This document shows positions 1-64,000 of a stretch of 64,000 nucleotides of DNA, piece by piece. Origin of the DNA: Microvirga sp. Mcv34 (GTDB lineage: Bacteria > Pseudomonadota > Alphaproteobacteria > Rhizobiales > Beijerinckiaceae). Under the pieces are notes generated by a model. The model saw nothing but the letters and a program-made list of their open reading frames with translations, was not told where the DNA came from and did not search any database. The position numbers were made by a program, and so were the translations under genes. Each line of letters starts with the position of its first letter. The stretch's first letter is position 1. The stretch lies in contig NZ_JALJRK010000005.1 in assembly GCF_024519725.1 (NCBI RefSeq), positions 1 to 64,000 of the forward strand, read 5' to 3'.

Positions 1-942
1 GCTCGACCCGCCGGTATCGTCGATGGAGGCGATGCGTCCAGGCAGGACGTTGAGCGCGCTCAACCCCTCGGGGCGGCGGAGGGAGAGAATGATGTCGCGG
101 GCCCGCAGGCGCACGCGCAGGGTAGCGCCGATGAGGCGATCGACCCGTGGGACGGTCAGGGGACCGGCCTTGGCCTGAAGGATGGTCAGGCCGAAATCGT
201 CCTCATGTCGCAGGACTTGAGCCTCGACCAGGGCGCCGGCTTCCGCTGGACCGGCCTGCGCGAAGAGATCGGTGTGCCGCAGGATTTCCGAGGCTGGCCC
301 CGATGCCGTCACGCGGCCTTCGGACAGAACGACGATGGACGTGGCAAGCCGCGCGATCTCGGCCACCGAGTGACTGACGAGCACGATGGGCACTGCGCCC
401 TCGTCGCGCAGGCGCTCGATATAGGGATAGATCTCGGCCTTTCTCGCCTCGTCGAGCGACGCCAACGGCTCGTCCATGAGCAGCAGGTGCGGATCGGCCA
501 GGAGCGCCCGCCCGATAGCGACCCGCTGCTTCTCGCCGCCCGACAACGTGGACGGCCGCCGATCGAGCAGATGCCCGATGCCGAGGAGTTCGACCACGTG
601 ATCGAAACTCGCCGCCCGTTCCTGCCGGGGAGTGAACCAGCGCCCGAAAAGCAGGTTCTGGCGCACGTCCAGATGCGGGAAGAGACGTCCTTCCTGAAAG
701 ACGTAGCCGATCCGCCGCCGGTGCTTCGGCACGAAGAGGTTCTTCTCCGTATCGACCAGCACGCGATCCTGCACGACGATACGGCCGTGACGCGGCCGGA
801 TGAGACCGCCGATCGCGTTCACGATGGTCGTCTTGCCCGAACCGGACGGGCCGAACAGGGCCGTCAGACGGCCGCCGGATTGAAAGCGCGCCTGCAGAAT
901 GAACCCGCTCTGCTCATGCCGGATGTCGACCCCGAGGATCAT
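1..942 (-). CDS. modC: Molybdate ABC transporter ATP-binding protein ModC (3' end outside window)
   Basis: ATPase of the molybdate importer; it powers uptake through ModB. The frame starts at the ATG at 942 and runs off the window edge, so 314 codons are visible and the C-terminus is missing (the family is usually about 350-370 residues). Visible are Walker A GPSGSGKTT (residues 31-39), the ABC signature LSGGEKQR, a Walker B ending LLLMDEP, and after the ATPase core the start of a TOBE/Mop-type regulatory domain, which in ModC proteins binds molybdate. The start overlaps the modB stop in an ATGA junction, which implies translational coupling. It is the last visible gene of msrP-msrQ-modA-modB-modC. 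Confidence 0.95.
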   Translation of the reverse strand, partial: MILGVDIRHEQSGFILQARFQSGGRLTALFGPSGSGKTTIVNAIGGLIRPRHGRIVVQDRVLVDTEKNLFVPKHRRRIGYVFQEGRLFPHLDVRQNLLFGRWFTPRQERAASFDHVVELLGIGHLLDRRPSTLSGGEKQRVAIGRALLADPHLLLMDEPLASLDEARKAEIYPYIERLRDEGAVPIVLVSHSVAEIARLATSIVVLSEGRVTASGPASEILRHTDLFAQAGPAEAGALVEAQVLRHEDDFGLTILQAKAGPLTVPRVDRLIGATLRVRLRARDIILSLRRPEGLSALNVLPGRIASIDDTGGSS

Positions 943-1637
943 CGCGCATGCACCCGCAGGCGCGCGCGGCGGGCGAGCCACTCCGACATCCAGAGCGCCG
1001 CGATGGAGATGACGACGGACACGAGCGTCAGGCGCATCGCGCCGCTCTCGCCTCCCGGCACCTGCGTATAGGCATAGATGGCGCTCGGGATGGTCTGCGT
1101 CTCGCCGGGGATGTTGGACACAAAGGTGATCGTCGCCCCGAACTCGCCCATCGCTTTCGCAAAGGACAGCACCATGCCGGCGATGACGCCGGGAAGGATC
1201 AGCGGAAGCGTCACGATCGCGAAGACCCACACGGGATGCGCACCCAAGGTGCCGGCCGCGTCCTCGAGCTTGCGATCAACCGATGCGATGGACAGGCGGA
1301 TGGCGCGCACCAGCAGCGGAAAGCCCATGATGGCGCAGGCGAGCGCGGCGCCCGTCCAGCGAAAGGACAGGACGATGCCGAACTGCTCGGCAAGAAACGC
1401 CCCGAAGGGTCCGCGCCGCCCGAAGCCGATGAGAAGAAACCAGCCGACCACCACTGGAGGCAGCACGAGGGGCAAGTGCACGATGACGTCGAGCGCCTGC
1501 CGCCCCCAGAAGCGGCCGCGCTCCAGAAGCAGCGCCACGGCGATGCCGGGGATGAGACTTGCCGTCATCGCCACGAAGGCGACCTTCAGGCTAAGGCGAA
1601 CCGCCGTCCATTCTTCCGGAGAAAGCCAATCGGTCAC
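939..1637 (-). CDS. modB: Molybdate ABC transporter permease ModB
   Basis: Inner-membrane channel subunit of the molybdate importer, 232 residues, about the family's usual length. Hydrophobic segments are spread along the chain, and the cytoplasmic coupling loop is seen as EDAAGTLGAHPVWVF followed by LPLILPG; the GEFGATI segment is typical of ModB. The start is a GTG at 1637 whose GTGA overlaps the modA stop; the stop overlaps the modC ATG. These two overlaps tie modA, modB and modC into one translationally coupled unit. Confidence 0.96.
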   Translation of the reverse strand: MTDWLSPEEWTAVRLSLKVAFVAMTASLIPGIAVALLLERGRFWGRQALDVIVHLPLVLPPVVVGWFLLIGFGRRGPFGAFLAEQFGIVLSFRWTGAALACAIMGFPLLVRAIRLSIASVDRKLEDAAGTLGAHPVWVFAIVTLPLILPGVIAGMVLSFAKAMGEFGATITFVSNIPGETQTIPSAIYAYTQVPGGESGAMRLTLVSVVISIAALWMSEWLARRARLRVHAR

Positions 1638-2449
1638 GAACCAGAGGTCGCCTTGCCGACATAGGTGAAGCCCTGCTTGTCGAAGAACGGTCTGGACTTG
1701 TCCGAGCGCAGGAACGCCAGGAACGCCGCCGCGTCAGGATTGGCCGAGTCCTTCGTGAGCGCGACCGGATAGACGATGGGCGGATGGCTTTCCGCCGGGA
1801 AGGTCGCGACGATGCTCACATTCGGATCGGACACGGCATCGGTCCTGTAGACGATGCCGAGCGGCGCCTCCCCGCGCGACACGAGCAGGAGAGCGGCGCG
1901 CACGTTGTCCGCCTGCGCCACCTTGTCCTTCAAGCCGGCCCAGACGCCGAGATGCTCGAGCGCAGCCTTGCCGTATTTGCCCGCCGGCACTGCCTCCACA
2001 TGACCCATGGCCAACCGATCGTTGCCGAGAATGGCCGCGAGATCGATCCCGGGCTGGAGCGCGACCTGCAGGGTCGAGCCCTTGGCCGCTACGAGAACCA
2101 GCGCATTGCCGAGCAGGCTGACGCGGCTCTCCGGCGTGATCAGCCCCTTCGAGGCCAGATAATCCATCCAGTCGAGATCGGCGGAGAAGAAGAGGTCCGC
2201 CGGGGCGCCCGCTTCGATCTGCTTGGCGAGCGCATTGCTGGCCGCATAGGAAATCGTGACCCGCTTGCCCGTCTCGCGCATCCAAGCGGCGCCGGCATCA
2301 TCGAGCGCATTCTTCAGGCTGGCCGCCGCGAAGACCACCACGTCCCTGGTCTGGGCCGAAGCCCCGCCGGCCAGGGTGAAGCCCGAGAGAAGCAGCCCGA
2401 AGAGAAGCGTCTTCGCGAAATGGCCGATCGAAGCTCGTGTCGAACGCAT
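1634..2449 (-). CDS. modA: Periplasmic molybdate-binding protein ModA
   Basis: Binds molybdate in the periplasm and hands it to ModB/ModC. 271 residues. An Arg-containing N-terminus and a hydrophobic core ending GGASAQ form a Sec signal peptide, probably cut after Ala-Ser-Ala; the mature protein starts near DVVVFAAASLKNAL, the ModA hallmark in which the early Ser residues contact the oxyanion. The frame is open up to 2491, but the ATG at 2449 has GGAG about seven bases upstream and gives a normal signal peptide, so I chose it. It lies 64 bp after msrQ in the same direction, so a molybdoenzyme repair system and molybdate uptake probably share a transcript. Confidence 0.95.
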   Translation of the reverse strand: MRSTRASIGHFAKTLLFGLLLSGFTLAGGASAQTRDVVVFAAASLKNALDDAGAAWMRETGKRVTISYAASNALAKQIEAGAPADLFFSADLDWMDYLASKGLITPESRVSLLGNALVLVAAKGSTLQVALQPGIDLAAILGNDRLAMGHVEAVPAGKYGKAALEHLGVWAGLKDKVAQADNVRAALLLVSRGEAPLGIVYRTDAVSDPNVSIVATFPAESHPPIVYPVALTKDSANPDAAAFLAFLRSDKSRPFFDKQGFTYVGKATSGS

Positions 2450-2513
2450 CCCTTGTCTCCCGCTTGGCATTGGCCTGCCCTGCTGCATCATCCTAGCGAA
2501 GCTGTCGAGGCCT

Positions 2514-3158
2514 TCAAGCGGGGCGCCTTCGTGGAGACGGCTTCTTCACCATCGGGCGGACCAGCCGGTAGCCGAGCAGCGCGGCCACGATGGCCGCGTA
2601 GACGAGCGGTTCGGGCGGCCAGGACTTCACCACGAGCAGGAAGTGCAGCGCCGCCCCGATGGCCGCGACATAGACCAGGCGGTGCAGCTTTGCCCAGGCC
2701 TGCCCGCCCATCCGCCGGATCGCGGCATTGTTGGAGGTCACCGCCAGGGGAATGAGGATGACGAAGGTCGCCATGCCGATGGTGATGTAGGGCCGCTTCA
2801 CGATATCGGCCACGATGGCCGCCATGTCGAGCCCCTGGTCGAGCACCAGATAGGTGGTGAGATGCAGCGCTGCATAATAGAACGCCAAAAGGCCCAGGGC
2901 CCGGCGGTAGCGCAGCAGATTGACGTTGAAAAGCTGGCGCAGCGGCGTGATCGCCAGGGTGGCGATCAGGAAGCGCAAGGCCCAGAGCCCCAGGGCCTGC
3001 TCCAGATAGCGCATCGGATCGGCGCCGAGCCGATCGTCGATGCCCGCATAGAACAGCCAGACGGCTGGGATGAAGCCGACGATATAGACGGCGATCTTCG
3101 GCACTTGAGGCAGGGCAAACCCTTTCTTCTCGCTCTGAACGGAAGCTCGTCCCACCAT
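2514..3158 (-). CDS. msrQ: Heme-binding membrane subunit MsrQ
   Basis: Haem b membrane protein that passes electrons from the quinone pool or flavin reductase to MsrP for repair of oxidised methionines in periplasmic proteins. 214 residues with about six hydrophobic segments (ferric-reductase-like fold). His residues sit inside the segments, as in FYYAALHLTTY and KLHRLVYVAAIGAALHFLL, as expected for haem ligands. The ATG at 3158 shares its A with the msrP stop (TGATG), so the two are coupled. Formerly called YedZ. Confidence 0.94.
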   Translation of the reverse strand: MVGRASVQSEKKGFALPQVPKIAVYIVGFIPAVWLFYAGIDDRLGADPMRYLEQALGLWALRFLIATLAITPLRQLFNVNLLRYRRALGLLAFYYAALHLTTYLVLDQGLDMAAIVADIVKRPYITIGMATFVILIPLAVTSNNAAIRRMGGQAWAKLHRLVYVAAIGAALHFLLVVKSWPPEPLVYAAIVAALLGYRLVRPMVKKPSPRRRPA

Positions 3159-4102
3159 CAGTAGAGCTTTCGCAGGTCCATGCCGGCATAGAGGCTCGCC
3201 ACCTGCTCGGCATAACCGTTGAACATCAGCGTCGGACGGCGTTTCGCGAACAAACCGCCCTCCCCGATACGCCGCTCCGTCGCCTGGCTCCAGCGGGGAT
3301 GGTCCACATTCGGGTTCACATTGGCATAGAAGCCGTATTCGCTCGGCGCCTGCTTGTTCCAGGAGGTCGGCGGCTGCTTCTCCACGAAGCTGATCCGGGT
3401 GATCGACTTGATACCCTTGAAGCCGTATTTCCACGGAACGACGAGGCGGATCGGCGCGCCGTTCTGGTTCGGCAAGGTCTCGCCGTAGAGCCCGACGGCC
3501 AGAAGGGTCAGGGGGTTCATGGCCTCGTCCAGGCGCAATCCCTCCACATAGGGCCATTCGAGCACCGGAAAGATCGAGTCGAGGCCAGGCATCTCGTCGG
3601 GCCGGAACGCGGTCTCGAAGGCGACGTATTTGGCGCTGCCCAGGGGCTCCACCCGCTTGACCAGGTCCGCCAGCGGGAACCCGACCCAGGGGATGACCAT
3701 GGACCAGCCTTCGACGCAGCGCATGCGGTAGATGCGCTCCTCCAGAGGCGAGGACTTGATGAGATCCTCAAGGGCGAATTCGGCAGGCTTGCCCACCATG
3801 CCGTCAACCTTGACCGTCCAGGGCGAGGTCTTGAGGCTACCGGCCTTGGCCGCCGGATCCTCCTTGCCGGTCCCGAACTCGTAATAGTTGTTGTAGCTCG
3901 TGACGTCCTCGCGGCTCGTCTTCTTCTCGTCCGTCGAGAAGGGGCTCTTGGCCGCCGACAGGGGGGCGGCCTCCAGGCCCTTGGGAAGGGAAGCGGCCAG
4001 GGCCAGCCCGGCCGCGCCGGCCATCCATTGGCGGCGGTTGAAATAGACCTCCCGGGGGGTGATCTCGGAGGGCAGGATATCGTCAGGGCGGCGGATCAGC
4101 AC
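3158..4102 (-). CDS. msrP: Periplasmic methionine sulfoxide reductase catalytic subunit MsrP
   Basis: Molybdopterin enzyme that reduces protein-bound methionine sulfoxide in the periplasm, fed by MsrQ. 314 residues from the GTG at 4102. Although the frame is open to 4141, this GTG has GAGG seven bases upstream and gives the family's usual opening MLIRRPDD...EITP. A twin-arginine signal is visible ([15 protein letters not shown]), fitting export of a folded cofactor protein. The Mo-ligand cysteine lies in [10 protein letters not shown]; further oxidoreductase-molybdopterin motifs are [13 protein letters not shown] and the C-terminal WSQATER. First gene of an apparent operon with msrQ and modABC, which would couple cofactor metal supply to enzyme production. 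Confidence 0.95.
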
Positions 4103-4120
4103 GGCAGAACCTCGTTTGGA

Positions 4121-4137
4121 ACCCATTGTGAATGGGT
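4121..4137. promoter_or_regulatory. Perfect inverted repeat just upstream of msrP (candidate operator)
   Basis: ACCCATT-GTG-AATGGGT: two perfect 7-base arms around a 3-base centre, ending 19 bases before the chosen msrP start. It does not resemble a ModE box. No regulator gene lies beside it, so the binding protein is unknown. It could also be a 5'-UTR hairpin. Confidence 0.45.
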
Positions 4138-4187
4138 ACACCCGAGAACGCCAGAAGTGGTCTCACGTTTGCGTTACAGATTTTCGT

Positions 4188-4859
4188 TCAAGGCTTTATG
4201 GCCTGGACGAACCGACGGGTAATCTCGCGCGGGTTGGTGATCGCGGTCCCAACCACCACAGCGTGAGCCCCACGCCGGAAAGCCTCGGCGACGAGATCGG
4301 GCGTATCGAACCGCCCCTCCGCGACGACCGGCGCCGAAAGTTCCGCAACGAGAGCCGACAGAAGCTCCAGATCGGGGCCCGATCCCTTGCGGGCCGCCGT
4401 TTCCTCCGTGTAGCCGGCCAGCGTGGTCGCGACATAGGTCGCGCCTGCCGCCTGCGCGGCCCGCCCCTCCTCCAGGGTCGAGATGTCGGCGAAGACCTCC
4501 CGGCCCAGCTCCGTCCTGATGCGGCCGATCAGGCGCTCCACCGGATCGCCGTTGCGCGGGCGCGGCGTGGCGTCGATGCCGACGATGTCCGCGCCGGCTT
4601 TCGCGATCTGCTCCGCCTGCGCGAAGCCCGGGGTGATGTAGACCGGGAAGCTTTCGTCCCAGACCTTGGAGATCCCGATGATCGGGAGGCCCGTCACGGC
4701 ACGGATCGCCGCTACGTCGGCCTCGCCGTTGGCACGGATGCCCCGCGCGCCGCCCGCTTCCGCGGCCTGCGCCATGGCGGACATGTGGATGGAGCCGTGC
4801 AGCGGGTTGTCGGCCCGGGCCTGGCACGAGACCACGAGGGCGCCGTTCGGGATCAGCAT
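4188..4859 (-). CDS. nanE: Putative N-acetylmannosamine-6-phosphate 2-epimerase NanE
   Basis: TIM-barrel epimerase converting ManNAc-6-P to GlcNAc-6-P in the cytoplasm. 223 residues, normal length. Family features seen: RANGEADVAAI, the catalytic-lysine strand IIGISK, ADIVGIDATPRPR, and VAEGRFDTPD near the C-terminus followed by GTAITNP phosphate binding. The ATG at 4859 has GGAG upstream. It starts 10 bp after the MalG-type permease, so it is the last gene of the sugar ABC operon and suggests an amino-sugar or sialic-acid-derived substrate. Neither NanA lyase nor NanK kinase is nearby, so the full pathway is not established here. Confidence 0.88.
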   Translation of the reverse strand: MLIPNGALVVSCQARADNPLHGSIHMSAMAQAAEAGGARGIRANGEADVAAIRAVTGLPIIGISKVWDESFPVYITPGFAQAEQIAKAGADIVGIDATPRPRNGDPVERLIGRIRTELGREVFADISTLEEGRAAQAAGATYVATTLAGYTEETAARKGSGPDLELLSALVAELSAPVVAEGRFDTPDLVAEAFRRGAHAVVVGTAITNPREITRRFVQAIKP

Positions 4860-4869
4860 CTTTCGTCTC

Positions 4870-5724
4870 CTACTTCACGGCGCCCGCGGTCATGCCCTGG
4901 ATGAACTGGCGCGACAGGGCGATGTAGAGCAGCGTGATCGGCGCCGCCGCGATGGTGAGGCCGGCGAACAGCATGCCCCAATCGGTGGTGTATTCGCCCA
5001 TGAAGGTGGTCAGGCCCTGCGGCAGGGTCTTGCGGCTATCCGTCTGGATGAAGACCAGCGGGAAGAAGAAGTCGTTCCAGATCGGTACCGCATTCTGAAT
5101 GGCGGCGATCGCCATGGGCGGACGCGCCAGCGGCAGCATGACCGACCACATGATGCGGGGCTCGGAGGCGCCGTCCATGCGCGCCGCGTCCTCGAGTTCC
5201 GCCGGCAGGGTGCGCAGGAAGCCCGCCATGATGAACACGGTCGAAGGCAGGCCGATGGCCGTATAGGTGACGATGAGGCTCCAGCGGCTGTCGAGAAGGC
5301 CGAGGTCGCGCAGCAGGATGAAGAGCGGGATCACCGCGAGCTTCAAGGGCAGCATCAGTCCCGCCAGGAAGAACAGCAGGATGAAGGTGTTGGTGCGCGA
5401 CTCGTAGCGCGCCACCGCGTAGCCCGCCATGGTGCCCAGCACCAGGATCAGGATGATCGATGTGCCCGTGACGAGAAGCGAGTTGACGAAGTAGGTCGGC
5501 ATCGCGGTCTCGCCGAGCACCTTGGCGAAGTTGCCGACCTGCGTGAAATCGGGCAGCGCGAACGGATGCTCGAAGATCTCGCCCGTCGTCTTGAAGGCGG
5601 ACAGCACCATCACCACGACGGGATAGAGCATGATGAAGGAATTCGCGATCAGGATGACCTGGGCGAGCAGGACGAACGGAATGGCCTGGCGCGTGGCCGG
5701 CGTATCGGACGTGATGGCGGTCAA
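4870..5724 (-). CDS. Carbohydrate ABC transporter permease (MalG type)
   Basis: Second inner-membrane permease of a CUT1-type sugar importer, 284 residues with about six membrane segments. The EAA coupling loop is seen as ELEDAARMDGASEPRIMW followed by VMLPL. I chose the TTG at 5724: it overlaps the stop of the upstream permease, has GGGAG eight bases upstream, and gives a normal N-terminus; longer versions reading into the neighbouring gene are not credible. Substrate is unknown; the adjacent nanE points to an amino sugar. No ATP-binding gene accompanies the system in the window. Confidence 0.9.
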   Translation of the reverse strand: MTAITSDTPATRQAIPFVLLAQVILIANSFIMLYPVVVMVLSAFKTTGEIFEHPFALPDFTQVGNFAKVLGETAMPTYFVNSLLVTGTSIILILVLGTMAGYAVARYESRTNTFILLFFLAGLMLPLKLAVIPLFILLRDLGLLDSRWSLIVTYTAIGLPSTVFIMAGFLRTLPAELEDAARMDGASEPRIMWSVMLPLARPPMAIAAIQNAVPIWNDFFFPLVFIQTDSRKTLPQGLTTFMGEYTTDWGMLFAGLTIAAAPITLLYIALSRQFIQGMTAGAVK

Positions 5725-6653
5725 AACTGGATCTCCCGACGGCGCAGCCACAGGGTCAGCATGGACGCGAAGACGACGATGAAGAGGAAGAGGAGCGTGG
5801 CCAAGGCCGAGCCCAGGCCGAAATTCTGGATGCTGGCGCTCTGGTTGCCGAAGGCCGTGCGGTAGAAGACAAGGCCGAGCACGTCCGTAGAACCGAAGGG
5901 CGAGCCGTCGAGGCCGACCATCACGTAGGGAATCTCGAACCAGTTGAACGCGCCGATGAAGAGCAGCGTGAAGAGAATGGTGGTGCTCGGCGCCACCAGG
6001 GGCCACACAATATTCTTCAGAAGCTGCCACTCATTGGTGCCGTCGAGCCGCGCCGCCTCGATGATCTCCGTCGGGATGCGTTGCATGCCGGCGAGATAAA
6101 CGAGCGCCGGAAAGCCGACGAAGTGCCAGGCATTGGCGAGGATCAGCGCTCCCAGGGCCGTCGAGGAATCGCCGAGCCACGGCTTGGCCCATGAATCGAG
6201 TCCGAGAGAATAAAGCGCCTGATTGATGATGCCGAAATTCGGATTGAGAAAGAGCTTCCAGAGAAAGCCGACGATGATCGTCGACAGCACCACCGGCACG
6301 AAGACCGCAATGCGGTGGAAGCGGAAGCCGAAAGGCTCCTTGTAGAGAAGCCAGGCGAGAAGGAAGCCGCCGCCGTTCTGGATGATTATCAGGGCGATCA
6401 GCGCATAGACGTTATGCAGGAAGGCGTTCCACACCACCGGCGCCATGGTGACGCCGAACAGGACCTCCTTGAAATTCTTCAGACCGACGAACGGTCCGCG
6501 CGCCAGTCCCTGCCAGTCGTAGAAGGCATAAGCGAAGGCCGACAGGATCGGATAGACCACGAACAGCGACATGAAGACGATGGGCGGGACGACGAGAAAC
6601 GCCACCCATAACCGGTGCTTCAGCGTGCGGGGCTGTTGGCGCGAGGCGTGCAT
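5721..6653 (-). CDS. Sugar ABC transporter permease (MalF type)
   Basis: First permease of the sugar importer, 310 residues. Hydrophobic segments begin near residue 15; the EAA loop reads EIIEAARLDGTNEWQLLKNI, ending WPLV. AAGG precedes the ATG at 6653. It lies about 220 bp after the binding-protein gene, and that gap holds a palindromic repeat that may lower or stabilise downstream mRNA, which would suit higher expression of the binding protein. It overlaps the MalG-type gene at its 3' end. Confidence 0.92.
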   Translation of the reverse strand: MHASRQQPRTLKHRLWVAFLVVPPIVFMSLFVVYPILSAFAYAFYDWQGLARGPFVGLKNFKEVLFGVTMAPVVWNAFLHNVYALIALIIIQNGGGFLLAWLLYKEPFGFRFHRIAVFVPVVLSTIIVGFLWKLFLNPNFGIINQALYSLGLDSWAKPWLGDSSTALGALILANAWHFVGFPALVYLAGMQRIPTEIIEAARLDGTNEWQLLKNIVWPLVAPSTTILFTLLFIGAFNWFEIPYVMVGLDGSPFGSTDVLGLVFYRTAFGNQSASIQNFGLGSALATLLFLFIVVFASMLTLWLRRREIQF

Positions 6654-6692
6654 GATTGAAACCTTACGGGGTGAACGCCCGACAAAACACCG

Positions 6693-6802
6693 ACCTCATC
6701 CTGAGGAGCAGCGCAGCTGCGTCTCGAAGGAGGATCCAGAGAGCACTGGAGGCGCCCTGATCCTTCGAGACGGTCACTGACGTGACCTCCTCAGGATGAG
6801 GG
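6693..6802. repeat. Palindromic intergenic repeat (REP-like), about 110 bp
   Basis: Outer arms CCTCATCCTGAGGAG and CTCCTCAGGATGAGG and inner arms GTCTCGAAGGA and TCCTTCGAGAC face each other, so the whole unit can fold as a long branched hairpin. CCTCATCCTGAGGA repeats are common between genes in Hyphomicrobiales. It sits between the sugar-binding-protein gene and its permease genes, where such structures often act on mRNA stability. Confidence 0.75.
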
Positions 6803-6872
6803 CTCTCGTGGCCTTCTTCTGGAGCTTGAGCGGCAGCGAACTCATCCGTTCGCCGCCGCTTGTGTCAAACAC

Positions 6873-8120
6873 TTACTTCTGGAAGGGCTTGTAGTAAGTC
6901 GCGATGCCCTTGTTGATCTCGGCCGCGGCCTGCTCGGGAGTCTGCTGGCCGGCGAGCATCTTCTGCACGTTCGACTGCAGCAGCACCGAACCGCTCGGCT
7001 CCTGATAGCGGAAGCGTACGAGCATCAGGTACGACATGGCGTTCTCGGCAAGCTTCGCCACGTCCTGGGTGATCGGATCCTCGATCTTGATGCCCTTGAT
7101 CGGCGACAGGTTCTTGAGGGTGTTGGTGAAGGCCGTGCCGTATTCCGGCGTAGCGAGGAAGCGCACGAACTTGAGGGCCGCGTCCTTCTTCTCGGTCTTC
7201 GCGTTCACCGCGTAGCCGCCGTCGTAATAGGTGGCGATCAGCGCCTGATCGCCCGCCTTCAGGACAGGAGCCGGAAACACGCCGAGATCAAGCGTGGGGT
7301 TCTGGTTCTTGAAGTTCGCCACCTCGTAGGAACCGCCCGCAAACATGGCCGCGCGGCCCGCCACGAAGAGCTGCTGCGAGGACGGATAATCGACGCCGAT
7401 GAAGTTCGGCGCGAAGTACTGGCTGATGTCCTTCAGCTTGGCGAGCGCGCTGACGAAGCGCGGATCGGTGAAGTTCGCCTTGCCGGACACGATGTCGGCC
7501 TCGAACTCCTTGCCGAGCATGGACGAGAGCAGGCCGCCCACGATGGTCTCGTTCTGCCAGGCGGTCGCCGTGCCGTTGGAGAACGGATTGATGTTCTTGG
7601 CCTTCAGGGCCTGAGCCAGGGCCATCATCTCGTCCCAGGTCTTCGGCGGGTTCAGGCCGTTATCCTTGAAGATCTTCTTGTTGTAGACGACGAGCTGCGC
7701 CTGCATGGCGAAGGGAACCGCATAGACCTTGCCGTCCGAGCGCAGGGTCTCGGCCGCGAGCGCCGCTTCCGGGAAGTTCGCCAGTTCCGGCACGTTCTGC
7801 TTGTCGAGGGCAAGCAGGTAGCCGGGGGTCGCGATGGTCTCCAGGTTGCCATAGGCGCGCACCTGGATCACGTCCGGGCCGCGACCGGCGGCGAGCGCCG
7901 TGGACAGGATGGTCTGGTAGTTCTCCGGCGCGTAGGTCTCGAACTTCACCGTGATGCCCGGCTCCGCGGCCTGGAACTTCTTGATGATGTCTTGGTAGAA
8001 CGCCTTGTCTTCCTGGCGCCAACTCCAGAAGGTCAGCTCGGTCTGGGCCATGGCGGCCGTGCCTGAGAGCATGAAGCCCGCAGCGGCGGCGCCCATCAGA
8101 ATGCGTCGGGTCAGTTTCAT
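6873..8120 (-). CDS. Extracellular sugar-binding protein of ABC transporter (SBP family 1)
   Basis: Periplasmic binding lipo- or soluble protein for the adjacent permeases, 415 residues. The signal peptide (MKLTRRILMGAAAAGFMLS... ending AMAQ) is followed by TELTFWSWRQEDKAFYQ, typical of CUT1 solute-binding proteins; later motifs include ALAAGRGPDVIQ, YAVPFAMQAQLVVYNKKIF and the AMFAGGSYEV hinge region. The frame opens at 8198, but the ATG at 8120 has GAGG upstream and gives a proper signal peptide. It follows the PP2C gene by 74 bp. Ligand not predictable; an amino sugar is a guess from nanE. Confidence 0.92.
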   Translation of the reverse strand: MKLTRRILMGAAAAGFMLSGTAAMAQTELTFWSWRQEDKAFYQDIIKKFQAAEPGITVKFETYAPENYQTILSTALAAGRGPDVIQVRAYGNLETIATPGYLLALDKQNVPELANFPEAALAAETLRSDGKVYAVPFAMQAQLVVYNKKIFKDNGLNPPKTWDEMMALAQALKAKNINPFSNGTATAWQNETIVGGLLSSMLGKEFEADIVSGKANFTDPRFVSALAKLKDISQYFAPNFIGVDYPSSQQLFVAGRAAMFAGGSYEVANFKNQNPTLDLGVFPAPVLKAGDQALIATYYDGGYAVNAKTEKKDAALKFVRFLATPEYGTAFTNTLKNLSPIKGIKIEDPITQDVAKLAENAMSYLMLVRFRYQEPSGSVLLQSNVQKMLAGQQTPEQAAAEINKGIATYYKPFQK

Positions 8121-8194
8121 TGTCGGTTCCCTCATCGTTGAAGTCCTTGTCCTCCCACCGCCGGCCCGGTCCTCGACCAAGCCGGACGGAATTT

Positions 8195-9073
8195 TCATCG
8201 GCCGTATGGCTCGGCCGAGATCACGAGAAATGTCGCGTCGTCGTGGGTTTTAACACGTGGATAGGCGCCCGCCATGTGGTCGCCCCGCTCCCTTTCCCGC
8301 AATTCCTGCATCAGATCGGCTCCCTGGCCGGCCGCGAGCCGGGCATGGAGGGCACCCTCCGTATAGGCTCCGAATACATCGACGAGCCGCATGAATCCGT
8401 CCGTCGCCAGCACGACCGGGGCGCCTGATTCCACCAGCGCGTCGAAGATCAATTCCCGCCCGGCCCATGGGCGGCGCGGGTTGACGACCCAGTAGCCGTC
8501 GGGCCGGTTGAGCCTGCCGCGGTTCTCGAGAATCTGGCGCCTGACCGCCTCGGGGATCGAGCCCGGCTCGTGCTCCCTGGCCCCGAGATCCGCCAGGGTC
8601 TTCCTCTCGAAGGGCTTCGCCCGCTCGTCGCTCCACCGGACGACGCCCTGTTCCGTGGGCACAAGGGCGATCACGTCGCCGAGAAAGCGCCCCTGGATGC
8701 CGACACGTCCGCCCTGCTCCGGCCGGGCCTCGATCAGACCGAGGCAGGCGGAGGGTGTCTGATGGTCGTCGATGTCCCGGATATGGGCCGTCGCCTCCCG
8801 GAAAACCGCCTCGATGGCGCCCTCCAGCCGGTCCAGCACCGCTTCGGCGCTCCTCTCCCCGGCGAGGTTCGTCAGCCGCTCGCCGATCATGCCGGCAAGC
8901 CAGGCGGCATCGCTGCCTCCCGAAGTGAGTTGCTCGTCCGACAGACCCGTGGCCCCATCGATTACCCAGGCGAAACGACCATGCAGGCCGATCCCGTCCT
9001 CGTTGAAACGGGAGCCTGGCAGGGACATCCGGTCCAGGGACCGGAAAAGAGAAAGGGGACCAGTCGAGTTCAC
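8195..9073 (-). CDS. PP2C-like protein phosphatase
   Basis: Probable metal-dependent Ser/Thr phosphatase of the PP2C fold, 292 residues from the GTG at 9073; an ATG at 9028 gives a 277-residue alternative, and neither has a strong ribosome site. The four acidic landmarks of the fold are visible: VIDGATG, RFLGDVIALV, VLATDGFMRLVD and the C-terminal THDDATFLVI. There are no membrane segments and no sensor domain. It is first in line with the sugar ABC genes (74 bp before the binding protein), which suggests a role linked to that transporter or its substrate; the target is unknown. No partner kinase is seen. Confidence 0.72.
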   Translation of the reverse strand: MNSTGPLSLFRSLDRMSLPGSRFNEDGIGLHGRFAWVIDGATGLSDEQLTSGGSDAAWLAGMIGERLTNLAGERSAEAVLDRLEGAIEAVFREATAHIRDIDDHQTPSACLGLIEARPEQGGRVGIQGRFLGDVIALVPTEQGVVRWSDERAKPFERKTLADLGAREHEPGSIPEAVRRQILENRGRLNRPDGYWVVNPRRPWAGRELIFDALVESGAPVVLATDGFMRLVDVFGAYTEGALHARLAAGQGADLMQELRERERGDHMAGAYPRVKTHDDATFLVISAEPYGR

Positions 9074-9231
9074 GGCTTAACTGGTCTCATATTGGTCGCT
9101 TCGTGTCTATACTGGTCTTAAGGGGTGTTCACATGCTTTGAGAGCCAAAAAAGCCTTCCGGACGCTCGGTTTGATCGAATTCCGCACCTAAGCGTTAGTG
9201 CTTTGATCAACCTGTTGTCGAAGGAAGAGCC

Positions 9232-9549
9232 ATGGTCACATTGGAAATCGACGGCCAGGCCGTTGCCGTGACGAACGCGGACGAGGGGCAGGCCCGCGAA
9301 CTCTTTTTCAGTGAGAGCTTTAAAGATGACTTAAAGTCGTTTAAGAGCGAGGGCCGATCCCTCTGGGACGGCTCAGCTGCCTTGACGACACGGCCCGCAT
9401 CGGAACATGAGATCGATGCCTTCTATGAAGCCCTGGACGAAGAGGACGAGGTCGAAGAAGACGACGAAGACTATGACGGCGACCTCGATATCGATGTCGT
9501 GTTCCTGGTGTCCATCGACGAAATTGACGACGCCGCCGCCTCCGGCTGA
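9232..9549 (+). CDS. Small acidic protein of unknown function
   Basis: 105 residues, not recognised. The C-terminal third is strongly acidic (EEDEVEEDDEDYDGDLDID), while the N-terminal part looks like a small beta-alpha unit with charged residues. AAGGAAG precedes the ATG at 9232. It ends 55 bp before the DEAD-box helicase in the same direction, so the two may be co-transcribed. The acidic tail could mimic nucleic acid or bind a basic partner such as the Lys/Arg-rich helicase C-terminus; that is speculation. Confidence 0.7.
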   Translation: MVTLEIDGQAVAVTNADEGQARELFFSESFKDDLKSFKSEGRSLWDGSAALTTRPASEHEIDAFYEALDEEDEVEEDDEDYDGDLDIDVVFLVSIDEIDDAAASG

Positions 9550-9604
9550 TCATCCTTACCGGAGCCTTTAGGAGGCTCCCCAAACACGGTTCAGCCCTAT
9601 TCAC

Positions 9605-11440
9605 ATGCCTTTTCCCAAGACCAATCCAAGCCTCGAACGTGCCCTTGCCGACCGAGGCTACAACGACCCGACGCCCGTCCAGGCCGCCGTGCTGGAGCCT
9701 GATGCCCGCGACCGCGACCTCCTCGTCTCCGCCCAGACCGGCTCGGGCAAGACCGTTGCCTACGGCCTCGCGATGGCGTCCACCCTCCTGGGCGATGCCG
9801 AGCGCTTCGAGGCGCCCCGCGAGCCCCTGGCCCTGATCATCGCCCCGACCCGCGAGCTGGCCCTCCAGGTCCACCGGGAGCTCATCTGGCTCTATGGTCC
9901 GGCCGGAGCGCGGGTCGCCTCCTGCGTCGGCGGCATGGACGTGCGCCGGGAGCAGCGGGCCCTGGCCGATGGCTGCCACATCGTCGTCGGAACCCCGGGA
10001 CGCCTGCGCGACCATCTGGAGCGCGGCCGCCTCGACACCTCGAAGATGCGCGTCGTGGTGCTCGACGAGGCGGACGAGATGCTCGATCTGGGCTTCCGCG
10101 AGGACCTGGAATTCATCCTCGACGCCACGCCTGAGGACCGGCGCACGCTCCTGTTCTCCGCAACCCTGCCGAAGAACATCATCACCCTGGCCCGGCGCTA
10201 TCAGCGCGAAGCGCATCGCATCGACACCCTGGTCGAGAACGAGCCGCACGGCGACATCGAGTATCGCGCGCTCCGGATCGCTCCCAACGAAGTGGAGCAT
10301 GCGGTCGTCAACGTGCTGCGGTTCTACGAGAGCCGGGGCGCCATGGTGTTCTGCCACACCCGCGAGGCGGTGCGGCACCTGCATGCCAGCCTGATCGAGC
10401 GCGGCTTCGCGGCGGTCGCCATCTCGGGCGAGCTGACCCAGAACGAGCGCAGCAACGCCCTGCAATCCCTGCGCGATGGCCGCGCCCGCGTCTGCGTGGC
10501 GACCGACGTAGCGGCCCGCGGCATCGACCTGCCCGATCTAGGCCTGGTGATCCATTTCGACCTGCCGAACGACCACGAGACGCTTCTGCACCGCAGCGGC
10601 CGCACGGGCCGTGCCGGCCGCAAGGGCGTCTGCGTGATGCTCGTGCCCTATACGCGCCGTCGCAAGGCCGAAAGGCTGATCGACATGGCCGGCGTCGACG
10701 TCACCTGGGCCGGGGCCCCCTCCGCCGACGATATCCGCCAGCGCGACCGCGAGCGGATGATGCAGGACCCGATCTTCTCCGAAGAAGCGACGGAAGAGGA
10801 TCTCGCCATGGCGCGGGCTCTCCTTGCGGAACGCTCGGCCGAGGACATCGCCAACGCCCTGGCGCGGTTCTTCCGTGCGCGCCTGCCGGCGCCGGAGGAG
10901 ATCGTCGATGCGGGCGGAGACCGCGAGCCGCGCCAGCGCAAGGACAAGCGCGAGCGCCAGGACGAGCGCCAGCGCGGCTTCAAGGAGAGAGGTCGCGGTG
11001 GTTCGGACGAGGGATTCGAACGCTCGTCGGAGGACATGGTGTGGTTCCGCATGAGCGTCGGACGCCGCAACAACGCCGATCCCCGCTGGCTGCTGCCGAT
11101 CATCTGCCGCCTGGGCCACGTGACGAAGAAGGAAATCGGCTCGATCAAGATCTTCGATCGCGAGACCAAGTTCGAGATCGCCAAGTCCCACGCGCCGAAA
11201 TTCGCCTCGGCGGTCCGCAAGTCCAACGACGAGGACATTCGGATCGAGCCCGCTGATGCCGGACCGGGCAAGGCCCCCGACAGGCGGCCCCGCGAAGGCA
11301 AGCCGTGGGACAAGCCGAAGGGCAAGGGCCCCCAGGAGCGAAGCGGCCCTCCTCCCTTCCGCGCCGCGAAGGACAGCAAAGGTCCAAAGGACCACAAGCG
11401 CCCGAAGGACAAGAAGCGGTCCGCCGATAAGCGCCCCTGA
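9605..11440 (+). CDS. DEAD-box ATP-dependent RNA helicase with DbpA-type RNA-binding domain
   Basis: RNA unwinding in ribosome assembly or RNA turnover. 611 residues. RecA1 shows the Q motif PTPVQ, motif I AQTGSGKT (43-50), PTRELALQ, TPGRL, DEAD (154-157) and SAT; RecA2 shows VATDVAARGIDLP and HRSGRTGRAG. After a charged linker (about 430-475), MVWFRMSVGRRNNADPRWLL to about residue 550 matches the small C-terminal RNA-binding domain of the DbpA/CsdA group, which binds structured RNA. The last 50 residues are a Lys/Pro/Arg-rich tail. A strong intrinsic terminator follows 10 bp after the stop. Confidence 0.95.
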   Translation: MPFPKTNPSLERALADRGYNDPTPVQAAVLEPDARDRDLLVSAQTGSGKTVAYGLAMASTLLGDAERFEAPREPLALIIAPTRELALQVHRELIWLYGPAGARVASCVGGMDVRREQRALADGCHIVVGTPGRLRDHLERGRLDTSKMRVVVLDEADEMLDLGFREDLEFILDATPEDRRTLLFSATLPKNIITLARRYQREAHRIDTLVENEPHGDIEYRALRIAPNEVEHAVVNVLRFYESRGAMVFCHTREAVRHLHASLIERGFAAVAISGELTQNERSNALQSLRDGRARVCVATDVAARGIDLPDLGLVIHFDLPNDHETLLHRSGRTGRAGRKGVCVMLVPYTRRRKAERLIDMAGVDVTWAGAPSADDIRQRDRERMMQDPIFSEEATEEDLAMARALLAERSAEDIANALARFFRARLPAPEEIVDAGGDREPRQRKDKRERQDERQRGFKERGRGGSDEGFERSSEDMVWFRMSVGRRNNADPRWLLPIICRLGHVTKKEIGSIKIFDRETKFEIAKSHAPKFASAVRKSNDEDIRIEPADAGPGKAPDRRPREGKPWDKPKGKGPQERSGPPPFRAAKDSKGPKDHKRPKDKKRSADKRP

Positions 11441-11449
11441 GGAACGAAA

Positions 11450-11490
11450 CAGGCCGGGACATGCTGATGTCCCGGCCTGAATTTTTTTTT
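11450..11490 (+). terminator. Rho-independent terminator after the helicase gene
   Basis: Perfect 13-bp arms CAGGCCGGGACAT / ATGTCCCGGCCTG around the loop GCTG (11450-11479), followed directly by a run of T residues. Starts 10 bp after the helicase stop codon. Confidence 0.93.
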
Positions 11491-11679
11491 GCGACACAGA
11501 AGCGAGCGGAGAGTTCCCTATCGTGTCGGCTTCTCAAGACAAACGGCCCAGTTCCAGACGAACGACAGGAAGGCCGCTTGCCATGACGCAACGCAGCAAA
11601 CATATTGTGCATTGCAACATCGACCCCATATGAGGCGTTGGCTTTGAGATAACTCCTTACCCGAAAGGGCCCAGTCATT

Positions 11680-12888
11680 ATGCAACGCTTAGGGCAAATG
11701 ATTCGCCAATTGGCGCATTACCGCCGCCAGTGGGAAACCGCGATGAACGCATCGAACGCGGCTTCCCCTGCAATGGGAACTCCATCGATGCCGACCCGGC
11801 TGAACGAAGTCACCGGATTCGGCTCCAATCCTGGCAATCTGAGAATGTTGACTTACGTTCCGGAAAGTCTGCCGCCCTCACCTGCCCTCGTGGTCGTCCT
11901 GCATGGCTGCACGCAGACGGCGGCCGGTTACGATCACGGCTCCGGCTGGTCGTCGCTTGCGGACCGCTACGGCTTCGTCCTCCTCTATGCGGAGCAGCAG
12001 GAGACCAACAACCCGAAGCGCTGCTTCAACTGGTTCCAGCTTGCCGACATCGAACGCGATCGCGGCGAGGCCCATTCGATCCGGCAAATGGTCGAGCATG
12101 CGGTCGAGCATCACAGCCTGGATCGCGACCGGATCTTCGTGACCGGACTTTCGGCGGGCGGCGCCATGACCGCGACCATGCTGGCAGCCTATCCGGAGGT
12201 CTTCGCGGGCGGCGCCATCATCGCTGGCCTGCCCTATCGCTCCGCCACCAGCATTCCGGAAGCCTTCGAGAGCATGTTCCAGGGGCAGACGCGTTCCGCT
12301 GAGGAGTGGGGCGCTCTCGTACGCGAAGCGTCCCCGCACAGGGGTCCGTGGCCCAAAGTGTCTGTCTGGCACGGCAGCGCCGACGCGACGGTCAAGCCAA
12401 TGAATGCGGGCGAGATCATCAAGCAATGGACGAATGTCCACGGCCTGCCTGCGGAGGCGAGCCGCAGCGACATCGTGGACGGCTATCCGAGGCGCGCCTG
12501 GACCGATGGCTCGGGCGGCGAGATCATCGAGGAATACGTCATCACCGGCATGGCCCACGGCACTCCCCTGGCCGTCGGGAACGACGAGCACAATTACGGA
12601 ACGGCAGGCCCCTTCCTGCTCGATGTCGGCATCTCGTCGAGCTATCGGATTGCCAAGTTCTGGGGATTGACGGAAGGCTTCGAAGGTCAAGCATTCCGCA
12701 GGGTCCCGGATGATGCCGTCGCACAGAACACGACAGCGACCATCCACGCGCTTCCCACCGCAAGGGATGAGCCGGTCCGGGAGGATGCCGCGCGCGACGC
12801 ACCGCGGGGCAACCGGCCGCCGCCGTCTCACCTGGATATCGGCTCGGTGATCACGAAGGCACTCAGGTCCGCCGGCCTGATGAAGTAA
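11680..12888 (+). CDS. PHB-depolymerase-family (LpqC-type) alpha/beta-hydrolase esterase
   Basis: Alpha/beta-hydrolase of the esterase-PHB-depolymerase family, 402 residues. Catalytic residues can be placed: nucleophile Ser158 in GLSAGG, Asp235 in HGSADATV, His293 in GMAHGTPL; the oxyanion region is LHGCTQT. There is no clear signal peptide (the N-terminus MQRLGQMIRQLAHYRRQW is basic and amphipathic), so it is probably cytosolic and may act on intracellular polyester or another ester. The C-terminal 80 residues are low in structure. It follows a 240-bp leader holding the helicase terminator and an ATATTGTGCATTG element. Substrate is unproved. Confidence 0.85.
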   Translation: MQRLGQMIRQLAHYRRQWETAMNASNAASPAMGTPSMPTRLNEVTGFGSNPGNLRMLTYVPESLPPSPALVVVLHGCTQTAAGYDHGSGWSSLADRYGFVLLYAEQQETNNPKRCFNWFQLADIERDRGEAHSIRQMVEHAVEHHSLDRDRIFVTGLSAGGAMTATMLAAYPEVFAGGAIIAGLPYRSATSIPEAFESMFQGQTRSAEEWGALVREASPHRGPWPKVSVWHGSADATVKPMNAGEIIKQWTNVHGLPAEASRSDIVDGYPRRAWTDGSGGEIIEEYVITGMAHGTPLAVGNDEHNYGTAGPFLLDVGISSSYRIAKFWGLTEGFEGQAFRRVPDDAVAQNTTATIHALPTARDEPVREDAARDAPRGNRPPPSHLDIGSVITKALRSAGLMK

Positions 12889-12946
12889 ACCGCGCGCTAA
12901 GGCGTGGGAGGCCATTCCGCGAGGAGCGAGGCTTCATCGAAGGTTC

Positions 12947-12981
12947 GAACAGGCATTCTGATCACTTCGGAATGCCTGTTC
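12947..12981. terminator. Stem-loop between convergent genes
   Basis: Perfect 12-bp arms GAACAGGCATTC / GAATGCCTGTTC with an 11-base loop, between the converging esterase and DUF1194 genes. The tails lack a strong T-run, so it may be a bidirectional terminator or a 3'-end stabiliser. Confidence 0.6.
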
Positions 12982-13003
12982 GACTCGTTGGACCTTGCGC
13001 CTT

Positions 13004-13816
13004 TCAGGGCTTCTTCTCCTGGCTCAAAAGGTCCTCCTGCTTTCGCTTCTCACCAGTGATGCAGTTCATGCTTCCCGCCTGAGCCGGGACGATCATGGAA
13101 CGCGCGCCGCCGGTCCCCGCGACCTCACGCATGATCTTCGTGCGGACCACCATGGCGAACTGTTCCGGATCATGCACGGGGATCACGAAAGAGCCGGCCC
13201 CACCGATCACGCATTCCCTATAATAGAGATCCAGATCCTCCTGCTCCGCATTGCCGGTGCCGCGATTGAACATGATGGGCAGGCCATTGATGATGATGCC
13301 GTCCGCAACCGCCTCATCGCGCGCATAGGTGACATGGCGGCCATCGTTGTTCGGACCGTCGCCGGATATATCGACGACGCGGCGGAGCGGTGCGCCTCCC
13401 AACTGATCGAAGAGCTTGCGGCTTTGGTCGATGACCCCGGAGATCGAGGTCATCCCCGCCTGGCGAATGGGCTGGTAGGCGAGTTGGTTTGAGAACGACC
13501 TCGCCTTCTCAGGACTGTCGATGACCATCCAGGGCACGATGACCCGCTGATCCTTGACGCCCGACCATTCGACATAGGTCACCGCGATGCGGCCATTCAG
13601 GCCGCTCCCGATGGCTTCATGGACGAGGGAGGACCGGAAAGCGTCGATGAAACCTTCCCGCTGGAGTCCCTGCTCGTCGCTCTCCATGGAGGACGACACA
13701 TCGACCGCGATCACGAGGGCGACATCGAGCTGGGTTTCCGGAGCGACAGGACTGGCGGCAAGAACTTCACCGGCCAGCAGAAAGAACGCGAGAGTACTCA
13801 GGAACCTATTCGCCAT
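13004..13816 (-). CDS. DUF1194 protein with von Willebrand A-like domain, exported
   Basis: 270 residues. A signal peptide (MANRFLSTLAFFLLAGEVLA) is followed by a VWA fold: VIAVDVSSSMESDE carries the MIDAS metal motif DxSxS, with VDISGDGPNNDGR as the second metal loop. This matches the DUF1194 family, whose role is unknown. The ATG at 13816 has GGAGG five bases upstream, so it is preferred over the GTG six bases earlier. Probably periplasmic and metal-dependent in ligand binding. It stands alone, convergent with the esterase. Confidence 0.82.
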   Translation of the reverse strand: MANRFLSTLAFFLLAGEVLAASPVAPETQLDVALVIAVDVSSSMESDEQGLQREGFIDAFRSSLVHEAIGSGLNGRIAVTYVEWSGVKDQRVIVPWMVIDSPEKARSFSNQLAYQPIRQAGMTSISGVIDQSRKLFDQLGGAPLRRVVDISGDGPNNDGRHVTYARDEAVADGIIINGLPIMFNRGTGNAEQEDLDLYYRECVIGGAGSFVIPVHDPEQFAMVVRTKIMREVAGTGGARSMIVPAQAGSMNCITGEKRKQEDLLSQEKKP

Positions 13817-14085
13817 GACCACCTCCGCTCCCGGCCCTTGATCATGCGATCGTGGCCAAGATTACTGTGCATCAACATTCCACTGAGTCATTTGATACGC
13901 ACACTTGGCCGATAAATCGGCAAATCTACTTCAAGCGATCGCTCGTCCTTTTCGACGATCCCCTGCAGGGCGTTCCACTCCGCAACCCTCCGGTACGACG
14001 TAATAAAATCCACCCTCTATACGCAGAGCAGACAGGGGGTAACCGTTCGAGTAATGATTTCTTACGCTACGCAAAGGGCAAAACC

Positions 14086-14325
14086 ATGAAACCTGATATG
14101 GATATGATCGGCGCTCTCACCAGTTTCTCCGTTGGTACGCTCGACGGCCGTGATGCGATGATGGTGATCGAACTCGCGACAACGCCTGAAGAATACGAGC
14201 AGGGCATTCGCCATCAGATGCCGGTTGCCATGACCCCCGAGCATGCCCGGGAGTTGGGCGAGGCTCTCCTGCTCGCCGCCAGGGCGGCCGAGATGGGCGA
14301 GGCGCCGAGCTACGCGTTCAACTGA
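14086..14325 (+). CDS. Small hypothetical protein
   Basis: 79 residues, not recognised. AAGG lies about eight bases before the ATG at 14086; the frame is open further upstream to 13852, but that part is AT-richer and has no suitable start. The chain is mostly predicted helix in its second half (EHARELGEALLLAARAAEMGEA), with an N-terminal strand-rich part (FSVGTLDGRDAMMVIELATT). Soluble and acidic. Confidence 0.55.
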   Translation: MKPDMDMIGALTSFSVGTLDGRDAMMVIELATTPEEYEQGIRHQMPVAMTPEHARELGEALLLAARAAEMGEAPSYAFN

Positions 14326-14861
14326 TCGAAGCGTTCCCCTCAGAAAGCGTAAACACCAGTCGGCCGACACCGACCTGCCTCTTCCAAGTTCACATTGAAA
14401 CGAAAGTGCTCGTGTGGAGCCTCATTGCGGTCAGGGCTGAGCACAGAAAAAATTGCGTATTGTTCCTTGGCGCATCGTGTGCCCCTCGGCCGCTCCGGAT
14501 GATGCGTCACTTGAGAGCTCGAGCATCGGCTGCGTCCCAAAACCGGGCCCGCTTTGGGGCCGATGCTTCAGAACGTTCTTCGGTAAAGCTGATCCTACTC
14601 GCCGCCTCAAGATGTCGCGCGAAAACGCAGTGAGTTGGCGTTACGCGAATGGATGGATTTCTACATCAAGACGAATTGTCGAAGGGCGGATTTATCCCCT
14701 GCCCCATGGTCATTTATCTTCGTCAAGGCCGACTGACCGGAACGTTACCTGCAATGTCGGCGGATGTTCACGGCGCAGCGAGCGCCCGAAGCCTCTCGAT
14801 TTCTTGCAGAACGGACCACGTCCACCGCTACACTCGGAAAGACGACACCACTTCGCAAACG
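14326..14861. other. Non-coding stretch
   Basis: About 540 bp between the small hypothetical gene and the HU terminator. Open frames here lack ribosome sites and family resemblance, so I call no gene. It holds one palindromic repeat (14522-14567). Confidence 0.5.
14522..14567. repeat. Degenerate palindromic repeat
   Basis: Outer arms AGCATCGG / CCGATGCT and inner CCCAAA / TTTGGG. It looks like a decayed copy of the unit at 20013-20065, which shares the GCATCGG and CCCAAAA blocks in the same order. Confidence 0.5.
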
Positions 14862-14890
14862 AAAAGAGCAAGGCGGAGACCGCCTTGCTC
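14862..14890 (-). terminator. Rho-independent terminator of the HU gene
   Basis: Perfect 11-bp arms GAGCAAGGCGG / CCGCCTTGCTC with a 3-base loop (14866-14890). Read on the minus strand it is followed by TTTT. It lies about 55 bp after the HU stop. Confidence 0.88.
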
Positions 14891-14944
14891 TCTGGCTGGA
14901 GTTAGCCGGAACGCGCGTCAGACGCTGTTCCCTCGTGACCAGGA

Positions 14945-15430
14945 TCAGATGGATTCCTTGAGGTCCTTGGCCGCGCGGAAGGCGATCTTCTTCGAAGCCT
15001 TGATCTTCACCGGCTCGCCGGTCTGCGGATTGCGGCCCATGCGGGCGGCGCGCTTGCGCACCTGGAGGATGCCGAGGCCCGACAGGCGAATCTTGTCGCC
15101 CTTCTTCAGGCTCTTGGTGATCATCTCGACGACGTGAGTCAGCATCTCGTTGGCTTGGCGCTTGGGAAGCTCGTGCAGCTCGGAGAGCTTCTCGGCGATA
15201 TGGCGCAGCGTCAGGATCGGAGACGATGCCGAGGAGGATGCCTTCGCAACCTTCTTCACAGCCGCCTTCTTCGCCGGTGCCTTGGTCGCAGCGGCCTTGG
15301 TCGCAGCAGCCTTGCTGGCGGCCTTTGCCGGTGCCTTGGCAGCCTTCGACGATGCCTTCGCTGCAGCCTTAGGGGCCGCAGCCTTCTTGGCCGGGGCCTT
15401 CTTGGAAACCTTGGTTGCAGTCTTGGCCAT
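14945..15430 (-). CDS. HU-family histone-like protein with Ala/Lys-rich N-terminal tail
   Basis: Nucleoid DNA-binding protein, 161 residues. Residues 72-161 are a complete HU domain, with the beta-arm signature near GRNPQTGEPVKIKASKK (133-149). Residues 1-70 are an extension built of Lys, Ala and Pro repeats (AKKAAAP, KAPAKAASK), resembling histone H1 tails. The ATG at 15430 has AAGGAG six bases upstream, so the tail is truly part of the protein. Ordinary HU is about 90 residues. HU with a basic tail is known from Deinococcus (N-terminal) and mycobacteria (C-terminal). It is monocistronic, with its own terminator. Confidence 0.93.
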   Translation of the reverse strand: MAKTATKVSKKAPAKKAAAPKAAAKASSKAAKAPAKAASKAAATKAAATKAPAKKAAVKKVAKASSSASSPILTLRHIAEKLSELHELPKRQANEMLTHVVEMITKSLKKGDKIRLSGLGILQVRKRAARMGRNPQTGEPVKIKASKKIAFRAAKDLKESI

Positions 15431-15848
15431 CAGAAACTCCTTATTGTAGATGGTGAATGCGTAAGACAGCAGAATCTCAATAACGCGTTCAGCCAAGAAT
15501 TAAAGATGGCAAAGCCAGCTTTCCGCACAATAGTACGGGTTACTTGTCGATTTCTCGTCAAGAAGGGCCTGAATGCTGGTGCTACGAGGCTTTCAAACGC
15601 GCTCGCAATCCGAACCCGGACGGGGATCGAAGCGGCTTGAGGGCAAAGAACTCGCGCTCGCAGAACCGCATTTAGAGCCCGCCCGTGGAATATCGCGCGA
15701 ATGGCCTGCCTCTTCCTCGTCTTAGGGCTGGACATGCAGGGATATTTTGATGTCACCTCCCTTGTCGCAAAATCGCAGTATTCCGGTTATGGGATCGGAA
15801 ATGGGCTGACGCTCACAACAGTCAAAAAAGTAGCGCCACGGTGGAAAC
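15431..15848. other. Divergent intergenic region between HU and kdgK
   Basis: About 420 bp that must hold the HU and kdgK promoters. I see no convincing gene, repeat or named operator in it. The part next to HU is AT-richer than its surroundings. Confidence 0.4.
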
Positions 15849-16745
15849 ATGACAAAAGTCGCCTGCATCGGTGAATGCATGATCGAGCTTCGTGAGGAGG
15901 CCGACGGCCGGTTGTCGAGGGGCTATGGCGGCGATACGTTCAACACCGCCGTCTATCTGGCTCGCCTCGGAACCCGGACCGACTACATCACCGCGCTGGG
16001 AGACGACAGCTGGAGCGATGAGTTGATCGCGGCCTGGAACAAGGAAGGCGTTGGGACGCAACGGGTGCTGCGCCTGCCCGGTCGCCTCCCGGGTCTTTAC
16101 ATCATCCAGACGGATCCGAAGGGCGAACGTCGCTTCTCCTACTGGCGCGAAACAGCGGCTGCGCGTCTGCTCTTCCAGGCGCCGGAAGCCGCGAGCATCA
16201 TCGAAGCCATCGGCAGCTACGATCTCATCTATCTCTCGGGCATTTCCCTCTCGCTCTATGGGGAGAGCGGGCGCGAGCGCCTGTTCGACGTTCTTCGCGA
16301 TGCCCGTTCCAAGGGCCGTCGCGTGGCCTTCGACACGAATTTCCGCCCGCGCGGCTGGCCGGATCCAGAAGTCGCGCGAGCCGCCTTCCGCGAGGCCTTC
16401 GCATGCGCCGACATCATCCTCGCGTCAACGGAAGACCTCGACCTGCTGTTCGGCGACACGGGGGGCGAGGAACTTCTAGCCTTCTCCGACCGTGCCGAGA
16501 TCGTCCTCAAGCATCCCGACCTGACCTGCCGCGTCCTGTCGCAAGGAGAGGACATTCTCGTGCCCGGCAAGCCGGCGGAGGACGTGGTCGACACCACGGC
16601 GGCCGGCGACAGCTTCGCCGCCGCATATCTGAATGCGCGCCTGTCGGATGAAAGCCCGCGCTCCGCTGCGGCGGCAGGCCATCGCCTCGCCGGGCAGGTC
16701 GTGCGCTATCGCGGCGCGATCATCCCGCGCGAAGCCATGCCATAG
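15849..16745 (+). CDS. kdgK: 2-dehydro-3-deoxygluconokinase (PfkB family)
   Basis: Phosphorylates KDG to KDPG with ATP in the cytoplasm. 298 residues, typical ribokinase-family length. The N-terminus MTKVACIGECMIEL and GYGGDTFNTAVYLARLG form PfkB signature 1, and DTTAAGDSFAAAYL near residue 250 is signature 2 with the catalytic Asp. YLSGISLSL and FDTNFRPRGW are characteristic of KdgK. A KDPG aldolase gene follows 35 bp later, so together they make the lower Entner-Doudoroff branch for KDG from hexuronates or similar sugars. Confidence 0.9.
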   Translation: MTKVACIGECMIELREEADGRLSRGYGGDTFNTAVYLARLGTRTDYITALGDDSWSDELIAAWNKEGVGTQRVLRLPGRLPGLYIIQTDPKGERRFSYWRETAAARLLFQAPEAASIIEAIGSYDLIYLSGISLSLYGESGRERLFDVLRDARSKGRRVAFDTNFRPRGWPDPEVARAAFREAFACADIILASTEDLDLLFGDTGGEELLAFSDRAEIVLKHPDLTCRVLSQGEDILVPGKPAEDVVDTTAAGDSFAAAYLNARLSDESPRSAAAAGHRLAGQVVRYRGAIIPREAMP

Positions 16746-16780
16746 TGCCCTATAACCGCTTTATCCAGGGAGTCCCTCTC

Positions 16781-17446
16781 ATGCCTCAAGACCCGAAGGA
16801 TCTCGCCAGCGCCCGCAGCAAGACGCTGGCCGATCTCCTCCGCGCCGGCCCTATCGTTCCGGTGATCACGCTGGAGCGCGTGGAGGACGCGGTTCCCCTC
16901 GCGCGGGCTCTCGTCGCGGGCGGGATGCGCCTGTTGGAGATCACCCTGCGCACTGCCGCTGCGGCAGAATCAGCGGAAGCGATCATCCGGGAGGTGCCGG
17001 AGGCCATCGTCGGCATCGGAACCGTTCTGACACCGAAGGATCTCGAGCGCGCTCAGTCCCTCGGCGCCCGCTATGCCCTGAGCCCCGGCGCCACGCCCGA
17101 CCTGCTCGAAGCGGCGAGCCGGAGCGAGATGCCGTTCATTCCCGGCATCGCCACCGCGTCCGAACTCATGGCGGCCTTCGCCCATGGCTTCCAGACCGTC
17201 AAGTTCTTCCCGGCCGTCGCATCCGGCGGCATTCCGGCTCTGAAAGCCCTTGCCGGACCGTTCCCGCAGGCGCGCTTCTGCCCGACGGGCGGGATCGACG
17301 AGAAGAACGCCCGCGATTGGCTTGCCCTGTCGAATGTCGTGGCCATCGGCGGATCGTGGGTCTGCCAGACCTCCGACATCCGCGCCCAGGCCTGGGGTGA
17401 GATCACGGCGAAAGCGCAGCGCGCCATGATGTCGATCAAGGAATGA
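16781..17446 (+). CDS. eda: KDPG aldolase (bifunctional 4-hydroxy-2-oxoglutarate aldolase)
   Basis: Splits KDPG into pyruvate and glyceraldehyde-3-phosphate. 221 residues from the ATG at 16781, which has AGGGAG about eight bases upstream; the GTG at 16745 overlaps kdgK and is less likely. Class I features: VIVPVITLE-like first strand, LLEITLRT with the catalytic Glu, GIGTVLTP, the Schiff-base Lys in QTVKFFPA, and CPTGGI phosphate binding. Partner of kdgK. Confidence 0.92.
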   Translation: MPQDPKDLASARSKTLADLLRAGPIVPVITLERVEDAVPLARALVAGGMRLLEITLRTAAAAESAEAIIREVPEAIVGIGTVLTPKDLERAQSLGARYALSPGATPDLLEAASRSEMPFIPGIATASELMAAFAHGFQTVKFFPAVASGGIPALKALAGPFPQARFCPTGGIDEKNARDWLALSNVVAIGGSWVCQTSDIRAQAWGEITAKAQRAMMSIKE

Positions 17447-17535
17447 GGCGCCGCTGGCCGGTCAGCGACTGACACTTCGTAGCATTGTCAGTCTCCCGTC
17501 TCCTGGCGATACTCATCACCGGGAGAGGAAAGCCA

Positions 17536-19176
17536 ATGACCTCAACGATCTACGATACGCACCTCGACAAGAACCCGGCAAATTATCAACCCCTGACGCC
17601 GCTCTCCTTCCTGGAGCGGGCGGCGAGCGTTCATCCGGATCGTCCGGCCGTGATCCACGGCTCTCTGGTTCGCGACTATCGTGACTTCTACGCACGCGCC
17701 CGCCGGCTCGCGTCGGCGCTCGCACGGCGCGGCATCGGGCGCGGCGATACCGTCTCGGTCATGCTTCCCAACACGCCCGCAATGCTCGAATGCCATTACG
17801 GTGTGCCGATGGCCGGTGCCGTGCTCAACACGCTGAACACCCGCCTCGATGCCAAGATCATCGCCTTCTCCCTGGAGCACAGCGAAGCCAAGGTGCTGAT
17901 CACGGACCGGGAGTTCTCGGCCACCATCAAGGCAGCGCTCGCGCAATCCTCGGTAAAGCCCTTCGTCATCGACTACGACGACCCCGAATTCACCGGCCCG
18001 GGCGAGCGGCTGGGAACCCTGGAATACGAGGAGTTCCTCGCCCAAGGCGATCCCGAGTTCGTCTGGAGCCCGCCTCGGGACGAGTGGGACGCCATCACCC
18101 TGAACTACACCTCGGGCACCACGGGCGATCCTAAGGGCGTCGTCTATCACCATCGCGGCGCCTATCTGCTCGCCATGGGCAACATCCTCACCGCCGGCAT
18201 GGGCCAGCATCCCGTTTATCTGTGGACGCTGCCCATGTTCCATTGCAACGGCTGGTGCTTTCCCTGGTCGCTCTCCATCGTCGCGGGCACCCATGTCTGC
18301 CTGCGCGCCGTGCGCGCGAAGCCTATGTATGACGCGCTGGCCGATCACGGAGTTACGCATCTCTGCGGCGCGCCCATCGTCATGTCGACCCTGCTGAATG
18401 CGCCCGCCTCCGAGAAGCGTCCCCTGCCTCATACGGTCAAATTCCTGACCGCCGCCGCACCGCCGCCGGAAGCGGTGCTCGCCGCGATGAAGGCCGCGGG
18501 CTTCGACGTGACGCATCTCTACGGCCTGACGGAGGTCTATGGGCCGGCGGTGGTCAACGAATGGCACGATGAATGGGATGCGCTCGACCAGGGCGGCTAT
18601 GCGGCCAAGAAGGCCCGCCAAGGCGTGCGCTATCCGGTACTGGAGACCCTCGACGTGCTTGACCCGGAAACCATGAAGCCCGTGCCCGCCGACGGACGGA
18701 CCCTCGGCGAGGTCATGTTCCGCGGCAACGTGGTCATGAAGGGCTACCTCAAGAATCCATCCGGCACGGCCAAGGCCTTCGAGGGCGGCTGGTTCCATTC
18801 CGGCGATCTCGGGGTGAAGTATCCCGACGGCTACGTGCAGCTGAAGGATCGCTCCAAGGACATCATCATTTCCGGCGGCGAGAACATCTCGTCCATCGAA
18901 GTGGAAGATGCCCTCTACAGGCACCCCGCCATCCAGGCGGCCGCCGTCGTTGCGATGCCGGATGAGAAATGGGGCGAGACGCCTTGCGCGTTCGTGGAGC
19001 TGAAGCCCGATCAATCAATCCCGGCGGAGGACATCCTAGCTTGGTGCCGCCAGCATCTCGCCTCCTACAAATGCCCCCGCACGGTCATCTTCACGGAGCT
19101 GCCCAAGACCTCAACGGGCAAGATCCAGAAGTTCCAGCTGCGGGAGATGGCACGGGCTCACAAGGCGGCAGGCTGA
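17536..19176 (+). CDS. AMP-forming acyl-CoA synthetase (DmdB-like)
   Basis: Activates a carboxylic acid to its CoA thioester through an acyl-AMP. 546 residues. Landmarks: P-loop LNYTSGTTGDPKGVVYHH, LPMFHCNGW, YGLTEVYGP, FHSGDLGVKYPDGYVQLKDRSKD and the C-terminal catalytic Lys in KTSTGKIQK. The HCNGW and LCGAPIVMS blocks are typical of the methylmercaptopropionate/medium-chain group. The ATG at 17536 has GAGAGG upstream. An enoyl-CoA hydratase is convergent just downstream. The substrate cannot be told from sequence. Confidence 0.9.
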   Translation: MTSTIYDTHLDKNPANYQPLTPLSFLERAASVHPDRPAVIHGSLVRDYRDFYARARRLASALARRGIGRGDTVSVMLPNTPAMLECHYGVPMAGAVLNTLNTRLDAKIIAFSLEHSEAKVLITDREFSATIKAALAQSSVKPFVIDYDDPEFTGPGERLGTLEYEEFLAQGDPEFVWSPPRDEWDAITLNYTSGTTGDPKGVVYHHRGAYLLAMGNILTAGMGQHPVYLWTLPMFHCNGWCFPWSLSIVAGTHVCLRAVRAKPMYDALADHGVTHLCGAPIVMSTLLNAPASEKRPLPHTVKFLTAAAPPPEAVLAAMKAAGFDVTHLYGLTEVYGPAVVNEWHDEWDALDQGGYAAKKARQGVRYPVLETLDVLDPETMKPVPADGRTLGEVMFRGNVVMKGYLKNPSGTAKAFEGGWFHSGDLGVKYPDGYVQLKDRSKDIIISGGENISSIEVEDALYRHPAIQAAAVVAMPDEKWGETPCAFVELKPDQSIPAEDILAWCRQHLASYKCPRTVIFTELPKTSTGKIQKFQLREMARAHKAAG

Positions 19177-19186
19177 TCGGGGACCG

Positions 19187-19987
19187 TCACCGCCCCTTCC
19201 ACACGGGCTTGCGCTTTTCGATGAAGGCATCGATGCCCTCGCCGGCATCCTCCGCCATCATGTTGCAGGCCATGACGTCGCCCGCATAGGCATAAGCCTC
19301 CTCCAGGCTCATGGAGCGCTGTCGGCCGAACATGGCCTTGCCCGTCCGGATCGCCACCGGACTCTTGGCGCAGATATCCGCCGTCAACGCGGCGACGGCC
19401 TCATCCAGGCCGGCATCGGGCGCCACCCTGTTGACGAGACCGAATGACAGGGCCTCGGCGGACGAAACGAAGCGTCCCGTCACCAGCATATCGAAAGCAT
19501 GCTTGGGCGAAACGTTGCGGGACAGCGCCACGGCGGGCGTGGAACAGAAGAGCCCCACATTGATGCCGGAGACGGCAAAGGTGGCGCTCTCGGCGGCGAC
19601 CGCCAGATCGCAGGAGGCTACCAGCTGGCAGCCTGCCGCGGTCGCCATGCCATGCACCCGGGCAATCACCGGGACCGGCAGGTCGACGATCCCCTGCATC
19701 ACCCGGCTGCACTGCGCGAACAGCGCTTGGTAATACTCCTGACGCGGGTTGGCCCGCATCTGCTTGAGATCGTGCCCCGCACAGAAGGCCCTGCCGGATG
19801 CAGCCAAAACGACGCAGCGAACCGCCTCATCCTGCCTCAGATCGTTCAGCGCGTCTTGAAGCGCCGACAGCATTTCCTCGGACAGGGCGTTGAACTGGGA
19901 TGGTCGGTTCAGGGTCAGCGTCACAACCCCGCTCCGCTCGTCGCGCAGCAGAATGTCGGTGCTGGAAACGGCCTGCTGGGCACTCAT
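19187..19987 (-). CDS. Enoyl-CoA hydratase/isomerase family protein
   Basis: Crotonase-fold enzyme, 266 residues. The CoA-binding/oxyanion strand RAFCAGHDLKQM and the second block RVHGMATAAGCQLVASCDLAVA are both present, followed by INVGLFCSTPAVALSR, a form seen in the ECHDC3-like subgroup; here the usual catalytic Glu positions are replaced by small residues in parts of the GLFCST region, so hydratase activity is not certain. GGAGGAG precedes two in-frame ATGs (19993 and 19987); the second has better spacing. Convergent with the acyl-CoA synthetase. Confidence 0.85.
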   Translation of the reverse strand: MSAQQAVSSTDILLRDERSGVVTLTLNRPSQFNALSEEMLSALQDALNDLRQDEAVRCVVLAASGRAFCAGHDLKQMRANPRQEYYQALFAQCSRVMQGIVDLPVPVIARVHGMATAAGCQLVASCDLAVAAESATFAVSGINVGLFCSTPAVALSRNVSPKHAFDMLVTGRFVSSAEALSFGLVNRVAPDAGLDEAVAALTADICAKSPVAIRTGKAMFGRQRSMSLEEAYAYAGDVMACNMMAEDAGEGIDAFIEKRKPVWKGR

Positions 19988-20012
19988 CGGCATTCTCCTC
20001 CGGATCGTTCCT

Positions 20013-20065
20013 AAAGCATCGGACCCAAAAGTGGATTCGCACTTTTGGGATTGGATCCGATGCTT
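20013..20065. repeat. Palindromic intergenic repeat, 53 bp
   Basis: Outer arms AAGCATCGGACC / GGATCCGATGCTT and inner arms CCCAAAAGT / ACTTTTGGG around a short GGATTCGC centre. Perfectly placed in the divergent gap between two genes. A relative is at 14522-14567. Units of this type recur in Hyphomicrobiales genomes. Confidence 0.75.
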
Positions 20066-20178
20066 CCTCTCTAGATGAGAGCATTGTTTGCAGGATCCAA
20101 CCTCAATAAGCTCGGTCTGGCAACAAGACCCTTGAGGAACGCCACCTTGTTTCAGGCCCGCAACAAGAGGTGACATTC

Positions 20179-20751
20179 GTGAGCAAGCCGCCGATCAGCC
20201 GCTTTCCCGCCCCCGAGATCTCGGATCTGCCTGAGGATATCCGCACACGGATCCTGGCGGTTCAGGAGAAGTCGGGCTTCGTGCCGAACGTCTTTCTCGT
20301 GCTGGCCCGCCGCCCGGACGAGTTTCGCGCCTTCTTCGCCTATCACGATGCCTTGATGGACAAGCCCGGCAATCTCACCAAGGCCGAGCGCGAGATGATC
20401 GTGGTGGCGACGAGCAATGCCAACCAATGCCAATATTGCGTCATCGCCCACGGGGCGATCCTGCGGATCCGGGCCAAGAACCCGCTGATCGCCGACCAGG
20501 TGGCGATCAATTACCGCAAGGCTGACATCACACCGCGACAGAAGGCGATGCTGGATTTCGCCATGAAGGTATCCCTCGAAGCCTATGCAGTCGGCGACGC
20601 CGACATTGAGGCATTAGCCGCCCACGGCTTCACGGAAGACGATGTATGGGACATCGCGGCGATCGCGGCGTTCTTCGCCATGTCGAACCGCCTCGCCAAC
20701 GTCACCAGCATGCGGCCCAACGACGAGTTCTATTCGCTCGGCCGAGGCTGA
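20179..20751 (+). CDS. Peroxidase-related (AhpD/carboxymuconolactone decarboxylase-like) protein
   Basis: 190 residues, AhpD-like helical fold. The redox pair is seen in NQCQYCVIAHGAIL, with the family's downstream His; the N-terminal SGFVPNVFLVLARRP and C-terminal TSMRPNDEFYSLGR are typical of the uncharacterised peroxidase-related enzymes. Likely an alkylhydroperoxide-type thiol oxidoreductase. I chose the GTG at 20179, which has AAGAGG eight bases upstream; a GTG at 20170 would overlap that site. Confidence 0.82.
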   Translation: MSKPPISRFPAPEISDLPEDIRTRILAVQEKSGFVPNVFLVLARRPDEFRAFFAYHDALMDKPGNLTKAEREMIVVATSNANQCQYCVIAHGAILRIRAKNPLIADQVAINYRKADITPRQKAMLDFAMKVSLEAYAVGDADIEALAAHGFTEDDVWDIAAIAAFFAMSNRLANVTSMRPNDEFYSLGRG

Positions 20752-20755
20752 ACGC

Positions 20756-22144
20756 TCAAGCCGAAAGAACCTTACCTGGATTGAGCCGGTTGTCGGGATC
20801 GAGCGCCCGCTTGATCGTGCGGGCGAGCTCCATCTCGGGCGCTGCGCGGTAGCGCGCCAGCTCGCCCACGCGGTACTGGCCGATGCCGTGCTCCGCCGAG
20901 ATGCTGCCGCCGAAAGCCGCCACGACATCGTGCACGATCCGGTTCACCTGGCCGGCGTCATGGCTCGCATCGACGAGAACGTTGTAGTGGATGTTGCCGT
21001 CTCCGAGGTGTCCGAAGGCGTTCACGCGCGCGACTGGCACGCCGGTGGCCAGGGCCTGCCCGGCTTCGACGAGGAAGCGCGGGACCTCCGTGAGTGGAAC
21101 GGAGACGTCGTGCTTGACGCTCTTGCCCTCCCGCGCCTCGGATTCCGTCACATGCTCGCGCAGGGCCCAGAGCTGGGCGGCCTGGGCGCCCGATTCGGCA
21201 ATGGCGCCGTCGAGCGCAATCGCCTGCTCGAAGGCCGCGCCCAGCATCGTCTCGGCAGCCTCCCGCAGGCCCGCAAGGCTGGACGCTGCTTCGATCAGCA
21301 CGAACCATTCGCCTTCCGCGATGGGTGCTTTCAGGCCGGCATGTTTGGCGACGAGCTGCAGGGAGGTCGCCGAAATCAGCTCGAAGGCCGAGATCTGATC
21401 GCCCAACTCGTCCTGAGCGAGCTCCAGAAGGCGCAGGGCCGCCGCAGGGTCGGCGACCGAGAGCAAAGCCGTCACGGAATGCTTCGGTCGCGGCAGAAGC
21501 CTCAGGACCGCCGCCGTGACGATGCCGAGCGTTCCCTCGCTGCCGATGAAGAGCTGCTTCCAGTCGTATCCTGCATTGTCCTTGCGCAGCTTCCGCAGTC
21601 CATTGGCTATGGTCCCATCGGGCAGGACCACCTCGAGCCCGAGCACGAGGCTGCGGGTCATGCCGTAGCGCAGGACGTTCACGCCACCCGCATTGGCCGC
21701 GACCACACCGCCGATGGTGGCCGAACCCTCGGCCGCCAGGCTCATAGGCAGCAGGCGCCCCGCCGCAGCGGCGGCATCCTGAGCGACCTTCAGGATGCAC
21801 CCGGCCTCGGCCTCGATGGTCAAGCCGACCGGATCGACGGAGCGGATGGCGGCCATGCGATTGAGGGAGAGAACGACCTGCCGGCCTGAGGCATCCGGCA
21901 CCGCGCCGCCGGCCAGTCCCGTATTGCCGCCCTGCGGGACGATGGCGGCACCGGCCTCGCGGCAGATCTGCACGATCTGGGCAACCTGCTCGGCCGTTGA
22001 CGGTCGGACGACACAGGCGGGCCTGCCCGGAAAGAGCCTGCGCCAGTCGACCGCGTAAGGCTCGAGATCCGCCCCTTCCGCGATGACGGCGGAGGGACCC
22101 AGGAGGCTCATCAGTCGCTGCGGCAGGTCCGTCGCATTGGTCAT
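20756..22144 (-). CDS. FAD-linked 2-hydroxyacid dehydrogenase (GlcD/D2HGDH type)
   Basis: Oxidises a D-2-hydroxyacid (D-lactate, glycolate or D-2-hydroxyglutarate class) using FAD. 462 residues. The FAD-binding PCMH domain shows VPQGGNTGLAGGAVPD, EGSATIGGVVAANAGG and IGSEGTLGIVTAAVLRL; the C-terminal domain contains FGHLGDGNIHYN, the metal-binding His motif of this family, and SAEHGIGQYR. GAGGG precedes the ATG at 22144. Stand-alone gene; the exact substrate is unresolved. Confidence 0.92.
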   Translation of the reverse strand: MTNATDLPQRLMSLLGPSAVIAEGADLEPYAVDWRRLFPGRPACVVRPSTAEQVAQIVQICREAGAAIVPQGGNTGLAGGAVPDASGRQVVLSLNRMAAIRSVDPVGLTIEAEAGCILKVAQDAAAAAGRLLPMSLAAEGSATIGGVVAANAGGVNVLRYGMTRSLVLGLEVVLPDGTIANGLRKLRKDNAGYDWKQLFIGSEGTLGIVTAAVLRLLPRPKHSVTALLSVADPAAALRLLELAQDELGDQISAFELISATSLQLVAKHAGLKAPIAEGEWFVLIEAASSLAGLREAAETMLGAAFEQAIALDGAIAESGAQAAQLWALREHVTESEAREGKSVKHDVSVPLTEVPRFLVEAGQALATGVPVARVNAFGHLGDGNIHYNVLVDASHDAGQVNRIVHDVVAAFGGSISAEHGIGQYRVGELARYRAAPEMELARTIKRALDPDNRLNPGKVLSA

Positions 22145-22249
22145 GGCAAAATCCCTCGCGGTCGCATCACCGCTCCTGACCGATCAGGGCGCGATCGTCA
22201 ACGTGGCACGCGCGAGGGATAGTGGAATGGAACTGCGACGGAACGGCGA

Positions 22250-23038
22250 TCAACGCTGGCCCGATCCTGGCTCGGCCATCTTGCGGTGCTGCTCGGCAAG
22301 CATGCCGGCCGGCGTCACGTTGGCCAGGATCGTCGTGAACTTGTTCTTCCAGCCGCTCACCACATCGCCTTCGCCGTTCATCATGGCATCGAACCCGACC
22401 TTCGCCACGAAGGCGGGATCGTCCTTCTTGGCTTGCCCGACCTGCGTGTCTTCCATGCCGGCCCGCTCAAAAAACTCGGTATCGGTCGCACCGGGCATCA
22501 GGCACGTCACTGTGATCTTCGTGTCCTTCAGCTCATTCCTGAGCGCGAAGGAGAAGGAATCGATGAATGCCTTGGTGCCGTTGTAGACGGCCTGGAATGT
22601 CCCGGGCATGAAACCGGCGATCGAGCCGGTGATGAGAATCCTGCCCTCGTTCCTGGCCCGCATGTCCCGGCCGACCTTCTGGATCAGATAGAGGGTGCCG
22701 GTGATGTTGGTGTCGATCACATGGCGCGCCTCGGTGAAATCCTGATCGAGAAAGGCGTGACCGAGGCCATGGCCGGCATTGGCCAGGAGCGCGCCGACCG
22801 GCCGTCCATGGGCTGCAGCATAAAGCTTGTCGACGCCTTCGAGGGTCGAAAGGTCAGCCTCGACGGCATCGACCTTGGCGCCCAGAGCCTGGAAGTCCTT
22901 GGCCGCATCGTGAATCGCCGCCTGATCGGCCGCGATCAGGAGATCGTATCCGTTCTCGGCACAGAGTTTGGCAAGTTCATACCCGATGCCCGAGGAGGCT
23001 CCGGTCACGATGGCAAGCGGCTTTGCGGTTTCGGGCAT
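22250..23038 (-). CDS. Short-chain dehydrogenase/reductase
   Basis: Rossmann-fold oxidoreductase, 262 residues. Cofactor motif TGASSGIGYELAKL, NAG motif LLANAGHG, catalytic Ser in TGSIAGFMPG and YNGTK for Tyr-Lys. The ATG at 23038 begins the family's usual N-terminus; the longer frame to 23116 has no support. Substrate unknown. Neighbours give no pathway clue. Confidence 0.88.
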   Translation of the reverse strand: MPETAKPLAIVTGASSGIGYELAKLCAENGYDLLIAADQAAIHDAAKDFQALGAKVDAVEADLSTLEGVDKLYAAAHGRPVGALLANAGHGLGHAFLDQDFTEARHVIDTNITGTLYLIQKVGRDMRARNEGRILITGSIAGFMPGTFQAVYNGTKAFIDSFSFALRNELKDTKITVTCLMPGATDTEFFERAGMEDTQVGQAKKDDPAFVAKVGFDAMMNGEGDVVSGWKNKFTTILANVTPAGMLAEQHRKMAEPGSGQR

Positions 23039-23463
23039 GACATTTCCCTGGCGGTTCGAAGGACTGGGCCGGTCACGAGCGGAGAAGCGCAACCGGCATG
23101 TGGTGCTTGAACTCACGACGGGCGCTACAGTTCAAAAATACGAGCCAAGCAGCCGAGCCTCGCAGACGGCGAGCCTTGGCAGTTCAGTCCAGTCAAAGAC
23201 CAGTTCCTTTAAGATATCGGGCAGTTGCTTTCGTCATGGGGGCAAGTTACCTTCACCATAACAATAAAAGAAAGCTTAGGCCCTCAAGGGCTGTGGCTGG
23301 GAGAAGCGCTCTTGGGTCCGCAAGAATCGGCGACGTTCGGCGTCGCGGTGAGTGGTGGCGCATGCGGGCATGACATGGCCCGAAACGCGGTGGAGCGTGG
23401 CACCGCGACGACGTCCCCATACCCCATATCGGCTACTCCCAAGATTGCCTCTCGAGCCGGGGC
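23039..23463. other. Divergent region upstream of the glycerol transporter operon
   Basis: About 425 bp without a gene. It must carry the promoter of glpSTPQ-DUF2160-glpV. AT content rises around 23200-23275 (CAATAAAAGAAAGCTT), a likely promoter zone. I could not identify a GlpR operator. Confidence 0.4.
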
Positions 23464-24558
23464 ATGCCGATGACTCTTGTGCTCGATGGCGTATCGAAGA
23501 AGGTCGGGGCCGCGACCCATATCGACGATGTTCACCTGAATCTGGAGCGTGGTTCCCTCAATGTCCTGCTTGGGGCGACGCTTGCCGGCAAGACGTCGCT
23601 TATGCGGCTCATGGCCGGGCTCGATGCCCCGACCAGCGGCCGTATCCTCGTCGATGGGCAGGATGTGACCGGCTGGCCAGTACAACGTCGCAGCGTAGCC
23701 ATGGTCTACCAGCAGTTCATCAATTATCCGTCGCTCGATGTCTACGAGAACATCGCTTCGCCTCTGCGAGTTGCCAGGCTGCCGAAGGCAGAGATCGACG
23801 CGCGCGTCCGCGAGGCCGCCAAGCTCCTGAAGCTGGAACCCTATCTCGACCGGAAGCCCTTGAACCTCTCCGGCGGCCAGCAGCAGCGCACCGCCATTGC
23901 CCGTGCGCTCGTGAAGCGCGCGGATCTCGTCCTGCTCGACGAGCCCCTGGCCAATCTCGACTACAAGCTCCGCGAGGAACTGCGCGAGGAACTGCCGCGT
24001 GTCTTCGCGGCATCGGGGGCTGTTTTCGTCTATGCGACGACGGAGCCGTCGGAAGCCCTGCTCCTGGGTGGCAATACGGCGACCTTGTTCCAGGGCCGGG
24101 TGACGCAGTTCGGGCCGACGCCGCAGGTCTATCGCCGTCCTGACGATCTGATCACCGCCCGCGTTTTTTCCGATCCGCCGCTCAACACCATGACGGTCCG
24201 GAAAAGCGGCGGCAGCGCGATCCTGAGCACGGGTGCCGAGATCAACGCGACGGGACCACTCGCCTCGGTCGCGGACGGAGAATACACGATCGGTTTCCGG
24301 GCTCATCACCTGACTCTGGAGCCGACGGGCCCCGATGGCATATCGATTCCGGCCATCGTGTCCGTATCCGAGATCACGGGATCGGAGAGCTACGTGCATC
24401 TGGATGCCAGCGAGCATCGGCTCGTGGCGCTCATTCCAGGAGTGAGGCGGCTGGAGCCGAAATCCCCTGTCACCGTCCATATCGATCCGCGACACTTGTT
24501 CCTGTTCAACATGGCAGGCCGCTTGGCCGTCACCGACCCGGCCCAGAAAGCGGCGTGA
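23464..24558 (+). CDS. glpS: Glycerol ABC transporter ATP-binding protein GlpS
   Basis: One of two ATPases of the rhizobial-type glycerol importer. 364 residues: ATPase domain, then a TOBE-type C-terminal domain (about 235-350). Signature LSGGQ (135-139) and Walker B LVLLDE (155-160) are canonical. Walker A is unusual, GATLAGKTS (37-45), and the switch His is replaced by Thr193 ([10 protein letters not shown]). Its partner GlpT has the reverse pattern, so together they appear to make one consensus and one degenerate ATP site. First gene of a six-gene unit; a second ATG at 23470 is possible. Confidence 0.9.
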
Positions 24559-24568
24559 GGAGCGACGG

Positions 24569-25662
<1,094 letters not shown>

Positions 25663-25666
<4 letters not shown>

Positions 25667-26559
25667 CGAAAACCGTCAACAACAAGGCCTGGGTCTTCGT
25701 CCTGCCGGTCTTCGCCATCGTGGCCTTCTCGGCCGTCCTGCCGCTGATGACGGTGGTGAACTACTCGGTCCAGGACACCTTCGGCAACAACCAGTTCTTC
25801 TGGAATGGGATCGGCTGGTTCCAGGAACTGCTCGATCCTTCGACGGAGCTGGGAGGACGTTTTTTCGGCGCCCTGTGGCGCACCCTTCTCTTCTCGGCGA
25901 TCATCCTCATGATCGAAGTGCCGCTCGGCATCGCGGTGGCGCTCGCCATGCCGCGGGAGGGCTGGACGGTCGCGCTCTGCCTCGTCCTGATGGCCCTGCC
26001 GCTCCTTATTCCATGGAACGTGGTCGGCACGATCTGGCAGGTTTTCGCCCGCGGCGATATCGGCCTTCTCGGCTGGACGCTCAATCATCTCGGGATCGAT
26101 TACAATTACAGCAACGACCCGATCGACGCCTGGGTGACACTCGTCGTCATGGACGTGTGGCACTGGACGAGCCTCGTGGCGCTTCTCTGCTATGCCGGGC
26201 TGAAATCCATTCCCGACGCCTATTATCAGGCGGCTCGCATCGATGGCGCATCGCGATGGGCCGTCTTCCGCACGATCCAGCTGCCGAAGATGCGACGCGT
26301 GCTGCTGATCGCGGTGCTCCTGCGCTTCATGGATTCCTTCATGATCTATACCGAGCCCTTCGTGATCACCGGCGGCGGCCCGGGCAACGCCACCACATTT
26401 CTGTCCATCGATCTGGTGAAGCTGGCCCTCGGGCAGTTCGATCTCGGCAAGGCGGCCGCCATGTCGCTGGTCTACAACCTGATCATCCTCGCCATCTGCT
26501 GGGTCTTCTACACCGTCATGACCAATGTTGACGCCCAGCGTGAGAGAGTCGAAGCATGA
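25663..26559 (+). CDS. glpP: Glycerol ABC transporter permease GlpP
   Basis: Inner-membrane permease, 298 residues, about six membrane segments. EAA coupling loop YYQAARIDGASRWAVF followed by IQLPK. ATGA overlap with glpT at the 5' end and with glpQ at the 3' end. Assignment follows from the order S-T-P-Q-DUF2160-V, which matches the glycerol transport locus described in Rhizobium leguminosarum. Confidence 0.88.
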
Positions 26560-27440
26560 CCGGAACCATCGCCGTCGACGCCTCCGAAACGAAGCCCGTC
26601 ACGGTTCCTCTTGCGGCGAACCGAGCCCTGTCAGGCCCCCGCATCAGCGGGCGCGTGGTGGTGATGACACTCTACCTGCTGTTCCTGATGCTGCCGATCT
26701 ACTGGCTCCTCAACATGAGCCTGAAGACCAACATGGAGATCACGTCCGGCCTGACCCTTTGGCCGAAAGAGATCACCTTCGACAACTACATCAGGATCTT
26801 CACCGATCCGAGCTGGTATTCGGGCTACATCAACTCGCTCACCTACGTCGTCATCAACACGGTGCTGTCGATCTCCTTCGCGCTCCCGGCCGCCTATGCC
26901 TTCTCGCGCTACAGGTTTCTCGGCGACAAGCACCTGTTCTTCTGGCTGCTCACCAACCGGATGGCGCCGGCTGCGGTCTTCGCCCTGCCCTTCTTCAATC
27001 TTTATTCCGCCATCGGGCTTTTCGATACGCCCTGGGCCGTGGCCCTTGCCCATTGCCTCTTCAATGTGCCGCTGGCCGTGTGGATCCTAGAAGGGTTCAT
27101 GTCGGGCGTCCCCCGGGAGATCGACGAGACCGCCGCCATCGACGGCTATTCGTTTCCGCGCTTCTTCGTGAAGATCTTCATGCCGCTGATCGCCTCGGGC
27201 ATTGGAGTCGCGGCCTTCTTCTGCTTCATGTTCTCCTGGGTCGAGCTGTTGCTGGCGCGAACCCTGACCTCGGTCAACGCCAAGCCCATCGCCGCCACCA
27301 TGACACGCACCATCTCGGCCGCCGGCATGGATTGGGGCCTGCTCGCCGCCGCCGGCGTACTCACCATCGTGCCGGGCGCGCTCGTGATCTGGTTCGTCCG
27401 CAACTACATCGCCAAGGGCTTCGCCCTGGGCCGGGTTTGA
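26556..27440 (+). CDS. glpQ: Glycerol ABC transporter permease GlpQ
   Basis: Second permease, 294 residues. The N-terminal ~25 residues are soluble, followed by the first membrane segment (VVVMTLYLLFLMLPIYWLL). EAA loop: EIDETAAIDGYSFPRFFVKI followed by FMPLI. Segments FFWLLTNRMAPAAVFALP are typical of this transporter branch. Overlaps glpP by an ATGA junction and is followed 10 bp later by the DUF2160 gene. Confidence 0.88.
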   Translation: MTGTIAVDASETKPVTVPLAANRALSGPRISGRVVVMTLYLLFLMLPIYWLLNMSLKTNMEITSGLTLWPKEITFDNYIRIFTDPSWYSGYINSLTYVVINTVLSISFALPAAYAFSRYRFLGDKHLFFWLLTNRMAPAAVFALPFFNLYSAIGLFDTPWAVALAHCLFNVPLAVWILEGFMSGVPREIDETAAIDGYSFPRFFVKIFMPLIASGIGVAAFFCFMFSWVELLLARTLTSVNAKPIAATMTRTISAAGMDWGLLAAAGVLTIVPGALVIWFVRNYIAKGFALGRV

Positions 27441-27450
27441 GGAGAGCGCC

Positions 27451-27732
27451 ATGCCTGATCTCGCCTGGATGGCCTGGACGTGGCAGACGGGCCTCTTCTT
27501 CGTCGGCATCGCCAGCCTCCTGCTCGTCATGACCCTGCTGGCAATCCAGCGCCCGGAGACGGAGCGTGTCGGCGTTCTGCGCATCCCGACGACACGCGGC
27601 GACCGTCTCTTCATCTCGCTTCTCGGTGCGGCTTTCATCCACCTCGCATGGCTGGGCCTCGTTGGCCCGGACCTATGGTGGGCATCAGGCCTGTCCCTGC
27701 TCTACGCAGCCGCCGTGTTTCGCTACGTCTAG
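27451..27732 (+). CDS. DUF2160 small membrane protein of the glycerol transporter operon
   Basis: 93 residues with three hydrophobic segments (about 9-29, 49-66, 73-90) separated by a short charged loop with ERVGVLRIPTTRGDR. Matches the DUF2160 family, which recurs in glycerol ABC loci but has no known role. GGAG precedes the ATG at 27451, 10 bp after glpQ. Its constant position between permease and binding-protein genes suggests an accessory transporter subunit; that is inference. Confidence 0.82.
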   Translation: MPDLAWMAWTWQTGLFFVGIASLLLVMTLLAIQRPETERVGVLRIPTTRGDRLFISLLGAAFIHLAWLGLVGPDLWWASGLSLLYAAAVFRYV

Positions 27733-27825
27733 GAGGAATGGCTCACTAAAAACCTCCGGTTTGCCCGGACCGGAAGGATCAAGACCAGCGCACAAGCCGG
27801 CCAGGGCATTACTTGGGAGGATCGA

Positions 27826-29589
27826 ATGAAACTCACCCAATCTCACCGGCATCTGAAACTGTTCATCTCGACGAGCGTCCTGGCGATGGCGCTCGGCTCC
27901 AGCGCTGCTCTTGCGGGCATGGAAGAGGCCCGCCGCTGGATCGACACCGAATTCCAGCCGTCCACACTCTCGAAGGATGAGCAGCTGAAGGAGATGGAAT
28001 GGTTCGTCAATGCGGCCAAGCCGTTCGTGGGCCAGGAGATCAACGTGGTCTCCGAGACCATCACGACCCATGAATACGAAGCGAAGACGCTCGCCAAGGC
28101 CTTTTCGGAGATTACGGGAATCAAGCTCACCCACGACCTGATCCAGGAAGGCGACGTGGTGGAGAAGATCCAGACGCAGATGCAGTCGGGGCGCAACATC
28201 TACGATGCCTGGGTCAACGATTCCGATCTCATCGGCACCCACTTCCGCTACAAGCAGGCGATCCCGCTGGACGACTGGATGGCCGGCGAAGGCAAGGATG
28301 TGACCTTGCCGACGCTCGATGTTGCCGACTTCATCGGAAAATCCTTCACCACCGCTCCCGACGGCAAGATGTATCAGCTGCCGGACCAGCAGTTCGCCAA
28401 CGTCTACTGGTTCCGCTACGACTGGTTCCAGCGCCCGGAGTTCAAGGAAAAGTTCAAGGCGAAATACGGCTACGATCTCGGAGTTCCGGTCAACTGGTCA
28501 GCGTATGAGGACATCGCCGAATTCTTCACCAACGACGTGAAGGAGATCGACGGCGTCAAGGTCTACGGCCACATGGATTACGGCAAGAAGGATCCGTCGC
28601 TTGGCTGGCGCTTCACCGATGCCTGGCTCTCCATGGCCGGCAACGGCGACAAGGGCATCCCGAACGGCCTGCCGGTGGACGAATGGGGCATCCGCATGGA
28701 AGGCTGCCGCCCCGTCGGCTCCTCCATCGAGCGCGGCGGCGACACCAACGGCCCGGCGGCCGTCTATGCCATCGCCAAATATCTCGAGTGGATGAAGAAA
28801 TATGCGCCGCCCCAGGCGGCTGGCATGAACTTCTCCGAGTCGGGCCCGGTGCCGGCGCAAGGCAACATCGCCCAGCAGATCTTCTGGTACACCGCCTTCA
28901 CGGCCGACATGGTGAAGCCCGGTCTCCCTGTCGTGAATGCGGACGGCACGCCGAAATGGCGCATGGCGCCCTCCCCGCACGGATCGTACTGGAAGGATGG
29001 CATGAAGCTCGGCTACCAGGATGCCGGCTCGTGGACCTTGCTGAAGTCCACGCCCGTTGAGCGGCGCAAGGCGGCTTGGCTCTATGCGCAGTTCGTCACG
29101 TCCAAGACGGTCTCGCTGAAGAAGAGCCATGTGGGCCTCACCTTCATCCGAGAGAGCGACATCTGGGACAAGAGCTTCACCGAGCGCGCGCCCAAGCTTG
29201 GCGGTCTGGTCGAGTTCTACCGCTCTCCGGCCCGCGTGCAATGGACCCCGACCGGCAACAACGTGCCGGATTATCCGAAGCTCGCCCAGCTCTGGTGGCA
29301 GAACATCGGCGACGCGGCATCCGGCGCGAAGACCCCGCAGGAGGCGATGACCTCGCTGGCCAACGCGCAGGACGAGGTGCTCGGCCGCCTGGAGCGCGCC
29401 AACGTACAGGGTGAATGCGGCCCAAAGCTGAACCCGAAGACCTCCGCCGAGGAATGGTTCAAGAAGGCTGAAACCGCCGGCACCATCGCGCCCCAGCGCA
29501 AGCTCGCGAATGAGAAGCCCAAGGGCGAGACGGTGGATTACGACACGCTCATCAAGAGCTGGCCCGCTTCCCCGCCGAAGCGCAGCTGA
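27826..29589 (+). CDS. glpV: Glycerol ABC transporter periplasmic binding protein GlpV
   Basis: 587 residues, much longer than usual sugar-binding proteins but right for GlpV. The signal peptide ends near SSAALAG. Family landmarks: EGDVVEKIQTQMQSGRNIYD, LPDQQFANVYWFRYDWF, EGCRPVGSSIERGGDTNGP and AFTADMVKPGL. GGAGG precedes the ATG at 27826. The 93-bp gap before it contains a short hairpin (27756-27773). A strong terminator closes the operon just after the stop. Confidence 0.9.
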   Translation: MKLTQSHRHLKLFISTSVLAMALGSSAALAGMEEARRWIDTEFQPSTLSKDEQLKEMEWFVNAAKPFVGQEINVVSETITTHEYEAKTLAKAFSEITGIKLTHDLIQEGDVVEKIQTQMQSGRNIYDAWVNDSDLIGTHFRYKQAIPLDDWMAGEGKDVTLPTLDVADFIGKSFTTAPDGKMYQLPDQQFANVYWFRYDWFQRPEFKEKFKAKYGYDLGVPVNWSAYEDIAEFFTNDVKEIDGVKVYGHMDYGKKDPSLGWRFTDAWLSMAGNGDKGIPNGLPVDEWGIRMEGCRPVGSSIERGGDTNGPAAVYAIAKYLEWMKKYAPPQAAGMNFSESGPVPAQGNIAQQIFWYTAFTADMVKPGLPVVNADGTPKWRMAPSPHGSYWKDGMKLGYQDAGSWTLLKSTPVERRKAAWLYAQFVTSKTVSLKKSHVGLTFIRESDIWDKSFTERAPKLGGLVEFYRSPARVQWTPTGNNVPDYPKLAQLWWQNIGDAASGAKTPQEAMTSLANAQDEVLGRLERANVQGECGPKLNPKTSAEEWFKKAETAGTIAPQRKLANEKPKGETVDYDTLIKSWPASPPKRS

Positions 29590-29597
29590 CGAAAACC

Positions 29598-29628
29598 AGC
29601 CCCGCCCCTGTAAGGGCGGGGCTTTCTC
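29598..29628 (+). terminator. Rho-independent terminator after glpV
   Basis: Perfect 10-bp arms AGCCCCGCCC / GGGCGGGGCT with a 6-base loop, followed by TTCTC. Eight bases after the glpV stop. Confidence 0.9.
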
Positions 29629-29677
29629 ATAGGACTGGCTTCGAAGCGCTCAAGCCACACCCTCCCGAAACTGCCGA

Positions 29678-30925
29678 TCACGGCTCTGCCCGCGTTTCCC
29701 TTTCGTCCAACCATGACAGGTCGAGCGTGAACAGCTCCTGCGGCCGCGCGACGCCCCTCAGGGCATAACGGCCCACCGACACCAGGCATTCCCGATCCTC
29801 ACTTGCGGCTGCCGAGAAGAACGCGGACGACACGAGGACATCCCTCTCCACAGAGCGGCACAAGGCGCCGATCCGGCTCACCTCGTTCACGGCCGGTCCG
29901 ACGACGGTGAAATCCAGCCGGTCCTGGCTGCCGATATTGCCGTAGAACACCTCTCCGATATGCAAGCCGAGATAGGCCGAGGTGACCGGGAGGTTGCAAG
30001 ACAGGCGCTCCTCGTTCAGCGCCCGTATCCTCGCATGCATCAGGCGCTCAGCCTTGAGCGCGCACCGGCAGGCCTGAACGGGATCATCCTCCTTGAAGAT
30101 CGCGAGCGCACCATCCCCGATCAGCTTCAGGACATCGCCGCCCGCCTCGTAGATGGAGGAGATGATCGCTTCCGAATAATCGTTCAGGAACGGGATGATC
30201 TGCTCGGGATCGGCCGTCTCCGTAATATGCGTGAAGCTGTGAAGGTCACTGAACCACAGGACCGACTGGATCCGGTCGGTCACGCCACGGGCGATCCGCC
30301 CGCTCAGGACGAGCCGGCCCGCATCGCGACCGAGATAAGTCTCGACGAGGGTTTTCGCGATGCGCGCCAGCGAGGCGCATTTCATGGCCAGCATCAGGGG
30401 CGAGGCCAATTCGCGCAGGAGTGCGATCTCGTCGTCGGCGAAGCCGGAAGGCGCGTCGGTCGTCCAGGACGAATAGAAGGAATCCATCTCACCGATGGCG
30501 CCCTCGACTTCGAAGCGATGGATCAGGACGAGATAGTCCGTCTGGCCTTCAGCGCGGAGATCCGCGAGAATCGAGAAATCCTCGATCTGCCCGGGGCCGA
30601 TCCGCCGCCGCAGGAAGTCCTCTCCGGTCGACCAGAGATGATAATAGGTGCTCCGGCGCCAGTTCTCCGCCGCCTGCCCTTCCACGTTGGTCCGGCCGTA
30701 CTCGACGATCGGATCGAGACTGTCCTGGTCGTCACGGCGCCAGCGGAAGACTCGGCCCTCATGGATCGGGTGCAGCGTATCGATGATGATGTTCACCTGC
30801 GAAATGGGCAATCCCTCGCCGGTCAGCCTGGTGCAGAATCCGCGCAGGAGCTCGAGCTCCGACATGCCAACCAATCCGGCTTCGGTGACCCATTTCGCAA
30901 TATGTGCCGCCTGAGCTTTGTCCAT
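29678..30925 (-). CDS. Class III adenylate/guanylate cyclase with N-terminal sensor-like region
   Basis: 415 residues. The cyclase domain occupies about 215-400: metal Asp227 (WFSDLHSFT) and Asp271 (KLIGDGAL), purine-specifying Lys268 and Asp338 (QDRLDFTVVG), and transition-state Asn347 and Arg351 (AVNEVSR). All catalytic positions are filled, so it should be active, and Lys/Asp favours ATP. Residues 1-210 form a soluble domain of the type seen in other rhizobial cyclases; its ligand is unknown. No membrane segments. Start at the ATG at 30925; longer versions run into the upstream gap. Stand-alone. Confidence 0.9.
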   Translation of the reverse strand: MDKAQAAHIAKWVTEAGLVGMSELELLRGFCTRLTGEGLPISQVNIIIDTLHPIHEGRVFRWRRDDQDSLDPIVEYGRTNVEGQAAENWRRSTYYHLWSTGEDFLRRRIGPGQIEDFSILADLRAEGQTDYLVLIHRFEVEGAIGEMDSFYSSWTTDAPSGFADDEIALLRELASPLMLAMKCASLARIAKTLVETYLGRDAGRLVLSGRIARGVTDRIQSVLWFSDLHSFTHITETADPEQIIPFLNDYSEAIISSIYEAGGDVLKLIGDGALAIFKEDDPVQACRCALKAERLMHARIRALNEERLSCNLPVTSAYLGLHIGEVFYGNIGSQDRLDFTVVGPAVNEVSRIGALCRSVERDVLVSSAFFSAAASEDRECLVSVGRYALRGVARPQELFTLDLSWLDERETRAEP

Positions 30926-31025
30926 GGGGCTCTCTTCACGATGCCAGTGCATCCAACCTTCACCTTCAGCATATCGGGCGAAGGGGCAAAGTCGAACACC
31001 GATACGCGCGTCGCGGACACTCCCT

Positions 31026-34000
31026 CTACTCGGCGGGGTTGGGTTGGGTTCCCAACGAGTCGGCCCGCTTCGAACCTGGGCGTCTGAAGAGACGCAGAAC
31101 CACGAGGCGAACCGCAACGTAGAAGACGGGCGTCAGGAACAGGCCGAACACGGTCACGCCGAGCATTCCCGAGAACACGGCCGTGCCGAGAGACTGGCGC
31201 ATCTCGGCGCCGGGGCCGGTCGCGATCGCGAGCGGCAGCACGCCGAGAATGAAGGCGAAGGCCGTCATCAGAATGGGCCGCAGGCGCAACCGGCACGCCT
31301 CGACCACCGCTTCCACCGGCGTCTTGCCGTCGAACTCCGCCTGCCGGGCGAATTCCACGATGAGGATGGCGTTCTTCGCGGCCAGGCCGACGAGGACCAC
31401 AAGGCCGATCTGGGTCAGGATGTTATTGTCCTGGCCTCTGATCATGACGCCGATCAGCGCCGAAAGAACGCTCATCGGCACGATCAGGATGATCGCGATG
31501 GGCAACGACCAGCTTTCATACTGGGCCGCCAGCACGAGGAACACGAAGAGCACGGACAGCGCGAAGATGAACACCGCCGTGTTGCCGGTCTGCCGCTCCT
31601 GGAACGCCAGTTCCGTCCATTCGAACCCCATGCTCGGCGAGAGATTTTGCCGGACCAGCGTCTCCATGGCATCGAGCGCGGTGCCTGAGGACACGCCCGG
31701 CCCCGCATTGCCCTGCAGGGCCACCGAGGTGAACATGTTGTAGCGCTGCACCAAGTCAGGCCCCGACACCTCCCGCATCTCGACAAGGGTGCCCAGGGGC
31801 ACGAGAGCGCCCGTGGATGAGCGGACCCGCAGCCGGTTGATATCATCCTGGTCGATCCGGAAACGCTGATCGGCTTGCGCCCGCACCTGGTAGACCCGGC
31901 CGAACGCATTGAAGTCATTCACGTAGGCGGTGCCGAGATTGATGCGGAGGGTTTCGAAGATGTTCGGGATCGGCACGTTCAGGATGCTCGCTTTCTGGCG
32001 GTCGATCTCCAGATAGACCTGCGGCGAGTTGGCCGAGAACGTGGTGAAGACGCCGGCCAGGTTCGGGTTCTGCCGCGCCTGCCCCATCAGCTGAGAGGCG
32101 ACCGCCAGGATGCCGCGCACATCGTCGCCGGTGCGGTTCTGGATCTGAATCTTGAAGCCGCCGGAATTGCCGAGGCCTCGGACAGGGGGCGGCGGGATGG
32201 CGATGATGAACGCCTCCTCGATCTGCTGCATGCGCGCGAACAGATCGGCGATGATCTTGGCCCCGGATTCACCCGCTTCGATCCGCTCGTCGAAAGGCTT
32301 GAACCCGGCGAAGATCGCCGCGGCATTAGTCGCGTTGGTGAATGTGGCGCCGGAAAACCCCGCGAAGGCGACCGCGTTCTTTACGCCGGGCGTCTCCTGC
32401 ATGATCTTGGACGCCCGCTGAACCACCGCATCCGTGCGCGCCAGGGACGCCCCATCCGGCAACTGGATCACCACGATGGCATAGCCTTGGTCCAAGGTCG
32501 GGATGAAGCCGCGCGGCACATGGTTTGCCGTCCATAACGTCCCGGCCAGGAGGCCGACATAGACCGGCAGCACGATGAGCTTGTGCCGCGCCAGCGTTCC
32601 GACCGCCTTCGCATAGCCGTTGGACGTGGCGTCGAAACCGCGATTGAAGCCGTTGGCCAATGTTCGCCCGAAGCGGGCAGCCGGATTCCTGGAATGCTCG
32701 TGAGTGTGCGGCTTCAGCAGAAAGGCGGCCAGGGCCGGCGAAAGTGTCAGGGAATTGAAGGCCGAGATGACCGTCGACACGGCGATGGTCAGGGCGAATT
32801 GTCGATAGAACTGGCCGGAGATGCCCGGAATGAAGGCGGTGGGCACGAAAACCGCGACGAGGACCAGTGCAATGGCCACGAGAGCGGCTCCGACCTCGTC
32901 CATGGTCGTGTGTGCGGCATCGCGCGGACTCATTCCGAGTACGATGTTACGCTCCACGTTCTCCACAACGACGATCGCATCGTCGACAACGATGCCGATG
33001 GCTAGAACCATGCCGAACAGGGTCAGCGTATTGATCGAGAAGCCGAGGGCCGCCATGAAGGCGAAGGTGCCGATCAAGGAGACCGGGATCGCCACGATGG
33101 GGATGATCGCCGTGCGCCAGCTCTGCAGGAACACGAAGACCACGATCACGACGAGAGCCGTGGCCTCGAACAACGTCTTGTAGACCTCGTTCACGCTTTC
33201 GGAGATGAACTCCGTGGGATTGTAGACGATCTGATACGCGATGCCCGGCGGAAAGTTGCGTTTGAGCTCCTCCATGGTCCGTGTGATCTGCTCGGAGGCG
33301 GCGAGCGCATTGGTCCCCGGGCGCTGGAAGATGGCGAGCGCCACCGCAGGATTGCCGTTCAGATAGGAATTCGTGACGTAATCCTGCGCGCCGAGTTCGA
33401 TACGGGCAACGTCCTGCAGCCGCACGAGGCGGCCCTGCGGGGTCGCCTGGACGATGATCTGCCGGAACTGGCGCGGATCCTCGAACCGGCCCTGCGTCGT
33501 CACCGTCAGCTGAAAGGCCGCATCCGTCGGCGTCGGCTCCTGCCCCAGGGCGCCGCCCGACACCTGGACGTTCTGCTCCTGGATCGCCCGCACCACCTCG
33601 CTCGAAGTCATGCCGTATGAGGCAAGCTTCTCGGGATCCAGCCAGACGCGCAGGGAATATTGACGCTCACCGAAGATGATGAGATCCCCCACGCCGTCGA
33701 GCCGCAGCAGGATGTCGCGCACATAGTTGCGGGCATAGTTCGAGACGTAGAGCTGGTCGTAGGACCCGTCCGGCGAGAGCATGTGCACGACCATCATCAG
33801 GTCGGGCGAACTCTTGAGCGTGGTCACGCCGAGCCGACGGACCTCTTCGGGCAGGCGCGGCGTTGCGATCGCCACGCGGTTCTGGACAAGCACCTGGGCC
33901 TTGTCGAGATCAGTTCCGAGCTTGAACGTGATCGTCAGCGCCATAGCGCCGTCGCCGGTAGAGTAGGAGGACATGTAGAGCATGTCCTCGACACCGTTGA

Positions 34001-34211
34001 TCTGCTGCTCCAGCGGCGTCGCGACGGTGGCAGCGACCGTCTGCGCATCGGCTCCCGGGTAACTGGCTCTGACGACCACGGTGGGTGGCGCGATATCCGG
34101 GTATTGCGCGACCGGCAGCGTCGAGTAGGCGATCCCTCCGATGATCAGGAAGAGCGCCGACAGGACGGTCGCGAAGATGGGGCGATCGACGAAGAAATGG
34201 GCAAAGCGCAT
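31026..34211 (-). CDS. RND multidrug efflux permease (HAE1/AcrB type)
   Basis: Proton-driven inner-membrane pump exporting hydrophobic compounds through an outer-membrane channel. 1061 residues, full length. Starts MRFAHFFVDRPIFATVLS, typical of AcrB-like proteins. The proton-relay acid pair is Asp410-Asp411 in GIVVDDAIVVVENVERN. Two large periplasmic loops and twelve membrane segments are expected. GAGGAGG precedes the ATG at 34211. Follows its adaptor gene by 23 bp. No outer-membrane factor or TetR regulator gene lies nearby. Confidence 0.95.
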   Translation of the reverse strand: MRFAHFFVDRPIFATVLSALFLIIGGIAYSTLPVAQYPDIAPPTVVVRASYPGADAQTVAATVATPLEQQINGVEDMLYMSSYSTGDGAMALTITFKLGTDLDKAQVLVQNRVAIATPRLPEEVRRLGVTTLKSSPDLMMVVHMLSPDGSYDQLYVSNYARNYVRDILLRLDGVGDLIIFGERQYSLRVWLDPEKLASYGMTSSEVVRAIQEQNVQVSGGALGQEPTPTDAAFQLTVTTQGRFEDPRQFRQIIVQATPQGRLVRLQDVARIELGAQDYVTNSYLNGNPAVALAIFQRPGTNALAASEQITRTMEELKRNFPPGIAYQIVYNPTEFISESVNEVYKTLFEATALVVIVVFVFLQSWRTAIIPIVAIPVSLIGTFAFMAALGFSINTLTLFGMVLAIGIVVDDAIVVVENVERNIVLGMSPRDAAHTTMDEVGAALVAIALVLVAVFVPTAFIPGISGQFYRQFALTIAVSTVISAFNSLTLSPALAAFLLKPHTHEHSRNPAARFGRTLANGFNRGFDATSNGYAKAVGTLARHKLIVLPVYVGLLAGTLWTANHVPRGFIPTLDQGYAIVVIQLPDGASLARTDAVVQRASKIMQETPGVKNAVAFAGFSGATFTNATNAAAIFAGFKPFDERIEAGESGAKIIADLFARMQQIEEAFIIAIPPPPVRGLGNSGGFKIQIQNRTGDDVRGILAVASQLMGQARQNPNLAGVFTTFSANSPQVYLEIDRQKASILNVPIPNIFETLRINLGTAYVNDFNAFGRVYQVRAQADQRFRIDQDDINRLRVRSSTGALVPLGTLVEMREVSGPDLVQRYNMFTSVALQGNAGPGVSSGTALDAMETLVRQNLSPSMGFEWTELAFQERQTGNTAVFIFALSVLFVFLVLAAQYESWSLPIAIILIVPMSVLSALIGVMIRGQDNNILTQIGLVVLVGLAAKNAILIVEFARQAEFDGKTPVEAVVEACRLRLRPILMTAFAFILGVLPLAIATGPGAEMRQSLGTAVFSGMLGVTVFGLFLTPVFYVAVRLVVLRLFRRPGSKRADSLGTQPNPAE

Positions 34212-34234
34212 GGAAGCGCCCTCCTCGCGTGGGA

Positions 34235-35386
34235 TCAGCTTCCGTTTCGCTCCCGCACCGGGGGAAGCGTCGTCATCTGCGGCGTCACAGGCGCGCCGGG
34301 CCTTACGCGGACGAGGCGGTTCACGACCACCGTCTCGTTGCCGGTCAGCCCGTCGCGGATCACCCTGTAGCCGTCGATCCGCGGGCCGATGCGCACAGGC
34401 TTGAGATTGACCGTGTTGTTCTCGCCGAGCACATAGACGATCCGCCTGTCCTGGTCGCTGCCGATGGCTTCATCGGGCAGGAGGATGCCCCGGTAGGGAT
34501 CCGATGCGCCAACCGTCACACGGCCGAACAGGCCGGGGGTCAGGAAGCGGTCCTTATTCTCGAACACCGCACGCACGCGGATCGTTCCGCTGGCCGAATC
34601 AAGCCGGTTGTCGACGAAGTCGAGATGTCCCTTGCGCGGCTCCAGACGCTCATCCGTCAATCTCAGCACGACCTCATTGGTCTCTCCATTGGCAGAGCTG
34701 TTCGTGCCTCCGCGGGATTGCCGGGAGAAGGCGAGGAACGAACGCTCGTCGACATCGAAATAGAACTGGATCGGGTCGAGCGAGAGAACGTTCGTCAGGA
34801 TCGTCTCGTTGGCATTGACCAGGTTGCCTTCGGAGACGAGCTTGCGCGAGATGCGCCCCGACAGCGGAGACTTGATCTCCGTGAACTCGACGTCGAGCTG
34901 GGCCTGCCGCAGCGCCGCCTGGGCGCGGTCCAGCTCCGCCTTCGCCGTCAGGAAAGACTGGCGGCGCTGATCGTAGAGCTGGTCGGTGATGTTCCCGGTC
35001 TTCCGCAGCTGTTCCGCGCGATCGAGGTCGCTTTGGGCGAATTCCAGGCGGACCTGGGAGGATGTGACCGCCGATTGCGCCTGCTCGAGCGAATTGCGGT
35101 AGGGACGCGGGTCGATGGTGAAGAGAAGATCGCCAGCCTTGACGAAGGTGCCGTCCTGGAAGTGGACCTTGTCGAGATACCCGGACACCCGGGCGCGGAT
35201 ATCGACCTGATCGATCGCCTCGAAGCGTCCGATAAAGTCGTCCTGCTCGACGATGTCCTTCACGAGGGGTTTTGCGACAGTCACAGGCGGAGGTGGCGCG
35301 GGGCCGCCTTGCGCCATGGCCAGGCTCACCGCTGCAACCCACGAAAACAGAACGCTGGAAAACAACACGGACCGAGGAAAGCGCAT
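34235..35386 (-). CDS. RND efflux periplasmic adaptor (AcrA type)
   Basis: Membrane-fusion protein linking the RND pump to an outer-membrane channel. 383 residues. Signal peptide ends near AVSLAMAQ with no lipobox Cys, so it is soluble or loosely held. The lipoyl half-motifs VDIRARVSGYLDKVHFQDGTFVKAGDLLF and KSPLSGRISRKLVSEGNLVN flank a coiled-coil hairpin (SLEQAQSAV to QAQLDVEF). AGGAGG lies six bases before the ATG at 35386, chosen over the TTG/ATG further upstream. A palindrome at 35492-35503 may be its operator. Confidence 0.94.
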   Translation of the reverse strand: MRFPRSVLFSSVLFSWVAAVSLAMAQGGPAPPPPVTVAKPLVKDIVEQDDFIGRFEAIDQVDIRARVSGYLDKVHFQDGTFVKAGDLLFTIDPRPYRNSLEQAQSAVTSSQVRLEFAQSDLDRAEQLRKTGNITDQLYDQRRQSFLTAKAELDRAQAALRQAQLDVEFTEIKSPLSGRISRKLVSEGNLVNANETILTNVLSLDPIQFYFDVDERSFLAFSRQSRGGTNSSANGETNEVVLRLTDERLEPRKGHLDFVDNRLDSASGTIRVRAVFENKDRFLTPGLFGRVTVGASDPYRGILLPDEAIGSDQDRRIVYVLGENNTVNLKPVRIGPRIDGYRVIRDGLTGNETVVVNRLVRVRPGAPVTPQMTTLPPVRERNGS

Positions 35387-35491
35387 GCGTAACCTCCTGA
35401 TCGACATGATGGACGCAGCACTAAGCCTCCGAATTCCAGCTTATGATCCTATGCGCAGAGGCACGCAGAAGAGCTTTTGTTCTTATTGCAA

Positions 35492-35503
35492 CGCAATATT
35501 GCG
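35492..35503. promoter_or_regulatory. Palindrome upstream of the RND pump operon (candidate operator)
   Basis: CGCAATATTGCG, a perfect 12-bp palindrome with partial extension (CAA to the left, TTG to the right). A looser inverted repeat with TGCAATGA and TCATTG follows at about 35528-35555. It lies 106 bp upstream of the adaptor start in a locally AT-rich stretch. Such sites upstream of RND pumps are often TetR-family operators; no regulator gene is adjacent. Confidence 0.4.
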
Positions 35504-35584
35504 CATTGTCGAGGCGCTGACAAGATGTGCAATGATGGTACGATTCATTGTGCTTGAGGCCCGTCAATATGAGGTACTGGATCG

Positions 35585-36649
35585 TCAGGTATAGGCGCTG
35601 CGCAGGTCGAGCGTGCTCTTCTTCCCAATGAACTCGTAGTTTTCGGAGAGCCATGTGCGCGCCGCATTCCTGCCGAGATCCTTCAGCTCCTTGAAGAAGC
35701 TCCATTGGGCGCTAAGGCGCGACGCCGCCGTGAACTCGTCGAGCCTCTCGCCGCCATGAATACGATGCATGAGAACGCGTTTGTAGTCGGCAACCGAGAG
35801 CTTGCCCTCGTCGATCAGACGCGTCACGAACTCGACCGCCCTGAACTGCTCCAGCAGATTGGCATTGAACGTGATCTCCGTCAGGCGGTTCTGAATTTCC
35901 TGCACGCTCCGTGGAGTCGAGCGGCGCTCGATCGGATTGATCTGCACCAGCAGGATATCGTCCGACTGCGTTTCGTAGAACAGCGGAAAGAGGGCCGGAT
36001 TTCCGGTATAGCCTCCGTCCCAGTAGGGTTCGCCATCGATTTCAACGGCCTTGAAGAGCATCGGCAGGCAGGCCGAGGCCAGGACGTGATCCACGGTCAG
36101 TTCAGGGCCGGTGAAGACCCTGATCTTCCCCGACCAGACGCTTGTCGCCGCGATGAACAGCTTCGCATCCTTGCAGGCCCGCACCCGTTCGAAATTGATC
36201 AGGCTGTTGAGAGCATCGCGCAAAGGGTTGATGTCGAGAGGGTTGAGATCGTAAGGGCTCGCGACCCGGGACCAAGCATCGAACCAGAGATGCGAAGAGC
36301 CGTTCATGCTCCAGTAGCTCAACAGGCGATCAAAAAGCGACCTCTGGATCGGCGAGAGCACGCCATCGAGGCTCACGCGCTTCCAGAACTTGCGCAGCTG
36401 CTCCCGCGCCCCGTCGCGCCCGCCCTCGAGCCATCCTTCGAAGAGGACGACCGCATTCATCGATCCCGCGCTGGCCCCCGTAATCGCCTCGACCGTCAGT
36501 CGTCCATCTTCGAGGAGATAGTCGATCACACCCCAGGTGAACGCACCGTGCGCGCCGCCACCCTGCAGCGCCAGGGATACGGATTTCTCGGCATTGGGGC
36601 ACACGAGCCCCCGCACAGGGTTCCTACGGATTTGAGCTCGACCAGTCAT
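35585..36649 (-). CDS. Patatin-like phospholipase
   Basis: Lipid acyl hydrolase, 354 residues. The Ser/Asp dyad can be placed: oxyanion GGGAHGAF (30-37), Ser60 in GASAGS and Asp211 in WDGGY. N-terminal 20 residues are basic and unstructured; there is no signal peptide, so it probably acts on the inner face of the membrane or on storage granules. Family members include phospholipases and polyhydroxyalkanoate-linked proteins; the substrate is not determined here. Confidence 0.9.
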   Translation of the reverse strand: MTGRAQIRRNPVRGLVCPNAEKSVSLALQGGGAHGAFTWGVIDYLLEDGRLTVEAITGASAGSMNAVVLFEGWLEGGRDGAREQLRKFWKRVSLDGVLSPIQRSLFDRLLSYWSMNGSSHLWFDAWSRVASPYDLNPLDINPLRDALNSLINFERVRACKDAKLFIAATSVWSGKIRVFTGPELTVDHVLASACLPMLFKAVEIDGEPYWDGGYTGNPALFPLFYETQSDDILLVQINPIERRSTPRSVQEIQNRLTEITFNANLLEQFRAVEFVTRLIDEGKLSVADYKRVLMHRIHGGERLDEFTAASRLSAQWSFFKELKDLGRNAARTWLSENYEFIGKKSTLDLRSAYT

Positions 36650-36849
36650 CGCGGCCTCCAGGTCTCGGCCGCCAGATTACCACCCGAATGCCTCCCGGAT
36701 GCAAGCCGCACATCACCCTGGCAGAGAGAGCGGCTATTCAAGTTCGATCGATAATGTGGTCAAGCTTGGCCTTCGCGTTCTGTCCCGTCGTACAACGGCG
36801 AAGGGCTTGATGGCCATGGATCATCGAGGCTCCACGCCTCAAAATCCCG

Positions 36850-39096
36850 TCACTCCTGCGCCGCCAGGATCTTGTCGATCGTGATCGGCAAGTCCCGGAT
36901 GCGCTTGCCGGTCGCATGGTAGATCGCGTTGGCCACGGCCGCTGCCGTGCCGACGATGCCGATCTCCCCCAGTCCCTTCACGCCGATCGGGCTCGCTTTG
37001 TCGTCGTGCTCGTCCACGAAGATCACGTCGATATCGTGAATGTCCGCGTTCACCGGCACATGGTACTCGGCAAAATTGTGGTTCATGAAGCGACCGAGAT
37101 TGTGATCCGTAAAGGTCTCTTCATGAAGCGCCATGCTGATCCCCCAGACCACCCCGCCGAGGATCTGGCTTCGCGCCGTTTTCGGGTTGAGAATTCTGCC
37201 GGCTGCGACCGCGTTCACGATGCGCGTCACCCGCACGACGCCGAGTTCCTCGTCGACTCTCACCTCGGCGAAGACGGCCGAGTGGGTATAGGCGGAATAG
37301 CTCTGCTGATTGATCTTGCTCGGGCTCACCGTCTCCTGAGCCTCGATTCTGTCGACCCCACCCGCCTTCATGGCAGCCACGAGGGTCACGGACCGCGACG
37401 GATCGGCCGTCAGGACCATGCTTCCATTCGTGAAAGTCACCTGATCGATCATGGCATCCGCTAGAGGCGAGCCATCCATCTTCTGGGCATAGGCCAGAAG
37501 TTGCTCGCGCACGATCCGGCAGGCCGCGTCGACAGCCGTGCCGGCCGAAGCCGCTGTCCAGGAACCGCCCTCGACGGGGGATTTCGGCAGCGCCGAATCG
37601 GCGAGCAGAGCGGTCACGTTCTCCATCGGCAGGCCGAGGGCATCCGCCCCGATCTGCGTCAGGATCGTGTAGGTGCCGGTCCCGATATCGGCCGTCGCCG
37701 TCGCGACTTCAAGCTTGCCGTCGATGGTCAGGACCGCGCGGGCGCTGGTCTTGTTCATCTGCGCTTCCCACACGCCCGTCGCCATGCCCCAGCCGATGAG
37801 TTCACGGCCCTCGCGCATGGATCGCGGCTCGGCGCTTCGCTTCGACCAGCCGAACCGTTCGGCGCCGACCTGATAGCAGGCTCGCAGCTCCTTCGAGGTG
37901 TAGGCCTTGTTCTCGTTCTCGTCCCGCTCGGTGTAGTTCCTCAGGCGCAGCTGCACAGGGTCGATCCCCGTGGCATAGGCGAGCTCGTCCATCGCGCTCT
38001 CGACCGCGAAGGTGCCGAGCGGCGCGCCGGGCGCGCGCATGTCGCCGGGCGTGTAGGTGTCGACCTGAGCGATCTTGTAGGTCAGCTCGACATTGTCGGC
38101 GTGATAGAGCAGGCTCGACCAGTTGACGACGACCTCCTGGTAATCCTCGAAGCGCGAGGTCACGGCGACGGCCTCGTGCTTCAGGGCCAGCAGCGTCCCG
38201 TCCGGGTTCGCTCCGAGCCCGACCGTGTTGATCGTCTCCGGCCGATGCACGAAGGTGAACATCTGGTCTCGGGTGAGCTCGACCCGCACGGAGCGCTCCA
38301 GGTCGAGGGCGGCCATCACGGCGAGGAAGAGCTGGTATTGCGGCCGGAGGCCGGAACCGAAGGCGCCGCCGATGAACGGGGAAATGACCCGCACGTCATC
38401 CTTGGACAAGCCGAAGACGTTCGCCACGTAGCCTTGCGTGTTCAAGGCGCCCTGGATCTTGTCATGGACGGTGATCTTGCCGTCTCCCTGCCAGACGACC
38501 GTCGTCGCGTGCGGCTCCATCGGATTGTGGTGCTCGGTCGCAATCGCGTACTCGCCCCAGATGCGCACCGGAGCCTCGCTGTAGGCTTTCATGGCGTCGC
38601 CGCGAGGCTTGGGCGGCGGCGTGATTCCGGAACGCTTCTTCGGCGGCACATAGGCCTTCGCGCGCACCACCCGCAGGTCCGTCTCGTGCGGCTCGGCCTC
38701 ATAATCCACGCGGACCAGCGAGGCGGCATAGCGGGCCGTCTCGAAATCATCCGCCACGACGAGGGCGACCGGCTGGCCGCTGTACTGAATCTCATTGTCG
38801 TAGAGCGGCCGGAACGGTTTTCCGGGCGGCGCGACTTCGTCCTGGTAGTTGTGGCTGAACCAGGCGGTGCGCGGCCGATTCTCATGTGTGAACACCTTGA
38901 GCACGCCGGGTACGGCTTCCGCATCGCCCGCATCGATCCGGCTGATGCGCCCGCGGGCGACGGAGCTCGATACGACATAGCCGTAGGCGAGATCGGGAGC
39001 CTCGAATTCAGCCGCGTATTTGGCCGTGCCCGTGACTTTCGAGGGCCCGTCGACACGGTTACGCGGCGAGCCGATATGGGGATCGTTCTTCAGCAT
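36850..39096 (-). CDS. paoC: Aldehyde oxidoreductase molybdenum-binding subunit (PaoC/YagR-like)
   Basis: Large catalytic subunit of a xanthine-oxidase-family enzyme, 748 residues. It carries the Mo-pterin (MCD-type) site: GGAFGSGLRPQYQ, the APGAPLGTFAVESAMDELA region, and the catalytic Glu in VKGLGEIGIVG near the C-terminus. The ATG at 39096 is 13 bp after the FAD-subunit stop; a longer reading into that gene is not credible. PaoC-type enzymes oxidise aromatic aldehydes to acids. No PaoD/XdhC insertion chaperone is seen in the window. Confidence 0.92.
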   Translation of the reverse strand: MLKNDPHIGSPRNRVDGPSKVTGTAKYAAEFEAPDLAYGYVVSSSVARGRISRIDAGDAEAVPGVLKVFTHENRPRTAWFSHNYQDEVAPPGKPFRPLYDNEIQYSGQPVALVVADDFETARYAASLVRVDYEAEPHETDLRVVRAKAYVPPKKRSGITPPPKPRGDAMKAYSEAPVRIWGEYAIATEHHNPMEPHATTVVWQGDGKITVHDKIQGALNTQGYVANVFGLSKDDVRVISPFIGGAFGSGLRPQYQLFLAVMAALDLERSVRVELTRDQMFTFVHRPETINTVGLGANPDGTLLALKHEAVAVTSRFEDYQEVVVNWSSLLYHADNVELTYKIAQVDTYTPGDMRAPGAPLGTFAVESAMDELAYATGIDPVQLRLRNYTERDENENKAYTSKELRACYQVGAERFGWSKRSAEPRSMREGRELIGWGMATGVWEAQMNKTSARAVLTIDGKLEVATATADIGTGTYTILTQIGADALGLPMENVTALLADSALPKSPVEGGSWTAASAGTAVDAACRIVREQLLAYAQKMDGSPLADAMIDQVTFTNGSMVLTADPSRSVTLVAAMKAGGVDRIEAQETVSPSKINQQSYSAYTHSAVFAEVRVDEELGVVRVTRIVNAVAAGRILNPKTARSQILGGVVWGISMALHEETFTDHNLGRFMNHNFAEYHVPVNADIHDIDVIFVDEHDDKASPIGVKGLGEIGIVGTAAAVANAIYHATGKRIRDLPITIDKILAAQE

Positions 39097-39109
39097 GGCG
39101 GCCTGTTCC

Positions 39110-40135
39110 TCAGCGGATGCGCTTGTCGACTTGCGATTGCGGCGTGCTGGCCGCGGCCTGCGCCAAGGCTCGGACGATGGCCTTTCGCGCCAGCTCGATC
39201 TTGAAGGCGTTGTGCTCGTAGCCCTTGGCGCCCTCAAGCAGCAGGTTTGCCGCCGCCGCGAACGTGTCACTGCCGGCGGGCTTGCCGGCGAGCAGGTTTT
39301 CGGCGTCTGGCCGGCGCCAGGGCTTGTGGGCGACGCCGCCCAGCACAATGCGCGCCCGGCGAACCGTACCGCCGTCGATGTCGAGCGCCGCCGCGACGGA
39401 GACGAGCGCGAAGGCGTAGGACAGGCGGTCGCGTAGCTTGAGGTAGGTGTAGTTCGTAGCGAAGCCTTTGGCGTCTGCCGGCAGTTCGACGCCCGTGACG
39501 ATCTCGCCCTGCGCCAGGGTGGTGTCGATCTCCGGTCGGTCCCCCGGTAGCCGGTGGTACTCGGCCATCGGAATGGTACGGGCGCCGCCGGGCCCGGTGA
39601 CGTGAACGACCGCCTCGAGCGCCGCGAGCGCCACGCACATGTCGGACGGGTGCGTGGCGATGCAATGCTCGCTCTGGCCGAGGATCGCATGGATGCGGTT
39701 GACGCCGTCGATGGCCGGGCATCCCGTTCCCGGCTCGCGCTTGTTGCAGGGCGTTCCAGCATCGTAGAAATAGTAGCAGCGGGTACGCTGGTTGAGGTTG
39801 CCACCCGTCGAGGCGGCGTTGCGCAGTTGCGGCGTGGCGCCGGCCAGGATCGCGCTGGAGAGGAGCGGGTAACGCTCCTCGATCCGGGGATCATAGGCTA
39901 CGCCGGTATTCGGCACGAGGGCGCCGATGCGCAACCCACCGCCATCCGTCTCCTCGATGGTGGAGAGGCCCGCTATCCGGGTCACGTCGACGAGGCTTTG
40001 CGGCCGCTCGACGTTGTATTTCATCAGGTCGATGAGGTTCGTGCCGCCCGCGATGACCCTGGCGGCCGGATCGGCCGCAAGAGCGTGGACGGCCTCATCG
40101 AGATTTCCGGGGCGGAGATAGTTGAACCGGTTCAT
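39110..40135 (-). CDS. paoB: Aldehyde oxidoreductase FAD-binding subunit with [4Fe-4S] insertion (PaoB/YagS-like)
   Basis: 341 residues. The N-terminal FAD domain shows VIAGGTNLIDLMK and the family's ASTGGNLNQRTRC. Four cysteines, C120, C130, C139 and C158, lie in an insertion (CYYFYDAGTPC, GTGCP, SEHC) that matches the extra [4Fe-4S] cluster of PaoB and of hydroxybenzoyl-CoA reductase. The ATG at 40135 overlaps the stop of the small subunit (ATGA). Confidence 0.92.
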   Translation of the reverse strand: MNRFNYLRPGNLDEAVHALAADPAARVIAGGTNLIDLMKYNVERPQSLVDVTRIAGLSTIEETDGGGLRIGALVPNTGVAYDPRIEERYPLLSSAILAGATPQLRNAASTGGNLNQRTRCYYFYDAGTPCNKREPGTGCPAIDGVNRIHAILGQSEHCIATHPSDMCVALAALEAVVHVTGPGGARTIPMAEYHRLPGDRPEIDTTLAQGEIVTGVELPADAKGFATNYTYLKLRDRLSYAFALVSVAAALDIDGGTVRRARIVLGGVAHKPWRRPDAENLLAGKPAGSDTFAAAANLLLEGAKGYEHNAFKIELARKAIVRALAQAAASTPQSQVDKRIR

Positions 40136-40653
40136 TCGGCAGCCTCCCGCTGGTTCGCACCAGATTGCGCGAGCACGTCCTCGATGGCGTCGACGATGTT
40201 GGGATAGGCCCCGCAACGACAGATGTTGCCGCTCATGTATTCCCGAATCTCGTCGCGCGTGCGCGCCCTGCCCTCCTGGATCAGCGCGATGGCCGACATG
40301 ATCTGGCCGGGCGTGCAGTAGCCGCATTGAAAGGCGTCGTGTTCGACGAAGCTCTGCTGCATCGCATGAAGCTGGCCATCCCGTGCCAGACCCTCGATGG
40401 TGGTGATCTCGCGGCCGTCCTGCATCACGGCCAGTTGCAGGCAGGAATTGACTCTTTGGCCGTCGATCAGCACCGTGCAGGCGCCGCACTGGCCGTGATC
40501 GCAACCTTTCTTCGTGCCAGTGAGGCCGAGATCGAGGCGCAACAGGTCGAGCACAGTGGTCCACGGCTGAACCTTGAGCTGACGGGTCTCGCCGTTCAGG
40601 ACCACGGTCACGTCAAGGGCATCGGATGAAGCTGTCATGGGGCTTTCATTCAC
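40132..40653 (-). CDS. paoA: Aldehyde oxidoreductase [2Fe-2S] subunit (PaoA/YagT-like)
   Basis: 173 residues from a GTG at 40653 that has GGAG seven bases upstream; an ATG at 40638 is the alternative. Plant-type cluster cysteines C51, C56, C59, C71 ([13 protein letters not shown]) and the helical-domain cluster C110, C113, C145, C147 ([12 protein letters not shown]) are complete. Unlike E. coli PaoA there is no twin-arginine signal, so this complex is probably cytoplasmic. First gene of the paoABC unit. Confidence 0.9.
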
Positions 40654-40887
40654 GGGAGTTCTCCGGCTCGTGAAGAACCCGTCGAAGGGATGCGGACATT
40701 CGCGGGACCAGGGATGGACCACACGGAATCGCAACCGGCCTCGGTCGGATGATCGTTTCGGGACAGGCGGTAACGTTTGTTAATGCCGCAAAGGTTCAAC
40801 CCGTTCCGTGGGGACCTGCGGTCTCGGATTACTAGGCCCGCATGGGCCTCGGTTGACGGATCGCGGAGCTTGGGACCATATCGGCCG

Positions 40888-41490
40888 ATGAGCAATGTCG
40901 CGGCCATCCTTCTCGCCGCCGGTCGGGGCACACGCTTCGGGTCGGACCCGAAACTGCTGGCTCGCGTGGGCGGCAGGCCTCTGGTGCATCATGCGGCCAG
41001 CGCCGCCGTCGGCTCACGGGCCGACCCCGTAATCGTGGTCACCGGCCACCACGCCGAAGAGATCGAGCGGGCGTTGGAAGAGCTCCCGATCCAGATCGTC
41101 CGGAATACCGCCTTCATGAACGGGCTTTCGACATCGCTGAAGGCCGGGTTCGCGGCCCTGCCGCCCCAATCCCGGGCGGCCATCGTTCTCCTGGGAGACA
41201 TGCCCATGGTCGAAGCCCGCCTGATCGATGCCCTCGTGCAGGCCTGGCACGACATGGGTGAGCCGATGGCGCTAGTCCCGACCATCGAAGGCCGGCGCGG
41301 GAACCCGGTCGTGCTCTCGCGCGACCTCGCAGACCAGATCGAACGTCTTTCGGGCGATAGCGGCGCGGGACCGATCCTGCGCGGGCGATCCGATGTGGTG
41401 GAATACCCGGTCGACGATCCGGCCATCCTTCAGGATGTCGATACGCCGGCGGATTTCGACCATGTCGGTGGCAACCCGCGGCGGAGCTAG
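40888..41490 (+). CDS. mocA: MocA-like molybdenum cofactor nucleotidyltransferase
   Basis: 200 residues, nucleotidyltransferase fold. Signature AAILLAAGRGTRFG followed by K in DPKLLARV, and LLGDMPMV for the metal Asp. MocA adds CMP to molybdopterin to give the MCD form used by xanthine-oxidase-family enzymes, which fits its divergent placement 234 bp from paoABC. Start: the ATG at 40888 gives the family N-terminus; the frame is open upstream. MobA-type proteins are the nearest alternative. Confidence 0.82.
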   Translation: MSNVAAILLAAGRGTRFGSDPKLLARVGGRPLVHHAASAAVGSRADPVIVVTGHHAEEIERALEELPIQIVRNTAFMNGLSTSLKAGFAALPPQSRAAIVLLGDMPMVEARLIDALVQAWHDMGEPMALVPTIEGRRGNPVVLSRDLADQIERLSGDSGAGPILRGRSDVVEYPVDDPAILQDVDTPADFDHVGGNPRRS

Positions 41491-41509
41491 GGAACCTCGC
41501 CGGTCCGCC

Positions 41510-42907
41510 CTACCGGCCGGCGGGCCTGCCGCCTCTGAGAATTCGCAGGCTGCTTGTCACGCAGCCGACGAGAGACAGGACCGCTCCGAGCCATAGGATG
41601 ACGGTCGTCGGGCTGCCGGGAACCAGTCCGAAGAGAACCGCCGCTATGGCCGCCCCAAGGGACTGACCAACCAGCCGAGCCGAGGATTGCATGCCGCTCG
41701 CCCCGCCGCTGCGCTCCGGCGGCGCGCTGGTGATGATGGCCTTGTTGTTGGGCGATTGGAACAGGCCGAACCCCAGGCCGCAGATCGTCAGCCGCCAGAC
41801 GATATCCGCCGTCGATGGATTGTCCGGCAGCATGGCGACGAGGGCCAAGCCGGCCGAGAGCGTGGCCAGCCCGAGCCCGCCCAGCAGGCCCGGCGAGAAG
41901 CGGTCGGCCAGGCGGCCGGCGATGGGAGCCGCCACGGCGATCGCCAGGGGCCAGGGCGTCATCAGCATGCCCGTTTCGGCAACGCTCCGGCCCAGCTCGT
42001 CATGGAAGTAGAAGGGAAGCGCCAGGGTGGCGAGCGCCTGCGTGGAGAACGAGCAGATCGACGTCATCATCGACAGGGCAAAGACCGGCAGCCGCAGGAG
42101 ATCCAGGGGCAGCAGCGGCATCGCCAGCGGCAGCTGGTAGCGCACGAACACGAACCCCGCCACGACCGCGCCTGCGATGGCGAAGAGCGGATATGTGAAG
42201 CTGCCGGTGCTGAGGGCGTCAATCCCGGTGATCAGGAGCCCGAAGGTCAGGGCGTTGAGAGCGACGCTCCAGCCGTCGAGCCGCCGGGTGGAACGCGGCG
42301 TGTCGGGCAACGTCCGGGCCGCCACGATGAGCGCGAAGATGCCGAGAGGCACGTTGATCAGGAAGAGCCAGGACCAGGACGCCACCGACAGGATAGCCGC
42401 CGCCACCGTGGGACCGGCGGCCGAGGAGATGGCCACCACGAGAGCGGTGTTCCCGACGCCACGGCCCAGGAGCTTCGCCGGATAGATGAAACGCACGAGG
42501 GCGATGTTGACACTCATGATCCCGGCCGCGCCGAACCCTTGGAGCACGCGCGCGGCGATCAGCATCGGAAAGGACCCGGCGAGCGCACAGCCGAGCGAGG
42601 ACAGGGTGAACACCAGGAGCCCGGCCCAGTAGATCCGCCGGTAGCCCAGGCTGTCGCCCAGGGACGCGAGGGGCAGAAGGGAAATGGTGATCGCGAGCTG
42701 ATAGGCGTTGACCGCCCATACGGTCGTGGCCGGATCCACCTGAAGCTCCCGCGCCATCACCGGGAGAGCCACGTTGACGATCGCGCTGTCCAGAACCGCC
42801 ATGGTGAGAGCAATCGCAATGGCGAGGAAAGCCAGGAGCCGCTCGGGATTGGGCAGGCCGTCCGTAATGCCGGCCGCAGGCGAAGTCCGGGGTGAAGTGG
42901 TGTCCAT
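41510..42907 (-). CDS. MFS drug/metabolite exporter (DHA2, 14-segment type)
   Basis: 465 residues, hydrophobic throughout, consistent with a DHA2-family proton antiporter. Motifs: LDSAIVNVALPVMARELQ (motif D1), LGDSLGYRRIY (motif A) and the GPTVAAAIL antiporter motif C region. Convergent with mocA. Substrate unknown. Confidence 0.9.
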   Translation of the reverse strand: MDTTSPRTSPAAGITDGLPNPERLLAFLAIAIALTMAVLDSAIVNVALPVMARELQVDPATTVWAVNAYQLAITISLLPLASLGDSLGYRRIYWAGLLVFTLSSLGCALAGSFPMLIAARVLQGFGAAGIMSVNIALVRFIYPAKLLGRGVGNTALVVAISSAAGPTVAAAILSVASWSWLFLINVPLGIFALIVAARTLPDTPRSTRRLDGWSVALNALTFGLLITGIDALSTGSFTYPLFAIAGAVVAGFVFVRYQLPLAMPLLPLDLLRLPVFALSMMTSICSFSTQALATLALPFYFHDELGRSVAETGMLMTPWPLAIAVAAPIAGRLADRFSPGLLGGLGLATLSAGLALVAMLPDNPSTADIVWRLTICGLGFGLFQSPNNKAIITSAPPERSGGASGMQSSARLVGQSLGAAIAAVLFGLVPGSPTTVILWLGAVLSLVGCVTSSLRILRGGRPAGR

Positions 42908-43316
42908 GGTGAGCGCTGTCGATCGGCCGGCTCGGGAGGGATCTTCGAGAATCGTGCGAGCTCCGGCCGAGCTTGCATGATGTCCCAGGCGCGCCGGCGG
43001 CCAGGAGCCGTCTTCGAGCGCGAGGGCTGCCGCCAATGCCCTAACGCATGCGGAAACCATTGTGAACCAAGGAATTCACTCCCTCGTCGCAAGGAAGGGA
43101 TCGGCAATCGCTATTTCGCAGCCTGCGTCGGAGACCCAGAGCCGCCACCGGCCGAAAGCCTCAGGCGGGGTACTTTGATCTTGGTCAATGCCTCCTCGCG
43201 CAGAGTGACCATGATTTTCCCAAGCTTGTCTCCCCGTGTAGCGTCGGGCTGATTGATCCGCCCGGGATGATCGGCCGCAGGTCCGGATAATGCCGTTTAT
43301 TCATTGAGGCGATGCC
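42908..43316. other. Divergent region carrying the adh-usp promoter
   Basis: About 410 bp between the MFS gene and adh. No credible gene. It contains an FNR/FixK-type site at 43175-43188 and a matching -10 hexamer; nothing comparable is seen on the MFS side. Confidence 0.55.
43175..43215 (+). promoter_or_regulatory. FNR/FixK-type box and -10 element of the adh-usp-usp operon
   Basis: TTGATCTTGGTCAA (43175-43188) fits TTGAT-N4-GTCAA and the FixK2 form TTG(A/C)-N6-(T/G)CAA. CATGAT at 43210-43215 lies 31 bp centre to centre from the box, the geometry of a class II CRP/FNR promoter (box near -41.5). The same arrangement and hexamer occur at 50997-51038. Confidence 0.72.
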
Positions 43317-44300
43317 ATGAAGGCCATGGTCCTCCGCGCGGTGCGTACGCCTCTCGTCCTGGAGGAACGCCCCCTCCCCGAACCTGGAGAAGGCGAGATC
43401 CGCGTTGCCGTGGAAGCCTGCGCGGTATGCCGGACCGACCTCCATGTCGTCGATGGCGACCTGCCGCATCCCAAACTTCCCGTCATTCCAGGCCACGAGA
43501 TCGTCGGGCGGGTGGATGCGCTCGGTCGTGGAATTCGCAACCGCGCATTGGGCGAGCGCGTCGGCATTCCTTGGCTCGGTCACACCTGCGGCCATTGCCC
43601 CTATTGCATGTCGGGACAGGAGAACCTGTGCGACGAGCCGGTGTTTACGGGATACACGCGGGACGGCGGCTTCGCGTCTCATGCGATCGCCGATGAAGCC
43701 TATGCGTTCAGTCTTCCGGAGGATGGTGATCCCGTCGCGCTCGCGCCCCTTCTCTGCGCCGGCCTGATCGGCTGGCGTTCTCTGGTGGCCGCGGGACCGG
43801 CTGAGAAAATCGGCATCTTCGGGTTCGGCGCGGCGGCTCATATCATCGCTCAGGTCTGCAACTGGCAAGGACGCCGCGTCTTCGCCTTCACGCGACCCGG
43901 CGATTTTGCAGCTCAGGATTTCGCCAGATCCCTTGGAGCCGTCTGGGCCGGCGGTTCCGATCAGGATCCTCCCGAGTGCGTCGACGCGGCGATCATCTTC
44001 GCGCCCGTGGGCGATCTGGTACCCGTCGCGCTGCGTGTCGTGAGGAAGGGCGGACGGGTCGTATGCGGCGGCATCCACATGAGCGACATTCCGCAATTTC
44101 CCTATCGGCTTCTCTGGGGGGAGCGCCAGATCCTGTCCGTCGCCAACCTGACCCGACAGGATGCCTTGGATTTTCTGTCCATCGTTCCCAAGGCCCGCAT
44201 CAGAACGCAGACGACTTGCTACCCGCTGGAAGCCGCCAACGAGGCCTTGAACGATCTGCGATCAGGACGGCTTCAGGGAGCCGCGGTCCTGATCCCCTGA
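43317..44300 (+). CDS. Zinc-dependent alcohol dehydrogenase
   Basis: MDR-family dehydrogenase, 327 residues. The catalytic-zinc Cys lies in CAVCRTDLH with His-Glu in PGHEIVG; the structural-zinc cysteines are in CGHCPYCMSGQENLC. The Rossmann motif is IGIFGFGAAAH. It resembles the AdhA group often induced at low oxygen. First gene of a plus-strand operon with two universal stress genes (14 bp and 49 bp gaps), driven by the FNR-type promoter 130 bp upstream. Substrate not known; ethanol or an aldehyde is likely. Confidence 0.9.
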   Translation: MKAMVLRAVRTPLVLEERPLPEPGEGEIRVAVEACAVCRTDLHVVDGDLPHPKLPVIPGHEIVGRVDALGRGIRNRALGERVGIPWLGHTCGHCPYCMSGQENLCDEPVFTGYTRDGGFASHAIADEAYAFSLPEDGDPVALAPLLCAGLIGWRSLVAAGPAEKIGIFGFGAAAHIIAQVCNWQGRRVFAFTRPGDFAAQDFARSLGAVWAGGSDQDPPECVDAAIIFAPVGDLVPVALRVVRKGGRVVCGGIHMSDIPQFPYRLLWGERQILSVANLTRQDALDFLSIVPKARIRTQTTCYPLEAANEALNDLRSGRLQGAAVLIP

Positions 44301-44314
44301 AGAGGACGACGCCG

Positions 44315-45205
44315 ATGTCATTGCAGCCGGCCGCAGACCCCAACGTGCAAAGTGAGAATTTCATGATCCAGAACATCCGCAGCATCCTGATCGGGATTAC
44401 GGAAGAAGGTGATGCCGAGGAGCGCTCTTCCGCCCTGCCCTATGGGCTCTCCCTCGCCCGGCACGCGAACGCCCATGTGACCGTCCAGGCGGCGTCGCTG
44501 AAGGTCACGCTGACCCATGCCTTCGTCAGTTCCTTTGCAGAAGGGCTTGTTGCCACCGAGAACCGCCGGCTGAACGCTCTGGCGCGCGCGGCCGCAGAAT
44601 CCTCGCAGCGCGCCGCGGCGGCCACGGGCATCGCTTGCACCGCGCAGGCGCCGCAGCTTGCCTATCCGGACCTCTTGAGGAGCTTCACCTCCCTTGCCCG
44701 TGCGCACGACCTGACCGTTCTCGACCTGGAGCCGATATCTCTTGCCGTCGACCGAGGATTGATCGAAGCCGTCCTGATGGAGAGTGGACGGCCGCTCATC
44801 GTCGTGCCCGAGGGCCGGGAAGCCTTTGGAGGAGACCGGATCATCGTCGCATGGGACGGCAGCGCCAAGGCGGCGCGCGCCCTCAACGATGCCATGCCGT
44901 TCCTGCGCGCTGCCTCGCAAGTCGAGCTGATCAGCGTCACGGGCGAGAAGGACTTGGCGCATACGGTGCCGGGTGCGGAGATCGCCCCGCATCTCGCCCG
45001 CCACGGCGTCACCGTGAATGTCCTGGCCCTTCCGGCCGTGAAGGGTGACGTGGCCGAGACCTTGCGCAACCACGCTCACCTGACCCGGGCCGACATGATC
45101 GTGATGGGAGCGTATGTTCATTCACGACTGCGCGAAATGGTGCTCGGTGGCACGACCCAGTCACTGCTCAAGAATGCTCCGGTGCCGCTGTTCCTCTCCT
45201 ACTGA
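44315..45205 (+). CDS. Tandem-domain universal stress protein
   Basis: 296 residues from the ATG at 44315; an ATG at 44363 (280 residues) is equally possible. Two UspA domains: residues about 20-150 and 155-296, the second ending IVMGAYVHSRLREMVLGGTTQSLLK, a nucleotide-binding type motif. The first domain lacks a clear G-x2-G-x9-G(S/T) motif. Follows adh by 14 bp. Confidence 0.88.
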   Translation: MSLQPAADPNVQSENFMIQNIRSILIGITEEGDAEERSSALPYGLSLARHANAHVTVQAASLKVTLTHAFVSSFAEGLVATENRRLNALARAAAESSQRAAAATGIACTAQAPQLAYPDLLRSFTSLARAHDLTVLDLEPISLAVDRGLIEAVLMESGRPLIVVPEGREAFGGDRIIVAWDGSAKAARALNDAMPFLRAASQVELISVTGEKDLAHTVPGAEIAPHLARHGVTVNVLALPAVKGDVAETLRNHAHLTRADMIVMGAYVHSRLREMVLGGTTQSLLKNAPVPLFLSY

Positions 45206-45254
45206 CGAGAGAGGATCGGCGGCCTGACATGTTTCTTTTTCCGAGGAGGCACGC

Positions 45255-45692
45255 ATGTACAAGAATATCCTGATCGCCACCGATGGATCGTCCCTGGCGG
45301 GACGGGCCGTCGAACACGGAACCAACCTCGCCAAAGCGTTGCATGCTCACGTCGTGCTCCTGACGGTGACCGAACGGTTCCACGTCTTCGCGCTCGAAGC
45401 CGATCAGGTGGAGGAAACGCCATCCTCCTTTCGCGAGCATATGCGCAAGCAGGCCGAGCGCACCCTCTCCGAGTCCTCCGACATCGCGCGCAATCTAGGC
45501 GTCGATGCCACGACGGTTCACGTGGAGGACGACACGCCCTACCATGCGATCATCCGCACGGCGGAAGACAAGCGTTGCGACGTCATCGTCATGGCCTCGC
45601 ACGGACGCGGCGGCGTCTCAGCCTTGCTCTTGGGCAGTGAGACCATGAAGGTGCTCACGCATTCGAAGATCCCCGTCCTCGTCGTCCGGTGA
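45255..45692 (+). CDS. Universal stress protein UspA family (single domain)
   Basis: 145 residues. The ATP-binding signature is complete: IATDGS at the N-terminus and MASHGRGGVSALLLGSET near residue 115 (G-x2-G-x9-G-S). GAGGAGG precedes the ATG at 45255. Last gene of the adh-usp-usp unit, convergent with the beta-CASP nuclease gene. Confidence 0.9.
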   Translation: MYKNILIATDGSSLAGRAVEHGTNLAKALHAHVVLLTVTERFHVFALEADQVEETPSSFREHMRKQAERTLSESSDIARNLGVDATTVHVEDDTPYHAIIRTAEDKRCDVIVMASHGRGGVSALLLGSETMKVLTHSKIPVLVVR

Positions 45693-45719
45693 GACGCCGC
45701 AGCAATCATCGCGGAATGA

Positions 45720-47324
45720 TCAGCGAGCCTGTTCTTCGGATCTATCCTTCAAGGCATTCCGGATGCGCCGGATGACGACGGCTTTGGCTTTCCTGTCGGC
45801 TGCCGCCTCGACGGCCTCGTTGATCTCGAGAAGCAGCTGCGCATAATCGTTGTGCCAGTCGCGATGTCCCGCGCTCGCGCCTGACAGGCGCTCCTCATGG
45901 CGCTCGATCCGAACCGCCTGCTCCCCCGCCAGATCGTAGACGTCGTCGATCTGCGGAATGACGGCGCCGGGCACATGGGGGAGATCGGCGAGGGACGATT
46001 GCAGCGCCTTCAAGGCCGGATCTTCTCCATGGACGAGGAAGACGCCGCGTCGAACCGGCAGGCGATCCGTGAGCCAAGCCTTCAGCTCGGGACCATCCGC
46101 ATGGCCTGAATACAGATCCAGAGTCCGCATGCGCGCCCGGACCTTGATCTCCTCCCCTTGGATCCGGACCGTCGAGGCGCCTTCCTGAAGGATCCGCCCG
46201 AGCGTTCCCTGGGCCTGAAAACCGACGAAGAGAACGGTGGCTTCGTCCCGCCAGAGCCAAGCCTTCAGATGGTGCCGGATGCGGCCCGCCTCGCACATGC
46301 CGCTGGCGGCAATGATGATGTGGAAGCTGTGAATGCGGTCGATGGCCTTGCTCTGCTCGACGGTTTCCGTGAAGCGGACAGAGTGGGAGTCGAGCGCCTC
46401 GATGAGGTCCGAGCCGTTCCTGAGTTCTCCCGCATGACGCTTGAAGACGGCACTCGCCTTCGAGGCCAGCGGAGAATCGATGAAGATCGGAATGGCCGGC
46501 AGTTCACCCGCTTCCACGAGTTCCATGAGATCGACGAGGAGTTCCTGCGTTCGCTCGACCGCAAAGGATGGGATGAGCAGAACCCCGCTCGGGCGCATGG
46601 CCGCGCGAACTTCGTCGCGCAGCATCCGCCGGCGGCGCTCGATCGTGGTGCCGGCCCGGTCCGTATCGCCATAGGTGGATTCGAGTACGACGTAATCGAG
46701 ATCGCGCGGCCCGTCCGGATCAGGTTGAAGGAGCTTGTGATCGGGTCCGACATCTCCGGAGAACAGGAGGCGAAGCGGCTTCTCGACCCCACCCTGTGCC
46801 ACCTCCATTTCGATGGAGGCCGAGCCGAGAAGATGGCCCGCGTTCCAGTAGCGCGCCCGGAATCCGGGAACGACATCCAGCCACTGGCCGTAAGCCACAG
46901 GCCGGAACTGCTCGAGGCATGCGACCGCGTCCTCTTCCGTGTAGATGGGAGACACCGTCTCGCGCCCGCGGCGGCTGTTACGGCGGTTGAGCTGGTTGAC
47001 CTCCATCTCCTGGATGTAACCGGAATCCGGAAGCATGATGGACGCGAGGTCAGCCGTTCCGGCCGTCGCGTAGATCGGCCCGTCGAACCCGGCCTTCACG
47101 AGCTTCGGCACAAGACCGCTATGATCGATATGTGCGTGAGTGAGGCAGAGGGCGCTGATGCCGCCGACCCGAAACGGAAAGGGCTGGTAGTTGAGCTCCC
47201 GCTCGGATTTGGACCCTTGAAACATTCCGCAATCGACCAGGACGCGAGCCGTGTCCGTTTCGAGCAGGAAGCAGGATCCGGTCACCGTCCGGGCGGCACC
47301 GTAGAAGTGAAGGCGGAGCGACAA
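45720..47324 (-). CDS. MBL-fold beta-CASP RNA nuclease
   Basis: 534 residues. The metallo-beta-lactamase motif THAHIDHSG carries H63, H65, D67 and H68; GHLLGSASIE and the RMMBL-type SGHADGPELKAWL are present, so the whole beta-CASP/KH-type nuclease core is there. Likely an RNA endonuclease of the archaeal CPSF/bacterial MBL-CASP group. Start is a TTG at 47324 with a strong AGGAGG five bases upstream. Last gene of the usp-flavodoxin-ATPase operon, 126 bp after the ATPase. Confidence 0.9.
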   Translation of the reverse strand: MSLRLHFYGAARTVTGSCFLLETDTARVLVDCGMFQGSKSERELNYQPFPFRVGGISALCLTHAHIDHSGLVPKLVKAGFDGPIYATAGTADLASIMLPDSGYIQEMEVNQLNRRNSRRGRETVSPIYTEEDAVACLEQFRPVAYGQWLDVVPGFRARYWNAGHLLGSASIEMEVAQGGVEKPLRLLFSGDVGPDHKLLQPDPDGPRDLDYVVLESTYGDTDRAGTTIERRRRMLRDEVRAAMRPSGVLLIPSFAVERTQELLVDLMELVEAGELPAIPIFIDSPLASKASAVFKRHAGELRNGSDLIEALDSHSVRFTETVEQSKAIDRIHSFHIIIAASGMCEAGRIRHHLKAWLWRDEATVLFVGFQAQGTLGRILQEGASTVRIQGEEIKVRARMRTLDLYSGHADGPELKAWLTDRLPVRRGVFLVHGEDPALKALQSSLADLPHVPGAVIPQIDDVYDLAGEQAVRIERHEERLSGASAGHRDWHNDYAQLLLEINEAVEAAADRKAKAVVIRRIRNALKDRSEEQAR

Positions 47325-47450
47325 GAAAACCTCCTGGAGATGAGGATGCGTCCAGCCGGAACCATCGCATCTTGGTCCATCTTCGTCGAGCGGCTGGCGG
47401 CCTTTCTGGAATTGCGGATCGAACCACTGCAGAAGCGCCGCTGATCGCGA

Positions 47451-49382
47451 TCAGGACGGCTCCGGTCCCCACAGGGCCCGCAGGGCGTTGAGGATCACCG
47501 CGACATCGATGGCCTCCTGGATCAGGGCCCCCTGAACCGGGGTGATGTAGCCCAATCCTGCGGCGATCATGCCGACGACCGAGAGGCCGATCCCGGCATA
47601 GACGCTTTGGAGCGCGATGCGCCTGGACCGTCTCGCCACGAGAATGGCGGCAGGAAGCTTGTCGAGTTGATCCACGAGGAGAACCACGTCGGCCGCTTCG
47701 GCGGAGGCGGCCGCGCCCCTCGCACCCATGGCGACGCCGACATCGGCTGCCGCAAGGGCCGGGGCGTCGTTGACGCCGTCGCCGATCATCATGACGGGCC
47801 CGTGTCGCTTCTCCTCCTGCACGATGGCGATCTTCCGGTCCGGCGTGAGCTCGGCGTGGACCCCGTCGAGATGCAGGCCGACCGTAACGGCCTGGGCCAC
47901 CTCGCGGCGATCTCCGGTCGCCAGGACAATCCGGGTCACGCCTAGCCTGCGAAGGCTGTCCACCACCAGGGCGGCCTCCATCCGCAAGGGATCGGCCAGG
48001 ATCAGGAGCCCGGCCTCCTGGCCGTCGACCGACACGGCGACGATGACGGCCCCGGCGGGCCTGTGGTTCTCGGACACCGTCTGCACGATTCTGGGAACAC
48101 GTTGCGAGACGTATCGAACCCCGCCGACGGCAACCCGGCGGCCGTCCACGATTCCTTCCAGGCCCTCGCCCGGTATCTCCACGACCTCCGTCGGCGGCAG
48201 AAGATCGAGCCGCCGGTCCCGCGCCTCGGCAACGAGCGCATGAGCGATCACGTGTTTGGAGGCCTGATCGAGGGATGCGGTGAGCTGAAGAAGTCTGTCG
48301 GCCGACAGATCGGCAACGGGGAGGATCTCGACGAGCCGCGCCTGCCCATGCGTGAGCGTCCCGGTCTTGTCGATGACCAGGCCCGTCACGCGGGTGAGCC
48401 CCTCCAGAGCCCTCCCGCCCTTCACCAGCACCCCGGCCTTCGCGGCCCGGGAGACTCCAGAGACGATCGCCACGGGAACTGCGAGAATGAGAGGGCACGG
48501 GGTTGCGATGACAAGCACGGCCAGCGCCCTGATCGGATCGCCGCTCCACAGCCAGGCACCACCGGCGAGGCCGACCGTCAGGGCCAGAAACGCCATGGCG
48601 TACCGATCCGCCAGGCGGGCTATGGGAGCCTTCGAGCGCTGGGCGGCCTCGATCAGGCGCACGACACCGGCATAGGTGCTCTCGGCCGCACGGCGCGTGG
48701 CCGTCAGGTCGAAGGCATCGCCGGCATTGGTCACGCCGCTCATGACCGGCTCGCCCGCCCTCCTCTGAACGGGAAGCGACTCGCCCGTCAGCGCCGATTG
48801 GTCGAGAACGGCGACCCCGTTCTCGACGAGTCCGTCGACGGCAACCACGTCGCCCTGTCGGACGAGCAGGCAGTCGCCTGGCGCGACGGCTTCGAGCGCG
48901 ACTTCTTCGAGCCTGCCGTTGCGATGCCGGAGGGCGACACGCGGCACACGTGCCAAAAGCGCCGTCATTTCGCGGTTGGCGCGGCGCTCGGCGAAGCTCT
49001 CCAGGTATTGCCCGCCGGCATACATCAGGGCCACGACCACGGCCGCGAGGTGCTCCCCGAACGCGAGCGCCCCGGACATGGAGAGGGCTGCGACGATGTC
49101 CAGGCCGACATCGCCGCGCCGCAGGCTGGCGACGATCTCGATCAGCAATGCCGCGAGGACCGGAAGGGTGGCGAGCGCCCAGACCATCCCGGCGGCCTGC
49201 CCGCTCCCGGCGATCCGCATCCCTAAACCCAGCGCGAGGCCCAAGGCGGGCACCATGACCAGGATAGGGCGGACAAGCCTGTGAAGCTCCTGCAAGGATG
49301 GAAGGCCCGATGTCCGGGAGAGCCCGAGCCAGGAAAGAGCCGGCGGATCGGTTTTCTCAAGACCGGGCATCGTCAGGTCCAT
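47451..49382 (-). CDS. P1B-type heavy-metal ATPase with CPL metal motif
   Basis: 643 residues. Complete catalytic set: TGES (199-202), phosphorylated Asp338 in DKTGTLT, and GDGVNDAPAL. The membrane metal motif is C296-P297-L298 (ATPCPLILA) rather than CPC, and there is no N-terminal metal-binding domain, so the cargo cannot be assigned to copper or zinc from sequence. The actuator and P domains are normal. Two starts are possible (49382 or the ATG four codons later). Part of the minus-strand stress operon. Confidence 0.88.
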   Translation of the reverse strand: MDLTMPGLEKTDPPALSWLGLSRTSGLPSLQELHRLVRPILVMVPALGLALGLGMRIAGSGQAAGMVWALATLPVLAALLIEIVASLRRGDVGLDIVAALSMSGALAFGEHLAAVVVALMYAGGQYLESFAERRANREMTALLARVPRVALRHRNGRLEEVALEAVAPGDCLLVRQGDVVAVDGLVENGVAVLDQSALTGESLPVQRRAGEPVMSGVTNAGDAFDLTATRRAAESTYAGVVRLIEAAQRSKAPIARLADRYAMAFLALTVGLAGGAWLWSGDPIRALAVLVIATPCPLILAVPVAIVSGVSRAAKAGVLVKGGRALEGLTRVTGLVIDKTGTLTHGQARLVEILPVADLSADRLLQLTASLDQASKHVIAHALVAEARDRRLDLLPPTEVVEIPGEGLEGIVDGRRVAVGGVRYVSQRVPRIVQTVSENHRPAGAVIVAVSVDGQEAGLLILADPLRMEAALVVDSLRRLGVTRIVLATGDRREVAQAVTVGLHLDGVHAELTPDRKIAIVQEEKRHGPVMMIGDGVNDAPALAAADVGVAMGARGAAASAEAADVVLLVDQLDKLPAAILVARRSRRIALQSVYAGIGLSVVGMIAAGLGYITPVQGALIQEAIDVAVILNALRALWGPEPS

Positions 49383-49486
49383 TCAGGGCGCAGGGATCGA
49401 CGTTCCCCACGGATCTGCGCGACGTCCGCCAGTCTGTGAGCCATCGTCGCGCCCTGCAAGAAGAACGCATCGTACATTCTGGTCAT
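49373..49486 (-). CDS. Possible 37-residue ORF between the flavodoxin-like and ATPase genes
   Basis: Reads MTRMYDAFFLQGATMAHRL onward, 37 residues, not recognised. Its ATG overlaps the flavodoxin-like stop (ATGA), AGAG lies upstream, and its stop overlaps the ATPase start by 10 bp, so it forms a perfect coupling chain across the gap. It could be a leader that passes ribosomes to the ATPase, or a true small protein. Support is positional only. Confidence 0.35.
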   Translation of the reverse strand: MTRMYDAFFLQGATMAHRLADVAQIRGERRSLRPEWT

Positions 49487-50064
49487 CGGGCTCTCTTGCC
49501 GAGATCGCGCAAGGTGGCGATCCAGGATTTCCGTTTGCCGTCGCTCATGCCTTCGATCGTGCCGACCAGTGTGTGCCGGTTCGGGCCGATTCCGACCAGC
49601 GACAGGATGCTGCGCTTGAGGCTCTTGAGGCTGTGCGCCCCGAAATACCATCGGTAGACGAAGGCCGGCATGCCCATGGTGACGACGATCCGCGACGAAC
49701 GCCCTTTGAGCGCAGTCTTCCAGTCGCCGCCTGCTTGTCCGCCGCTCATGAAGGCAGGCCGCAGGGCCTGTTCGAGGAACGCCTTGAGAAGGGCCGGCAT
49801 GCCTCCCAGCCAGAGGGGATAGACGATGACGAGGTGCTCGGCCCATGCCATCGTTCCCTGCGCCTCCGCGATGGCGGCGGGCGGCGGGGCAGCGTCCCAG
49901 TCGGCCTTCTCGTTCAGCAGCGGAAAATCGAGATCGGCCACAGGAATGATGCGGACGTGATGGCCGCCGGTACGCGCTCCTTCAGCATAGGCCTCCGCGA
50001 GCGCGTGGCAGAAATGCCCGCCGCCGGGCGTCGGATGGCCCTGAATGATGGCGATGCGCGTCAC
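49483..50064 (-). CDS. Flavodoxin-fold NAD(P)H:quinone oxidoreductase-like protein
   Basis: 193 residues from a GTG at 50064; the frame is open to a TTG at 50121, so the start is uncertain. FMN-binding fold: RIAIIQGHPTPGGGHFCHAL, then VIVYPLWLGGMPALLKAFLEQ, the NAD(P)H dehydrogenase (quinone) family pattern. Likely a two-electron quinone or general reductase. Second gene of the usp operon, starting about 45 bp after the usp stop, or overlapping it if the TTG is used. Confidence 0.85.
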   Translation of the reverse strand: MTRIAIIQGHPTPGGGHFCHALAEAYAEGARTGGHHVRIIPVADLDFPLLNEKADWDAAPPPAAIAEAQGTMAWAEHLVIVYPLWLGGMPALLKAFLEQALRPAFMSGGQAGGDWKTALKGRSSRIVVTMGMPAFVYRWYFGAHSLKSLKRSILSLVGIGPNRHTLVGTIEGMSDGKRKSWIATLRDLGKRAR

Positions 50065-50110
50065 GACGACGTTCGCATTCCAAGGCCCGGGAACGCTCCC
50101 TGGGGCGACA

Positions 50111-50944
50111 TCAATGCGCAATCAGCAAAGGACTTGCCGCCGTATGCAGCACATCCCGAGTCGCGCCTCCGAAAACCTGCTCTCTCAGCCGGGCATGACC
50201 GTACCCGCCCATGATGACGAGATCGGCGGACAGGCGCTTTGCTTCGTCCAGGATGACCTCGCCGATGCCGCGGTCCCCGCTCTCTGTCGAAACCACGTCC
50301 GCGACCACGCCATGGCGCGCGAGATGGAGTTCCACCTCGTTCCACGGCTCGCTGTCCTCAGGCGGGTCGACGACGAGCACGATGGTACGAGCCGCCTGCT
50401 CGATGAAGCTCAGCCCTTCGCGCAGGGCGCGGGCGGCCTCGCGGCTGCCGTTCCAAGCCACCAGCACGGTCCGGATCGGCCCCTGCCGATGGCGACCGGG
50501 CGGCACGAGCAGGAGCGCGCGTCCGCTGCCGAAGAGCACCGCCTCGGCGAGATCCGACCAGTCGGTGATATCGGGCTCCCGGTGCGGGCGCGTAGCGATG
50601 AAGAGGTCGGCACACCGCGCCAGCTCCGCGACCTTTTCGGACAGGACACCATAGGTCTCGTCGAGCCGGCGCAGCTCGTGCGGCACCTGGAGGCCGGCGA
50701 GACGCTCCGTCAGGCGCGTTGCGGTCGCGTCGCCATCCCGGCGGGCGCGCTCGTCCAGCTCCGCGAGAACCTGCATGGCGGCCGCGCCTCCATCCATCGG
50801 CATGGGAATAGTGAGGTCCGGCAGCAGGTTGGTGAAGATCCCGATCAGATGGGTCTGACCCGCCGTCGCAAGCGCCTGCCCGTATTCCAGCCGGATCTCG
50901 TCCTCGGCGCTTCCGTCGAGATGCACCATGATGTCCTTGGTCAT
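50111..50944 (-). CDS. Tandem-domain universal stress protein (minus-strand operon)
   Basis: 277 residues from the ATG at 50944, which has GGAGG eight bases upstream. The frame is open to 51001, but that stretch holds the predicted promoter -10 and start site, so the shorter form is right. Two UspA domains; the second ends LVIMGGYGHARLREQVFGGATRDVL, close to the nucleotide-binding motif. First gene of the unit usp-flavodoxin-(small ORF)-ATPase-MBL nuclease. Confidence 0.9.
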   Translation of the reverse strand: MTKDIMVHLDGSAEDEIRLEYGQALATAGQTHLIGIFTNLLPDLTIPMPMDGGAAAMQVLAELDERARRDGDATATRLTERLAGLQVPHELRRLDETYGVLSEKVAELARCADLFIATRPHREPDITDWSDLAEAVLFGSGRALLLVPPGRHRQGPIRTVLVAWNGSREAARALREGLSFIEQAARTIVLVVDPPEDSEPWNEVELHLARHGVVADVVSTESGDRGIGEVILDEAKRLSADLVIMGGYGHARLREQVFGGATRDVLHTAASPLLIAH

Positions 50945-50996
50945 CGGCTCGTCCTCCATCGGCCCGGACACGACCTCGTGCGGAGCCATTGGGGGC

Positions 50997-51038
50997 ATCA
51001 TGCGGTCGGAACGGGAGCCGCGCCTTGATCTGGAGCAA
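50997..51038 (-). promoter_or_regulatory. FNR/FixK-type box and -10 element of the minus-strand stress operon
   Basis: TTGATCTGGAGCAA (51025-51038) fits TTG(A/C)-N6-(T/G)CAA and has one mismatch to TTGAT-N4-ATCAA. On the minus strand CATGAT occupies 51002-50997, centred 32 bp downstream. Box, hexamer and distance match the promoter at 43175-43215. Confidence 0.68.
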
Positions 51039-51071
51039 TCTGTCCTGAACGGGCAGAACCGTGGCCGCGAC

Positions 51072-52145
51072 CTATGGCGTGATCGCCACCTTCAGCACGC
51101 CGTCGCGCTGATGGGCGAACAGGTCATAGGCCTCCTCGATCTGGTCGAGCTTGAAGCGATGCGTCACGAGAGGACGCGTGTCGACACGCCCCGAGGCAAT
51201 CGCGCCGATCAGCCGCCGCATCCGTTCCTTGCCGCCCGGGCAGAGTGTCGTCCGGATCGTATGATCGCCCAACCCGGCCAGGAAACCGTCGAGCGGAATC
51301 CTGAGATCGCCCGAATAGACCCCGAGCGACGACAGGGTGCCGCCGGGACGGAGCACCCGGAGCGCCGCCTCGAAGGTCTGCTGGCGCCCGAGCGCCTCGA
51401 TGGAGACGTCAACGCCGCGCCCGTCGGTGAGGCGCCTGATCTCCTCGACCGGGTCCGCTTTCGTGAAATCCACCACGTGATCCGCCCCCATGCGGCGCGA
51501 CATCTCGATCCGCTCTGGGACGCTCTCGACTGCGATGATGGTGGTGGCGCCCATCAGCTTGGCCCCGGCCGTGGCGCAGAGACCGATGGGGCCCTGGGCG
51601 AACACGGCCACCGTGTCGCCGATGCGGATGCGCCCGCTCTCCGCTCCCGAGAAGCCGGTCGACATGATGTCCGGGCACATGAGCACCTGCTCGTCCGTCA
51701 GCCCGTCGGGGACCGGGGCGAGATTCGCCATGGCGTCGGGCACCCGCACGTATTCGGCCTGGCACCCGTCGATGGTGTTGCCGAACTTCCAGCCGCCTAT
51801 GGGTTTCCAGCCATGTTTCGTGCCGGCTCCGTCCTGCGAGTGGCAACCGCACAGGCAGGCCTCGCTGTGCCCGCTCGGCGTGATGGCGCCGGCGATGACC
51901 CGCTGGCCCTCGCGATAGCCCTGCACGGCCGAGCCGAGCTTCTCGATGATTCCGACCGGCTCGTGACCGATGGTGAGCCCACGGGCGACCGGATACTCCC
52001 CCTTGAGGATATGGATGTCCGTGCCGCAGATCGTCGTGGTGGTGATGCGCACGAGCGCATCGAGCGGCCCAACATCGGGGATCGGCTTCTCGTCGAGAAC
52101 GATGCGTCCAGGCTCGATGAAAATGGCAGCCTTCATCTTGGGCAT
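51072..52145 (-). CDS. Zinc-dependent alcohol dehydrogenase, second copy of a different subgroup
   Basis: 357 residues. Catalytic zinc region CGTDIHILKGEYPVARGLTIGHEPVG; Rossmann segment VAVFAQGPIGLCATAGAKL; the extra loop with CLCGCHSQDGAGTKHGW is characteristic of the class III/NAD-dependent alcohol dehydrogenases related to isopropanol or threonine dehydrogenases. GGGAG precedes the ATG at 52145. Not obviously under the FNR-type promoter of its neighbour, since it lies upstream of that box. Confidence 0.9.
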   Translation of the reverse strand: MPKMKAAIFIEPGRIVLDEKPIPDVGPLDALVRITTTTICGTDIHILKGEYPVARGLTIGHEPVGIIEKLGSAVQGYREGQRVIAGAITPSGHSEACLCGCHSQDGAGTKHGWKPIGGWKFGNTIDGCQAEYVRVPDAMANLAPVPDGLTDEQVLMCPDIMSTGFSGAESGRIRIGDTVAVFAQGPIGLCATAGAKLMGATTIIAVESVPERIEMSRRMGADHVVDFTKADPVEEIRRLTDGRGVDVSIEALGRQQTFEAALRVLRPGGTLSSLGVYSGDLRIPLDGFLAGLGDHTIRTTLCPGGKERMRRLIGAIASGRVDTRPLVTHRFKLDQIEEAYDLFAHQRDGVLKVAITP

Positions 52146-52390
52146 GTCCAGCTCTCCCAAGGCTGATTTGCCCCTATCATAGCACAGGCGAGCGCCGTGT
52201 CTGCCAACCTGAGCCGGACTAGCCCCGATCACGCATGAGCCGAAGATGTCCCGTCGCCGTGCCTATGACCTGTGCCATCATGAAGGCCGAGAACGGCCTG
52301 GAAGAGGTCCAGGAACCTGCCGACACCATGAATGGCGGCGACGGTCTGCCTGGGGATGGCGACGACCGCCACCCCCATGCTTTGCCGGTG

Positions 52391-52870
52391 CTACGACTTC
52401 GGCATGATCACAGTGTCGATGACATGAATGACGCCGTTCGATGCGTTGACGTCGGCCTTGGTGACGACGGCATCGTCCACCTTCACGGCGTTGCCGCTGG
52501 CATCGATCCGCACCGAACTGCCCTCGACGGTCTTGGCGTTGGTCGTCTTGCCCTTGAGATCGCCGGACATGACGTTCCCGGGCACGACGTGATAGGTTAG
52601 AACCTTCTGGAGCTGGGCCTTATTCTCGGGCTTCAGGAGGTTCTCGACCGTTCCGGCCGGAAGCTTCTTGAAGGCTTCGTCGGTGGGGGCGAACACCGTA
52701 TAGGGGCCATTGCCTTTGAGCGTTTCGACCAACCCTGCGGCCTGAAGGGCTGCCGTAAGGGTCTTGAAGCTGCCGTTGCTGACAGCGGTTTCGACGATGT
52801 CCGCCGCTGCAGCCGGACTGGCTGCGGCGAGCATGGCAGCTATGGCGTAAGCACTGTACTTCGCGCTCAT
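52391..52870 (-). CDS. Exported fasciclin (FAS1) domain protein
   Basis: 159 residues: a signal peptide ending SPAAAAD, then one full FAS1 domain with the H1 motif [21 protein letters not shown], and the H2 region [18 protein letters not shown]1 proteins act in adhesion or cell-surface binding; secreted or periplasmic here. A ribosome site GGAGGATAG precedes the ATG. Confidence 0.92.
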
Positions 52871-53080
52871 TGTTCTATCCTCCGATCGCTGCGCCCCTTC
52901 GGTTCACCGGGCCAGCTTCGATGGATATGTCCGGGGCACGAGTTCGTTTGCATCGGGAGTTTCCCGAGTGAATCCGGATAATTACCGTAGCGCTGCCCTC
53001 CACTCCTCTTAGCAGGGGAAGTCCGCGGACATCCGCGATATACTCCTCTCCGTCAGCCCGGAGCCGAGGTCGAGGCAAGA

Positions 53081-54295
53081 ATGGACCATATCACTCCCGA
53101 CGAACGCTCACCCTTGGACCATCCAGGAGCCCCCAGGCGGGTTCGGGCGACCGCAGGAGCGCAGGAGCCCCATGGCCTGCCGACCTTGATCGCGCCCGAC
53201 GTGGAGCCAGAGGCGTTGCTGCGCTCCACCCTGGATGCCCTGTCGGCTCACATCGCGGTACTCGACGAGGCAGGCACGATCGTCGCCGTCAACCAGGCTT
53301 GGCGGGCTTTTGCCCACGCCTCCGGCTACACCGACGAGAACCATGGTGTCGGGATGAATTACCTGGCGGTGTGCGAAGCGGCCGCCGCCGTATCGAGGGA
53401 TGCGGCGCGAACCGCGAAGGCGCTGAAGGACATCATGGCTGGGCATCGATCCGAGTTTCGGATGGAGTATCCCTGCCGCAGCCCGCAGGGGCCGCGCTGG
53501 TTCCAACTCAGAGTCACCCGTCCGGACCAGACACAGACCTGCCGAATCGTCATCGCGCACGAAGACATTACTGAGGTCAAACGCACGCAGGAGGAGCTGG
53601 CCCGGCTCAGCGGCCGCCTCATGCACCTGCAGGACGAAGAGAGGCGCGCCATTGCACGGGAGCTCCATGACACCACGGCCCAAAATCTCCTGGCCATCAC
53701 TCTGAACGCCACACGTCTGCACAAGGGGCTGCGCGAAGCGGGCGATCCCACCCGTGGCGTCCTCGCGGAGACCCTGGAACTGGCCGAGCAGAGCCTCCAG
53801 GAAGTCCGCACATTGTCCTATCTGCTCCACCCTCCTCTCCTCGACGATATCGGGCTTTCCGCGGCATTGAGCTGGCTCGCCAGAGGCTTCTCGGAGAGAA
53901 GCGGCATTCAGGTCGACATCGGTATCGAGAACAGCGGTGAGCCATTGCCACGTCCGACGGCAACCGCCCTCTACCGAGTCGCTCAGGAGGCGCTGTCGAA
54001 CGTTCACCGCCACTCGGGCAGCAAGCGGGCCCGGCTTGCTCTCTACCGGACCGAGGATATGGTTCAGCTCGACATTGTGGACAGCGGCACAGGGCTCAGA
54101 AATCCCCAAAAGGCCGGCGACGAGGTCCGGCACATCGGCGTCGGCATTTCAGGCATGCGACTGCGCCTTGAACAACTCGGCGGGCAGCTCGACATTCGCT
54201 CTGGCCCATCGGGTACACATGTCAGCGCCAGGGTACCGCTCGCGCCCCTGGAGGAAGATCAATCGTCCCGAGATGCGGCTCCATCAGCCGGTTAG
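53081..54295 (+). CDS. PAS-domain sensor histidine kinase (HisKA_3 type)
   Basis: 404 residues without membrane segments, so cytosolic. A PAS domain (about 45-165) is followed by the phospho-acceptor His196 in ARELHDTTAQNLLAITLNA (HisKA_3) and an HATPase domain with ALSNVHRHSGS (N box) and VGISGMRLRLEQLGG. This is the NarL/DegU-type kinase class. GAGG precedes the ATG at 53081. The response regulator follows 8 bp later. The ligand of the PAS domain is unknown; a redox or oxygen signal is inferred from the neighbourhood only. Confidence 0.92.
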   Translation: MDHITPDERSPLDHPGAPRRVRATAGAQEPHGLPTLIAPDVEPEALLRSTLDALSAHIAVLDEAGTIVAVNQAWRAFAHASGYTDENHGVGMNYLAVCEAAAAVSRDAARTAKALKDIMAGHRSEFRMEYPCRSPQGPRWFQLRVTRPDQTQTCRIVIAHEDITEVKRTQEELARLSGRLMHLQDEERRAIARELHDTTAQNLLAITLNATRLHKGLREAGDPTRGVLAETLELAEQSLQEVRTLSYLLHPPLLDDIGLSAALSWLARGFSERSGIQVDIGIENSGEPLPRPTATALYRVAQEALSNVHRHSGSKRARLALYRTEDMVQLDIVDSGTGLRNPQKAGDEVRHIGVGISGMRLRLEQLGGQLDIRSGPSGTHVSARVPLAPLEEDQSSRDAAPSAG

Positions 54296-54303
54296 GATTC
54301 ATC

Positions 54304-54951
54304 ATGCTTCGCATTCTCCTCGCCGACGATCACGATATCGTGCGGCGCGGCCTCAAGGATCTCCTGGAACAGCAGGTGGGCTGGCATGTCTGCGCGGAAG
54401 CCGCAAACGGCAGGGAAGCCACCGAACTTGCCCTCCAGCACAGGCCTCAGGTCGCGGTCATCGATCTGTCGATGCCCGAACTCAACGGCCTCGAAGCGAC
54501 GCGCCGGATCCGACAGAGCCTGCCGGAGACCGAGGTCCTGATCTTCACGATGCACGAGAGCGAGGAACTGATCCGCGAGGTGCTCGGGGCTGGCGCCAGG
54601 GGCTACCTGCTCAAGTCCGATGCCGTGCGTCAGCTGATCCCAGCAGTCGAAAGCCTGTCGCAGAAAAAGCCCTACTTCGCGGGACGTGTCTCGGAAGTCG
54701 TCCTGGAGGGTTTCCTCAAGGGAGGACAGGCTAGGCTGGAAGGCCCATCGACCGAGCGCCTAACCTCCCGCGAACGCGAAGTCGTGCAGCTCCTTGCAGA
54801 AGGCAACAGCAACAAGCAGATTGCGCGTCTCCTGGACCTGAGCGTCAAGACGGTGGAGACGCATCGCACCGCCGCGATGCGGAAGCTGGAACTCAAGTCC
54901 CTGCCCGACCTGGTTCGCTACGCCGTCAGGATGCAGATCATCCAAGCCTAG
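54304..54951 (+). CDS. NarL/FixJ-family response regulator
   Basis: 215 residues. The receiver domain has the acidic pair LADDHD and phospho-Asp54 (VIDLSMPE); residues 150-215 are a LuxR-type HTH (LTSREREVVQLLAEGNSNKQ through VETHRTAAMRKL). Pairs with the adjacent kinase, 8 bp apart. Its targets are unknown; the flanking stress operons are candidates. Confidence 0.93.
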   Translation: MLRILLADDHDIVRRGLKDLLEQQVGWHVCAEAANGREATELALQHRPQVAVIDLSMPELNGLEATRRIRQSLPETEVLIFTMHESEELIREVLGAGARGYLLKSDAVRQLIPAVESLSQKKPYFAGRVSEVVLEGFLKGGQARLEGPSTERLTSREREVVQLLAEGNSNKQIARLLDLSVKTVETHRTAAMRKLELKSLPDLVRYAVRMQIIQA

Positions 54952-55087
54952 ATCTGTCTCTCCTTGCGTGGAATAAGCCCTCTTCTTCGATCAACGGCAT
55001 CGTTGCTGTGAACAGGATCCCCTTCACCGAAAATGCTCACGGCCGCGCTTCCTCGTTGACGGATCAGGAGGCGGCCAGAATTCTCAT

Positions 55088-57091
55088 TCAGAGACTTCTC
55101 AGTCCCTTGAACAGAGCTGCGAATTCCGAGGAAGCTCTATAGAACACCGGCGGTTCGCCGACGGGCGCGTCGACTCTGACCTCCTGCCCTCCCGCGAATG
55201 CCCTGCCCGACCAGACATGGACCCACGCCGCGCCCTCCGGAAGATAGGTGCTCCACTCCGATTTGCCCGCTTGCGAGACGGGTGCGACGAGAAGGTCGGA
55301 ACCGTAGAGATAGGAATCCTGGATCGCGTAGGTGTGCAGATCCTCCTCGAAATGGAGGAATAAGGGGCGCTGCACCGGCCAGCCCCGCGTCGAGGCCTCC
55401 GCCACGAGCGTTTTCAGATAGGGCACGAGATGGACGTAGATCCGTGTCATCCTGGCGAAATGCGCGAGCACCTGCGGATCCTGGTCGATCTGCAGGTTGT
55501 CGCGCGGACGGTTACCTTCATGGGTGCGCATGACGGGCGTGAACGCTCCCATCTCGGCCCACCTCATGATGAGCTCCGCCGTGCGCACATTGCCGAAGAG
55601 GCTCGTATACCCGCCGATATCCGAGTGATGATAGGCGTTGCCGAGAAGTCCCGACGACAGAGCACCCGACATCACGGTCACGAGCCCGTCGTGACGGCTG
55701 AAATCGACCGACTGATCCCCGCCCCACAATAGAGGGCAATGCTTCTGGACCCCCGTGAATCCGGCCCGCATGAAGAACAGAGCCTCACCGGTCTTGCCGC
55801 GGTTCGCCACGGCGCGCGCATTCACTTCGGCCCAGAGCGTCGGCCATGCATTGTGCATCAGCTTGGCATCGATTCCGTTGGCGAGCGTCACATCGATCGG
55901 CAGATACTCTCCGAAATCGGCCATCCATCCGGACAGACCGAAATCGAGCATGTTCTGTCCGATCACCCGCTCGGCGAACCAAGCGGCTGCGTCCGGATTG
56001 GTAAAGTCGACGACGCCGCAATCGAACTCGCCGAAATCCACGAGCGCCGTTTGTCCGCTCTCGTTCTTGGCGAAGTAGCCCGCAGCCTCCGCTTCCGGAA
56101 ACAGTGAGCCATCCACGGCGATATAGGGGTTGACGTAGCCGAGGAAGCGGATGCCGCGCTGTTCCAGCTCAGCAATACGCTCGCGCAAGCCGGGATAGCG
56201 CTCGTCGTTGGCTTTCCAGTCCCAGAACAGGCGCGCGCCGAATGAGGTATGGCGCAAGCCGACCCAATCCTCGCACCAGAGCCCCGATACCTTCGTGCCC
56301 GCCTTGACGATGACATCGAGCCGCTCGAAGGAATTGGCTCCATCCTTCAGGCCGATGATCGCCCCGTTATAAATCCATTCGGGCAGCGGCGGCTGACGGC
56401 CGAAGCGCTCCGACATGGCTTCGACGAGATCGATGAAGGTGGGACGCGCCGTGAGTTCGATCCGCTCCGGAACGGCCCAGATCTCGATTTCGTGAAAATC
56501 TCCGCGGCGGAAATCGAAGGCCGAATAGGCGGTCGTCTCCACGTGCAACGCATAGCGCCGGGACGAGAGATAGGTCGGCTGCGGGTAGTTCGTGTTCCAG
56601 TAATCGCCGCCCGACTTGCCGGTGACGTCGGCCTTGAACGTGATTTCCGTGGTCTTGTCGCGGCCGACTCCAGGCTCCGACGTCCAGAGCGGGAAGCGGC
56701 GCCCGCGCATGTCGAGATACGACATCTGCTCGCCGCCGCCCCACACATGCTCGCCCTCTTGCGCGTGGATGCGGATCCAGATCCGGTTGATGGTGGCATC
56801 CTCGGACCGGAAGGCGATGGCGCCGTTGCTGTCGTCGCCCGACATCTGGAGGATCATCCTGGCCGGCTGTCCCGGAGCGGCGGAAAAGGCAATGTCGGAC
56901 CCGGACACGACAGCATGGGCGAGCGGCGTACGCTCGATGACATAATCCTCGATGTCGAAATTACCGCGATACATGTCCATCCGGGCGTCACCCTGCCCGA
57001 CGAAGAGACACGGCGCATCGACACGATGCCTCAGGATCAACCTTCCATCGAGGACGAGATCGAAGCCGCCGTCGGTCGTCAAGATTGGCAT
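55088..57091 (-). CDS. yihQ: Sulfoquinovosidase (GH31, YihQ type)
   Basis: Hydrolyses sulfoquinovosyl glycerol and related plant sulfolipid products to sulfoquinovose. 667 residues. Nucleophile Asp392 (ADFGEYLP) and acid/base Asp459 (WGGDQSVDF) are 67 residues apart, as in E. coli YihQ (D405, D472). The sulfonate pocket can be read as K249 (GLKDG), E274 (WCEDWVG), R287 and W290 (GARLFW), and Y495 (HSDIGGY): the K-E-R-W-Y variant known for this enzyme group. C-terminal motifs MRTHEGNRPRDN and RPLFLHFEEDLHTYA match YihQ closely. Last visible gene of the sulfo-ED operon. Confidence 0.93.
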   Translation of the reverse strand: MPILTTDGGFDLVLDGRLILRHRVDAPCLFVGQGDARMDMYRGNFDIEDYVIERTPLAHAVVSGSDIAFSAAPGQPARMILQMSGDDSNGAIAFRSEDATINRIWIRIHAQEGEHVWGGGEQMSYLDMRGRRFPLWTSEPGVGRDKTTEITFKADVTGKSGGDYWNTNYPQPTYLSSRRYALHVETTAYSAFDFRRGDFHEIEIWAVPERIELTARPTFIDLVEAMSERFGRQPPLPEWIYNGAIIGLKDGANSFERLDVIVKAGTKVSGLWCEDWVGLRHTSFGARLFWDWKANDERYPGLRERIAELEQRGIRFLGYVNPYIAVDGSLFPEAEAAGYFAKNESGQTALVDFGEFDCGVVDFTNPDAAAWFAERVIGQNMLDFGLSGWMADFGEYLPIDVTLANGIDAKLMHNAWPTLWAEVNARAVANRGKTGEALFFMRAGFTGVQKHCPLLWGGDQSVDFSRHDGLVTVMSGALSSGLLGNAYHHSDIGGYTSLFGNVRTAELIMRWAEMGAFTPVMRTHEGNRPRDNLQIDQDPQVLAHFARMTRIYVHLVPYLKTLVAEASTRGWPVQRPLFLHFEEDLHTYAIQDSYLYGSDLLVAPVSQAGKSEWSTYLPEGAAWVHVWSGRAFAGGQEVRVDAPVGEPPVFYRASSEFAALFKGLRSL

Positions 57092-57100
57092 GGGACTCTC

Positions 57101-57877
<777 letters not shown>

Positions 57878-58759
57878 TTAAACGGATGGGTCGAAACGGG
57901 TTTCAGGCAATCCCGGCACATCGACCGGCATGAAAAACAGACTTCCAGAATGGGGGAAGGCTTCGAGCTCGTCCTCCGGACGACCAGTGCGGGCAGAGGT
58001 TACGTAAAGGGTTTTCCGATCCTCGCCGCCGAAGCACACCATGGTGGGGCATCGGGCCGGAACGGGATACTCGGCCAGCAACTGGCCATCCGGCGCGTAG
58101 CGTTGGATCCGCCCGCCCTCGAACAAGGCCGTCCAGTAGCAGCCCTCCGCATCGACCGCGGCACCGTCGGGACGGCCACGGTCGGTTTCGGTTGGTTGAA
58201 GGCGCGCGAACAAGGCCTTGTCCGTGGCCTCGCCGGTGGCGGGATCGTAGGCGTATCGCCATACGGTGAAGGTCGGCGTGTCGGAATGGTAGAGCATGCG
58301 CCCGTCGGGCGAAAAGGCGACGCCGTTCGACGTGAGCAGGTCACCTGCGAGCGCCGCGAGACCGCGCCGGTCGTAGCGGTAGAGATGCGCCCTGCCGCCG
58401 TCCTTCGGCTCGTCGATGGTGCCGGCGAGGAACCGCCCCGCCGGATCGACGCGGCCATCGTTGAAGCGGCTGGTTCGCTGATCTTCGGGATTGTCGGCCA
58501 GCTTCGTCTCGCGGTTTCCTTGGGAATCCAGCAGCCACAAGCCGGAACGGAAACCTGCGATGAAGCCTCCACCCCTCCGGAGGCCGATACAGCCGATCTC
58601 CTCGGGCATCGTCACGACACGATGCTCACCCGTCGTCGGTCGGAAGCGATGAAGCGCCCGGCCCTTGATGTCAACGAAGAACAGCGCCTGCTCGTGGGAA
58701 TCCCAGATTGGGCATTCACCCAATTCGGCGCGGATATCGAGCGCGACGGTCAGCGGCAT
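57878..58759 (-). CDS. SMP-30/gluconolactonase family, probable sulfogluconolactonase
   Basis: Opens the sulfogluconolactone made by the SDR. 293 residues, beta-propeller. Metal ligands can be recognised: E15 in AELGECPIWD, Asn in TSNGVAFSPDG, Asp in GRPDGAAVDAEG. The ATG at 58759 starts the family's normal N-terminus; the frame extends upstream into the aldolase gene without support. Gap of 11 bp to the aldolase. Confidence 0.8.
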   Translation of the reverse strand: MPLTVALDIRAELGECPIWDSHEQALFFVDIKGRALHRFRPTTGEHRVVTMPEEIGCIGLRRGGGFIAGFRSGLWLLDSQGNRETKLADNPEDQRTSRFNDGRVDPAGRFLAGTIDEPKDGGRAHLYRYDRRGLAALAGDLLTSNGVAFSPDGRMLYHSDTPTFTVWRYAYDPATGEATDKALFARLQPTETDRGRPDGAAVDAEGCYWTALFEGGRIQRYAPDGQLLAEYPVPARCPTMVCFGGEDRKTLYVTSARTGRPEDELEAFPHSGSLFFMPVDVPGLPETRFDPSV

Positions 58760-58770
58760 CTCGTCGAACC

Positions 58771-59577
58771 TCAATAGGCAGCCGTCGGAGCCCCCGATGG
58801 GGCGGGCTGATCGCGCAAGGCGCTCAGCCACTCGGAGGCGCGACTCGTCATCATGGCGATGTCGGACGCCACCGCCACGTAGCTGTAGCCGAAATCGATG
58901 AAGCGCCGCACCATGTCCGGGTTGGGGCCCACGATGCCGACCGGCTTGCCCGCATCACGGGCCATCTTTGCCGCCTTCTCGATCAGCGCCTGAACATCGG
59001 GATGGGTGATATTGCCGATATGCCCCAAGGCAGCCGCGAGATCGCCGGGCCCGACGAACAAGGCGTCGATGCCAGGAACGGCGGCAATCTCCGGCAGCCG
59101 CTCGATGGCCTCGGGTGTCTCCAGCTGGACGATCACCGCCACCTGATCATTGGCACGTTTGAGATAATCCGCCGCGCGACCGAACAGCGATCCGCGATGT
59201 ACGGCGGCGACGCCGCGCACACCCTCGGGCGGATATTTCGCGAACGAGACCGCCTGACGGGCCTCCTCGGCGGTCTGAACGAACGGAAGCATGATCGTCT
59301 GCGCCCCGGCATCGAGCACGCGCTTCACGAGCACCTGATCGTTCCAGGCGAGACGCACGACCGCGTCGGCGGGCGTGCAGCCGATGGCGCGCAGGATATG
59401 GGCGAGGTCCGACACCTCGATCGGCACATGCTCCATGTCCACGACGAGAAAGTCGAAGCCGCTATAGCCCATCGCCTCGGCGCTCGCGGGAGCGGCGGCC
59501 ATGAGCCAGGTGCCCAGCGGCGGACGCGGCCCCGCACCCTTCAGCCAGCCCTTGAAGCGGTTCTCGATATCGATCAT
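58771..59577 (-). CDS. HpcH/HpaI class II aldolase, probable KDSG aldolase
   Basis: Would split 2-dehydro-3,6-dideoxy-6-sulfogluconate into pyruvate and sulfolactaldehyde. 268 residues, TIM barrel. Catalytic His in VVDMEHVPIE; metal ligands Glu in QLETPEA and Asp in VGPGDLAAALG. The family includes many pyruvate aldolases; the assignment to the sulfo-ED pathway comes from the operon. Starts 9 bp after the dehydratase stop. Confidence 0.8.
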   Translation of the reverse strand: MIDIENRFKGWLKGAGPRPPLGTWLMAAAPASAEAMGYSGFDFLVVDMEHVPIEVSDLAHILRAIGCTPADAVVRLAWNDQVLVKRVLDAGAQTIMLPFVQTAEEARQAVSFAKYPPEGVRGVAAVHRGSLFGRAADYLKRANDQVAVIVQLETPEAIERLPEIAAVPGIDALFVGPGDLAAALGHIGNITHPDVQALIEKAAKMARDAGKPVGIVGPNPDMVRRFIDFGYSYVAVASDIAMMTSRASEWLSALRDQPAPSGAPTAAY

Positions 59578-59586
59578 GACGGGCCC

Positions 59587-61320
59587 CTAGAAGATGGACG
59601 GCTCGACCACCAGGCCGGGCGCGCTGAGAAAATCGAAGTCGCAGCCCTGGTCGGCCTGCGAGACATGGCGCTGGTAGAGCGCCGCGAAGGAACGGCCATA
59701 GACGTGTGCGGTCGGCTTCCACGCGGCGCGGCGGCGCTCCAGCTCGGCATCGTCCACCTTCATGTCGAGGCGCCCGGCCGCGACGTCGAGCTCGATGAGG
59801 TCGCCCGTCCTGAGCAGCCCCAGGGGACCGCCCACGGCCGCTTCCGGGGCAACGTGCAGGATGCAGGTGCCGTAATGGGTGCCGCTCATGCGCCCGTCGC
59901 AGATGCGCACCATGTCGCGCACGCCTTGGCGAAGAAGCTTCTTCGGAATCGGCAGATTGCCCCATTCCGGCATGCCGGGCGCCCCGACGGGGCCCGCATT
60001 GCGCAGCACGAGAACCGTGTCTTCCGTGATGTCGAGATCGGGATCGTCGATCATCCGGTTCATCTCGGCGGGACTGTCGAAAACGAGCGCCGGGCCGACA
60101 TGCTTGAGGAATTTTGGGTTCGCCGCCGAGGACTTCATGACCGCGCCGTTCGGGGCGAGGTTGCCGCGCAGGAGCGCCAGCGTCTTGCCGCGCGAGAGCG
60201 GGACGACCGGGTTGTCCTCCCCGCGGATGACGTCGTCGTTCCAGCACTCGGCCCCGGCGATGTTCTCACCGAGCGTCCTGCCATTCACCGTCATGGCTCC
60301 CCGGTCGAGATGGCTCTCCAGCTTCCTGAGCAGGGCGAGCAATCCGCCGGCGAAGTAGAAGTCCTCCATCAGGTATTCGCCGGACGGGAAGAGGTTCGCG
60401 CAGACAGGCACCCTCCCGGCCATGTCGGACATGTCGTCGAGGGTCAGCTCGATTCCGGCGCGGCGCGCCATGGCGATCAGGTGCACGGCGGCGTTGGTAG
60501 AGCCGCCCAGCCCCATGTAGGTCACGAGACCGTTCCGGAAGCTCCTCGCGTCAAGGAACCGCGACGGCTTCCAATCTTCCCAGATCATCTCGACGATGCG
60601 CTCACCGCAGAGGGAGGCCATGCGCGGATGACTGCTGTCGGCGGCGGGGATCGAGGACGCGCCCGGAAGCGTCAGGCCCATGGCGTCCACGATGGACGTC
60701 ATGGTGGATGCCGTTCCCATGGTGTTGCAGGTGCCGATGGAGCGGGTCATCCGGCTTTCCAGATCGACCCAGTCTGCTTGCGTGATGTTGCCGGCCCGAA
60801 GCTCGTCCCAGTACTTCTTGGTGTGGGTGCCCGCGCCGGTCTTCTGGCCGCGCCACTGCCCGTTCGACATCGGCCCCGCTGGGCAATAGAGGGCCGGGAT
60901 ATCCATGCTGATCGCCCCCATGAGAAGCCCGGGCGTGGACTTGTCGCACCCGCCCAGCAGCACGGCCCCGTCGACGGGATGCGAGCGCAGGAGTTCCTCC
61001 ACCTCCATGGCGAGGAAGTTGCGGTAGAGCATGGTGGTAGGCTTCACCATCACCTCGCCAACCGAGAGCGCCGGCAGCTCCACCGGGTAGCCGCCCGCCT
61101 GCCAGACGCCGCGCTTCACGGCCTCGGCACGGTCGCGCAGATGCGAATGGCACGGGCTCAGATCGCTCCAGGTGTTGATGATGGCCACGACGGGCTTGCC
61201 GAGGAATTCCTCCCGCCGCAGGCCCATCTGTTGCGTGCGCTGGCGATGCGCGAAGCCGCGCATGTCGTCCGAGGCGAACCAGCGCTGGCTCCGCAACTCT
61301 CCGAGAGATCGGCGTGTCAT
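59587..61320 (-). CDS. IlvD/Edd-family dehydratase, probable 6-sulfogluconate dehydratase
   Basis: Removes water from 6-deoxy-6-sulfogluconate to give KDSG. 577 residues. Iron-sulfur cysteines are visible in LSPCHSH, GGCDKSTPG and SIGTCNTMGTAS. The C-terminal domain has MVRICDGRMSGTHYGTCILHVAPEAAVGG. Closest to the sugar-acid branch of the family (gluconate/arabinonate type) rather than branched-chain IlvD. First of the five clustered pathway genes; 104 bp separate it from the second GH31 gene. Confidence 0.84.
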   Translation of the reverse strand: MTRRSLGELRSQRWFASDDMRGFAHRQRTQQMGLRREEFLGKPVVAIINTWSDLSPCHSHLRDRAEAVKRGVWQAGGYPVELPALSVGEVMVKPTTMLYRNFLAMEVEELLRSHPVDGAVLLGGCDKSTPGLLMGAISMDIPALYCPAGPMSNGQWRGQKTGAGTHTKKYWDELRAGNITQADWVDLESRMTRSIGTCNTMGTASTMTSIVDAMGLTLPGASSIPAADSSHPRMASLCGERIVEMIWEDWKPSRFLDARSFRNGLVTYMGLGGSTNAAVHLIAMARRAGIELTLDDMSDMAGRVPVCANLFPSGEYLMEDFYFAGGLLALLRKLESHLDRGAMTVNGRTLGENIAGAECWNDDVIRGEDNPVVPLSRGKTLALLRGNLAPNGAVMKSSAANPKFLKHVGPALVFDSPAEMNRMIDDPDLDITEDTVLVLRNAGPVGAPGMPEWGNLPIPKKLLRQGVRDMVRICDGRMSGTHYGTCILHVAPEAAVGGPLGLLRTGDLIELDVAAGRLDMKVDDAELERRRAAWKPTAHVYGRSFAALYQRHVSQADQGCDFDFLSAPGLVVEPSIF

Positions 61321-61424
61321 GTCAAAACTTCCTTCTCCCTCGATGCCGCCGGAGGTCCGGCCGGATCAACGGCACCGAACCGTCGCCGAGCATGTCCCAG
61401 GGATCACGCCCCTGGACACTGCTC

Positions 61425-63803
61425 TCAATCCTGGAACGCAGGTGCGCCCTGCGCGACCTTGATGGCCCCCGCCGGAATCTCGATCCGGATCGGCCCGTCA
61501 ATGGCGACAGTGCGAACCGAAATCGCGTCGAACGCGGGCCGGTAGGAGCCGGTCGTGTCGAGCGACAGGACCAGGTCCTTACCGTTTTTCCGGAGCCCGA
61601 AGCGAAGCTGCAGCCGGCCTTCACCCTGCCACTCGGACGTGTCGCCGTTGTCCTCGTAGAGATCCGCGTGGGCTTCATCCCGCGGAGCCCCGAAGACGAT
61701 CAGCTCGCGCTGCGTGTCGCTGCTCGGATCGATCGCATCCGTCTGACGGGTCAGCGGAACGATGGCACCGCAGCGGACGAAAACCGGCAGGCGGCCGAGA
61801 GGGGCCGCGACCGTGACAGTCCGCCCGCCGTCGAAATGGCGGCCGTCATGGAAATCGAACCAGCCGCCCGCATGCTCCGGCAGATAGACCTGCCGGTCCG
61901 TGGCCGCTTCTTCAAGAATGGGCGCCACCAGAATGTCCGGTCCCAGCATGAAGCTGTCTTGCACATCCAGGGCCGAACGGTCTTCGGGGAAGGCGTAGAA
62001 CAGCGGCCGCACGACCGGCTCGTTCTCGCGCGAGGCGCGCCACATCTGCGTGTAGAGATAAGGCATCAGCCGGTAGCGCAGCTTGATCACATCCCGAACC
62101 TGGGGAATGACGCTCTCATGCATCCAGGGAAGATTGACGACGCCGTCGTCCTTCCAGGAATTCATGACCATGCGCGGCCAGAGCGCGCAGAACTCCACGA
62201 AGCGGCAGAACAGCTCCGCATTCGGGCTGGGCCCATGAAACCCGCCCACATCATGCCCGATGTTGAACATGCCGGAGAGGCTCATGTTGAGCCCCTGGGT
62301 CAGATTGAACCGGAGAGTCTTCCACGCGGTCTCATTGTCGCCGGACCAGGTCTGCGCGTAGCGCCACAGGCCGGCCGCTCCCCCGCGCGTGATCGCGTAG
62401 GGCCGCTTTCCGGGCGTATGGGCCGCCTGCGCCTCGTAGGAAAGCTTCGTCATGAGAAGCGGCTGCGCGGCCCGCGCCAGGACCTGCGGGAACGGGCGAC
62501 CGTCTCCGTCGCACACCGCATCCTCATCCCAGATCTCGTATTCGTTGTTGTCGTTCCAGATCGTCAAGACACCGTAATCCAGCAGGGCGGATTGAATGCC
62601 GTTCCGCCACCAGGTGCGGCCATCGGGATTGGTGAAGTCGACGTGGAACCCCAGACCGTCCCAGAACTGAGCCACGGCCGGCTGGCCGGTCGCACCATCC
62701 TTGACAAGGATACCCTGCTCCACCGCCTCGTCGAGCCGAGGATGATCGTCCAGGAGGCAGGGCTTGAGATTGGTGACCGGCTGCATGCCGGCTTCCTTCA
62801 GCCGGCGCATGGTGCCTGCCGGATCGGGAAACTTGTCGCGGTTCCAGTTGAAGGCATAGCGGCGATGGCCGATGGATGTATAGCCGGAGCCGAAATGGAA
62901 GCTGTCGCAAGGGATCTGGTGATGGCGGCACTTCTCGATAAAGTCGGTGATCCGCGCATCGGCGTCGGGCGCGTCCGCGATGGTCATCGACGTGGTGGCG
63001 AAACCGAGAGACCATTTCGGCGCGAAGGCCTGGCCGCCCGTGAGCCAGGAGAACCGCCGCACCACATCCGGAACGCTGGGGCCCGCCAGCACATAGAAGT
63101 CGAGGTCGCCGTCCTGCGCGCTGTAGGACCGGAACGGCCCGTGGTAATTGTCGATCGTGCAGCCGAGATCCATCTCGCCGACGGCGAGATTGTCGTAGAA
63201 GATTCCGTGCGCACCCGTTGGCCCGTCGACCATGAGGAACGGGATCATCTTGTAGAGCGGATCGCTGAGCTCCGCATCGAAACCGCAGGGATCGACGGCG
63301 TCGATCTTGAAGCGGCGGCCCGTGTGATCGAGAGGTCCCGCCTTGTCGCCCACGCCGTAATGGCGCTCGTGATCATCGCGCGCCATGACGTGTTGAAGTG
63401 CGCCGGTCTTGCGCGACGCGAAATAGGCCTGCGTTCGCCGGTCCTGCAGGAAGGGACGATTTTCACCGCTCCGGTGCCAGGCAATTCCGAAGGGAGACAA
63501 GGTGACGATTGCCGTCAGACCTTCGGAGGCGAGCACGACGGTGCCATTCTGTTCCGTGACGGACGCGTCCGGGCAGGCAAACCCTTCCACCGAATCCCTC
63601 CATCTGCCCTCATAGGAAGGCTCGACCCCATTGGGCGCGATGCTCCAGCCTCGGTCGAGGCGGTAGCCGCCGTCACGCTTCAGAACGACACGACCAATAT
63701 CGTGCTCGAGGATCCCGACGCGCAGCTGCGTGTTCCAGCCCAATTCGAACACGGCCCAGATTCCATCGCGGCCACTGTAGCGGCCTTCCGTCAACGCCTT
63801 CAT
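61425..63803 (-). CDS. GH31 alpha-glycosidase, not a sulfoquinovosidase
   Basis: 792 residues. Nucleophile Asp418 in TIWNDNNEYE and acid/base Asp489 in WSGDNET; the GHDVGGF region is present. The sulfonate-binding residues of YihQ are absent, so the substrate is probably an ordinary alpha-glucoside or similar. GAGGAG lies 12-17 bases before the ATG at 63803. It sits between the ABC ATPase (22 bp) and the sulfo-ED genes (104 bp gap holding an imperfect hairpin at about 61394-61417). Possible role: removal of another sugar from sulfolipid-derived glycosides; that is inference. Confidence 0.88.
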   Translation of the reverse strand: MKALTEGRYSGRDGIWAVFELGWNTQLRVGILEHDIGRVVLKRDGGYRLDRGWSIAPNGVEPSYEGRWRDSVEGFACPDASVTEQNGTVVLASEGLTAIVTLSPFGIAWHRSGENRPFLQDRRTQAYFASRKTGALQHVMARDDHERHYGVGDKAGPLDHTGRRFKIDAVDPCGFDAELSDPLYKMIPFLMVDGPTGAHGIFYDNLAVGEMDLGCTIDNYHGPFRSYSAQDGDLDFYVLAGPSVPDVVRRFSWLTGGQAFAPKWSLGFATTSMTIADAPDADARITDFIEKCRHHQIPCDSFHFGSGYTSIGHRRYAFNWNRDKFPDPAGTMRRLKEAGMQPVTNLKPCLLDDHPRLDEAVEQGILVKDGATGQPAVAQFWDGLGFHVDFTNPDGRTWWRNGIQSALLDYGVLTIWNDNNEYEIWDEDAVCDGDGRPFPQVLARAAQPLLMTKLSYEAQAAHTPGKRPYAITRGGAAGLWRYAQTWSGDNETAWKTLRFNLTQGLNMSLSGMFNIGHDVGGFHGPSPNAELFCRFVEFCALWPRMVMNSWKDDGVVNLPWMHESVIPQVRDVIKLRYRLMPYLYTQMWRASRENEPVVRPLFYAFPEDRSALDVQDSFMLGPDILVAPILEEAATDRQVYLPEHAGGWFDFHDGRHFDGGRTVTVAAPLGRLPVFVRCGAIVPLTRQTDAIDPSSDTQRELIVFGAPRDEAHADLYEDNGDTSEWQGEGRLQLRFGLRKNGKDLVLSLDTTGSYRPAFDAISVRTVAIDGPIRIEIPAGAIKVAQGAPAFQD

Positions 63804-63825
63804 CGAAAATGTCTCCTCAGAAATA

Positions 63826-64000
63826 TCAGCGAACCCGGATCGCGTTTCCGCCCGCGTCGAACAGATGAAGCGCATCGCGCTTGAGGCGCAGTCCGATCCT
63901 CTGGCCGCGGTCGTATCCGGCCTGACCATCCTTGCGCACGGTAATCTGCGGCAAGCCGGGAGCCGACCCGTACAGGTACGTCTCGCCCCCAAGCTGCTCC
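63826..64000 (-). CDS. ABC transporter ATP-binding protein, UgpC/MalK type (3' end only)
   Basis: Only the last 58 codons and the stop are in the window; the gene continues past base 64000. The visible part is the end of the TOBE/OB domain: GQRIGLRLKRDALHLFDAGGNAIR, the usual MalK/UgpC close (LFD..G). It implies a carbohydrate importer immediately upstream of the sulfo-ED operon, the probable sulfoquinovose or sulfoquinovosyl glycerol importer. Confidence 0.85.
   Translation of the reverse strand, partial: EQLGGETYLYGSAPGLPQITVRKDGQAGYDRGQRIGLRLKRDALHLFDAGGNAIRVR

Follow-up and report, generated by a model that had tools for sequence, protein, structure and literature searches.

Five genes with intact open reading frames lie on the minus strand at positions 55088-61320 of the window, by which we mean the whole 64,000-nucleotide stretch of Microvirga sp. 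Mcv34 DNA that was analysed (Table 1). The layout given for them in a preliminary description was borne out, and the intergenic gaps computed from the ORF coordinates are 9, 12, 11 and 9 bp. For the SMP-30 lactonase the inner ATG was taken as the start, which gives the 11-bp gap, since the longer mechanical ORF would overlap the aldolase gene; its Pfam score was obtained on this longer ORF. All five proteins score far above the Pfam cut-offs. The same gene order was found in 21 of 21 Microvirga loci among the 80 loci kept from 134 relatives, so the arrangement is not due to chance, and the aldolase is syntenic across the sulfo-Entner-Doudoroff (sulfo-ED) loci.

The preliminary description had listed these five genes correctly but overlooked a second GH31 gene in the same window, here called GH31b. 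It lies 104 bp upstream of the dehydratase gene with no uxuA between them, and is preceded by an ABC transporter whose genes run past the end of the window.

Table 1. Genes of the operon and its front end (positions after 64000 are contig positions past the window)
Feature	Position	Strand	Length	Family match
GH31 sulfoquinovosidase, YihQ type (predicted)	55088-57091	minus	667 aa	PF01055, 147 bits
SDR, sulfoquinovose 1-dehydrogenase (predicted)	57101-57865	minus	254 aa	PF13561, 193 bits
SMP-30/gluconolactonase family, sulfogluconolactone lactonase (predicted)	57878-58759	minus	293 aa	PF08450, 285 bits
HpcH/HpaI aldolase, KDSG aldolase (predicted)	58771-59577	minus	268 aa	PF03328, 149 bits
IlvD/Edd dehydratase, sulfogluconate dehydratase (predicted)	59587-61320	minus	577 aa	PF00920, 340 bits
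Second GH31 (GH31b), predicted alpha-hexuronosidase	61425-63803	minus	792 aa	PF01055, 262 bits (longer ORF)
ABC ATPase, 3' end in the window	63826-64000, continues to 64902	minus		
Two ABC permeases	64919-65968, 65976-67013			NCBIfam and Pfam families
ABC binding protein	67074-68354			NCBIfam and Pfam families
LacI regulator, divergent	about 68708-69724	plus		NCBIfam and Pfam families

Identity of the core enzymes

The best PDB match of the sulfoquinovosidase (SQase) is 5ohy with 1156 bits, labelled alpha-glucosidase yihQ in the PDB, which we take, together with 5ohs, to be the SQase of A. tumefaciens. The two proteins are identical at 487 of 658 positions (74%). The KERWY residues, presumably the sulfoquinovose (SQ) recognition motif of SQases, served as the positions for the GH31 residue check. 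In the alignment K249, E274, R287, W290 and Y495 are retained at the motif positions, as are the catalytic residues D392 and D459. The NCBIfam model PRK10426 was matched with 962 bits against a cut-off of 553.

The SDR protein has the SQ 1-dehydrogenase 9gwu as its best PDB match (312 bits, runner-up 225) and is identical to the P. putida enzyme PpSQDH at 152 of 253 positions (60%). When it was compared at the functional positions of PpSQDH given in PMC12133307, all ten NAD, catalytic and SQ-binding residues checked were conserved (D45, D99, R101, N119, S147, R152, R154, Y160, K164 and Q198), and the C-terminal Q260 corresponds to N254. The dehydratase is 80-84% identical to that of the Rhizobium, Ensifer and Agrobacterium loci, compared with at most 61% for the other dehydratase copies in the genome. 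It belongs to the IlvD/Edd families PF00920/PF24877 and not to the enolase type.

Two model names count against SQ as the substrate. The dehydratase is named L-arabinonate dehydratase by a curated NCBIfam model (929.5 bits, cut-off 882), and the best NCBIfam model of the SDR protein, under its cut-off, is D-xylose 1-dehydrogenase (328 of 400). The core could then belong to a sulfofucolytic ED pathway or to a pathway for non-sulfonated sugar acids from L-arabinose or D-galactose, a reading that we regard as very improbable. An arabinose or galactose pathway is suggested by these names only, and it is contradicted by the synteny, by the 80-84% identity to the dehydratases of rhizobial sulfo-ED loci, by the presence of the SQase and by the retained sulfonate-side residues R152 and R154. 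The sulfofucolytic ED pathway of Paracoccus wurundjeri also has an SDR, an SMP-30 lactonase, an HpcH/HpaI aldolase and an ABC transporter, but its dehydratase is of the enolase superfamily (PF13378/PF02746), a mismatch on which this pathway was rejected here; no sulfofucosidase was found there (PMC12421959).

Taken together, the SQase and SQ dehydrogenase residues, the dehydratase family, the synteny in Rhizobium and Microvirga and an ortholog, encoded elsewhere in the genome, of in-operon sulfolactaldehyde dehydrogenases support the sulfo-ED reading that had been proposed for this operon, and we consider the assignment of the core genes well supported. The predicted SQase, SQ dehydrogenase, lactonase, dehydratase and aldolase have their counterparts in the known sulfo-ED systems of P. 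putida and R. leguminosarum. Unlike in those systems, the sulfolactaldehyde dehydrogenase and the TauE protein are encoded outside the operon. The preliminary description had suggested that the contig be followed past 64 kb for the dehydrogenase, exporter and regulator. There the divergent LacI regulator was indeed found, whereas the candidate GabD-type dehydrogenase and the TauE-family protein are encoded on the other contigs C93 and C274.

The best PDB match of the C93 aldehyde dehydrogenase is 8c54 (880 bits, next 672), which we take to be RlGabD. In the tree the protein nests among aldehyde dehydrogenases that Rhizobium and Microvirga encode within the operon (100/90 for the 23-row clade, 97/96 for that of Microvirga), with one short row (L130) left out and a very distant one (L131) retained. 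It is a candidate sulfolactaldehyde dehydrogenase of the GabD/SlaB type (PF00171) encoded in trans. Its residues are no proof of this activity, because the proposed anion-binding Arg pair is common to sulfolactaldehyde and succinate-semialdehyde dehydrogenases (PMC10599462). The TauE-family protein of C274 shares 80% identity with the protein whose gene follows that of the SQase in M. arabica.

Gene content, families, residues, synteny and trees were observed directly; we infer from them every reaction, the substrate of the transporter and that of GH31b. The ABC transporter would take up acidic alpha-glycosides such as sulfoquinovosyl glycerol, from which the SQase would release SQ. Using NAD+, the SDR protein would oxidise SQ to sulfogluconolactone, whose ring would be opened by the SMP-30 protein; the resulting sulfogluconate would then be dehydrated by the IlvD/Edd enzyme and cleaved by the aldolase to pyruvate and sulfolactaldehyde. 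The latter would be converted to sulfolactate by the C93 dehydrogenase, and the TauE-family protein may export the product.

A probably exchanged front end and GH31b

In Rhizobium and most Microvirga loci the importer and glycosidase front end differs from that of the window. The usual front end, with a different ABC system (about 50/30/30% identical to that of the window), was present in 17 of the 21 Microvirga loci in the set of 80, and the module of the window preceded the five genes in the other 4. In the window the usual importer is not beside the core genes but is replaced by this module. When the usual binding protein was searched for in this genome with that of M. arsenatis, chosen by its position between ATPase and permease, no close match was found (best 32%). 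Importers were not counted as defining sulfo-ED membership. Structures do not allow a ligand to be assigned to the binding protein of the module, since its PDB matches are all weak (at most 57 bits).

In the order-wide sample, 7 genomes have the transporter-GH31b module on its own. In two Salinarimonas genomes and Boseaceae BT-24-1, picked for having sulfo-ED genes, the module and the sulfo-ED genes lie at separate places.

Among 39 non-own matches, the GH31b relatives at 19 loci adjoin UxuA, UxuB or UxaC genes; these loci come from 4 genera in 2 families, with 13 of the 19 in one genus. Hexuronate genes also lie beside the relative in both Salinarimonas genomes, where the same ABC family is found in the same order (binding protein, permease, permease, ATPase), and beside all three stand-alone Microvirga modules. 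In two fused operons, those of VF16 and M. calopogonii, uxuA stands between GH31b and the dehydratase gene. As a control, uxuA was found in 3 of the 80 loci kept from 134 relatives, all of them fused ones. M. aerophila retains a UxuA remnant of 58 residues, and its GH31b reading frame is interrupted by a TGA. The window's operon differs from the hexuronate operons of Salinarimonas and other Hyphomicrobiales by having sulfo-ED genes in place of hexuronate genes, and uxuA is absent from it, as from that of M. brassicacearum. UxaC, a UxuB-like gene and UxuA are together on C274 of this genome, the last being cut by the contig end.

A TRAP transporter takes the place of the ABC module at all 19 hexuronate-linked loci sampled. 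Outside Microvirga and Salinarimonas, a hexuronate gene was found in 0 of 12 loci where the whole transporter is linked to GH31b (L164, L165, L168, L169, L170, L178, L183, L204, L038, L041, L049 and L054). The tie between the ABC module and hexuronate genes therefore rests on Salinarimonas and Microvirga. In three of the TRAP-type genomes (G093, G311 and G397) an SQase-like gene, 52-53% identical, is located elsewhere.

At the -1 subsite GH31b has Gly in place of Asp, and the catalytic Asp regions are retained in the alignment. The comparison was made with three neutral-sugar references only, which have this Asp and an R-x-H motif in common. All 33 GH31b relatives compared carry Gly or Ser instead of the Asp. 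The His position of the R-x-H motif is Asn in 24 of the 33, including the protein of the window, and His in 9. An Arg near the -1 site is also present in two of the neutral-sugar references and was not used as evidence. Since the alignment of the SQase with GH31b is visibly shifted near the SQ-binding strand, no residue claim is made between these two. The linkage of the relatives and the residues suggest that GH31b is most likely an alpha-hexuronosidase.

Alternatively, the operon could be an ordinary sulfo-ED operon whose transporter was replaced by chance, with GH31b as a passenger alpha-glucosidase that belongs to an unspecialised sugar module and has no role for acidic sugars. The nearest Pfam and NCBIfam models are alpha-glucosidases and alpha-xylosidases, and most of the closest matches among solved structures are alpha-glucosidases too (6jr6 is taken here to be FjDex31A). 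In addition, for 20 of the 39 relatives the fetched stretch shows no hexuronate gene, and the same holds for the 12 ABC-linked loci outside Microvirga and Salinarimonas. GH31b, however, stays far under the model cut-offs (280 of 800, 247 of 606 and, for the YihQ model, 162 of 553 bits), lacks the neutral-sugar Asp throughout its relatives, and its hexuronate linkage recurs in four genera, in Salinarimonas and in Microvirga. Its dN/dS of 0.06-0.11 is close to the 0.05-0.09 of its neighbours, ratios that are rough for some pairs with dS reaching 1.7-2.0. We consider this explanation unlikely, though it deserves some weight, and the plain alpha-glucosidase was rejected on the -1 subsite residues less firmly than the other candidates.

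GH31b might also be a second SQase, or act on an SQ-containing disaccharide, in an operon for sulfolipid variants only. It is co-operonic with the SQase in Microvirga, and a relative is so in Jiella/Aurantimonas, on a separate branch of the tree (33 rows, leaving out M. aerophila with its broken frame, a J. mangrovi duplicate and 19 further loci) where the Jiella group joins the remainder via long branches. Yet the low YihQ score and the absence of an SQase from all 7 sampled genomes with the module led us to reject a second SQase, and UxuA inside two fused operons also argues against it; we give this possibility little credence. For a glucosyl-SQ lipid as the GH31b substrate, a literature search for such lipids gave nothing usable.

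The operon probably combines sulfo-ED genes with a front end that replaced the usual one, in which GH31b would most likely be an alpha-hexuronosidase from a separate uptake module that also comprised the transporter and the LacI regulator. It would hydrolyse an alpha-linked hexuronoside, probably a glucuronide, and the freed hexuronate could enter the UxaC-UxuB-UxuA route encoded on C274. No report of a GH31 glucuronidase was among the papers listed in literature searches, a weak negative.

Possible use of two acidic plant lipids

Glucuronosyldiacylglycerol (GlcADG) is a lipid of phosphate starvation and a proposed product of SQD2, the same plant enzyme as for SQDG. It is conceivable, although we would sooner doubt than assert it, that both acidic glycoglycerolipids of plants are used through this operon, SQDG via the SQase and sulfo-ED enzymes and GlcADG via GH31b. 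If this were true, GH31b would be a GH31 enzyme with alpha-glucuronosidase activity, a single transporter would bring in the glyceryl head groups of both lipids, and the joining of an acidic-glycoside front end to sulfo-ED genes would be a repeated event in bacteria.

A literature search found no sulfoquinovose paper for the genus Microvirga, and the sulfo-ED genes are present in many of its species. In conclusion, the front end hints at a specificity that may be new in GH31 and at a possible common route for plant SQDG and GlcADG.

Sulfo-ED core and the remaining pathway steps

The five enzyme genes lie on contig C289 (179,042 bp) of a 6.18-Mb assembly in 333 contigs. They form a same-strand operon, as claimed in the preliminary description, in which 9, 12, 11 and 9 bp separate the genes and none has an internal stop, and Pfam placed the products unambiguously in the five families named there. 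The sulfoquinovosidase (SQase) was identical in 487 of 658 residues (74%) to PDB chain 5ohy, which we take to be the A. tumefaciens SQase; its recognition and catalytic residues are retained. The SDR shared 152 of 253 residues (60%) with the sulfoquinovose (SQ) dehydrogenase of P. putida. In the alignment it kept the NAD-binding D45, the tetrad N119-S147-Y160-K164 and the SQ contacts D99, R101, R152, R154 (through water) and Q198, with Asn in place of the C-terminal Q260 (residue roles from section 6 of PMC12133307). Its nearest relatives were those of 21 Microvirga loci among the best 80 of 134 relatives, at 83-93% identity, which places the host in that genus or near it.

The dehydratase was 80-84% identical to its counterparts in Rhizobium, Ensifer and Agrobacterium loci with the same gene order and at most 61% identical to the remaining family copies in its own genome. 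As a counter-result, the NCBIfam model for L-arabinonate dehydratase matched it at 929.5 bits, above the cut-off of 882; this is probably a name spill-over. The sulfofucose variant of the pathway was ruled out because the operon dehydratase belongs to another Pfam family than that in section 12 of PMC12421959. SQase and SDR residues, dehydratase family and identity to the rhizobial loci bear out the proposed core, and judged by sequence the five genes are the sulfo-Entner-Doudoroff (sulfo-ED) set.

The sulfolactaldehyde (SLA) dehydrogenase and exporter had correctly been described as absent from the window. The contig past 64 kb, where they and a regulator were to be sought, held an ABC transporter and a divergent LacI gene; the dehydrogenase and TauE candidates are on other contigs, C93 and C274. 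Among 17 aldehyde-dehydrogenase (ALDH) matches in the genome, the one on the 3.3-kb contig C93 was closest to the ALDHs behind SQase elsewhere (77-88% identity in Rhizobiaceae and Microvirga, 69% in Devosia) and nested among them in the tree; it was 54-58% identical to opposite-strand upstream ALDHs in six metagenome loci. Its best solved-structure match was 8c54 (880 bits, next 672), presumably the R. leguminosarum enzyme described in PMC10599462. An ALDH behind SQase is not universal: in the stretches examined of 17 Microvirga loci with the usual front end, another ABC system, it was full-length in four and partial in two. The C93 protein is a candidate SLA dehydrogenase in trans, with residues that do not separate SLA from succinate-semialdehyde activity. 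The TauE-family protein on C274 was 80% identical to one behind SQase in M. arabica. These candidates may supply the missing steps in trans.

Other dehydrogenase-like genes were also seen (see table). An opposite-strand histidine kinase/LuxR-like pair, named by eye, lies between SQase and the alcohol dehydrogenase-like ORF, for which inspection of the sequence did not indicate operon membership.

Coordinates of the operon genes and other features
Feature	Position	Strand	Remark
GH31b (second GH31)	61425-63803	minus	upstream of dehydratase, codirectional
Dehydratase	59587-61320	minus	
Aldolase	58771-59577	minus	
Lactonase	57878-58759	minus	
SDR	57101-57865	minus	
SQase	55088-57091	minus	
Alcohol dehydrogenase-like ORF	51072-52232	minus	named by eye; about 3 kb beyond SQase
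Second SDR (L105)	G000:C262:17622-18371		49% identical to SQ dehydrogenase; in-frame TAG
M. aerophila UxuA remnant (L208)	8219-8392		58 residues
Locus L219	G311:C1:2907000-2926000		divergent SQase-like gene, 52% identical

GH31b and the hexuronate-gene neighbours of its relatives

The preliminary description had the five genes right and overlooked GH31b within the window. Upstream of the dehydratase and codirectional with it are GH31b, an ABC ATPase, two permeases and a binding protein, together the module, followed by the divergent LacI gene. GH31b scored below the model cut-offs for SQase (YihQ; 162 vs 553 bits), alpha-glucosidase (280 vs 800) and alpha-xylosidase (247 vs 606), and is on these scores neither an SQase nor a standard enzyme of the other two kinds. 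The nucleophile region WNDNNE was retained across 33 relatives (WSDNNE in three), as was the acid/base GDN. All 33 had Gly or Ser in place of an Asp common to three neutral-sugar GH31 enzymes. At the His of an R-x-H motif, 24 had Asn, the window's GH31b among them, and nine had His.

Neighbourhoods of up to 20 kb were compared for 39 non-own matches among 397 genomes of the order. UxuA, UxuB or UxaC was near GH31b in 19 of them, from four genera and two families, 13 from one genus; the other 20, some on short stretches, had no hexuronate gene. All 19 had TRAP transporter genes, in contrast to the ABC transporter of the window. In the fullest form (11/19), TRAP permease, GH31b, UxuB, UxaC and Eda shared a strand, and the opposite strand carried the TRAP binding protein, a GH2 protein and UxuA. 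In locus L173, UxaC and UxuA exceeded family cut-offs; fructuronate reductase for UxuB, beta-glucuronidase for GH2 and the Uxu regulator for GntR were best matches below cut-off. Both Salinarimonas loci read binding protein, two permeases, ATPase, GH31b, UxaC, UxuA and UxuB, with the window's transporter family but hexuronate genes where the window has sulfo-ED genes. In all three stand-alone Microvirga modules UxuA was directly behind GH31b; VF16 and M. calopogonii have it between GH31b and the dehydratase. As a control, UxuA was matched in 3 of the best 80 of 134 SDR-relative loci, all three fused (module plus sulfo-ED genes). Outside Microvirga and Salinarimonas, none of 12 loci in which GH31b is linked to the whole transporter showed a hexuronate gene, and therefore the tie of the ABC module to hexuronate is that of these two genera. 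Three stand-alone modules carried other genes in place of hexuronate genes. GntR directly follows GH31b in L164 and L204, and in L165 the two are about 5 kb apart; L164 and L165 also have a DapA-like gene.

In the window's operon UxuA is absent, the GH31b-dehydratase interval being 104 bp. GH31b itself is intact and under nearly the same constraint as the neighbouring SQase, SDR, aldolase and dehydratase, with dN/dS of 0.06-0.11 against 0.05-0.09, and C274 carries UxaC, a UxuB-like gene (518.8 bits, cut-off 603) and a contig-end UxuA together. In M. aerophila, GH31b (L194) has an in-frame TGA, either decay or a sequencing error, and UxuA is a remnant; some fused operons therefore seem to be losing their glucuronate arm.

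Distribution and meaning of the fused operon

Among the 21 Microvirga loci in the best 80 of 134 relatives, 17 had the usual front end, 50, 30 and 30% identical to the window's transporter, and four the window's arrangement: VF16 (on plasmid pMVF16-2), M. aerophila, M. brassicacearum and M. calopogonii. The usual binding protein, chosen by position in M. arsenatis, had no close match in the window's genome (best 32%). M. lupini Lut6, M. rosea and M. arabica carried the module by itself and a separate usual-type operon. In the SQase+SDR+dehydratase tree the sister of the window locus was M. sesbaniae (support 100/97), which has the usual front end and no GH31b in its genome at E 1e-60, and the module-first arrangement required at least five gains or losses when four Jiella/Aurantimonas loci are counted.

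In these four (L038, L041, L049, L054) a related module is joined to SDR and SQase, with the lactonase in three; their GH31b formed a separate branch adjoining modules without SQ genes, where the tree program flagged long branches. An aldose-epimerase-like gene occurs in L038, and a TauE gene adjoins the copy of L041. Sulfogluconate dehydratase and aldolase matches were absent from their 20-kb stretches; either another downstream route is used or the remaining genes are elsewhere.

SQase was found in none of seven sampled genomes with a stand-alone module, which suggests that the module's original substrate was other than SQ. Two Salinarimonas and Boseaceae BT-24-1, chosen for sulfo-ED presence, had module and sulfo-ED genes at separate places, and three TRAP-type genomes had an SQase-like gene elsewhere (52-53% identical). 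In L219 a gene distantly similar (27%) to a sugar-acid dehydratase of the enolase superfamily lies about 6 kb from the SQase-like gene, possibly another sulfosugar route.

The best reading of the operon is a set of sulfo-ED genes behind an acidic-glycoside module, with GH31b as a predicted alpha-hexuronosidase. Among the open-licence papers listed in our searches, none was on a GH31 glucuronidase or on sulfoquinovose in Microvirga. According to passages of PMC8124801 and PMC11771548, GlcADG accumulates in plants under phosphate starvation and is proposed to be a product of SQD2, the same plant enzyme as for SQDG. A soil bacterium encountering the glyceryl head groups of SQDG and GlcADG could use one importer for both. 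Against this, the operon of this strain could just have borrowed a transporter; our guess is that the recurrent meeting of module and sulfo-ED genes is a response to both head groups.
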